DNA of 35,678 nt, taken from contig CAMWJC010000030.1 of NCBI GenBank assembly GCA_947174495.1, positions 1 to 35,678 of the forward strand, in the 5' to 3' direction. Numbering within the stretch: position 1 is the stretch's first letter; each line of letters starts with the position of its first letter. Below are positions 1 to 35,678 of the stretch, piece by piece. The notes under the pieces are model-generated. The model did no database searches. It was not told the DNA's origin and was given only the letters and a program-made list of their open reading frames with translations. Made by a program: the position numbers and the translations under genes. The stretch comes from an uncultured Lachnospiraceae bacterium. GTDB lineage: Bacteria; Bacillota; Clostridia; Lachnospirales; Lachnospiraceae.

Positions 1-48
1 CATTTTTAGGGTTCCCTTCTTCTTATCGTGTCTACTTTATAGGGTACA
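1..48 (-). mobile_element. possible terminal end of an IS3-like insertion sequence
   Basis: Read on the minus strand, the sequence just after the truncated rpn gene begins TGTACCCTATAAAGTAGACA. This resembles the TG...AGACAC-type inverted terminal repeats of IS3-family elements. If so, the body of the element lies to the left, outside the window, and only its tip is visible. The main support is positional: the neighbouring gene loses its normal 3' end exactly here. No transposase is visible, so this is an inference from a terminal motif and a truncated neighbour. Confidence 0.35.
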
Positions 49-50
49 TT

Positions 51-893
51 TTAAAGAATACCAAGCCTGTTAACCTCTACCTTTCCTTCTTCTCTTCCCT
101 CTTCGCGTCCTTCACTCCGTATCGTCCTCTCATATTTTTCTGCGTCAAACTCTTCCAATAACATTCCCAGCACCTCCGCACGATTCTTCAGCAAGAACTC
201 TTTTAAGATACCCCCTTCTATGCAGTAATCCACCGCCTTATTCAGGGCTGTCTGTATATCCTTCTCAACAGCCATGCAGTCCCTTATCACGGCCACCATC
301 TCCGAATATTCTTCCAGAATCCTGCATTTCTCCATCAGTTGTTTATTATACCCGTAGTTAATGTTGAGCATCCGCACAGTCAGCTCCACATCCGCCCGTG
401 CCTTCTTATTTTCAAAAGCATCCGACAGCTTCAGTGTCCGCTCTTCCGGCATTTCCTTCACGCCATTATAAAAGACAATGCACTGTGGCGTAGGCAGGCT
501 GATCTGTCCTGTTCCATAAAGGCTTTTCTCCGCCTTCTCTATCACCATCTGGTACTCCTGCGCCAGATAGATCAGAAACCGTACCGGTAGATTCGGACTA
601 TATGTGCTCTGATGTTCATACATGCTTAACGTGCCGGACAGGATATAGGCCAGATCGTTCTTCATAACCACATAAACTGCACTTTCAATCGTCACAATCT
701 CAAGCTGTGATGAATCACAGTATTCCGTCCCGTTCAGCGCATTATACAATTCCAGAAGCGCTTCCCTGTCTTTCTCGAACAAATAACGGAACAGCCTGTC
801 CTTCACATTCCGCTGTATCTGTTTTCGGTTCCGGTCATACTGCCGGTTCAGTTTCCTGCTTACACGTTTTTTCTTTCGTCTTCGTCTTGACAT
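51..893 (-). CDS. Rpn family (PD-(D/E)XK) nuclease/putative transposase, 3'-truncated
   Basis: The 280-residue product belongs to the Rpn family of recombination-promoting nucleases. An Arg/Lys-rich N-terminus (about 1-35) is followed by the DRLFRYLF start of the nuclease fold. The presumed metal-binding residues are Asp80 (KND) and Glu93-His-Gln95 (EHQ). A helical C-terminal region follows, then the typical EGREEGREEG repeat tail. Family members usually continue well past this tail, through a VNxLG segment to an acidic end. Here the frame stops right after VNRLGIL, next to an IS-like terminus, so the 3' end seems lost. The nuclease core is complete and activity is possible. The start is supported by AGGGAGG just upstream and by a consensus promoter at 1054-1082. 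Family-level knowledge: Rpn proteins are DNA endonucleases that promote RecA-independent recombination. Confidence 0.85.
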   Translation of the reverse strand: MSRRRRKKKRVSRKLNRQYDRNRKQIQRNVKDRLFRYLFEKDREALLELYNALNGTEYCDSSQLEIVTIESAVYVVMKNDLAYILSGTLSMYEHQSTYSPNLPVRFLIYLAQEYQMVIEKAEKSLYGTGQISLPTPQCIVFYNGVKEMPEERTLKLSDAFENKKARADVELTVRMLNINYGYNKQLMEKCRILEEYSEMVAVIRDCMAVEKDIQTALNKAVDYCIEGGILKEFLLKNRAEVLGMLLEEFDAEKYERTIRSEGREEGREEGKVEVNRLGIL

Positions 894-1053
894 ATGTTAT
901 CCTCCCTTTTTGTGGCAGGACAATAATATGCCAGACAGCCTGTGCCCGTTCAATCCCTCCTGCCGTTTTCTGTTATGTTTCAAAGCGAAAATCCGACAGA
1001 AACTGTCTTGAACGTGCAGAACGCACACCTGCTAGAATTCCTTTGATGAATTT

Positions 1054-1082
1054 ATTCTAATGGGTCTTCGGAAAGATGTCAA
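1054..1082 (-). promoter_or_regulatory. sigma-A promoter for the rpn gene
   Basis: On the minus strand TTGACA (1077-1082) and TAGAAT (1054-1059) are separated by exactly 17 bp. Transcription would start near 1047, giving a leader of about 150 nt before the ATG at 893. The whole 894-1225 gap holds this promoter, the leader and, at 1180-1207, the terminator of the glucosidase gene. I see no further gene in it. Confidence 0.7.
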
Positions 1083-1179
1083 TATTAATTTTGATTTTTT
1101 ATTAACGTTTTACCGTTTTTCGAAGTATTTATAGCCAACGATGCAAGGCTTGGGGAAACCTGTCCTTTATGGTAAGAAC

Positions 1180-1207
1180 AAGGGAACTGAAATAACTCAG
1201 TCCCCTT
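1180..1207 (-). terminator. probable terminator after the GH3 gene
   Basis: An 11-bp stem (1180-1190 with 1197-1207, one G-U pair on the minus strand) encloses a 6-nt loop just downstream of the glucosidase stop. It is followed by a modestly T-rich stretch (GTTCTT) on the minus strand. It would end the long nucleoside/deo transcript. Confidence 0.6.
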
Positions 1208-1225
1208 CCTCATCTAAACGTTAAA

Positions 1226-3643
1226 TTAATCAATTTTCAAAATCAACTCCAAAATCCGCCTTCCGCAGATCTCCATCTCCTTACGGTCCAGCACTCCTGC
1301 TTTCAATGCACGGACTAAGCTCTCCGGCGCGCCGCATCCCATCTTAATATCATTGCCTGCCTTCACTTCCTTGTAGTGCTCTCCCAGTGTCCACCAGTCT
1401 GTGGTGACCATTCCCTGGTATCCCCACTCTCCCCGGAGGATATCTTCCAAAAGCTCTCTGCACTCGGAAGCTCTGTGTCCATTTACAATATTATAAGAAG
1501 ACATAATGGTCCACGGATTCGCCTTTTTAACAATAATCTCAAAAGGCTTCAGGTAAATCTCCCTCACGGCTCTCTCTGAAACTCTGGAATCACTGTCTCT
1601 CCGATTTGTTTCTTTATTATTGCAGACAAAGTGTTTTACCGATGCTGCTATATGCTGGGACTGGATTCCTTTTACCATCTGCACCGCCAGTTCACCGGCG
1701 AGGAAAGGATCCTCGGAATAATATTCAAAGTTCCTTCCACAGAGAGGACTCCTGTGAATATTCACTGCAGGCGTTAACCAGATGCCAATATTATTTTCCT
1801 TAACCTCCTTTGCTCCGGCTTCTCCAACCCGATAAACCAACTCCCGGTTAAAGGTGCATGCCAGCAATATGGCACAGGGCCATGCAGTGGTATGGACGCC
1901 GCATTCCGGCGTTATACGCAGTCCGGCAGGTCCATCGGCCGTCATCACATTGGGGACACCATATTCCGGAAGATTTCCGAAGCCAAAGGTATTGGCTACT
2001 CCGGTATTCGGCTGTCCGCCAAGAAGATGTATCAATTCCTCATCCGTCAACTGCTTAACAAATTCTTCTGTCGTAAGCTTACCCTCTGCCACTTCAATGA
2101 GAGGCCGAATTCCTTCTTTATAAGGCTGCTTCCACAGATTTCTTCCCTCCTGTGCCCGCACAGACGGCGTACATCCATCCAGCTTCCCTTCTTCCGTACG
2201 TTCGATCAGAGAAGCATTGGGATCGTTTCCAGGCGCGGTAGGAAGTGCCTCCATACTGCCATCCGAACACATCCGTTCCGGCAGATCCGTAGGTACCAGC
2301 TTTGCCGATAACTGCTGTGTAATCGTATCCTCATTTAAATGCCAGATATACTCCGGTTCCGTTGCGTTTCGAACAGAATTTCCCACATAGAAGCTATAAT
2401 CTCCCGCCTCCATAACATAAGCTGATTTTTGTACCTTTCCCAAATCATCGTAGGAGGCAAGCGCCTGAACATCAAAATCCAGAAACAGTGTCTGCATCTC
2501 TCCCGGCTCAAGCTCTTTTGTCTTTTCAAAAGCAACCAGCACTTTTTTCGGTTTTCCAAGCTTTCCTTCCGGCGCACTGCCGTAAACCTGAATAACCTCT
2601 TTTCCTGCACGCTTTCCGCTGTTCGTAATTTCTACCCGGATACGGATCTGTCCATCTGTATCTTCTACATCTGAAACCTTCCATGAAAAATCCGTATAGG
2701 AAAGCCCGTACCCAAAGGGATAGCGAACCTTCTCCCCGGCTCCTGGTATGGTTTCAAAATAGCGATAGCCCACATAAATATCTTCTTTGTAATTCACATA
2801 ATCATCGAACTCATGGAAACCTGCCGTGGAAGGATAATCCTCCAAATCCGCAAAGGTATCGGTAAGCTTCCCGGAAGGATTTCCCAATCCGCAAAGGAGT
2901 TCTGCCGCGGCGCGTCCGCCTTCCATTCCCGCCTGCCATGCCATCAGCACCGAAGATATCCCATCATCCTCCGCAAACCAGGAAGTATCCACCACTCCGC
3001 CTGCATTCAGCACAACGATAATCCTGTCAAAGTTCTGTTTTACCTGGCGTACCATCTCGGCTTCTTTTTCGGATAAGTAAAAATCTCCCTTTTCAAACAA
3101 AGCCCCTGCCTTTGTCAGCAATGATTCTTCTTTTTGGTCTGTCTCCTTGTTCTCATCAAAACGGCTTTTTCTGTCCCAGCCCTCACCGGAAAAGCGGCAA
3201 ATACTGATAATCGCCGTATCTGCAAAAGCTCTGGCTTCTCTAATCAGTTCCTCCGAAAGGACAGGCTCAACGCACATTCCCGGTTCCGTTCCCTCGCCAT
3301 ACTGTCTTTTCACATCCTGGCGATAAAAATCAGCCAGGCTTTCGCACAGACTCACCTGATCTCCAAGGGATTTCAGACCATCGTAGAGATTTACCACATA
3401 ATCCACGGTCACATCTCCGCTTCCGCCTCCACCTTTTACATAGTCAAAACAAGCCTTACCAAAAAGCGCCAGCCTGCTGCCCTTTTCCAGAGGAAGCAGC
3501 GCTTTCTCATTTTTTAAAAGCACCATACCTTCCTTAGCGGCATTTTTAGATAGTTCTCTGTGTTCTTTACATGCTGTAATCTTTTTGCCGCCTTCCCCCA
3601 AAGGAAGATTCGGCTGATATTTCACTCTCTGCCATTTATTCAT
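1226..3643 (-). CDS. glycoside hydrolase family 3 beta-glucosidase, circularly permuted
   Basis: The 805-residue product hydrolyses terminal beta-D-glucosides (the exact sugar is not shown). Domain order is reversed relative to most GH3 enzymes. The alpha/beta-sandwich domain comes first (about 30-280) with the acid/base motif SGEGWDR (Glu154). A fibronectin-III-like domain follows (about 320-430, GKEVIQVY). The catalytic barrel is last (about 520-805), with ADGPAG, the SVKHFVCNN motif and the nucleophile in MVTTDWW (Asp749). This order is known for Ruminococcus albus and Butyrivibrio fibrisolvens beta-glucosidases. There is no signal peptide, so it is probably cytoplasmic and acts on imported oligosaccharides. 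The start is set by GGAGG 6 nt upstream of the ATG. It lies 53 nt after the acetyltransferase gene with no clear promoter between them, so it may be read from the nucleoside operon. Confidence 0.92.
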   Translation of the reverse strand: MNKWQRVKYQPNLPLGEGGKKITACKEHRELSKNAAKEGMVLLKNEKALLPLEKGSRLALFGKACFDYVKGGGGSGDVTVDYVVNLYDGLKSLGDQVSLCESLADFYRQDVKRQYGEGTEPGMCVEPVLSEELIREARAFADTAIISICRFSGEGWDRKSRFDENKETDQKEESLLTKAGALFEKGDFYLSEKEAEMVRQVKQNFDRIIVVLNAGGVVDTSWFAEDDGISSVLMAWQAGMEGGRAAAELLCGLGNPSGKLTDTFADLEDYPSTAGFHEFDDYVNYKEDIYVGYRYFETIPGAGEKVRYPFGYGLSYTDFSWKVSDVEDTDGQIRIRVEITNSGKRAGKEVIQVYGSAPEGKLGKPKKVLVAFEKTKELEPGEMQTLFLDFDVQALASYDDLGKVQKSAYVMEAGDYSFYVGNSVRNATEPEYIWHLNEDTITQQLSAKLVPTDLPERMCSDGSMEALPTAPGNDPNASLIERTEEGKLDGCTPSVRAQEGRNLWKQPYKEGIRPLIEVAEGKLTTEEFVKQLTDEELIHLLGGQPNTGVANTFGFGNLPEYGVPNVMTADGPAGLRITPECGVHTTAWPCAILLACTFNRELVYRVGEAGAKEVKENNIGIWLTPAVNIHRSPLCGRNFEYYSEDPFLAGELAVQMVKGIQSQHIAASVKHFVCNNKETNRRDSDSRVSERAVREIYLKPFEIIVKKANPWTIMSSYNIVNGHRASECRELLEDILRGEWGYQGMVTTDWWTLGEHYKEVKAGNDIKMGCGAPESLVRALKAGVLDRKEMEICGRRILELILKID

Positions 3644-3696
3644 TTCTGCCTCCGTGAATCAAAATAGAAAGGTTACTTTCCCTTATTGATTCTTTT

Positions 3697-4344
3697 TTAT
3701 TTTTCCTGTCTGTTGATCAATAGCCGGATCTGCTCATCCAACTTCTCATAAAAGTCCGCTATGTGTATCCCGTCAACTAACGCATGATTGCACAATACCG
3801 ATACCGGCAATAACACCCGCTCACCCTGGGTAAAATACTTTCCCCATGTAATCCTTGGATTGCTGTCCGCAGGAGCGGGAACCGGTTGCACCAAAGCGGT
3901 ATAAGAAACCCAGGGAAGTGTGGAGATAAAGAACTTATCATAGATATCCGCCTCTTTCTCCTCAATGGTATTTGCCTGCTTTGCCGCCTCCTGCGCCTTT
4001 TGTGCATAAGAAATATACTCTTCAAACGGACGGTTGTCATCCAGTGTACAATAGCAATAAGTTCCGTCTTCCAACGCAACTGTGTGAGATGTTTGACAAT
4101 GAGCAAATTCAATGATCTTATTATTTAAAATCCTCTGCCTGAACTCCGTCACCTTATTTGCCGCTTTGGAAACACAATAGCAGATTGTGAGAAAAAAGGG
4201 AAGATTCTTCCCTTTTTTCACTGTCAATAGCTCTGTGATATCCACATTTACGGTTAATCCCACATAAGGGTACGCCATACTGCTAAAGTATGCAAAGTGA
4301 TCTTTTCTCTTATAGGTTTCCATATCCAGATACCGATAATCCAT
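3697..4344 (-). CDS. CatA-like chloramphenicol O-acetyltransferase family protein
   Basis: This 215-residue protein has the length and layout of the trimeric CAT family: an N-terminal RKDHFAYF-like segment, PWVSYT, WGKYF, and the catalytic signature NHALVDGIHIADF with the general-base histidine at about 187. Family enzymes move an acetyl group from acetyl-CoA to a hydroxyl, classically of chloramphenicol. Many chromosomal clostridial members have untested substrates. Because it sits between deoB and a glucosidase rather than in a resistance island, a housekeeping acetyltransfer role is as likely as resistance. I chose the ATG at 4344, which is 7 nt from GGAGG; an in-frame TTG at 4347 is too close to it. 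Confidence 0.8.
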   Translation of the reverse strand: MDYRYLDMETYKRKDHFAYFSSMAYPYVGLTVNVDITELLTVKKGKNLPFFLTICYCVSKAANKVTEFRQRILNNKIIEFAHCQTSHTVALEDGTYCYCTLDDNRPFEEYISYAQKAQEAAKQANTIEEKEADIYDKFFISTLPWVSYTALVQPVPAPADSNPRITWGKYFTQGERVLLPVSVLCNHALVDGIHIADFYEKLDEQIRLLINRQEK

Positions 4345-4371
4345 CAAAATTCCTCCTGTGCCAGCACGGTT

Positions 4372-5559
4372 CTACAGCTTTTCCAAGATAGAACTGCCAA
4401 TGGTTCCTTCCGGCATAGAAACACCAAAGTTCTCTGCCACAGATGCTCCGATCACTGCAAAGGTATCTTCATTTTTAAGTTCACCGCCACCTTCCATCTT
4501 CTTTGAATAAGCAATAAACGGTACGTATTCTCTGGTGTGGTCGGTTCCGCTGTAAGTGGGATCATTTCCGTGATCCGCCGTCAGGATCAGAAGATCGTCT
4601 TCCCGAAGCTTATCAAGAAGCACTCCCAGGTTTTTGTCAAATTTCTCGATCTCATGCCCGTAACCTTCCACATTTCTGCGATGTCCCCACAAAGCGTCAA
4701 AATCCACAAGATTCGTAAAGCATAGTCCGTGAAAATCCTCATTGCAGATCTCTATGGTCTGTTCCATTCCGTGAACCGAGCTGTCCGAATGGTAAGTTTT
4801 CGTAATACCTTCTCCGCAGAAAATATCGTTAATCTTGCCCACGCCGATCACATCAAGTCCCGAATCCTTTAAAGCATTCAGCGCTGTAAGGCCGGTAGGT
4901 TTTAAAGCATAATCATGGCGATTGCTGGTTCTCTTAAATTCACCTTTCTTTTTCCCAACATAGGGTCTTGCTATGACCCGTCCCACTCTCCACTCATCCT
5001 TCATGGTGATCTCTCTTGCGATCTCACAGCAGCGGTACAGGTTCTCAAGATCAAAGGTTTCCTCATTTCCGCAGATCTGAAGCACGGAATCTGCCGAAGT
5101 GTAAACGATCATCGCTCCCGTATTTATTTCTTCTTCTCCAAGCTCTTCAATGATTGCTGTGCCGCTGGCACTTTTATTGCCAATCACCCGTTTCCCGCAC
5201 TGCCGCTCCAGCTCGGCAATCAGTTCCGGCGGAAATCCCGTATCCGTAAAAGTTATGAACGGTTTTTCGGTCTTAATTCCCATCATTTCCCAATGTCCGG
5301 TCATGGTATCCTTACCGTTACTTGCCTCCCCGAGACGCATATAACGTCCCAGCGGCTTCTCTATGCCTTTCATCTTTCCTGCCGCATGGAGATTTAACAT
5401 ACCCAGCTTTTGAAGATAAGGCATCTCAAGGGTTTCCATTTTTTCCAGAATATGACCAAAGGTATCCACGCCCTCATCGCCAAACCTTGGAGAATCCGGC
5501 ATAGCGCCGATTCCAAGAGAGTCTAAAACAATCACAAATATTCTCCTGTATTTCTCCAT
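4372..5559 (-). CDS. deoB: phosphopentomutase
   Basis: DeoB interconverts (deoxy)ribose-1-phosphate and (deoxy)ribose-5-phosphate and links nucleoside phosphorolysis to DeoC and the pentose phosphate pathway. It is an alkaline-phosphatase-superfamily metalloenzyme. The metal-site start [11 protein letters not shown] has Asp13, DTMTGHWE has the phosphorylated Thr85, and the late ligands lie in [15 protein letters not shown]. Three in-frame starts lie near GGAGG. The ATG at 5559 (8-nt spacing) is best; the ATG at 5565 and GTG at 5568 are nearly in contact with the Shine-Dalgarno. The 5559 start also gives Asp13 and Thr85 the numbering I recall for the Bacillus cereus enzyme. At 395 residues it is full length. 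It follows deoC by about 15 nt in the same operon. Confidence 0.96.
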
Positions 5560-5574
5560 TTCCATCACCTCCGT

Positions 5575-6240
5575 TTAATAACCGGCTGCCTCTTCATTTT
5601 TTACAATCTTAATGATCCGGCTGGTTCCCAGGCGGTCCGCCCCCAGCGAAAGGAATTTTTCCGCATCCTCTAAAGATGAAATTCCTCCTGCTGCCTTGAT
5701 TTTAACCTTCTCTCCCACATGCTCAGCAAACAGCTTTACATCATCAAAGGTAGCTCCGCCGGTGGAAAAACCGGTAGAAGTCTTAATATAATCCGCACCC
5801 GCACTGGTCACGATCTCACACATTTTAATCTTTTCTTCATCTGTAAGAAGGCAGGTTTCAATAATCACTTTCAGGATCTTTTCCCCGCATGCAGCCTTTA
5901 AGGTACGGATTTCTTCCTCGATCAGATCATATTTCTTATCCTTCATCCAGCCGATATTAATAACCATATCGATTTCGGAAGCACCGTTTGCAATGGCATC
6001 TTTGGCCTCAAATTCCTTGGTCTTTGTTGTCATATAGCCGTTAGGAAATCCGATCACCGTACAAATTGCCATCTTTCCCTGTACATACTCACTTGCCTGC
6101 TTTACATAGCTTGGCGGAATACACACGGAAGCTGTCTGATATTTCACCGCATCATCACAGATTTGTTTGATCTCCTCCCATGTGGAGGGCTGCAGCAGCA
6201 GGGTATGATCTACATGCTTTAAAATTTCTTTAATGTCCAT
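5575..6240 (-). CDS. deoC: deoxyribose-phosphate aldolase
   Basis: DeoC splits 2-deoxyribose-5-phosphate into glyceraldehyde-3-phosphate and acetaldehyde, the last step of deoxynucleoside catabolism. The 221-residue TIM barrel shows the Schiff-base lysine in [10 protein letters not shown] (Lys153), the proton-relay residues Asp91 (EIDMVIN) and Lys182 (VKIKAAGG), and the phosphate-binding end GADRLGTS. Length is normal for the family. It has a good ribosome site (GAGGAGA) and sits between udp and deoB on the same strand with very short gaps, so all three are almost certainly co-transcribed. Confidence 0.97.
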
Positions 6241-6258
6241 TTTTCTTTCTCCTCTTTT

Positions 6259-7035
6259 CTATTTGGCATCTTCGCGGATCAGATTCCTTATTCCTTCCAC
6301 TGCCACCTTAATTGCCATATCTGTATCATGTGCTATGGGGTTTTCAAGTCCCAGCTTTTCCCTTTCCTGATTGGCAACCACCAAAAAACAAGAACCGACT
6401 CTCACCCGAAGATAACTTGCCACAATGAATAATGCTGCTGATTCCATTTCCGAGGCAAGGCAGCCTAAACGTTTCCATGCTTCCCACTTATTCATCAGTT
6501 CGTAGCTGACCGGCTTTGTCTCCGGTTCATGCTGACCGTAAAAGGAATCCTTACATTGCACCACACCCGTATGGGTAGGATAGCCCTTAGCTCTGGCTGC
6601 AGCTACCAATGCGTTTGTCACGGAAAGATCTGCCACTGCCGGGAACTCCATGGGCGCATATTCCCTGCTGGTTCCCTCCATTCGTATCGCCCCTGTAGCA
6701 ATCACGATGTCTCCGCTTTTTACCTCCGGCTGCATTCCGCCGCAGGTTCCCACGCGGATAAAGGTATCTGCTCCCACCAAACGCAGTTCTTCCATAGCAA
6801 TTGCTGCCGATGGCCCGCCAATCCCGGTGGAAGTGACACTTACCTTTACACCGTCCAAGGTTCCGGTGTAGGTCACATATTCTCTGTTATCGGCAATCAA
6901 AACCGGATTATCAAAATACTGTGCGATCTTCACACACCGTTTGGGATCACCCGGCATGATCACATAGCGGCCAACCTCTCCGTCCGCTACCTGTATATGA
7001 TATTCTCTGGTTGGATCTTCAGAATATTTTCTCAT
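6259..7035 (-). CDS. udp: uridine phosphorylase
   Basis: This 258-residue NP-I family nucleoside phosphorylase cleaves uridine (and often deoxyuridine) with phosphate to the base plus (deoxy)ribose-1-phosphate. Visible motifs are the phosphate-binding VIMPGDPKR near the N-terminus, [25 protein letters not shown], and the ribose-binding [12 protein letters not shown] (Glu-Met-Glu). The EWEAWKRLG-like stretch before SEMES resembles uridine rather than purine phosphorylases. Its product is the substrate of DeoB two genes downstream, and the transporter genes directly upstream would supply nucleosides. Specificity between uridine and other nucleosides is inferred from motifs and context. Confidence 0.9.
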
Positions 7036-7099
7036 AAAATCTCATCTCTCCTTCCTTTCTGCTCAAAGCGCAAACCTTTACAAGCAAATCTCCGCCCAT

Positions 7100-8041
7100 T
7101 TAACGCTGCCCCTTATCATAAGGAATTCCTTCCGCTTTGGGCGCTCTGGATTTTCCGGATACAAACACAAGCACCACCAGAGAAATGATATATGGAAGCA
7201 TGTTGTATACGGTACTTGGAATTTTCAATGCCACCAGCACATCGAATCCCGTATAGACATTGGAAAGTGCCCGGAATAAACCGAACAAAAGCGCTGCAAG
7301 CCCGATGTTTACCGGTTTCCACTGTCCAAAAATCATAACTGCAAGAGCAAGGAATCCAAATCCTGCCACACCATTTTCAAATTTCCACTCGCTGACGCCT
7401 GCTGTTATGTAAACCAATCCGCCAAGACCGCCAAGACCGCCGGATATAAGAACACCCGCATAGCGCATCTTATAAACATTAATTCCCACAGAATCCGCCG
7501 CCTGAGGATGCTCGCCGCATGCGCAGAGTCTTAATCCAAATCTGGTCTTGTAAAGCACCACATAGGCCGCGATCAGCAAAAGCAGCGCTATTAACATAAA
7601 CCAGTTAAACTCAAATCTTCCAATATTCATGATAAATGACTTTTTGGCCTGTCCGTAGGCAACCGTGGAGGACACATTATCCACGCTCTCCGCCGTGTTG
7701 ATTGCTCTTACCAGAACAACTGCCGCTGCCGGTCCGAGAAGGTTAAGAGCCGTCCCCACAAGGGTCTGATCCGCCTTAAACTGAATAGCCGCAACTCCAA
7801 GAAACAGGGAAAATACCATACCAACCAGCACACTGGCAATGATTACCAGAAGGATTACCAGAAAAGCCGGTACCCCTGCGGGAAGATATTTCATCATAAG
7901 CGCTCCGCCTAAGGCCCCCATGACCATGATTCCTTCCAGACCGATATTGATCACTCCGCTATGTTCCGAAAAACATCCGCCAAGTGCCACAAGCACCAGC
8001 ACGGAAGCAAATATTAATGTATACTGAATTAATAACAACAT
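7100..8041 (-). CDS. nupQ: nucleoside ABC transporter permease (BMP-linked, second permease)
   Basis: This 313-residue integral membrane protein of the BPD_transp_2 family has about eight to nine hydrophobic helices. Typical motifs are HSGVINIGLEGIMVMGA near the N-terminus and the loop GLRLCACGEHPQAADSVGINV, which couples to the ATPase. Its ATG overlaps the stop of the preceding permease by one base (TAATG), indicating translational coupling and an equimolar heterodimeric permease. It corresponds to NupQ/YufQ of Bacillus subtilis by family and gene order. The substrate is a nucleoside by context: it is followed by udp, deoC and deoB. Confidence 0.9.
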   Translation of the reverse strand: MLLLIQYTLIFASVLVLVALGGCFSEHSGVINIGLEGIMVMGALGGALMMKYLPAGVPAFLVILLVIIASVLVGMVFSLFLGVAAIQFKADQTLVGTALNLLGPAAAVVLVRAINTAESVDNVSSTVAYGQAKKSFIMNIGRFEFNWFMLIALLLLIAAYVVLYKTRFGLRLCACGEHPQAADSVGINVYKMRYAGVLISGGLGGLGGLVYITAGVSEWKFENGVAGFGFLALAVMIFGQWKPVNIGLAALLFGLFRALSNVYTGFDVLVALKIPSTVYNMLPYIISLVVLVFVSGKSRAPKAEGIPYDKGQR

Positions 8042-9180
8042 TATGCTTCGCCTCCTTTCTGCTCTTTTGCGCCCTGTTTTTCTTCTCTCTTATCCAAAAA
8101 CCGATTTAACCAGATCTTAAAGAAAAGTACAAAACCGCACAGATAAATGATAAATGCAGAAATCAGATCTGAAATCTGTGTACAGTACATAGTCTTATCT
8201 ACATAAGTGCCGCCGCTGGTAATGTGCTGGATAAAATAGGAAGCAAAAACAGTTCCTATGGGATGAAGGCCTCCTAAAAATGCTGCTGCAATTCCGTTAA
8301 AGCCCATAGCCGGAACAGAAGTCTGCTGAACCATCCACTGTTCAATACCTGTCAAATAAAAAATTCCAGCCCCGAATCCGGACAATCCGCCAGCAATCAT
8401 CATCGTCAAAATAATATTTCTCTTTTCCCGCATACCACAGTATTTTGCCGCCTGTTTATTCATACCTGTTGCTTTCAGCTCATAACCGAATTTTGTCTTC
8501 TCTAAAATTACCCATACTGCGATAGCCATAATCACCGCAAGCAGAACCCCCAGCGTGACAAACTCGTTATCCGAAAACAGCTTATCAAGTCCCAGCGTTG
8601 GAAGCAGGGCGCTTTTGTTCGTGCTTGTCAGGGATCTCGTGTAAGGTGTGGACTGCTCCTTTACCTGGGTAAGCAGCATATTCACGCAATACAATCCAAT
8701 CCAGTTCAGCATAATGCAGGAGATTACTTCATTTACATTGAAATATGCTTTCAGCGCTCCGGAAATTCCTCCCACCAGAGCCGCCACCAAAATTGCCGCC
8801 ACCAGACAGACATACCAGGGCATACCCAAAGCTAATCCGAAATAAAGGCATGCGCCCGCTCCTACCACATACTGTCCCGCCGCACCGATATTAAACAGCC
8901 CGACCTTGTACGCAAATAAGACCGACAAAGAACACATTAACAGCGCGGAGGCCTTTACCAGAGTCGTTCCGAAATATTTCATTGCAGCTACTGCACTTGG
9001 ATAATAAAGAAAATTCTTTATGATCGCCAGAATCGCCTTTCCTGCTCCCCCCGGATTAATAATCAGAAGAACAATATACCCGATCAGAAGACCGATGACA
9101 ATGCAAAGCAAAGAGGCTATGATCGTCTGAAATCCGTTATTCCGCAGAATATTCTCTTTCTTTTGCTCCTTATTATGCAT
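8041..9180 (-). CDS. nupP: nucleoside ABC transporter permease (BMP-linked, first permease)
   Basis: This 379-residue membrane permease pairs with the downstream NupQ-like protein. About ten hydrophobic segments are visible, with the motif KVGLFNIGAAGQYVVGA and the coupling loop TKFGYELKATGMNKQAAKY. The frame is open back to 9255, but the ATG at 9180 is the start: it has AGAAAGGAGG just upstream, and the next residues (MHNKEQKKEN) begin a normal cytoplasmic N-terminus. With this start the gene overlaps the ATPase gene by 8 nt (ATGCATAA). The longer reading would lie inside the ATPase coding sequence. Confidence 0.9.
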   Translation of the reverse strand: MHNKEQKKENILRNNGFQTIIASLLCIVIGLLIGYIVLLIINPGGAGKAILAIIKNFLYYPSAVAAMKYFGTTLVKASALLMCSLSVLFAYKVGLFNIGAAGQYVVGAGACLYFGLALGMPWYVCLVAAILVAALVGGISGALKAYFNVNEVISCIMLNWIGLYCVNMLLTQVKEQSTPYTRSLTSTNKSALLPTLGLDKLFSDNEFVTLGVLLAVIMAIAVWVILEKTKFGYELKATGMNKQAAKYCGMREKRNIILTMMIAGGLSGFGAGIFYLTGIEQWMVQQTSVPAMGFNGIAAAFLGGLHPIGTVFASYFIQHITSGGTYVDKTMYCTQISDLISAFIIYLCGFVLFFKIWLNRFLDKREEKQGAKEQKGGEA

Positions 9181-10714
9181 TTGCGCCCGCCTCCTTTCTC
9201 TTAGAACCTGCCATATAAAGTCCCAGTTCTTCCACCGTAACATGCTTCGGATCAAATTCTCCTACGATCTCACCCTCATACATGACTAAAATACGATCTG
9301 ATACATTCATTACCTCATCAAGCTCCAGACTGATGAGTAAAACGCCTTTTCCTGCGTCTCTCTGAGCCACCAGCTGTTTGTGTATGTATTCAATAGCTCC
9401 CACGTCCAGTCCGCGGGTAGGTTGAACAGCAATCAAAAGCTCCGGATTCTTGTCAATCTCACGGGCAATAATCGCTTTCTGCTGATTACCGCCTGACATG
9501 GAGCGCGCTATGGTCACTGCTCCCTGACCGGAACGAATATCATACTGTTCAATCAGTCCGTTGGCATATTCCCGTATTTCCTTCCGTTTCAAAAAGCCAT
9601 ACTTGTTGGTAAACTGTGGTTCAAAATATCTTTGAAGAACAATATTATCCTCCAGCGAATAATCCAACACCAATCCATGCTTATGCCGATCCTCGGGGAT
9701 ATGGCTCATTCCGGAAACCAGACGGCTTCGGATAGGCATATGGGTAATATCCTTTCCATTCATGGTAATGGTACCGCTCTTTAACGGCTCTAAGCCCGAC
9801 AAACCATAAACAAACTCTGTCTGTCCGTTTCCGTCAATACCTGCAATACAGACGATCTCACCTCTCTTCACCTGCAAAGACACATTATTGACAGCATTAT
9901 TTTTATGCCGCTTTGAAGCCACCGTCATTCCCTGAATATCCAAAACAACATCCCCCGGCTTTGCCGGCTTCTTTTCCACTACAAAATTTACATCCCTGCC
10001 TACCATCATGGCAGAAAGCTTCTCGGGAGTCGCATCCTTAATGTCCACCGTTCCGATATATTTTCCTTTACGGAGAACACTGCAGCGATCTGCAACCTGC
10101 ATGATTTCTGCCAGCTTATGGGTAATAAACAGAATACTCTTCCCCTCTGCTGCCAGGTTTTTCATGATAGTCATTAGCTCCTGAATCTCCTGGGGCGTCA
10201 GCACCGCCGTAGGCTCATCAAAGATCAGAATTTCATTGTCGCGGTACAACATCTTTAAGATTTCTGTTCTCTGCTGCATTCCTACCGTAATATCCTCAAT
10301 CAGGGCATCCGGATCTACGGACAATCCGTATTTCTCAGACAATTCCATGACCTTTTTTCTGGCCTCATCCTTTTGAAGGAACCCGCCTTTGGTGGTCTCC
10401 ACACCCAGAATAATATTATCCAGAACGCTGAAGCATTCTACCAGTTTAAAATGCTGATGAACCATTCCTATCCCTAAGTCATTGGCATCATTGGGGTCAT
10501 TGATCGTAACCGTTTTACCGTCCTTGCGTATTTCCCCTTCCTCAGGCTGATACAGTCCGAAAAGAACACTCATCAAGGTTGATTTTCCCGCACCGTTTTC
10601 CCCCAGCAGTGCATGGATCTCTCCTTTTTTCAGTTGTAAAGTGATATTGTCGTTTGCTATGATGCCGGGAAATCTTTTGGTGATATTCAGCATCTCAATG
10701 GCATACTTTTCCAT
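9173..10714 (-). CDS. nupO: nucleoside ABC transporter ATP-binding protein (two fused ABC domains)
   Basis: This 513-residue double ATPase drives nucleoside import through the two permeases encoded next. The N-terminal half has a complete Walker A (GENGAGKS, 38-45), the signature TVGMQQR and Walker B ILIFDEPT. In the C-terminal half the Walker A is replaced by AGIDGNGQTEF, without the usual GKS/T, while SMSGGNQQKA and AVQPTRGLDVGA remain. That asymmetry is normal in this sugar/nucleoside subfamily, so only one site is likely fully active. Length and layout match NupO/YufO. It starts after AGGAGG, about 110 nt downstream of the binding-protein gene, with a hairpin in the gap. Confidence 0.92.
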   Translation of the reverse strand: MEKYAIEMLNITKRFPGIIANDNITLQLKKGEIHALLGENGAGKSTLMSVLFGLYQPEEGEIRKDGKTVTINDPNDANDLGIGMVHQHFKLVECFSVLDNIILGVETTKGGFLQKDEARKKVMELSEKYGLSVDPDALIEDITVGMQQRTEILKMLYRDNEILIFDEPTAVLTPQEIQELMTIMKNLAAEGKSILFITHKLAEIMQVADRCSVLRKGKYIGTVDIKDATPEKLSAMMVGRDVNFVVEKKPAKPGDVVLDIQGMTVASKRHKNNAVNNVSLQVKRGEIVCIAGIDGNGQTEFVYGLSGLEPLKSGTITMNGKDITHMPIRSRLVSGMSHIPEDRHKHGLVLDYSLEDNIVLQRYFEPQFTNKYGFLKRKEIREYANGLIEQYDIRSGQGAVTIARSMSGGNQQKAIIAREIDKNPELLIAVQPTRGLDVGAIEYIHKQLVAQRDAGKGVLLISLELDEVMNVSDRILVMYEGEIVGEFDPKHVTVEELGLYMAGSKRKEAGANA

Positions 10715-10778
10715 CCTTTACCTACCTCCTCTCATTCCTGTGCGGCGCATTAGCCACAGCTTCTTCTTACTGTTAAGG

Positions 10779-10807
10779 AAAGGGAGCAGGCATTGCCCAC
10801 TCCCTTT
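10779..10807 (-). promoter_or_regulatory. hairpin between binding-protein gene and ATPase gene
   Basis: AAAGGGAG (10779-10786) pairs with CTCCCTTT (10800-10807), and GGC/GCC may pair within the loop. On the minus strand it lies just after the lipoprotein stop and is not followed by a U-run. It is therefore more likely an mRNA-stabilising or partial-termination element that keeps the binding protein in excess over the membrane parts than a full terminator. Confidence 0.55.
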
Positions 10808-10825
10808 GCCATAAAAACTTATTCC

Positions 10826-12010
10826 TTATTTGATGCTGCCGTAGTCTGTTACTTTGACCGAAACGGAAGGCATTGCCGTAATGTCATTAGAAACTTTGAT
10901 TTCTCCGCTATGCAAAGCCTTTACCAGTGCACGATAATCATCTTCCTTAAATCCATCGCCCCACTGAGTGCTTCCGATAGGAAGCTGAACATAATTCTCT
11001 TCCGGATTATCGGAAACCAGACCAAGGTTGTCGATCTTTCCTGCATAATTGCTCCAGTTTCCTGCCTTAATATCTGTGAGGACCGTATTAACGGTAGCTG
11101 CAAGGCCCTTCATTGCAGAAGTAACAGTAAGTCCTTCCTTGTTCTTATCAATAACAGGAGCCTGATCAGAGTCAACGCCGATTACCTTACCGTCAACCTT
11201 CACTGCTGCCTCCACTGCAGATGTAAAGATACCGCCGCCGCATGCAAATACAACTTCTACATTTTTGGTGCCATACCAGGTATCCATAGCTGCGGTAATA
11301 TCAGCATCACCGTAGAACTGTCCGCCGCATACATACTCTACTTCCACTTCGCCTTCAATTCCCAGTTCCTTTGCCGCTGCATCGATTCCCTGTACATAAC
11401 CATATCCAAAACGGGTAACTGCAGGTACGGACATTCCGCCCAGGAATCCAAGATGCTTATAACCCAGCTTCACTGCTGCATATCCTGCCATATAGCCGGA
11501 AATCTCTTCCTGATAGGTACAGCAGTAAACATTATCTGTGTTGTAATAGTCTGATACATTCCAGTTAGCGGGATTATAGTCATAGCCTTCGCCCACGCCC
11601 TTCTCACAGATATCGCCTGCACTTACGTCCAGCGCCACGAATTTTACATTCGGATAAGTCTTGGACTGTGAAACAATCGCTGCCGCAAACATATATCCCG
11701 GCATAACGATTACGTTCGCACCGCCTGCCACTGCCTGATCCACGCTTGCATTTCTTGCCTCGTCAGAATCGCTGTCCGGCTTATAGTATGTAAATTTTGC
11801 GCCGTTTGCCTCTGCCCATGCCTTACAGGATTCATAGGTTGTCTGATTAAAACTCTGGTCGGTGATATCACCTGAGTCAGTGATCATAGCAATATTCATA
11901 TCTGATCCGGCTGCCCCCGCTCCGCCGTCACCACTGCCTGATCCACCGCATGCTGCCAGTGAAAACGCCATCACGGCTGCAAGTATCATTGCAATAAGTC
12001 TCTTTTTCAT
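10826..12010 (-). CDS. nupN: BMP family nucleoside-binding lipoprotein
   Basis: This 394-residue surface lipoprotein captures the substrate for the NupOPQ-type ABC importer. The N-terminus has a signal peptide with lipobox LAAC (lipidated Cys21), then a Gly/Ser-rich linker. The basic-membrane-protein (periplasmic-binding type I) fold follows: MITDSGDITDQSFNQ, GGANVIVMPGYMFA, KFVALDVSAGD, GFLGGMSVP and FACGGGIFTSAVEAA. BMP proteins such as T. pallidum PnrA and B. subtilis NupN bind nucleosides, and the following udp-deoC-deoB genes agree. The start has AGGAGG at good spacing. I see no clear sigma-A promoter in the 95-nt gap to the upstream kinase gene, only two CGGTCA direct repeats 15 bp apart (12059-12064 and 12074-12079). 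Confidence 0.93.
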   Translation of the reverse strand: MKKRLIAMILAAVMAFSLAACGGSGSGDGGAGAAGSDMNIAMITDSGDITDQSFNQTTYESCKAWAEANGAKFTYYKPDSDSDEARNASVDQAVAGGANVIVMPGYMFAAAIVSQSKTYPNVKFVALDVSAGDICEKGVGEGYDYNPANWNVSDYYNTDNVYCCTYQEEISGYMAGYAAVKLGYKHLGFLGGMSVPAVTRFGYGYVQGIDAAAKELGIEGEVEVEYVCGGQFYGDADITAAMDTWYGTKNVEVVFACGGGIFTSAVEAAVKVDGKVIGVDSDQAPVIDKNKEGLTVTSAMKGLAATVNTVLTDIKAGNWSNYAGKIDNLGLVSDNPEENYVQLPIGSTQWGDGFKEDDYRALVKALHSGEIKVSNDITAMPSVSVKVTDYGSIK

Positions 12011-12105
12011 AAGTACTCATCCTCCTATAAATTTGTTTGTTTTGTTCCTATATGATTACGGTCAGAAGAAGACCGGTCATATTTGTTAACATAAGGACTG
12101 TTCGC

Positions 12106-14859
12106 TCAGCCCAGTACCTCATCCAATGTGTCAAATAAGTTCCCCACATCAATGGGTTTCGCAATATGACCGTTCATTCCGCTCTTTAATGCTTCCTGGC
12201 GGTCCTCTTCAAAGGCATTGGCCGACATGGCAATAATCGGTATGGACGCAAGCTCCTTATTCTCAAGCTGCCTGATCTCTCGGGTCGCTTCGTAACCGTT
12301 CATCACCGGCATCTGAATATCCATCAGAATCACCTTATAATATCCCGGTTCTGATTTTTGGAGCATCTCTACCGCGACCTGTCCATTCTTTGCCACTTCT
12401 GTTTCAAATCCCGCATCACCCAAAATAGTTACTGCAATTTCCTGATTCAATTCCACATCCTCAGCCAGTAAAATGCGACCGGTTTGAACCCTTGATCCCT
12501 TTTCTGCGGTATTCTTCCTGCTTTTCTCCTTTTCCTGACGATCCTGTAAATCGGAGCAGATCCGGAAAACAAAGGAAACCTTAAATTCCGTTCCTACGCC
12601 CTGTTTACTGGCTACTTCAATGGTTCCTCCCATCATATCCACAATATTTTTGGTAATGGCCATCCCTAGTCCAGTTCCCTGAATTCCGCTGATCGTTGAA
12701 TTTTCTTCCCGCTCAAAAGGTTCAAAAATATGCTTTACAAATTCTTCACTCATACCGATGCCGTTATCTTTAATGATAAATTCGTAATTCGCATATCCTT
12801 CCGGCGCTCCATCCTTTTCTGTCACACACATATGAATCATTCCGCCTGCTTCCGTATACTTCACGGAATTACTGAGCAGATTTAAAAGCACCTGATTTAA
12901 ACGCAGCCTGTCACAGTAGATTTCTTCATTGCGGATATCTTCCATATTGATGTACATTTCCATCTGCTTTGCATGAACATCCGCCTGCAGAATATTGCGC
13001 AGCCCGTTTACAATGTCCAATAGACTGCAAGGCTTTTCATCCAGGCGAATCTTTCCGCTTTCGATACGGCTCATATCCAGTACATCATTGATTAGATTCA
13101 GCAGATGATTTCCCGATGTCATGATCTTGCCCAGATATTCTTCCACCTGCTCTTTTTGATCGATACGAGAGATTGCCAGTGAAGTAAAGCCCACAATGGC
13201 ATTCATGGGTGTACGGATATCATGAGACATATTGGAAAGGAACGCGCTCTTTGCCTTACTTGCCTGATTAGCCTGCTGCAGTGCTTCCTCAAGCAGGTTC
13301 TTCTTTTCCATTTCACTGCGGATTTCCTCATCCACACTGTGAAAACCAAGAACAATTCCACGATGAACGTCCCATGCTCCTGTCCGTACGGCTTTGACCT
13401 GAAAATACTCCATCTCTCCGTTTTTAACGATGCGGTAATATACGCTAAACAGTCCCTTTTCGGCCAGTTCTTTTTTGAGATTCTCCGGAGAAATTGCTTC
13501 ACGCAGCATCTCCTGATCTTCCGCGAACACCAATTTCTGTATGTACTGTTCAAAGCTGTCCTTCAGCGATATCTCATCATGGAAAATTTCTCCCAACACC
13601 GACTCATCATCACTTTGAAGTACCGTTCCCATACCGGTATCCAATTCAAAAAAGCACACCAGATTATAATCTGTGCTCAGCGCCTGAATCAGCTCCATCT
13701 GATGTCGTCTGCTCTTTTCTTCCCGAAGCCTCTGCTCCGTGCAGTCCAACAAGAATCGCCGGTAAAGCAATTCCCCGCTTTCCTTAAAAAGCATAACATT
13801 TCCCGCAACATGAAGTAACTCACCGTCTTTGTGCCGCACACGATATTCTACGCCCACACTGTCCCCTTCATTTTTTAGCTGTTCAATGCTTTGCCGCAGT
13901 TTTTCCTTATCTTCATCCAGCACGGAAGCAGCAACCATATCAAATCCGCTTGCCTCAAGCTCTTCTAACGTCTCATACCCTAAAATTTTGAGCGCTGCCT
14001 TGTTAATACTCAGGATACGTCTTCCGTCTAAAGTGTGAGTAATCACCCCGCCGTCCAAAGTCGTAAAAATTGTTTCCAGAATCCGGTTCTTTTTCAGAAT
14101 GTCCTGTTCGTAGGCACGTTCCTGTGTCACATCCACCGCTACGCCAACCGTTCCCATCACACTTCCGTCAACATTATATAAAGGTGATTTATATGTAGTA
14201 AGGGTTCTCATGCCATCGCCGGTCTTTATAACCTCATCCGCTATACAGGTATCTCTCTTTTCCATGACCTCACGCTCGGATTCTATACAGGCAGGATCAT
14301 CCTCTTCCACATCCCATATATAAGCATGTTTCTGTCCCTCTACCTGCTTTTTGGTCTTATTGACCGTCTTGCAGAAGCTGTCATTTACTTTTTCATGTAC
14401 TCCGTCTTTATCTTTATACCAAATTAAATGGGGAACATTATTTATAGTGGCTTCCAGATACTGACCTGTCTGCCAGAAATCTTTTTCCATCTGAAAATTC
14501 TGCTGCCATCTTAAGAATCGGAAACGGATCTCCATATCCGACATAGGCATGATCCATATATCCCTGATCTCTGAAAGCTGCTCTTCCAATGTGGATATCT
14601 GTCCGTCAGCCGCAAGCACAATTACCTGCGCATCCTGTCTTTTAGCAGCAAAAATCCTGCTCAGGATTTCCATTCCCTGAGTATCTCTATCTGCCAAATT
14701 AACAAAAATCACATCCGCCTTCAAAGCCAATGCTGCATCCGGGTCACAGCTTTCCATAAACTCATGCGTAAACTGCTCCAGCGGGGGCATTGTTCTCATG
14801 ATCTCATATACCTTGCAAAAATGACCTGCTAAATAGAAATGAATTTGGCAATGATACAT
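12106..14859 (-). CDS. soluble hybrid sensor histidine kinase (degenerate receiver-PAS-PAS-HisKA-HATPase-REC)
   Basis: The 917-residue product shows in order: a receiver-like N-terminal domain (about 1-120) with Asn54 in ADVIFVNL where the phospho-Asp normally sits; a PAS domain (about 132-250) with PAC-like YKSPLYNVDGSVMG; a second PAS (about 258-380); a further divergent sensor region (380-515); HisKA with NMSHDIRTPMNA (His546); HATPase with DNGIGM (698-703) and GTGLGM; and a C-terminal receiver with ILMDIQMP (phospho-Asp847). There are no transmembrane segments, so it senses an internal cue. There is no DNA-binding output domain; the phosphate must go to a partner or the receiver acts by interaction. 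A consensus promoter precedes it (14901-14929). It lies just upstream of the nucleoside importer, but regulation of that operon is only a guess. Confidence 0.9.
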   Translation of the reverse strand: MYHCQIHFYLAGHFCKVYEIMRTMPPLEQFTHEFMESCDPDAALALKADVIFVNLADRDTQGMEILSRIFAAKRQDAQVIVLAADGQISTLEEQLSEIRDIWIMPMSDMEIRFRFLRWQQNFQMEKDFWQTGQYLEATINNVPHLIWYKDKDGVHEKVNDSFCKTVNKTKKQVEGQKHAYIWDVEEDDPACIESEREVMEKRDTCIADEVIKTGDGMRTLTTYKSPLYNVDGSVMGTVGVAVDVTQERAYEQDILKKNRILETIFTTLDGGVITHTLDGRRILSINKAALKILGYETLEELEASGFDMVAASVLDEDKEKLRQSIEQLKNEGDSVGVEYRVRHKDGELLHVAGNVMLFKESGELLYRRFLLDCTEQRLREEKSRRHQMELIQALSTDYNLVCFFELDTGMGTVLQSDDESVLGEIFHDEISLKDSFEQYIQKLVFAEDQEMLREAISPENLKKELAEKGLFSVYYRIVKNGEMEYFQVKAVRTGAWDVHRGIVLGFHSVDEEIRSEMEKKNLLEEALQQANQASKAKSAFLSNMSHDIRTPMNAIVGFTSLAISRIDQKEQVEEYLGKIMTSGNHLLNLINDVLDMSRIESGKIRLDEKPCSLLDIVNGLRNILQADVHAKQMEMYINMEDIRNEEIYCDRLRLNQVLLNLLSNSVKYTEAGGMIHMCVTEKDGAPEGYANYEFIIKDNGIGMSEEFVKHIFEPFEREENSTISGIQGTGLGMAITKNIVDMMGGTIEVASKQGVGTEFKVSFVFRICSDLQDRQEKEKSRKNTAEKGSRVQTGRILLAEDVELNQEIAVTILGDAGFETEVAKNGQVAVEMLQKSEPGYYKVILMDIQMPVMNGYEATREIRQLENKELASIPIIAMSANAFEEDRQEALKSGMNGHIAKPIDVGNLFDTLDEVLG

Positions 14860-14900
14860 ACCGTTTCCCCCTGTGTCTTACATAATACGCCTATGCATTT

Positions 14901-14929
14901 ATTCTAACAAGGGTATGAAATTATGTCAA
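14901..14929 (-). promoter_or_regulatory. sigma-A promoter for the hybrid kinase gene
   Basis: Minus-strand TTGACA (14924-14929), 17-bp spacer, TAGAAT (14901-14906). It starts just after the lhr stop and is about 40 nt upstream of the kinase ATG, so the kinase has its own transcript. The boxes and flanks (ATATTGACAT and TTAGAATAAAT) match the rpn promoter closely. Confidence 0.7.
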
Positions 14930-14944
14930 TATTGAGCCCCCTGT

Positions 14945-17900
14945 TCATCGATACAAGGCATAGCCGGATACTTCCCTTCCGAACCCGCATCCTTCCAGCA
15001 AAGAAGCAATCTCTTTCGGGTATTCCTTCACTAGAATTCGTTTCTTATCCGTAAAGATCCTTCCCCTCCTATAACTCTCCACAAACAAGTGCAGTGCCTC
15101 CTCTAAAGAATCCTCTTCTAAAGAAGTCTGCTCAAAAATACGCAGTACCTGCCCCTGCCTTTCAAAAACGGCTATGGGCATGCCTCCCTGCAAAGCCACC
15201 GCATTTCCTGGTATATTAACAAATTCTCTGCCCTCTTTATGGGGAAGTAATTTTCCCCATGGCTGCATAGGATCCGCTGCGCTGATCCAACAAATTTCGC
15301 CGGGGGGATGCAGAAGCATAGAAGTTACTCCGCCGAACTCCTCCTGCCGGATAAACTGAGCCCCTGAAAATCCTTCTACAAAATATCCTCTTCTCACCTG
15401 CCCCGTATATTCCTGAACACGTAGAATCGACAACGCTTCCTGCCAGGAAAATCCGCAGAAAGCAGCTGTTTCCCTGCACAACACCCGGTATCTGTCAAAA
15501 CAGCTCTTCATCTTTTCCTCAAGGGTAAACTCTCTGACCGGTCTGACCAGATCAAAACGTCCTGCCTGCAGCGCTTTCACTCTTACTCCCACCCTGTATC
15601 TGGCCGTGGATTTTTGCATTTTCTCCCGCTCCAGCCACTGCCGCACCGGCACAAAACTGTCGGCGCATACAATCCCTTTTTCCATCAGAGAAAGAAGTGT
15701 ATCATAAGGCGATTCACCTTCCAGTACCCCATTTAAAGCCTGCATGAAACTTGCTCCCCGCTTCGAAAGCGCCTCCACAAGAATTTTTTCTTTTTCTGTC
15801 AGCTGCTTTGTATCAAATTCCGGCTTTCTCTCCCAATCAATTCTGTCAGTACGGTCAAACCGAATTCTGCCCTTTTCCTCCATATGCCAGAAATACTCTC
15901 CATTGGAAAGCAAGGTATCCAGCAGACTTCCCCGATAATTTTTTACCCGTGCAGGCAAAATCTGCTCTTCCCAGGCAGCCGCTGGGAAAGTCGTTCCCTC
16001 AAAAAATGACAACGCCAATTCCATACTTTCTTTTCCGGGTATCGGCGAATTGATTCCCGAGAGCAAAAGAGCTGCATAGGCCGATGCCGGACTGGTTTTG
16101 ATTTCCTGTCTGCGCTTTTTCAGTGTAGCTATCCCGGCGCGCTGATAAAGCTGTGCATGATAATAGATGACCGCTTCCCGCTCCTGACCATCTTCCCTGC
16201 TCTTTTTACTTTGCTTTACCACCTCTCCTCTTTGACACAAGATTTCCAGCACCTCTCCGATAATTTCATCGTCAAGGCCATAACGCAGAGCAATCTGCTC
16301 TTTTTCCGCTCCGCCCCGATACCTTAGCATTCGCCGGATGACAGGCAGTATCTTCTCCGGATTGGCCGCTTCCAGCGCTTCCCGATATTCCTCGGCCTGT
16401 TCTGCCGCAATCCATAGTCCCTGCTCCAAATAAACCGCGCGTCCCTGTGCATATAAGCTTTCCAGCCATTTTACGGGAATCTCCAATTCTCCCGCAGCCA
16501 GATCTCCCTCTGTCATTAGAAGAACATGGAGCTGCTTTTCATCCTCAGGCAGCTTATCTCTTGCTTGAAGCCTGGAAAGCTCTGACTCTTCCGGCCGGAT
16601 CAATCCCTTCTCCTGCTTTAAGGCTTCTTCCACTGTCCTGTGAATTCCTCCAGGTGTCGGCGTATAATCATACATTACCGCCGCCTCCTGACTCCATTGA
16701 AGAGGAAGAGACATAGGTGACGGGGTCTTTGTGTATACCTCATGAATTAGTATCTCTCCAGACCGGATCTTTTCCAGTAATTCACGTACTCCCTTCACAT
16801 CCCATAGCTGCTGCATACATTCCCGTTTTGTCTCACGAATCAAAGGATGCTCTTCCTCTCCCACCACCTGATCCAGCATCTCCGCACTCCTCAGGCGCTG
16901 CATCCACAAAGGCTGCCGCCCTTTTCCTCTGACTCCCATCATCAGCGCTCTCCCGCAGTTATAGCGAAAAGCTATATTAAAAACAGGAGCCGCTGGAAGA
17001 AGGGTTGCCAGAATTCCTTCCGCCGTCTCCGGCTCCAGTCGGTACAACAGACCTTCCGGAAACGTCTTATCACCGTAAGCATAAAGCAAAAAACCGTCCT
17101 CCTCATCCACACTGCTCACATTGATGCCAAGCTCCTCTCCCGCCCGCCGGGCTGCCAACATAGCCAGCGGCGCATTGATCCGCCGTCCGAAAATAGAGTG
17201 GAACATCAACTGACTGTTTCCGGAGGCATCCGTAAAATGCTCCGCTATCACCACCCGGTCACTTGGCAGCACACCCGTTGAGGCAATCTGCCTCCCCAGA
17301 TATTCTGCGGCCTGTCGGCCGGCGGATATATCAAGTCCCATTTTCTCAAGTTCCCTGGAAAGCCCCTCCTCATCCTTCGCCTCATTCAGATTCCTCAGCA
17401 TCCTTCCGAAAAGCTTCCCGGTTTCCTTATCTCTCCCTTTCAGCTCTCCTTTCCAAAAAGGAAGTCTTGCTCCCTCCACAGGAGCTTGTATTACCGTCAC
17501 CGTATCTCTCCCGATATTCGTTACTTTCCAGGCAAAAGCTCCCAGAATAAACCGGTCGCCCCTGCGCGTCTCATAAACAAATTCCTCATCCGCTTCGCCT
17601 ACTTTTATACCCCCTTCTGTCCGTACGGTATAAAGTCCTTTATCCGGAATAGTTCCTCCTGCGGAAACCGCAAGCATCCGGCTATAGCCATCCCCCTCTA
17701 CCTTTTCATGAATTCTGTCATACAAAATTCTGGGACGGACAGGAATCTCCCGTTTATGCTCATAATCTCCTGCCAGCATTGCAAGCACCGATTTCACGTC
17801 TTCTTTCGTCACATTTCGAAATGGCCATGCCCGAGGCAAGATTCTCATCACTTCGTCTACTTCGTAGCTTTGAAATGCCGCCATGGAAACCAAATGCTGT

Positions 17901-19108
17901 GCCAGCACATCCAGACACCCCTCCGGAGGATTAGTTCTTTCCACCTTTCCCTCTCCAGCAAGCTGTGCCGTCATTCCACAGAGAATGCTTTCTGCCGGTG
18001 TCCTTGGAAACATGTACATGACACTTGTCCTTCCCGGATTATGTCCGGCTCTTCCCAATCGCTGCATCGTCCCGGAAACCGTACGCGGACATCCCACCTG
18101 CAGCACCTGATCGATCTCTCCCACATCAATTCCCAGCTCCATGGAAGAGGTTGCGCACAAAAGCCGAAGCCTTCCCTCCCTTAAGGCTTGTTCCGTTTCC
18201 TGCCGCTGCTCTTTGGAAAGGCTTCCATGATGAACACGGGCAAAATCCTCTCCGCCTATAAGGTTTACATAATATGCTAATTTTTCCGCATACCGCCTGC
18301 CCTCTACAAAAGCAATCACACTCTGATTTCCCTGACAATATTGATACACCACTTCTGAGAGTTCCTGCCAGAGCGGATCTTTCCGCCTCTTACTGCTGTC
18401 TACATAGGATCCCAGAACCTGAATCTGTATCTTCTTATTCATGGGCGGCGCTACAATCTGAACCGGCTCCGGCGCCAGATAACTTGCGGCTGTCTGAAGA
18501 GGCGAAATCGTGGCGGACAGTCCGATACGCTGCAATGCATATCCGCAGAGCGCATCCAGTCTGGCCAGCGAAAGCATAAGATGTGCTCCGCGCTTTGTGT
18601 CAATAAGCGCATGAAGCTCATCAATGATAACTGCCTTTGCCGTACATAGCACGCTTTGTCCGGTTTTACTTGTCAGCATCAAATACAGGGATTCCGGCGT
18701 GATAATCAGAATATGCGGCGGCTTCCTTATCATCTTCTGCCTCTGCGCCGATGTGGTATCTCCGGTGCGGATGCCCACGGTGATCAATTCCTCTCCTCCC
18801 ATTCCCTCCAGCGGCTTTTTCAGATTTTCACGGATATCCGCTGCCAGCGATTTTAAGGGCGACACATAAATAAGCTGCAATTCCTGCTTCAGCCTGCCCT
18901 CTTCCGCCTCTCTTTTTAACTTGTCTAAAAACACCAGAAATGCCGAAAGTGTTTTACCGGTTCCTGTAGGCGCCGACACAAGCACATGGGCCCCTCCGGA
19001 AATTGCAGGCCATGCCGCTTCCTGCACCGGCGTCGGCTTTCCCAGAGTACTTTTAAACCAGTCTGCTGTTCCTGCATCAAATAATTGTAAGCAATCTGTT
19101 TCCGGCAT
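14945..19108 (-). CDS. lhr: Lhr family DEAD/DEAH-box ATP-dependent helicase
   Basis: This 1387-residue superfamily 2 helicase of the Lhr (large helicase-related) type translocates on single-stranded DNA and unwinds DNA or RNA:DNA, with a role in DNA repair in studied bacteria. Visible motifs are the Q-motif KPTPVQ, Walker A APTGTGKT (46-53), YVSPLKSLAADI, TPESLYLML, Walker B IIDELHAL (163-166), GLSATISP, and the RecA2 motifs LLCATSSMELGIDVG and QRLGRAGHNPG. A winged-helix and beta-barrel core follows to about residue 850, and then a long C-terminal extension as in full-length Lhr proteins. The ribosome site AGGGAGG supports the start. It has its own promoter, divergent from panT. Confidence 0.92.
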   Translation of the reverse strand: MPETDCLQLFDAGTADWFKSTLGKPTPVQEAAWPAISGGAHVLVSAPTGTGKTLSAFLVFLDKLKREAEEGRLKQELQLIYVSPLKSLAADIRENLKKPLEGMGGEELITVGIRTGDTTSAQRQKMIRKPPHILIITPESLYLMLTSKTGQSVLCTAKAVIIDELHALIDTKRGAHLMLSLARLDALCGYALQRIGLSATISPLQTAASYLAPEPVQIVAPPMNKKIQIQVLGSYVDSSKRRKDPLWQELSEVVYQYCQGNQSVIAFVEGRRYAEKLAYYVNLIGGEDFARVHHGSLSKEQRQETEQALREGRLRLLCATSSMELGIDVGEIDQVLQVGCPRTVSGTMQRLGRAGHNPGRTSVMYMFPRTPAESILCGMTAQLAGEGKVERTNPPEGCLDVLAQHLVSMAAFQSYEVDEVMRILPRAWPFRNVTKEDVKSVLAMLAGDYEHKREIPVRPRILYDRIHEKVEGDGYSRMLAVSAGGTIPDKGLYTVRTEGGIKVGEADEEFVYETRRGDRFILGAFAWKVTNIGRDTVTVIQAPVEGARLPFWKGELKGRDKETGKLFGRMLRNLNEAKDEEGLSRELEKMGLDISAGRQAAEYLGRQIASTGVLPSDRVVIAEHFTDASGNSQLMFHSIFGRRINAPLAMLAARRAGEELGINVSSVDEEDGFLLYAYGDKTFPEGLLYRLEPETAEGILATLLPAAPVFNIAFRYNCGRALMMGVRGKGRQPLWMQRLRSAEMLDQVVGEEEHPLIRETKRECMQQLWDVKGVRELLEKIRSGEILIHEVYTKTPSPMSLPLQWSQEAAVMYDYTPTPGGIHRTVEEALKQEKGLIRPEESELSRLQARDKLPEDEKQLHVLLMTEGDLAAGELEIPVKWLESLYAQGRAVYLEQGLWIAAEQAEEYREALEAANPEKILPVIRRMLRYRGGAEKEQIALRYGLDDEIIGEVLEILCQRGEVVKQSKKSREDGQEREAVIYYHAQLYQRAGIATLKKRRQEIKTSPASAYAALLLSGINSPIPGKESMELALSFFEGTTFPAAAWEEQILPARVKNYRGSLLDTLLSNGEYFWHMEEKGRIRFDRTDRIDWERKPEFDTKQLTEKEKILVEALSKRGASFMQALNGVLEGESPYDTLLSLMEKGIVCADSFVPVRQWLEREKMQKSTARYRVGVRVKALQAGRFDLVRPVREFTLEEKMKSCFDRYRVLCRETAAFCGFSWQEALSILRVQEYTGQVRRGYFVEGFSGAQFIRQEEFGGVTSMLLHPPGEICWISAADPMQPWGKLLPHKEGREFVNIPGNAVALQGGMPIAVFERQGQVLRIFEQTSLEEDSLEEALHLFVESYRRGRIFTDKKRILVKEYPKEIASLLEGCGFGREVSGYALYR

Positions 19109-19149
19109 TTCGAAATCCTCCCTTTACTACCTGTTCAATCGCTGAACTT

Positions 19150-19178
19150 ATTTTATAACATCCGCCCACAACTGACAA
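19150..19178 (-). promoter_or_regulatory. sigma-A promoter for lhr
   Basis: Minus-strand TTGTCA (19173-19178), 17 bp, TAAAAT (19150-19155), about 40 nt upstream of the lhr ATG. It is back to back with the panT promoter, with the two -35 boxes about 23 bp apart. Confidence 0.55.
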
Positions 19179-19201
19179 ACATCATTTATAAAAACAAAAC
19201 A

Positions 19202-19230
19202 TTGTCAAAAAAATATCAATGTGGTATTAT
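19202..19230 (+). promoter_or_regulatory. sigma-A promoter for panT-coaX-coaBC
   Basis: TTGTCA (19202-19207), 17-bp spacer, TATTAT (19225-19230). Transcription would begin near 19237, giving a leader of about 45 nt. That leader contains an imperfect inverted repeat around CTCATTAACGAG, which could be an operator but is not strong. Confidence 0.6.
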
Positions 19231-19281
19231 GATGTTGTATTGTATCTCATTAACGAGAATAATAACAGGAGGAAACGTACC

Positions 19282-20109
19282 ATGAAAAATGAAAAAACCT
19301 ATGAACTCGTGCTTACGGCACTGTTCACCGCCATTATCGTCATAATGGCATTCACCCCGCTGGGATATATTCCATTAGTTGTGATCAACGCAACCATCAT
19401 TCATATCCCGGTAATCCTTGGAGCACTATTTCTCGGACCAAAGAAAGGTGCATTTTTGGGATTCGTATTTGGCTTAACCAGCTTCATCAACAACACCTTT
19501 AAGGCTGCCACAGCTTCAGCTTTCGTATTTTCGCCGGTTCTGGCAGCAAACGTAGTCGGCGTATCCGGCGTATTTAAAAGTATGTATATCTGCTTTGTCC
19601 CCCGGATTTTAGTGGGGATTGTTCCGTATTTTGTATATATTCTGATTCGGAAAGTATTAAAGGGCGAACAGAAAGTATGGCGTGTTGTGATCAATGCTGC
19701 GGCGGCAGTCATTTTATTTATTTCCGTAAGAGCATTTGTCAATAATCTGGTGAAAGGAATCAACGGACTAATCAGCACTCTGATCGGTCTGCTTATTGGC
19801 GTTCTGCTGTTTATTGTCCTTTCTCTCAGCACACAAAAGAAGGGCTCAGCAGGCATTGCTCTTGCCTATGCCGGCCTGACTGGCGCTTTCACTAATACCC
19901 TGTTTGTTATGAGCGGTATTTTCATTCTGTATAAGGATGCTTATGCAAATGCACTTGGAATTGCCGGCGATACCGTCATTGATGTAATCATGGGTATCAT
20001 CAGCTTCAACGGAATCGTGGAAGCCGTAGTTGCCGCCATCATCATAACTGGTGTGGGGCTTGCTCTTACACATGTAAAACCTATTAAAGAATTAAAGGAG
20101 AAAAAATGA
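19282..20109 (+). CDS. panT: ECF transporter S component, probably pantothenate (PanT-like)
   Basis: The 275-residue membrane protein has the hydrophobic pattern of an energy-coupling-factor substrate-binding subunit, with extra helices in the middle. The region TPLGYIPLVVINATIIHIPV followed by GALFLGPKKGAFLGFVFG is typical of S components. Its stop overlaps the coaX start (ATGA), so uptake and phosphorylation of pantothenate are translationally coupled, which is the basis for the substrate call. The start is the ATG at 19282 behind AGGAGG; the open frame back to 19219 would overlap the promoter. The shared EcfA/EcfT energising module is not in the window, as expected for a group II S component. 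Confidence 0.85.
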   Translation: MKNEKTYELVLTALFTAIIVIMAFTPLGYIPLVVINATIIHIPVILGALFLGPKKGAFLGFVFGLTSFINNTFKAATASAFVFSPVLAANVVGVSGVFKSMYICFVPRILVGIVPYFVYILIRKVLKGEQKVWRVVINAAAAVILFISVRAFVNNLVKGINGLISTLIGLLIGVLLFIVLSLSTQKKGSAGIALAYAGLTGAFTNTLFVMSGIFILYKDAYANALGIAGDTVIDVIMGIISFNGIVEAVVAAIIITGVGLALTHVKPIKELKEKK

Positions 20110-20882
20110 TTTTAGCAATTGATATCGGAAATACCAACATTGTTATTGGCTGTACCAAAAAAGAAAAAGTTTATTTTGTGGAAAGAGTTTCCACGAACAT
20201 TTCCAAAACGGAATTGGAATATGTTGTAGAGTTCAAAACACTTTTTGACTTGTATCACATTAACGTGGAGGAAATTACGGGATGCATCATCTCTTCGGTG
20301 GTGCCTCCCCTAAACAATATCGTAAGTACCGCCATGGAGAAGCTCCTCCATACCTCTCCCCTCATTGTGGGACCGGGGGTTAAGACCGGCTTAAATATTC
20401 TGATGGATAACCCGGGACAGGTAGGCTCTGACCTGATTGTCAATGCGGTAGCCGGATTGAAATATTACGGAGCACCCATCATTATGATCGATATGGGAAC
20501 CGCAACTACCATCAGTGTGGTGGACGAAAACAAGAATTACATCGGCGGTATGATCCTCCCGGGTGTCAAAGTATCCCTGGAATCACTGGTAAACCGTACT
20601 TCCCAGCTTCCCAGGATCAGTCTGGAAGCCCCCAAGAAGATCATCGGCACAAATACCATCGACTGTATGAAGAGCGGTATTATCATGGGACAGGCCGCCT
20701 GCATGGACGGCATGATCGAACGCATCTGGGAAGAGCTTGGTTATCAGGCAAGTGTGGTTGCAACTGGAGGCCTTGCAGGCTGTATCGTACCTTACTGTAA
20801 GAAAGAGATTATTTGTGACAATGAACTAACCTTAAAAGGACTGGATATCATCTACCGCAAAAATGCGGAGTCTGCTATTTGA
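20106..20882 (+). CDS. coaX: type III pantothenate kinase
   Basis: CoaX phosphorylates pantothenate to 4'-phosphopantothenate, the first step of coenzyme A synthesis. The 258-residue ASKHA-fold protein shows the phosphate motif ILAIDIGNTNIVIG (Asp6), PGQVGSDLIVNAVAG with the catalytic Asp109, and the second nucleotide motif MIDMGTATTISVVD (Asp129). Type III kinases need a monovalent cation and are not inhibited by CoA. It overlaps panT by 4 nt and is followed after 21 nt by coaBC, forming a compact salvage operon. Confidence 0.97.
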   Translation: MILAIDIGNTNIVIGCTKKEKVYFVERVSTNISKTELEYVVEFKTLFDLYHINVEEITGCIISSVVPPLNNIVSTAMEKLLHTSPLIVGPGVKTGLNILMDNPGQVGSDLIVNAVAGLKYYGAPIIMIDMGTATTISVVDENKNYIGGMILPGVKVSLESLVNRTSQLPRISLEAPKKIIGTNTIDCMKSGIIMGQAACMDGMIERIWEELGYQASVVATGGLAGCIVPYCKKEIICDNELTLKGLDIIYRKNAESAI

Positions 20883-20903
20883 TTTCGAGAAGGAGAACCA
20901 CAA

Positions 20904-22091
20904 ATGTTACAGGGAAAACACATTGTACTTGGCGTCACAGGCAGTATTGCAGCTTACAAAATTGCTTCGCTAGCAAGCATGCTGAAAAAACAAGGAGCTG
21001 ATATCACTGTTATCATGACCCCCAACGCAACAAACTTTATTAATCCCATCACCTTTGAAACATTGACAGGAAATAAATGTCTGGTGGATACCTTTGACCG
21101 AAATTTTCAATTCAGTGTGGAACACGTATCTCTGGCAAAGCAGACCGATGTATTTCTGCTCGCTCCGGCATCCGCAAATGTGATCGCCAAAGCGGCACAT
21201 GGTCTTGCCGATGATATGCTGACTACTACCCTGCTTGCCTGCCAATGTCCGAAGATTATTGCACCCGCTATGAATACGCGGATGTATCAAAATCCTATTG
21301 TCCAGGACAATATCAAAACCCTGCAGCATTACGGTATGGAAGTGATAACCCCTGCTGTAGGCTATCTGGCATGTGGTGATACCGGAGAGGGCAAAATGCC
21401 GGAACCGGAGCTTTTATACGACTTCATTTTAAAAGCTCTTTATCCCAAGGATATGACCGGTATCCGAGTACTGGTCACCGCAGGTCCTACCAGAGAGAAG
21501 ATCGATCCGGTTCGTTACATCAGCAACCACTCCACCGGCAAAATGGGTTATGCTATCGCCAAAGCGGCTATGATGCGCGGCGGTGAGGTAACTCTGGTAA
21601 GCGGCAAAACCGATATTGCGCCTCCTATGGGCGTGCACACTATTGATGTTTTGTCTGCTGCTGATATGGCACAGGCAGTAAAGGCATGTGCTGAAACTCA
21701 GGACATTATCATCAAGGCTGCCGCCGTTGCGGATTACCGCCCCAAGTATACCGCCGATGAAAAGATGAAGAAGAAAGACTCCGACCTTTGTATTGAACTG
21801 GAACGCACGGAGGACATTCTAGGCTTTCTTGGAGCTAATAAGAGAGAGGGGCAATTTCTTTGCGGTTTTTCCATGGAAACAGAAAATATGATCGAAAACT
21901 CCCGCGGTAAATTAGATAAAAAGAATCTGGATCTCATCGTTGCAAACAACTTAAAAGAAAAAGGCGCCGGTTTTGGAACCGACACCAATATTGTTACTCT
22001 TCTTTCCAAAGATGAAACTCTCCAGCTTCCTATATTGAGCAAAGATGAAGTTGCTCACCGGCTGCTTGATTACATTATGGAGCACAGGTAA
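20904..22091 (+). CDS. coaBC: bifunctional phosphopantothenoylcysteine synthetase/decarboxylase
   Basis: The 395-residue fusion carries out steps two and three of CoA synthesis. The CoaC flavoprotein domain (about 1-180) has the FMN fold start GVTGSIAAYK, the catalytic His74 (SVEHVSLA), PAMNTRMYQNP and the substrate-flap Cys157 in GYLACGDTGEG. The CoaB domain (about 187-395) joins cysteine to phosphopantothenate with CTP and begins VTAGPTREKIDPVR, with NHSTGKMG and the late lysine motif ANNLKEKGAGFG. The ribosome site GAAGGAGA is well placed. A strong hairpin overlaps its stop codon. Confidence 0.97.
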   Translation: MLQGKHIVLGVTGSIAAYKIASLASMLKKQGADITVIMTPNATNFINPITFETLTGNKCLVDTFDRNFQFSVEHVSLAKQTDVFLLAPASANVIAKAAHGLADDMLTTTLLACQCPKIIAPAMNTRMYQNPIVQDNIKTLQHYGMEVITPAVGYLACGDTGEGKMPEPELLYDFILKALYPKDMTGIRVLVTAGPTREKIDPVRYISNHSTGKMGYAIAKAAMMRGGEVTLVSGKTDIAPPMGVHTIDVLSAADMAQAVKACAETQDIIIKAAAVADYRPKYTADEKMKKKDSDLCIELERTEDILGFLGANKREGQFLCGFSMETENMIENSRGKLDKKNLDLIVANNLKEKGAGFGTDTNIVTLLSKDETLQLPILSKDEVAHRLLDYIMEHR

Positions 22092-22112
22092 CGTTTTCGT
22101 TTCCTGTGCTCC
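22079..22112 (+). terminator. coaBC: hairpin overlapping the coaBC stop codon
   Basis: GGAGCACAGG (22079-22088) pairs perfectly with CCTGTGCTCC (22103-22112). Inside, AACG pairs with CGTT around a TTTT tetraloop, with one T-T mismatch between the two stem parts. It is followed by CTCTTT rather than a clean U-run. It probably serves as a terminator and 3'-end barrier for the coa operon. Confidence 0.6.
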
Positions 22113-22128
22113 ACCTCTTTCACCAATC

Positions 22129-22170
22129 TCAATCGAACTCAATTGGGGTCAATTGAGCTCAATTGAGTTC
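22129..22170. repeat. period-10 tandem repeat of a self-complementary 10-mer
   Basis: Four consecutive 10-bp units based on CTCAATTGAG, itself a perfect palindrome, run through this stretch; the first two units are degenerate. The arrangement also forms an 11-bp inverted repeat (22135-22145 with 22160-22170). It lies between the convergent ends of coaBC and the hybrid kinase gene and stops 3 bases before the latter's stop codon. Confidence 0.75.
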
Positions 22171-22173
22171 CTA

Positions 22174-25100
22174 TCACTTAAGGTATTTTCCAAGCACTTC
22201 CATAAAAATCTCCATGTCAAGCGGCTTTGCAATATGAGCATTCATTCCATTCTTTAACGCTGCTTCCTTATCTTCTTCGAGGGCATTCGCCGTCATTGCA
22301 ATAATCGGAAGGTCTTTTACATCCTTCCGCGGCAGGGCGCGAATAGTTCTTGTTGCTTCATAGCCGTCCATAATGGGCATCTGCACATCCATTAAAACAG
22401 CATCATAATAATATTCTTCCGCCTTCTTTACCATATCCACCGCATCGGTTCCATCCGGAGCCGTTTCCACCTCAAATCCGGCTTCCGTTAAAATAACCTG
22501 CGCAATCTCGCGGTTCAACTCGATATCTTCCACCAAAAGAATCCTCTTGCCGCTAAAATCAGCCAATGTCCAAGGCGCTGCCGTCTCTTCCTTTTCTACC
22601 ATATTGTTTGCTGCCAGAAGCGCTGATTTTAAGTCTGACATAAAGAGCGGTTTTGCACAGAATCCCGTAACTCCTGCCGCCTTCGCCTCTTCCTCAATAT
22701 CCGTCCAGTCATAAGCCGTCAGTATGATAATTGGCGCCTCATTTCCCACTACACTCCGGATCTTCCTAGCAGTTTCCACCCCGCTGGTCTCAGGCATCTG
22801 CCAGTCAATAATATAGGTATGATAGGAATCTCCCTCATCATAAGCGATCTGCGCCCGGTATGACGCCTCTCTGCCTGAAGTCGTCCATTCAGCGCGCATT
22901 CCGATCTTCTTAAGCATTTTACTTACACTGTCACAGACATGGAAATCATCGTCTACCACCAATGCCCTTAATCCTTCCAGTTCCTTGATCTGTTCCGCGT
23001 TCTTTTCCACATCCTGCAGCTTCAGACTGAGCTCTACGGTAAAGGTACTGCCTTTACCTAATTCACTTTCAACCTCAATACTGCCGTTCATCATTTCAAC
23101 AATATTTTTGGTGATTGCCATACCAAGCCCCGTCCCCTGAATACCTGACTGCGTTACCGTTGTCTCGCGCTCAAAGGGCTCAAATATATGTTCCACAAAT
23201 TCCTGGGACATGCCTGTTCCGTTATCTTTAACAATAAAAACATAATCTCCGTACCCGTGCCGGAACGTGGTCTTCTGTATGATACGGAAAGAAATTGTTC
23301 CGCCTGCCGGCGTATATTTGACAGCATTACTAAGCAGATTAATAAATACCTGATTAAGCTTCAATGAATCCGCAATTACATCTTCATTGGCAACCTCAAA
23401 GGTGTCAACAAACAACTCCATCTGTTTTGCCTTTACCTGCGACTGAATAATATTCACCAGATTGTGCATCAGCTCAGAAATATTACATTCCTGCTCCTTA
23501 ATCTGCACCTTACCGCTTTCGATGCGGCTCATATCCAGAATATCATTGATCAGGCTAAGCAGATGGTTGCTGGAGGAAAGAACCTTCTGCAGACAATCCC
23601 TTACCTGCTCTTTATTATCAATATGACTGACCGCAATGGTTGTAAATCCGATAATCGCATTCATCGGAGTACGGATATCATGAGACATATTGGACAGGAA
23701 AGTGGTTTTTGCCCTATTGGCATGCTGTGCCTGCATCAGGGCATCCTGTAATGCCTGTGTCTGCTCTCTTTGCTTGCTCACCTGCTCCGTAATCTCTTTT
23801 GATACCACCATGACCATAATATCATCTGTATCGTTATCCTGAGTCATGATGAAGGACTGCCGGACGCACACAGCCTCTTCGCTGCCCTTTCCCCAGTAAT
23901 CCACATCAACTTCGGCCTCGCCTTGCTCAAAGCGTGCTTTCAGACTTTCAATATTTACCGTTCCGCTATAATCCTCTGCGGACTCTTCCGCCACAAATGT
24001 TTTCCACCGTTCAAAACATTCTGAAGCTCTACAAGGCGCCGAAAGTCCCGCCTTTTCAAGCAGGGAGATCTGCCCTCCGCCCAGCGTACAGGTAATGTCC
24101 TGCTCAATCAAATCCTTGGTCAAATTAAACTCAAAGGTGCTAAAAGCACTGGAAGTAATCGCAATCCGATACTGTCTTTCTTTCCGGTTTGCAATAGCCA
24201 TTTCTGCCTGAATTCGCAGTTCCTTTTCCTTGACTTCCGTAATATTCTGCCGTGTAAAGAGAACCTTGACTGCCCTTCCATCCTTTCTTTCAAGACAAAT
24301 CACATTCACATGTTCCCATTGTGTATGACCATTCCGCCATACATAGCACTCAAATCGTACATCGTTATGATTTTCCAATGACTGTATAAGGGAGTCTTTT
24401 GAAATCTGCTGCGCAAATTCCCTCCTGTCTTCTTCCTTATACAAAATAGCAGAAAGATGAGCCTTTAAATCCTCATAACGCCCGCTGACCGCAACCTCAT
24501 TGTACTCCGGCTTTGTTCCTGCAAGATATTGGTAAGTATCCGTTTCAAAATCTACCATTGCAAATCGGGTAAACAGGGTAGTGACTCCGCTGATGATATA
24601 CCCCATCTCCCTGTTTTCCTTCTCTAACAGTTTCCTTCCCCTTCTTGTCCGGAGCAGCACCATAATAATATAAATTACAAATAAACCGATCAGCATGGCT
24701 TCCAGCCAAATACCAACCAGATTTTCTTCTCTTATCATACTCTGCGTAATGTTTTTGGGAAATGTCTGCACCAGAACAAAATCATTCTCGGACAGATAAG
24801 TCACACAAATATTATCTGTTTTACTGCCGGAACCGCAGACAAAAGCTCCTTTTCCCCCGTTTGCAAAAATATTTCCCGCCTGAGCGGCAGTCTCCGCATC
24901 GATCACACCGGTTCTTGTCAATTCATCCAGTAAATGATCTGAATAGACATTATCTCCGGATTTTGCGATCACTCTTCCAGACGGTGTACAAAGAAAAACC
25001 TCCGCCGCTTCGCCAAAATACGTAGTAGACAACATACTTTGCAGGTATTCTTCTGCCAGAAAGGCACCCCGCAGCACGCCGATGATTTCTCCATCATACC

Positions 25101-25557
25101 AGACAGGCGTATAGAAGCATGCCATGATTTCATCAAAAAAGCGGGAATCAAATACAATTTCTATACCGCTTCCCCCATTAAGACCATCCAAATAGAAATT
25201 CCGTCCCGTCGCATCCGCCGTACGTCCATCCGAAACATAATCCGTACCTTCCATGTCTGTGTATATCATTGCATCGAATATGGAATTTTCTTCCATTCGT
25301 TCCAGCATCTGTGGAGTGACCGCAGGCTCGTTAATCCCCTCACCCACAAAATAAGAATATGTCTTGATACGATTCAGGGCATTGCTCAATTCTTTATCGA
25401 TCTGATCCGCTTTGATCTGCGCAGAGTCTGCTGCATAATTTTTGTTTCGCTCCTCAATACGCTCCTGGTTCCTTGTTGTATACCAATGAAATAAGACGAT
25501 TATGGCTGCCAAAAGAAAAAAGACATACACAATGTCCTGCAGTGATTTTTTTTTCAT
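22174..25557 (-). CDS. membrane hybrid histidine kinase with dCache sensor and two receivers
   Basis: This 1127-residue hybrid kinase has a transmembrane helix (about 9-25), an extracellular dCache-like ligand-binding domain (about 30-275), a second transmembrane helix (about 281-302), two PAS-like regions (about 320-440 and 460-590), HisKA with NMSHDIRTPMNA (His626), HATPase with KDNGTGM and GTGLGM, a first receiver (phospho-Asp918 in YIIDWQMP) and a second receiver (phospho-Asp1057 in VLMDVQMP). No output domain is present. The catalytic core closely resembles that of the other hybrid kinase in this window. The start is the ATG at 25557, 9 nt from GGAGG; the in-frame ATG at 25566 touches the Shine-Dalgarno directly. 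It is the last gene of a set with a soluble chemoreceptor-like protein and an unknown protein. Confidence 0.93.
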   Translation of the reverse strand: MKKKSLQDIVYVFFLLAAIIVLFHWYTTRNQERIEERNKNYAADSAQIKADQIDKELSNALNRIKTYSYFVGEGINEPAVTPQMLERMEENSIFDAMIYTDMEGTDYVSDGRTADATGRNFYLDGLNGGSGIEIVFDSRFFDEIMACFYTPVWYDGEIIGVLRGAFLAEEYLQSMLSTTYFGEAAEVFLCTPSGRVIAKSGDNVYSDHLLDELTRTGVIDAETAAQAGNIFANGGKGAFVCGSGSKTDNICVTYLSENDFVLVQTFPKNITQSMIREENLVGIWLEAMLIGLFVIYIIMVLLRTRRGRKLLEKENREMGYIISGVTTLFTRFAMVDFETDTYQYLAGTKPEYNEVAVSGRYEDLKAHLSAILYKEEDRREFAQQISKDSLIQSLENHNDVRFECYVWRNGHTQWEHVNVICLERKDGRAVKVLFTRQNITEVKEKELRIQAEMAIANRKERQYRIAITSSAFSTFEFNLTKDLIEQDITCTLGGGQISLLEKAGLSAPCRASECFERWKTFVAEESAEDYSGTVNIESLKARFEQGEAEVDVDYWGKGSEEAVCVRQSFIMTQDNDTDDIMVMVVSKEITEQVSKQREQTQALQDALMQAQHANRAKTTFLSNMSHDIRTPMNAIIGFTTIAVSHIDNKEQVRDCLQKVLSSSNHLLSLINDILDMSRIESGKVQIKEQECNISELMHNLVNIIQSQVKAKQMELFVDTFEVANEDVIADSLKLNQVFINLLSNAVKYTPAGGTISFRIIQKTTFRHGYGDYVFIVKDNGTGMSQEFVEHIFEPFERETTVTQSGIQGTGLGMAITKNIVEMMNGSIEVESELGKGSTFTVELSLKLQDVEKNAEQIKELEGLRALVVDDDFHVCDSVSKMLKKIGMRAEWTTSGREASYRAQIAYDEGDSYHTYIIDWQMPETSGVETARKIRSVVGNEAPIIILTAYDWTDIEEEAKAAGVTGFCAKPLFMSDLKSALLAANNMVEKEETAAPWTLADFSGKRILLVEDIELNREIAQVILTEAGFEVETAPDGTDAVDMVKKAEEYYYDAVLMDVQMPIMDGYEATRTIRALPRKDVKDLPIIAMTANALEEDKEAALKNGMNAHIAKPLDMEIFMEVLGKYLK

Positions 25558-25595
25558 CGAATACATCCTCCCTTTATGGCTTCAATCTTTTCGTT

Positions 25596-26027
25596 TTATC
25601 TGATCTTAATTCTATGTATCAGGTTTTGAATCGCCTCCTCTACCTCCTGATCTGTCGTAACAGGAGAACCCCCATTCACTTCGGAAAGCTTCATCAAATC
25701 CTCATTATTTAAAGTAATCACATGTTCCCGCGCGCTCTCCGGCTTAGGAATAACATATGCATCCATTTCTTTTTCCAGTTCATTTAACTGACGCATGATT
25801 GTGGTAATTTGGCTTTTCCCTAAATTAACAGCTTCAATCAGTTCGTTATAACTTTCTGTTATTCTCTCACATTCGGGAACATCCTCATAGATTTCTTCCG
25901 CATTGCTGGTGATCCCCGATTCGTTTCCATTCCCGAAAACATATCTGTTGTCTTTGATGTTTCTGTCAAGAAAATTAAGTGTCTGTGTTATTTTTCCACC
26001 TTCAACTGTAATGATAAGCTTTGCCAT
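25596..26027 (-). CDS. hypothetical protein between chemoreceptor-like and hybrid kinase genes
   Basis: I do not recognise a family for this 143-residue, acidic, soluble protein. It starts MAKLIITVEGGKITQ, has a probable coiled-coil stretch in the middle (about 55-90, with LIEAVNLGKSQITTIMRQLN) and a helical C-terminus. No signal peptide or membrane helix is present. A strong ribosome site (AAAGGAG) supports the start. It lies 53 nt after the chemoreceptor-like gene and 38 nt before the kinase gene on the same strand. A role as an adaptor or signalling partner of one of these is a context-based guess only. Confidence 0.75.
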   Translation of the reverse strand: MAKLIITVEGGKITQTLNFLDRNIKDNRYVFGNGNESGITSNAEEIYEDVPECERITESYNELIEAVNLGKSQITTIMRQLNELEKEMDAYVIPKPESAREHVITLNNEDLMKLSEVNGGSPVTTDQEVEEAIQNLIHRIKIR

Positions 26028-26080
26028 GATTCTATCTCCTTTAGAACTTTTATTTAAACACTTTTATAACCTTTTAAAAA

Positions 26081-26905
26081 TTATTTTTTGCTGATGTCCT
26101 CCTCCAATTTAGCGGCAAGCACAAGCGTCTGACCGAGAATCTTCTGGATTTGGCTGATATTTTCCATATGCTCTTTTGCCACATTATTTGCATCTTTTAT
26201 TGAGGAAATAATTGTGACAAGATGATTTGTAATATTATTTAAAGTTTCCTTAATTGCGGTTGCAGAACCACCACTGTCCTTTGCCAACTGCCCCATCTCA
26301 TTGGCAACTACAGCAAACCCGCGGCCATACTCACCACTGCGCGCTGCCTCAATAGACGCATTAAGTGCAAGCATATTAGAACGTGAGGCATTGCTGCTGA
26401 CTTTGTTTACTACCTCAACTGCGTTATTTACATCACCCTCTACGACATTTGCCATCCTGTCCATTTCCGTCAGCATATTAAATAAACTCTCAATTCCATT
26501 AATAACTGTCTGGATAGAGTCGTTAATCTCATTAACTGAATCCTGAAACTGATTCGTTATCTTTGACATCTCCTTCTTTATATTAACAGAGTATGTACAA
26601 ACCACACAGCCGATGACCTTCCCAGCATCCATGACTGGTACTAATTCACCCTCAAATGCTTCACCCATAACCTCTTCCGGCAAGTAGTTATGCTTGCGCT
26701 TCCCAGTTCTTATCACTTCATCAAATGCACCGCTTGGGTCTTGAAATGCCTGTCCGACACTCAACATGGGGGCTACACCGTCTGGAACAGTATACCCCTG
26801 CATAATCCCATCCCTGTCCAATACTGTTATGTATACATCCTGATCAAAAAGCTGCCTGAATACCGGCAAAACTTCAACTATCTGGGTCAACTTATCATTT
26901 GACAT
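26081..26905 (-). CDS. soluble methyl-accepting chemotaxis-like protein (YfmS type)
   Basis: The 274-residue protein has no transmembrane segment. An N-terminal PAS/Cache-like sensor (about 1-110: [20 protein letters not shown], then [18 protein letters not shown] with two cysteines) is followed by a short signalling coiled coil. The conserved hairpin tip is [26 protein letters not shown] (in two halves, about 180-204), the CheA/CheW-contact region of chemoreceptors. Its size and layout resemble the cytoplasmic chemoreceptor YfmS of B. subtilis. I chose the ATG at 26905, 9 nt from GGAGG; an upstream in-frame TTG at 26911 is too close. No CheA or CheW gene is nearby; the hybrid kinase two genes downstream is a possible but untested partner. 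Confidence 0.88.
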
Positions 26906-27000
26906 GAGCAAATACCTCCAATTTTCTTCATGTACTTATTGTATCAAACTTTTTCCAACACGCCTAGATGCAACTTGCTTAAACTTCCATAATATATCAG

Positions 27001-27028
27001 ATTATATTAGATATGCATCTAATATAAT
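27001..27028. promoter_or_regulatory. operator site 1 upstream of the MFS/ArsR operon
   Basis: Two perfect 12-bp inverted arms (27001-27012 and 27017-27028) surround a 4-bp centre. The core TTAGATATGCATCTAA shares 6-bp half-sites TTAGAT/ATCTAA with the second site at 27067-27082. It lies just upstream of the -35 box and is probably bound by the ArsR-type regulator encoded by the second gene. Confidence 0.75.
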
Positions 27029-27032
27029 TATG

Positions 27033-27061
27033 TTGACATATATCTAATATTATGCTATACA
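27033..27061 (+). promoter_or_regulatory. sigma-A promoter of the MFS/ArsR operon
   Basis: TTGACA (27033-27038), 17-bp spacer, and an extended -10 TGCTATACA (-10 hexamer 27056-27061). A degenerate third copy of the operator core (27032-27047) overlaps the -35 box, and site 2 covers the start point. A repressor bound there would block polymerase. Confidence 0.75.
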
Positions 27062-27066
27062 ATATG

Positions 27067-27082
27067 TTAGATATATATCTAA
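27067..27082. promoter_or_regulatory. operator site 2 over the transcription start
   Basis: TTAGATATATATCTAA is a perfect 16-bp palindrome with the same half-sites as site 1. The two centres are exactly 60 bp apart. It covers the expected transcription start and lies 28 nt upstream of the MFS start codon. Confidence 0.75.
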
Positions 27083-27109
27083 TATAAACACTAGACAGGA
27101 GTATAACTT

Positions 27110-28372
27110 ATGAAAAGTACCGAAATTTCCACCGCCGAACATATCACCTACAAAGATATCCTAAAACAAAAGGAATATCTGAAAATCATTCTGGCAAACT
27201 TGATCAACCGTTTTGGAGACTCCGTTGATGCCATTGCATTTACCTGGTTAGTATACGCTATTACAGGCAACGCGTCCTGGTCGGCACTTATTTTTGCGGT
27301 CAACCAGCTTCCTTCCGTACTGCTTCAGCCATTTGCCGGTGCGCTAGTCGAAGGCATGAACAAAAAGAGATTAATGGTACTGACTGATATCATCCGCGGC
27401 ATTACCACTACCCTGCTTGTCATTTTCTATCTGACCGGGCACTTGAATCCATGGATTATGTTCCTTTTCACTTTAATCAATTCGTCCGTGGAAGCTTTCC
27501 GTCTTCCGGCATCGCTTGCCGTAGTACCGCAGATACTGGACAAAAAATATTATACTTACGGCACCTCTTTAAATGCTACTCTGAGTACCATCGTACAGCT
27601 TATCGGCCTTGGACTGGCAGGTATTATCATCGGCGCTTTCGGTATCGGATGCGCGATTGCCATTGATGGCATTTCTTTCTTTGGCTCTGCCTTCATCCTG
27701 AGTTTTCTGAAAATACGGGAGAACAATCTGCACAAAGGCAAACTTCATTTAAAAGAATACATAACAACATTAAAGGAAGGGATATTTTACCTAAAAGAGC
27801 AGCCTGTCATACGCAATTTCTGTCTGCTCGCCGTTTTGATCAATGGCATACTGGCTCCGTTAAATTCGCTGCAAAGTCCGCTTATTTATGAGGTCTTAGG
27901 AGGCGGAAGCGAACTTCTCAGTGCATTTTCTCTGGCATTTACGGCAGGTATGGGCATCGCTTCTTTTCTGTATCCTTTTATCGCCAAGAAGTTTTCGGTA
28001 CGCATGCAGTTTATCGGACTTGGCATCCTCACCGGCTTAGAATTGTACGGGTATCCGTTAGGAGAAAAATTTAAATCTCATACTGCTTGCATTTACATAC
28101 TGACAATTACGGTTTCTCTCCTTCTTGGGATGACTATCAGTATTATGACATCGGCACTTAGCGTCTGCTTTATGAAAGCTGTGAAGCAGGAATATCTGGC
28201 ACGTGTCGGCTCGATTTTCAATGCCGGCGCATCTGCTGCGACTCCCGCCATATCATTTGCAGTCAGCATCCTCACGACATTCTGTCCTGTTGCACAAATT
28301 ATTAGGATATGTGCCCTTTTATGTGTTATAATATTTACAGTTATGGCGCTCAAACGGGTCAGACTGGAATAA
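27110..28372 (+). CDS. MFS transporter (exporter-like)
   Basis: This 420-residue major facilitator protein has about twelve hydrophobic helices. The N-terminal region ANLINRFGDSVDAIAFTWLVYAITG and the loop EGMNKKRLMVLTDIIRG correspond to the first helices and the motif-A loop of drug-efflux-type MFS proteins (macrolide/multidrug exporter group). The substrate is unknown. The ATG follows CAGGAG and a regulated promoter. It is followed after 24 nt by an ArsR-type regulator gene, so the pair looks like a regulator-controlled efflux unit in which the regulator represses both genes. Confidence 0.88.
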   Translation: MKSTEISTAEHITYKDILKQKEYLKIILANLINRFGDSVDAIAFTWLVYAITGNASWSALIFAVNQLPSVLLQPFAGALVEGMNKKRLMVLTDIIRGITTTLLVIFYLTGHLNPWIMFLFTLINSSVEAFRLPASLAVVPQILDKKYYTYGTSLNATLSTIVQLIGLGLAGIIIGAFGIGCAIAIDGISFFGSAFILSFLKIRENNLHKGKLHLKEYITTLKEGIFYLKEQPVIRNFCLLAVLINGILAPLNSLQSPLIYEVLGGGSELLSAFSLAFTAGMGIASFLYPFIAKKFSVRMQFIGLGILTGLELYGYPLGEKFKSHTACIYILTITVSLLLGMTISIMTSALSVCFMKAVKQEYLARVGSIFNAGASAATPAISFAVSILTTFCPVAQIIRICALLCVIIFTVMALKRVRLE

Positions 28373-28396
28373 GAAGACAAAAACAGGAGCCGGGAT

Positions 28397-29545
28397 ATGT
28401 TGAAAGAAATCAGTCCAGAAATAGATTTTATTGCGGAAGGTATTGCCTTACTGCATCATTTAGGCACAGAGAAGAATTTCTGTGACTTAAAGGAATCTCT
28501 CAGCAAGAAATATGACATAACATTCCAGGCAGGAGTTCAAAAATTCGAACTATTAACCAGAATTGAGCAGAATGCGCAAAATATATTTCAAGAAGAAATG
28601 ACAGAAATCCAATATTATTTTTCCACATCCGGTTCTGGCGAATCCGACACGCTGAACCTAAACTGTGCCGGCATGCTTGCACTTTTATGGAAAAATTATC
28701 CGGAAGATTTTAAAACCACAGATGACATCCGCTGTTTCTTACAGGGACTTTCCGAAGAAGAATACTGTGAAAAATTCGGCGAAGGACTGCAATGCTACAA
28801 TGACATCCTTACAGACGAAAGTATGAAAGCGAAAATAGATAATCCTCTTGCCATCATTTCCTATTTAATGAAAATGGAAATCTCAAACGATGAAAAATGG
28901 AAGCTTCAGAAAATCTTCTGCGACAGAAGCGAGCATCAGGAAAAGATACTTGCCTTACTTGATAAGGCAATCTCTGTCCTGACAGCCTTCCGTCCGGAAC
29001 TCGAAGAACTGACTGCACGGTTTTGCCGCTATTGGAAACAGACATTACAAGATCGCAGTATCACTTCTTATCTGCGGGAGACTGCTGCTATCATAGAGTT
29101 CGGTGACAATCCCCTGGGTTTTCGCCTGACTCCCTCTATTATCAAGTGCCACTCCTTTGCATTAAGCGCGGATATGGATGAAGACAGCAACTATCAATCA
29201 CCTGACACCTGTATCGCCGGTATCCTTTTTGACGACGATTTTCAAATATGGATAAGCCGCACAAAAGATGAAAATACTTATATGGCTTATGCCACACAGG
29301 TTTTGAAGCTATTATCCGATAAAAGCAAGTTTGAAATCCTCTCCTATATCCGTGACAAGGAATCCTATGGAAGTGAACTTGCCAGACACCTGAATCTTAC
29401 AACCCCAACCGTTTCCCATCACATGAACGCGCTGATTGCCGCAGAACTTGTGACGATTAAGCGGCAGGAGAATCGCGTCTATTATCTCTCAAATAAAGAA
29501 AAAATAGACGAAGTCCTCCGCTATTGTAGGCGGATATTGACGTAG
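28397..29545 (+). CDS. ArsR-type winged-helix regulator with a long N-terminal domain
   Basis: The last 85 or so residues of this 382-residue protein (about 297-382) form an ArsR/SmtB-like winged helix: QVLKLLSDKSKFEILSYIRD, then SYGSELARHLNLTTPTVSHH as the helix-turn-helix and the wing VTIKRQENRVYYLS. The first 290 residues form a mostly helical region I cannot assign. It is far larger than a normal ArsR protein (about 100 residues) and is presumably the ligand-sensing or dimerisation part. No classic metal-binding CxC motif is seen in the DNA-binding helix. It is likely the repressor acting on the palindromes at 27001-27082 and so controls itself and the MFS gene. The ribosome site is AGGAGCCGGG. 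Confidence 0.85.
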   Translation: MLKEISPEIDFIAEGIALLHHLGTEKNFCDLKESLSKKYDITFQAGVQKFELLTRIEQNAQNIFQEEMTEIQYYFSTSGSGESDTLNLNCAGMLALLWKNYPEDFKTTDDIRCFLQGLSEEEYCEKFGEGLQCYNDILTDESMKAKIDNPLAIISYLMKMEISNDEKWKLQKIFCDRSEHQEKILALLDKAISVLTAFRPELEELTARFCRYWKQTLQDRSITSYLRETAAIIEFGDNPLGFRLTPSIIKCHSFALSADMDEDSNYQSPDTCIAGILFDDDFQIWISRTKDENTYMAYATQVLKLLSDKSKFEILSYIRDKESYGSELARHLNLTTPTVSHHMNALIAAELVTIKRQENRVYYLSNKEKIDEVLRYCRRILT

Positions 29546-29681
29546 AGGGACGGAACCTGATTTTAAAACCGTATTCTCAATTAAGGCCAGTGTCTTCTGC
29601 TGATTAACCAGTTCCTCACAAACTGCCATTTCAGAATCCTTAAAACAGCAAAAAACAAATAAAATTTAGTAAAATAAGGCA

Positions 29682-29710
29682 TTGATTTTTTTCTGCTGAT
29701 TGCATATAAT
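29682..29710 (+). promoter_or_regulatory. sigma-A promoter of the type III toxin-antitoxin locus
   Basis: TTGATT (29682-29687), 17-bp spacer, perfect TATAAT (29705-29710). Transcription should begin near 29717, at the foot of the hairpin that precedes the antitoxin repeats. The 29546-29681 stretch before it holds no clear gene; a short minus-strand open frame there is discussed in the findings. Confidence 0.8.
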
Positions 29711-29716
29711 AAAAGC

Positions 29717-29840
29717 ACAGATAGGAATATCTGTAAAGCGGTTAGAGCGTCCAGTTAAAATGCTCGTTTAAAAGCGGTTAGATTGTCCAATCAAAACAAT
29801 CGATTAACAGCAGTGGGTGGATCTACTCCACCCACTTTTT
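29717..29840 (+). ncRNA. toxI: ToxI-like antitoxin RNA with two 36-nt repeats
   Basis: The RNA begins with a 7-bp hairpin (29717-29734, GGAA loop). Two directly adjacent 36-nt repeats follow, 29735-29770 and 29771-29806, identical at 28 of 36 positions. In both, positions 11-16 pair with positions 26-31: GAGCGT with ATGCTC (one G-U) in the first, GATTGT with ACAATC in the second. Five of the eight differences fall in this stem and preserve pairing, which is direct covariation support for the fold. A terminator follows. The repeat length equals the 36-nt ToxI repeat of Pectobacterium ToxIN. In such systems the toxin cuts the precursor into repeats that form pseudoknots and then inhibit it. Only two full repeats are present, fewer than in the classic locus (5.5). 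Confidence 0.85.
29812..29840 (+). terminator. intrinsic terminator between antitoxin RNA and toxin gene
   Basis: A perfect 10-bp GC-rich stem (29812-29821 with 29827-29836), loop TCTAC, then a run of T. As in known type III loci, it lets most transcripts end after the antitoxin repeats, with limited read-through into the toxin gene 18 nt downstream. Confidence 0.88.
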
Positions 29841-29857
29841 ACTTCTTTGGAGGCTCT

Positions 29858-30379
29858 ATGGACTGGTACGTTGTCGATAAAAAATACATAAATTACTTAA
29901 CACAATTTGATTCTCGTGTAGGATATGTGGAATATGGGGATCGGCTGAAGCTCCATATTGGCATTCTGCTTACTATTGGAACTTTTCACTATTATGTTCC
30001 GATATCCTCCGCAAAACCCAAACACCAGAAAATGTCCAACAGTCTGGATTTCCACAAACTTCAGGATGTATCCAATGGATATCTTTATGCAGTACTAAAT
30101 ATCAACAATATGATCCCCGTTCCTGATAACTGTGTCACACAATTAAAATACAATCAGGTGGATAATTTCCGTTCATTCAAAGGTGAAAAGGAAAAAACAG
30201 ACTATATCTATCTTCTCCAAAAAGAAAAATCCCTGATTGACACAGTTCAGGACACTCTGCAGAGCAAGGCTCTGAAATTATATCAGAAGTGTATAGCTAA
30301 ACCAGACTCTTCCTTGGCATCAAGATGCTGCGATTTCAAAATGCTTGAAGCGAAATGCACTTCTTATCCCGATACATAA
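29858..30379 (+). CDS. toxN: type III toxin-antitoxin system ToxN/AbiQ family endoribonuclease
   Basis: The 173-residue product matches the ToxN/AbiQ toxin family in length (about 170) and pattern. It starts MDWYVVDKKYINYLTQFD, like the YxxxxKYIxYLxxFD start of the family. It then has HIGILLTIGTFHYYVPISS with the conserved S-S-x-K stretch (Ser50, Ser51, Lys53), aligned with the T-S-P-K active-site residues I recall for Pectobacterium ToxN. The later LNINNMIPVPDN corresponds to the family's LNxxxMIPV motif. The toxin cleaves RNA and is held inactive by the ToxI RNA; ToxIN and AbiQ loci give abortive phage defence. The start is the ATG at 29858 behind TTTGGAGG; the frame is open further upstream, but that reading would run through the terminator and antitoxin. 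Confidence 0.92.
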   Translation: MDWYVVDKKYINYLTQFDSRVGYVEYGDRLKLHIGILLTIGTFHYYVPISSAKPKHQKMSNSLDFHKLQDVSNGYLYAVLNINNMIPVPDNCVTQLKYNQVDNFRSFKGEKEKTDYIYLLQKEKSLIDTVQDTLQSKALKLYQKCIAKPDSSLASRCCDFKMLEAKCTSYPDT

Positions 30380-30412
30380 ATAAATCTGCTTCACAAAAGA
30401 TCATTCTGCATG

Positions 30413-31189
30413 TTATTCCTGTATTTCCGAAATTGCAAACAATGCAGCTTCGCCGCTAATTTGAATTCGCCCATTCCCTAATCTATGGCAATAAAGCGTA
30501 CCGCCGCGTTTCGATGCCTGATACGCAATAATAGTATCCTTATTAAGCTCTTTTGACCAATAATCTGCAATTTGACAATGAGCAGATCCGCAAACAGGAT
30601 CTTCTGCTACAGATAGCTTGGGACAAAAACTACGGGAAACACAGTCAGTATCTGTTCCCAATGCTGTAGCATTTTGAATTCTGCCTTCAATTTTCATAAG
30701 TAAACTTGAGTTCGGATTCATATTTTGGACGATTTCAGCGCTCTCAAATACACAAACCAAATCAAGTCCTAAAACTGCTTTGACTGGGCGACTGCCAAAA
30801 GCCACTTCCATAGCATCTGTGACTGGAATTTCTTTTAATTCGTAGGTTGGAAAATCCATCTCATATAAATTCCCTTTACGAACAACTGTAAGCATACCGC
30901 TTAAAGTGTTGAATTCCACTTGTTTTGCATCTGGTTCATAATAATTTAAAATCACAAAGGCAGATGCCAGGGTAGCATGACCGCACAATTCCACCTCTGT
31001 TCCCGGTGTAAACCAACGAAGATGATAGCCTGCTTCTTCTTTTACGATAAAAGCAGTTTCCGACAAATTGTTTTCAGCTGCAAGCTGCATCATCCATGTT
31101 TCTTCCGGCCATTTATCCATAACACAAACTGCGGCAGGATTACCACTAAATACTTTGTTTGTAAAAGCGTCAACAATATATTGCTTCAT
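30413..31189 (-). CDS. PhzF family isomerase
   Basis: The 258-residue PhzF-like protein (diaminopimelate-epimerase fold) shows the paired motifs of the family: FSGNPAAVCV near the N-terminus, NNLSETAFI with the catalytic Glu44, LRWFTPGTEVELCGHATLA, and the second-half DPVCGSAHCQI. PhzF itself isomerises trans-2,3-dihydro-3-hydroxyanthranilate in phenazine synthesis. No phenazine genes are present here, so this is one of the many stand-alone homologues with unknown substrate. Its ribosome site is GGAGGG. A TATAAT box (31238-31243, minus) upstream may be its -10, though its -35 is weak. Confidence 0.9.
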   Translation of the reverse strand: MKQYIVDAFTNKVFSGNPAAVCVMDKWPEETWMMQLAAENNLSETAFIVKEEAGYHLRWFTPGTEVELCGHATLASAFVILNYYEPDAKQVEFNTLSGMLTVVRKGNLYEMDFPTYELKEIPVTDAMEVAFGSRPVKAVLGLDLVCVFESAEIVQNMNPNSSLLMKIEGRIQNATALGTDTDCVSRSFCPKLSVAEDPVCGSAHCQIADYWSKELNKDTIIAYQASKRGGTLYCHRLGNGRIQISGEAALFAISEIQE

Positions 31190-31283
31190 AAAACACCCTC
31201 CATAAAGCCTTATTTATCGGTCTCTATCAGCATCAAAATTATATCTCCGTTTTTACAAATTTGCCATCCAAATTTAACTCTCA

Positions 31284-32627
31284 TCAGACAACTTCAAATT
31301 CTTTCCATTTCCCTGATTTCTGACGCCAGATAAAAATAACCGCGCGGATTACCCAGTCGAAGACCATCGCAGCGGCAATCCCGATCACGCCCATGTTAAG
31401 AACTATCCCCAATAAATAGGATAAAAACAGTCGTCCTGCAATCGTTGACAGAACAGAAACATACATCGTGAATTTCACATCTCCTGCCGCCCGCAAACCA
31501 TTGCTGAGCGCCCCGGAAAAAGGAAAAGCGACTGCATTAAACACGTTATGGATCAACACCAGCCAGATTACCATCTGTTTCGTCTGTGGTTCTAACGCAT
31601 AAAACCGCAGGAACAATGGTGTAAAAATCAGTATCAAAAGGTTCCATCCGGAGGATAACGCAAGAGTTATCTTTGATAATTTTGTAAAATAATAGTCTGC
31701 CGCCTCCGTATCCTTATTCCCCATACATTGTCCGATCACAGTAATAAAGGCAGGTCCCATTGCCACACCCGCCAGCGCCGCCAGAGACCAGATGCTCTGC
31801 GCTACACCGTTTGCCGCAATTTGATATGTACCAAAAAGCGCCACAATACTGCTGAGCGCTACCTTCACTAACTGAAAAATCCCGTTTTCTACTCCGTTTG
31901 GTATGGCAATGTTCCATATCCTTTTCAGACAATCGCTATCCCATTTGAAAATGTAACCGACTGCGTAAACTACCTCATTCTTTTTCCAAAAACACAAAAT
32001 CGTAATGACTGCCGCTGAAAATGTCCTTGCGATCAGGGACGGCCATGCCACACCTGCCACCCCCGCATGAAGCACAAACACACCAATCACATTGCCGACC
32101 ACGTTAATGATATTTGACAGCACTGAAATATACATGGTCACATTTGTTTTTCCAAGGCTCCGGTAAACCGACGCACCGGAATTATAGATTGCAAGCGCAG
32201 GGTAAGAATAAGCAGAAATTTTCAGGTAAGTGACACAGGCTTCCATGACCGAATCCTCCACCTTGCCAAAAAGCAGACGGAGCATCCATCTATTTCCAAT
32301 CAATACCACTACTACAATCAAAAAAGAAAAGACTGTTCCAAACATCAGGAGCTGGCTTGCCGACTTTCCTGCACTCTCAGAATCCTTTCTGCCGATATAC
32401 TGGCTGATCACAACAGCTCCGCCAGAAGCAAGCGCCGTGAACAGGTAAATAAAAATTGTATTAAACTGATTAACCAGCGAGACGCCTGATACCGCCGCTT
32501 CTCCCGCATAGCTGACAACGAGGGTATCCGCAATCCCCACAAGCATTACCAGGAGCTGCTCCAAAAACAGCGGAACGATCATATTCCGCAGGTCTTTTCC
32601 GGAAAACGGCACTATTTTTTCTTCCAT
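31284..32627 (-). CDS. MATE family efflux transporter
   Basis: This 447-residue membrane protein has the two-fold repeated six-helix pattern of the MATE/NorM group: an N-terminal DLRNMIVPLFLEQLLVMLVG and, in the second half, WNIAIPNGVENGIFQLVKVAL. VSGVSLVNQFN and ANGVAQSIWSLAAL are the paired helix motifs. Such proteins export cationic drugs or metabolites in exchange for Na+ or H+; the substrate here is unknown. It begins 16 nt after the remains of the DUF4405 gene, with GAGGGAG upstream, so it is probably the last gene of the flavodoxin transcript. Confidence 0.93.
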   Translation of the reverse strand: MEEKIVPFSGKDLRNMIVPLFLEQLLVMLVGIADTLVVSYAGEAAVSGVSLVNQFNTIFIYLFTALASGGAVVISQYIGRKDSESAGKSASQLLMFGTVFSFLIVVVVLIGNRWMLRLLFGKVEDSVMEACVTYLKISAYSYPALAIYNSGASVYRSLGKTNVTMYISVLSNIINVVGNVIGVFVLHAGVAGVAWPSLIARTFSAAVITILCFWKKNEVVYAVGYIFKWDSDCLKRIWNIAIPNGVENGIFQLVKVALSSIVALFGTYQIAANGVAQSIWSLAALAGVAMGPAFITVIGQCMGNKDTEAADYYFTKLSKITLALSSGWNLLILIFTPLFLRFYALEPQTKQMVIWLVLIHNVFNAVAFPFSGALSNGLRAAGDVKFTMYVSVLSTIAGRLFLSYLLGIVLNMGVIGIAAAMVFDWVIRAVIFIWRQKSGKWKEFEVV

Positions 32628-32643
32628 TTCCTTAACTCCCTCA

Positions 32644-32923
32644 TTACTTTTTCTCCTTCCGTCGCTGACTGATTGCGGAAAATTTTCCTATCCCTTTCGC
32701 CATATAATAAGCGATAAAAACCCATAATCCAATCATTGCCATGTTCTGTAAAAGAACCAGCACCTTATTTTTCTCATAATCGATAAACGCAAATTCTGCT
32801 TTGAGAAACAGATAAGAAGCATTCATGAAATTTCTCTCCTGTCACCTGATTTGCCATCAACAGAAGCAGTACCACTGTCATTAGAAAATCTATAAACATT
32901 TTCAATTTGAAATTTACCTTCAT
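32644..32923 (-). pseudogene. DUF4405 membrane protein gene with internal deletion and frame change
   Basis: From the ATG at 32923 one frame encodes a typical DUF4405 N-terminus (KLKMFIDFLMTVVLLLLMA, then NQVTGEKFHE) and then runs off family into a stop at 32774-32776. In another frame, from 32826 down to the stop at 32644, the sequence encodes what looks like the C-terminal end of the same family (YLFLKAEFAFIDYEKNKV, then a hydrophobic helix IGLWVFIAYYM). The central helices of the roughly 200-residue protein are missing, and the two pieces are out of frame at about 32822-32830. The gene starts 10 nt after the flavodoxin stop with AAGGAAA as ribosome site, as expected for an intact flavodoxin-DUF4405 pair. 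The C-terminal piece alone has an ATG and could be made as a 60-residue peptide. Confidence 0.75.
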
Positions 32924-32933
32924 GCCAATTTCC

Positions 32934-33689
32934 TTACTGTGCTTTTATATTAAGTCCGAGGCCGTTCACCCAATCCGCAATTGTCTCATGAGAGCTTCCG
33001 CCATTCAAACGTGTACCGGGAAGCCATGTTGCTCCCTCTGTCAATGCTTCCAGATTTGTTGCACTGGAACCTACTCCACTACCGCCCGAGGTACAGAAAG
33101 GAACTATTGTTTTGCCAGAAAAATCATAGCTTTCCACAAAGGTGCTGACAATCCTTGGTGCTTCGCCCCACCAAATCGGATAACCAATAAATACGATATC
33201 ATACTGCCCCATATCTTCTACAGAGCCGGAGATAGCCGGACGCGCTGAACTGTCATTCATCTCAATGGTAGAACGGCTATTGTCATCATGGTAATTCAGA
33301 TCATCGTCTGTATAAGGCTGCTCCGGTACAATTTCGTAAAGATCAGCGGACAGGCTATCAGCAATAATTTCTGCCACGCCTTCTGTTGTATTCGTAGCGG
33401 AAAAATATGCAACAAGAACTTTCGTTCCCTCCGCTTCATTCATTGACTCACTTTCGGCCCCATCATCTGTCTGCCCATCTTCCGTGGTAGTTTCAGGCAT
33501 ACCTTCGTTGTTCTCCTGTTCAGATGTTTCTGCAGAATCATTTTCTGTGGATGCAGCATCTCCGGAAATATTTTCTGTGGTATTCCCTGCATCAGAGGTT
33601 CTTTCTTCTGTAGATTCCTTCTCTCCCCCACAAGCCGTAAGAGAGATAACTGCTAATGTCGTAAGTAAAACTGCTACAAATCTTTTCAT
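32934..33689 (-). CDS. exported flavodoxin-like lipoprotein
   Basis: The 251-residue protein has a signal peptide with lipobox SLTAC (lipidated Cys20). An approximately 68-residue linker rich in Glu, Asp, Ser and Thr (21-88) is followed by a flavodoxin domain (89-251) with the FMN phosphate loop YFSATNTTEGVAE and the later VFIGYPIWWGEAP and TSGGSGVG motifs. A flavodoxin anchored outside the cell would carry electrons at the surface rather than in the cytoplasm. It is followed by a broken DUF4405 membrane protein and preceded on the same strand by a LysR regulator, a common grouping. The 100-nt upstream gap has no promoter I can call with confidence. Confidence 0.9.
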   Translation of the reverse strand: MKRFVAVLLTTLAVISLTACGGEKESTEERTSDAGNTTENISGDAASTENDSAETSEQENNEGMPETTTEDGQTDDGAESESMNEAEGTKVLVAYFSATNTTEGVAEIIADSLSADLYEIVPEQPYTDDDLNYHDDNSRSTIEMNDSSARPAISGSVEDMGQYDIVFIGYPIWWGEAPRIVSTFVESYDFSGKTIVPFCTSGGSGVGSSATNLEALTEGATWLPGTRLNGGSSHETIADWVNGLGLNIKAQ

Positions 33690-33789
33690 GCTTTTTCTCC
33701 AATACTATTTTTACTTTGTCAATCAGAATAACATCATCTAAGCACCTATATGATAAAGCAGTTTATAAGTTATATCAAATACTTAGTTT

Positions 33790-34680
33790 TTATATGTCAC
33801 TTATGCCTAAAAAGCATTTAATAAATTCTATAAATCTTTCCGCCGCAAGGCCAAAAGGCTGTTGCTTTTTCCATGCTAACGCACTGTTCGCTGCCAATTC
33901 CGGATACAATGGCCGATAAGCAATTTTTTCTTTATCCCAAAAAGGTACGGAACCTTCAATAACTATCGAATATGCCAGTCCTTTTTGAACCATAATTGCA
34001 CCGCTAGTATTTAAATTACTGGTAAACAGCACTTTTGTACTTTGAAAAGAATCCCCAAGCCAGTTTGATAATTCATTCTGCACATTTGACCGCCTTGGAA
34101 GAATGAGCGGCAGATTTTCCAAATCCTTCGCACTTACAGCTTCTTTATTTGCCAGAGGATCATCAGGGCGCATTAAAACTCCCCATCGCTCTTTGCCTGT
34201 CATACGGATAAAATCAAATTTCTCCATATCAATCGGTTCCAGCAACAAGCCAATATCAATCAACCCTTTTTCCATCTGCTCCTTTACTAAATCTGCATTC
34301 GCAGTAAAAATATCATAACTAACCAGCGGATACTTTTCATGAAAAGACTCAATAATCTCTGATAAAACCTGCACAGCCGCTAACTCCCCGCACCCTATCA
34401 CAATTCTTCCTTCTACAAGTTCTTCCTGGCGGGTCAATTCTTTTTCCGTCCGGTCAACCAAAGATAAAATCTCCTCTGCCCGCCGTCGCAGCAATATTCC
34501 CTCATTTGTTAATGTAATCTTTCGCGCGCCTCTGTGAAACAATTTTACACCGACTTCTTCCTCTAACTGCGATAATTGTCTGCTTAATGTAGGCTGTGTA
34601 ATATGCAAAACCTCTGCGGCACGATTGATGCCTCCTTCACGGACGACGGTAAGAAAATACCTTAGCACTCTTATTTCCAT
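33790..34680 (-). CDS. LysR family transcriptional regulator
   Basis: The 296-residue protein has the N-terminal LysR helix-turn-helix: MEIRVLRYFLTVVREGGINR, then AAEVLHITQPTLSRQLSQLE. After it come the linker helix and an effector-binding domain of the periplasmic-binding type (about 90-290, GRIVIGCGELAAVQVL). The open frame extends back to 34752, but the ATG at 34680 starts the canonical MEIRxLRYF sequence and has TGGAGG upstream; the longer version would overlap the promoter. It probably regulates the flavodoxin operon 100 nt downstream on the same strand. The inducer is unknown. Confidence 0.93.
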   Translation of the reverse strand: MEIRVLRYFLTVVREGGINRAAEVLHITQPTLSRQLSQLEEEVGVKLFHRGARKITLTNEGILLRRRAEEILSLVDRTEKELTRQEELVEGRIVIGCGELAAVQVLSEIIESFHEKYPLVSYDIFTANADLVKEQMEKGLIDIGLLLEPIDMEKFDFIRMTGKERWGVLMRPDDPLANKEAVSAKDLENLPLILPRRSNVQNELSNWLGDSFQSTKVLFTSNLNTSGAIMVQKGLAYSIVIEGSVPFWDKEKIAYRPLYPELAANSALAWKKQQPFGLAAERFIEFIKCFLGISDI

Positions 34681-34723
34681 TGTAACCTCCACAAATAAAC
34701 CAATTATATCTTTTCTTGCATTT

Positions 34724-34752
34724 AGTATAATTAATATATGCCTTAAAAGCAA
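34724..34752 (-). promoter_or_regulatory. sigma-A promoter for the LysR gene
   Basis: Minus-strand TTGCTT (34747-34752), 17 bp, TATACT (34724-34729), about 40 nt upstream of the LysR ATG at 34680. The rest of the 34681-34925 gap is AT-rich and holds the terminator of the next gene. Confidence 0.55.
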
Positions 34753-34872
34753 TTATGGAATTCATTTTGATGTAATAGGCATATTTTCTATTCATCAATG
34801 AAATTTCTTCAGCAAAATTGACATTTCACATTTTAAACACTACAATCCCATCTTTGACAGTTATCAAGATAT

Positions 34873-34910
34873 AAAAATGCTGCAAAGCCTTGAATTTTAG
34901 GTCTTGCAGC
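34873..34910 (-). terminator. intrinsic terminator of the PBECR4-like gene
   Basis: On the minus strand GCTGCAAGACCT (34899-34910) pairs with AGGCTTTGCAGC (34879-34890) apart from a two-base irregularity. The loop is 8 nt, followed by ATTTTT. It lies 16 nt after the gene's stop codon. Confidence 0.75.
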
Positions 34911-34925
34911 AATCTCCAATATGTT

Positions 34926-35504
34926 TTATTCTCTTTTTAACCTGTCATACAGTACTTCTTCTTCTCCTGTCGAAAGAATTACCTTCTTCTTATACAATAA
35001 AGTCCATGATGTCTGGTTCTTCGTATAGTCCATTTTATCCTGAGGAAAAAATGAGCGGCAGAAATATCTTCCTTCCTCTCCATTCCCTGCCAGAAATAAA
35101 AATATATTTCTTCCTTCTGCATTATTTTTCATAATATAATCTGCTTTTATAACCGAATAAGCATTCTGTTTTCGGTTGTACTTAAAGATTGTATCATTGC
35201 TGTCAATCATACTTTCCAGAAGCGGGAACATGTCTATTCTGTCTGCAATCTTATAATACAGATCAGACGACTGAATCTGTTCTGCTGTTATCCTTCGCTC
35301 TTTTATTGCATCAAATATTTTCCCCCTATCATGGACTAACTCTGGTCTGTCTGTCAAATATTGAAGTCCCATTAAATGAAAGCATTCCTTTTTATCAAAA
35401 TATATCTGTAACGAAACAGATATATTTTTTCTTCCCAGTACCAAATGATATTCCTTATCCAACAGTTCACCGAAAGCCTCCACGCAATCATACACATTAT
35501 GCAT
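34926..35504 (-). CDS. PBECR4-like nuclease-fold domain protein
   Basis: The 192-residue protein matches what I recall of the PBECR4 domain (phage Barnase-EndoU-ColicinE5/D-RelE-like nuclease group). Near residue 36 it has FDKKECFHLMGLQYLTD, the F-x-HLxGLxxL signature; then KIFDAIKERRITAEQIQSSD and an IADRIDMFPLLESMI helix. A beta-rich second half contains GRNIFLFLAGN and a Lys/Arg-rich end. The proposed function is RNA cleavage or a degenerate nuclease fold; these domains are frequent in phage and mobile-element genes. There is no partner antitoxin gene next to it. The ribosome site is AGAGGTAA and the gene has its own terminator. Confidence 0.65.
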   Translation of the reverse strand: MHNVYDCVEAFGELLDKEYHLVLGRKNISVSLQIYFDKKECFHLMGLQYLTDRPELVHDRGKIFDAIKERRITAEQIQSSDLYYKIADRIDMFPLLESMIDSNDTIFKYNRKQNAYSVIKADYIMKNNAEGRNIFLFLAGNGEEGRYFCRSFFPQDKMDYTKNQTSWTLLYKKKVILSTGEEEVLYDRLKRE

Positions 35505-35530
35505 AAGACTTACCTCTTTACCTTTTGCAA

Positions 35531-35564
35531 CAGGAAAAGCTCTGCTTTCGCAGAGCTTTTCCTG
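35531..35564 (-). terminator. strong hairpin with GAAA tetraloop, probable terminator
   Basis: A perfect 15-bp inverted repeat (35531-35545 with 35550-35564). On the minus strand the loop is the stable tetraloop GAAA and the 3' arm ends in TTTTCC, so it looks like the terminator of a minus-strand gene or RNA whose body lies at 35565-35678 and beyond. It is 27 nt upstream of the PBECR4-like start codon. Confidence 0.65.
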
Positions 35565-35678
35565 ACGTTTTCTTTCAACTGCATGTGCAGTCTAGCCAGA
35601 ATGCGGTAAACGCAAAACCCATCCAAAGCTCGTAAGGCACTGCCCTCTGGCACAACACCTTATGTCAACGCTTTGACT

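Follow-up and report, generated by a model that had tools for sequence, protein, structure and literature searches.

Do two short tandem repeats upstream of a gene for a 173-residue protein in an uncultured Lachnospiraceae bacterium form, together with this gene, a complete type III toxin–antitoxin locus, and do the repeats act as a folded RNA? The locus lies in the window analyzed here, a 35,678-nucleotide stretch of DNA (contig CAMWJC010000030.1 of assembly GCA_947174495.1). Judging by its sequence, region 29682–30379 of the window is a type III toxin–antitoxin locus, complete and intact, that belongs to the ToxIN/AbiQ family. It adds a member to an already known kind of system and does not represent a new kind. 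The first-pass annotation had listed a promoter, a 5′ hairpin, two 36-nt repeats, a terminator, and a ToxN/AbiQ-like gene in the canonical order, and all of these elements are present (Table 1).

Table 1. Features of the toxin–antitoxin locus, window coordinates.
Feature	Position	Strand	Basis
−35 box TTGATT	29682..29687	+	Promoter scan; same kind of box by eye 5′ of the array in close relatives
−10 box TATAAT	29705..29710	+	Promoter scan; box reads TATAAT or TATACT in the majority of close relatives
5′ hairpin, 7 bp, GGAA loop, ACAGATA-GGAA-TATCTGT	29717..29734	+	Sequence; pair counts in 19 loci; 26-array survey
Antitoxin unit 1, AAGCGG register	29736..29771	+	Stem-2 strands 29745–29749 / 29761–29765 (GAGCG/UGCUC)
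Antitoxin unit 2	29772..29807	+	Stem-2 strands 29781–29785 / 29797–29801 (GAUUG/CAAUC)
Intrinsic terminator, 10-pair stem 29812–29836, then T-run	29812..29841	+	Between antitoxin and toxin
toxN ribosome-binding site GGAGG	29849..29853	+	Sequence
toxN, 173-aa ToxN/AbiQ family toxin	ATG 29858 to stop 30379	+	Active-site equivalents K31, S50, S51, K53
Module, approximate extent	29657..30384	+	DNA similarity to 14 close loci ends near these edges

Toxin Protein

The assignment of the 173-residue protein to ToxN/AbiQ, proposed earlier without database searches, was borne out by profile search: the protein matches the Pfam family ToxN_toxin (PF13958) over its full length (1.4e-56, 191.5 bits with a cut-off of 25), as well as the AbiQ model of PADLOC (6.8e-34), and the NCBIfam scan yielded one irrelevant match only (0.12). 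Solved chains matching the protein are AbiQ (4glk, 4e-12) and ToxN (4ato, 9.5e-12; 2xd0, 2.9e-7; 7d8o, 1.1e-5). The TenpIN family was considered and rejected: the NCBIfam search with the window protein, up to E 1, gave no match to the TenpIN model NF047358; this model does match one of the other loci (L152).

The active site of ToxN from Pectobacterium atrosepticum, as described in PMC5086642, includes Tyr29, K33, T52, S53, and K55. In the pairwise alignment with 2xd0, K33, T52, S53, and K55 stand opposite K31, S50, S51, and K53 of the window protein, respectively, and Y29 falls in a gap. Two alignments, of 20 and of 22 proteins, were built without seven more distant loci, two of them omitted on account of stops in their references; S51 and K53 are invariant in both, and S50 exceeds 90% in the former and not in the latter. 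The predicted endoribonuclease active-site residues by which ToxIN toxins are recognized are present in the window ToxN, save for the gap at Y29.

The assembly of the window (completeness 78%) contains one ToxN copy. Matches to PF13958 at E 0.001 or better were found in 19 out of 37 genomes of the genus and in 63 out of 397 genomes of the family.

Promoter, Terminator, and Conservation of the Layout

With each species represented by a single genome, 36 ToxN loci were retrieved. Sixteen relatives (L002–L015, L017, L018) share 63% or more identity with the window protein over all or nearly all of its length; two or three units precede toxN in each of them, and a promoter and a terminator-like hairpin are seen by eye in all 16, the T-run being poor in L008. 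One further locus, L016, has only 22 bases of upstream DNA. The first-pass annotation had called the two-unit array very short; two units are indeed what the window holds, but this number is common in the clade: L002–L007, 86–89% identical, share the two-unit layout with the window.

Tandem short repeats located 5′ of the toxin gene behind a promoter, and a Rho-independent terminator between the repeats and toxN, both of which mark ToxIN loci, are found in the window. The promoter, TTGATT-17-TATAAT (29682–29710), has 10 out of 12 consensus matches. The region contains four promoter-like sites, compared to 3.4 in shuffles, and the window promoter is not significant alone; it is recognized by its conserved place rather than by its score, similar boxes being seen by eye at the same place in relatives of the window locus. 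Terminator-type sites number two in the region, versus 0.5 expected.

Antitoxin Units and Their Folding

The tandem 36-nt repeats (29735–29770 and 29771–29806) are 78% identical. The pairs claimed to covary between them, 13/29, 14/28, and 15/27 in the register of the first-pass annotation, had been read correctly. The conclusion drawn from these pairs, that the repeats act as folded RNA, stands in one part, the stem being kept in 39 out of 39 units, and needs correction in the other: instead of a free hairpin, the paired element in the window units is probably stem 2 of a ToxI-type (H-type) pseudoknot. Loss of the repeats or disruption of the stem in relatives had been named in advance as contrary evidence; neither was seen among the 16 relatives with an array region or among the 39 sampled units, but L001 has no unit in its 99 upstream bases at a contig end.

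The covariation alignment comprised 39 units from 17 loci, without viral contigs and without L003–L005 and L087, which have the same arrays as L002. In stem 2, which consists of five pairs, 100% of cells are paired across 36 distinct units, and four out of five pairs show two-sided changes. All 30 two-sided cells of the whole tested structure fall in stem 2, compared to a mean of 8.3 in shuffled alignments and at most 6 in slid versions of the structure; the count of pairs with two-sided changes (four) was reached by 22 out of 500 shuffles.

A pseudoknot is likely because of homology to ToxI-type antitoxins, with two possible registers for stem 1. In the AbiQ register (columns 5–17 and 6–16) there are two invariant G–C pairs, with 97.2% of cells formed and no covariation; in the second register (columns 5–8 with 18–21) there are four pairs with wobbles, 97.9% formed, with one-sided changes only. 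L052, a different ToxN locus, does show two-sided changes of stem 1 among the units of its single array (AAGUG/UACUU and UAAGC/GCUUA). For several arrays, the automatic pseudoknot finder proposed a spurious stem 1 or none at all, and we relied on it solely for L052 and the length of the AbiQ stem.

Rfam gave no match at the gathering score at the locus, and its only two matches in region 29500–30000 (E 4.6 and 5.5) are far below their gathering scores. The suggestion that the RNA may be undescribed thus agrees with Rfam, but candidate Clostridiales RNAs located 5′ of ToxN are already reported in PMC8040213. These are HMP2_3156 (106 bp) and HMP2_5421 (68 bp) of Fremin and Bhatt (2021), structured RNAs lying, as in the window, directly 5′ of ToxN and proposed as ToxI (PMC8040213); they were compared with the window by description only.

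In two distant ToxN relatives from Treponema (L033, L035), no tandem repeat is seen by eye 5′ of toxN; they share the stretch GAGTGGTCCTGC...GTGGAC at this place, possibly a single-unit antitoxin.

Comparison With Known Systems

The best solved relative, AbiQ/antiQ from Lactococcus lactis (4glk, 4e-12), has the same order of repeats, terminator, and toxin as the window, and its unit likewise begins with AAGCGGUG. However, the copy from pCV56A (L103) has three near-identical units, as opposed to two differing units in the window; stem 1 of AbiQ has four pairs, compared to two certain pairs in the window clade; and, in contrast to the window with its 5′ hairpin, L103 has no hairpin 5–10 bases after the −10 box, only one weak stem overlapping the promoter.

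ToxIN from P. atrosepticum (2xd0) and Bacillus thuringiensis (4ato) belong by sequence to the ToxN family, like the window locus, and the Pectobacterium unit, as given in PMC5086642, is also 36 nt long. The Pectobacterium array, though, is described as 5.5 units with a single variable base (PMC5086642; PMC3475682), whereas the window has two units with different stems and a 5′ hairpin.

CptIN from Eubacterium rectale and relatives resembles the window locus in its type III layout and in being found in gut Clostridia. Assignment to CptIN was rejected: its units are reported to be 45 nt long (PMC4627078), and the window units are 36-nt, not approximately 45-nt; the nearest solved relatives are AbiQ and ToxN, the solved CptIN structure not being among the four chains that match the window protein at E up to 1.

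Neighboring Units With Different Stems

In 20 distinct arrays, excluding the single-unit finds L019 and L095, only one out of 28 pairs of neighboring units (in L015) has the same stem-2 letters; the outer units of three-unit arrays have the same letters in six out of eight cases. This difference may go back to one or two old events that were kept, because the arrays are related by descent, and ToxN arrays as a whole do not show it: the same stem is repeated in AbiQ (L103) and, among others, in L040, L063, and L084.

A need for different stems in correct folding was considered as an explanation, using nested folding with a program that ignores pseudoknots. In the natural window array, cross-unit pairing is 0; it reaches 0.30 if both units are given the stem of unit 1, and if both are given the stem of unit 2, native pairing collapses to 0.03–0.06. 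When the two stems are swapped, and hence still different, native pairing falls as well (0.10, 0.19) with no cross pairing, and thus the effect is not due to cross pairing alone. The native stem probability is low in several natural three-unit arrays, and cross pairing in the array and in the precursor, respectively, is 0.51 and 0.92 in L102, 0.67 and 0.24 in L013, and 0.37 and 0.01 in L017; it is 0.56 in AbiQ. As the folding tests are mixed to negative across natural arrays, and L015 has identical stems, this explanation was rejected, and the different neighboring stems are kept as a pattern, not as an explanation.

Orphan Units and Decayed Copies

The covariance model of the unit matches five out of 37 genomes of the genus at E 0.1 (G724 only at 0.07), five out of 397 genomes of the family at E 0.01, and three out of 392 genomes of the order at E 0.001; each count includes the window's own genome, and the family and order scans used strict filters. 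Three unit sites have no toxN detectable by tblastn, within 10 kb in G742 and within about 3 kb in G264 and G353; all three genomes carry ToxN genes elsewhere. The site in G742 (C19:39403-39569, − strand; L138/L114) is antitoxin-only, with a promoter, a hairpin, two units, and a terminator; a G–C pair of its hairpin is changed to A–U, i.e., compensated, and the first unit has a damaged stem 1. One intact unit with a terminator and no visible promoter is found in G264:C41. In G353 (C32:22559-22593; L152 1350–2350, − strand), a TenpN gene (NF047358, 3.4e-45) is directly followed by one unit with a terminator; as this ToxI-class unit begins at the TenpIN-family stop codon, two type III families are joined in this locus. 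These orphan units may be remnants, and the phage pseudo-ToxI case described in PMC3475682 shows that such RNAs can protect. An exact pattern scan for orphan arrays in viral contigs returned nine contigs, all of them already known, by their contig names, as toxN carriers.

Split or stop-bearing ToxN copies were observed in G264:C119, G722:C36, G715:C44, and G393:C23, a sign of frequent decay. In L001, 88% identical to the window, 99 bases are available upstream at the contig end (L001 1–99); the terminator is present, and no antitoxin unit is found in the 53 bases before it, where another hairpin lies. The missing unit is either an artefact of the contig end or a lost array.

Could the window locus itself be decayed, i.e., recognizable but no longer working? 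Its array of only two units, diverged to 78% identity, would fit such a fate, as would the decay among relatives, with stop-bearing or partial ToxN frames, arrays with no toxin nearby, and the toxin of L001 with no unit. However, ToxN in the window is full-length with conserved active-site residues, all stem-2 pairs are intact via compensatory changes, the two-unit layout recurs in L002–L007 at 86–89% identity, and two units satisfy the requirement of at least 1.8 repeats given for AbiQ in PMC5086642, all of which makes decay of this copy very improbable.

5′ Hairpin

The 7-bp hairpin, noted in the first-pass annotation as an extra element at the probable 5′ end, is present and conserved. Its first base is the seventh after the −10 box, the usual distance of a transcription start, so that it begins at the predicted start. 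The pairs were counted in 19 loci (18 distinct sequences, four from viral contigs; L017, which has no hairpin, was left out): 95.8% of cells are paired, versus 91.5% in shuffles, and four out of eight pairs show two-sided changes, with 10 such cells versus 3.3 in shuffles, further pair types being no more numerous than in shuffles (6 versus 6.0). L017 is the only one of the 16 relatives without the hairpin, which is therefore not essential to the module.

Leaders were surveyed in 26 arrays, taken to represent those in which a repeat could be detected, the array starts of L022 and L065 being shifted by hand by one period. A stem of six or more pairs occurs in the leader region of 17 out of 26 arrays, compared to 7.0 expected from shuffles and 7 out of 26 in control windows further upstream; some of the 17 leader stems lie apart from the array. 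Twenty-three of the 26 arrays have a −10 box, some choices being weak (L080), and in 16 of these 23 a hairpin of five or more pairs starts at the fifth to tenth base after it, with 3.1 expected; the hairpins of L044, L053, and L081 lie within the first unit, and without these the count is 13 out of 23. No hairpin starts at this distance in L017, L022, L031, L084, AbiQ (L103), L104, and L105; in L022, L031, and L105, one is visible by eye elsewhere in the leader. Other ToxN arrays thus carry a 5′ hairpin more often than shuffled sequence, an excess that is only suggestive since the distance range was set after several leaders had been seen.

Word searches within PMC5086642, PMC8860590, and PMC4627078 found no mention of a leader hairpin; part of the wider literature search was weakened by ToxIN being matched as toxin. 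In PMC5772629 and PMC3475682, the same searches found one hairpin and one stem-loop, respectively, each of them the terminator, and no leader hairpin.

What the hairpin does is suggested by its position. In Bacillus, 5′ roadblocks strongly stabilize RNA, an effect explained by RNase J1 in PMC3997798, and for this reason a cap against 5′ decay is the favored role: most likely, the hairpin shields the precursor from 5′-end decay and so sets the rate of antitoxin loss. It might instead belong to the first unit as an element of its processing or structure, e.g., replacing ToxN cutting at the 5′ joint. In many relatives, the inter-unit AAAA joint is not kept before unit 1 (TGTGCAGCGG, TGTATAGCGG, and similar), and thus ToxN may not cut there. 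However, the window and L006 have AAAG at this joint, and the sequence-unrelated hairpins seen close to the predicted transcription start in further ToxN arrays suggest a general role of the 5′ end; a processing function is possible but doubtful, and we prefer the cap.

Genomic Setting

Fourteen close loci (no re-fetched copy counted twice; some of the 14 near-identical among themselves) resemble the window at the DNA level from 29643–29661 (29676 in L097, at the start of its contig) to 30380–30384. The module is flanked in the window by genes for an ArsR-type regulator and a PhzF-like protein, and lies between ordinary chromosomal genes, with no terminase or portal neighbors; the 15 other ORFs scanned include just one phage-like item, a PBECR4-domain protein at a distance of 4.5 kb. 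This protein (PF18813) is encoded at 34926–35504, adjoined at the contig end by a drum RNA (RF02958, 81.7 bits, 35560–35673, − strand).

In L001–L005, L007, L039, L087 (from the contig of L002), and the viral L094–L100, the module has a complete or partial terminase-large gene at its flank. All of these except L001 and L097, which are cut off by the contig end, have a flanking portal gene as well. In L004, the portal (PF04860, 3.2e-129) and terminase-large (PF20441, 8.1e-51) genes are both on the strand opposite to the module, and hence late phage transcription would run against toxIN. The toxIN locus lies between the portal and terminase-large genes in L004 (1424–5121), as well as in L002, L003, L005, L094, L096, L098, and L099. 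The neighbors of L006, 89% identical, are AraC-type and aldolase genes, and neither a terminase-large nor a portal gene was found in the flanking DNA examined for L008–L020, L101, and L102. Copies with prophage flanks and with plain flanks both exist; therefore, the same module resides in prophages and in the plain chromosome. One prophage toxIN had already been noted in PMC5086642. None of the ToxN relatives in the phage collection (two) and in 123 plasmid records reaches 60% identity, and the comparison with empty sites in the genus gave weak partial matches of the flanks only, 66–67% over at most 373 bases.

These settings raise the question whether the main role is addiction, that is, stabilization of a carrier element, rather than phage defense. 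Close relatives adjoin phage genes, more distant ToxN relatives reside in the 123 plasmid records, and some type III systems are described as stabilizing plasmids (PMC5086642), yet the genes on either side of the window copy are ordinary chromosomal ones, with the PBECR4-domain protein, 4.5 kb off, as the sole phage-like ORF out of 15; we consider addiction as the main role rather unlikely, and prefer defense.

Proposed Mechanism

The best explanation, and a highly probable one, is a chromosomal ToxIN-family type III toxin–antitoxin locus of the Lachnospiraceae bacterium, working in the way described for type III systems, for which we follow PMC5086642. One promoter would give a precursor consisting of the hairpin, two 36-nt pseudoknot units, and the terminator, which most transcripts would not pass; read-through past it would provide ToxN, the presumed endoribonuclease, and such terminator leakage is known for the family (PMC4147584). 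The A-rich joints between units would be where ToxN cuts the precursor, and the products would then sequester ToxN in a closed RNA–protein ring. Toxicity, cutting, ring assembly, terminator leakage, and phage defense are attributed to the window locus by analogy with its family. Transcription shut-off by phage would be the trigger of toxin release: once a phage stops host transcription, the antitoxin would no longer be replaced, and free ToxN would cut RNA and stop phage production.

Several of the patterns described above could be joined in a wider reading. Many ToxN-family precursors of Bacillota would begin with a start-site hairpin, sequence-unrelated between arrays, that caps them against 5′-end decay and thereby determines how long the antitoxin lasts and at what point the toxin is triggered; the differing stems of the window clade would prevent unit loss by slippage or cross-joint pairing; and solitary units, one of them behind tenpN, would act in trans against prophage ToxN. 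Taken as a whole, this reading is unlikely.

To our knowledge, the release of type III toxins is not fully settled, and the lifetime of the antitoxin plays a central part in it. If unrelated arrays share a hairpin at the very point where their antitoxin transcripts begin, this would be a simple control element. The prophage and chromosomal settings, together with the orphan units, suggest an exchange of the module between phages and Lachnospiraceae of the gut.
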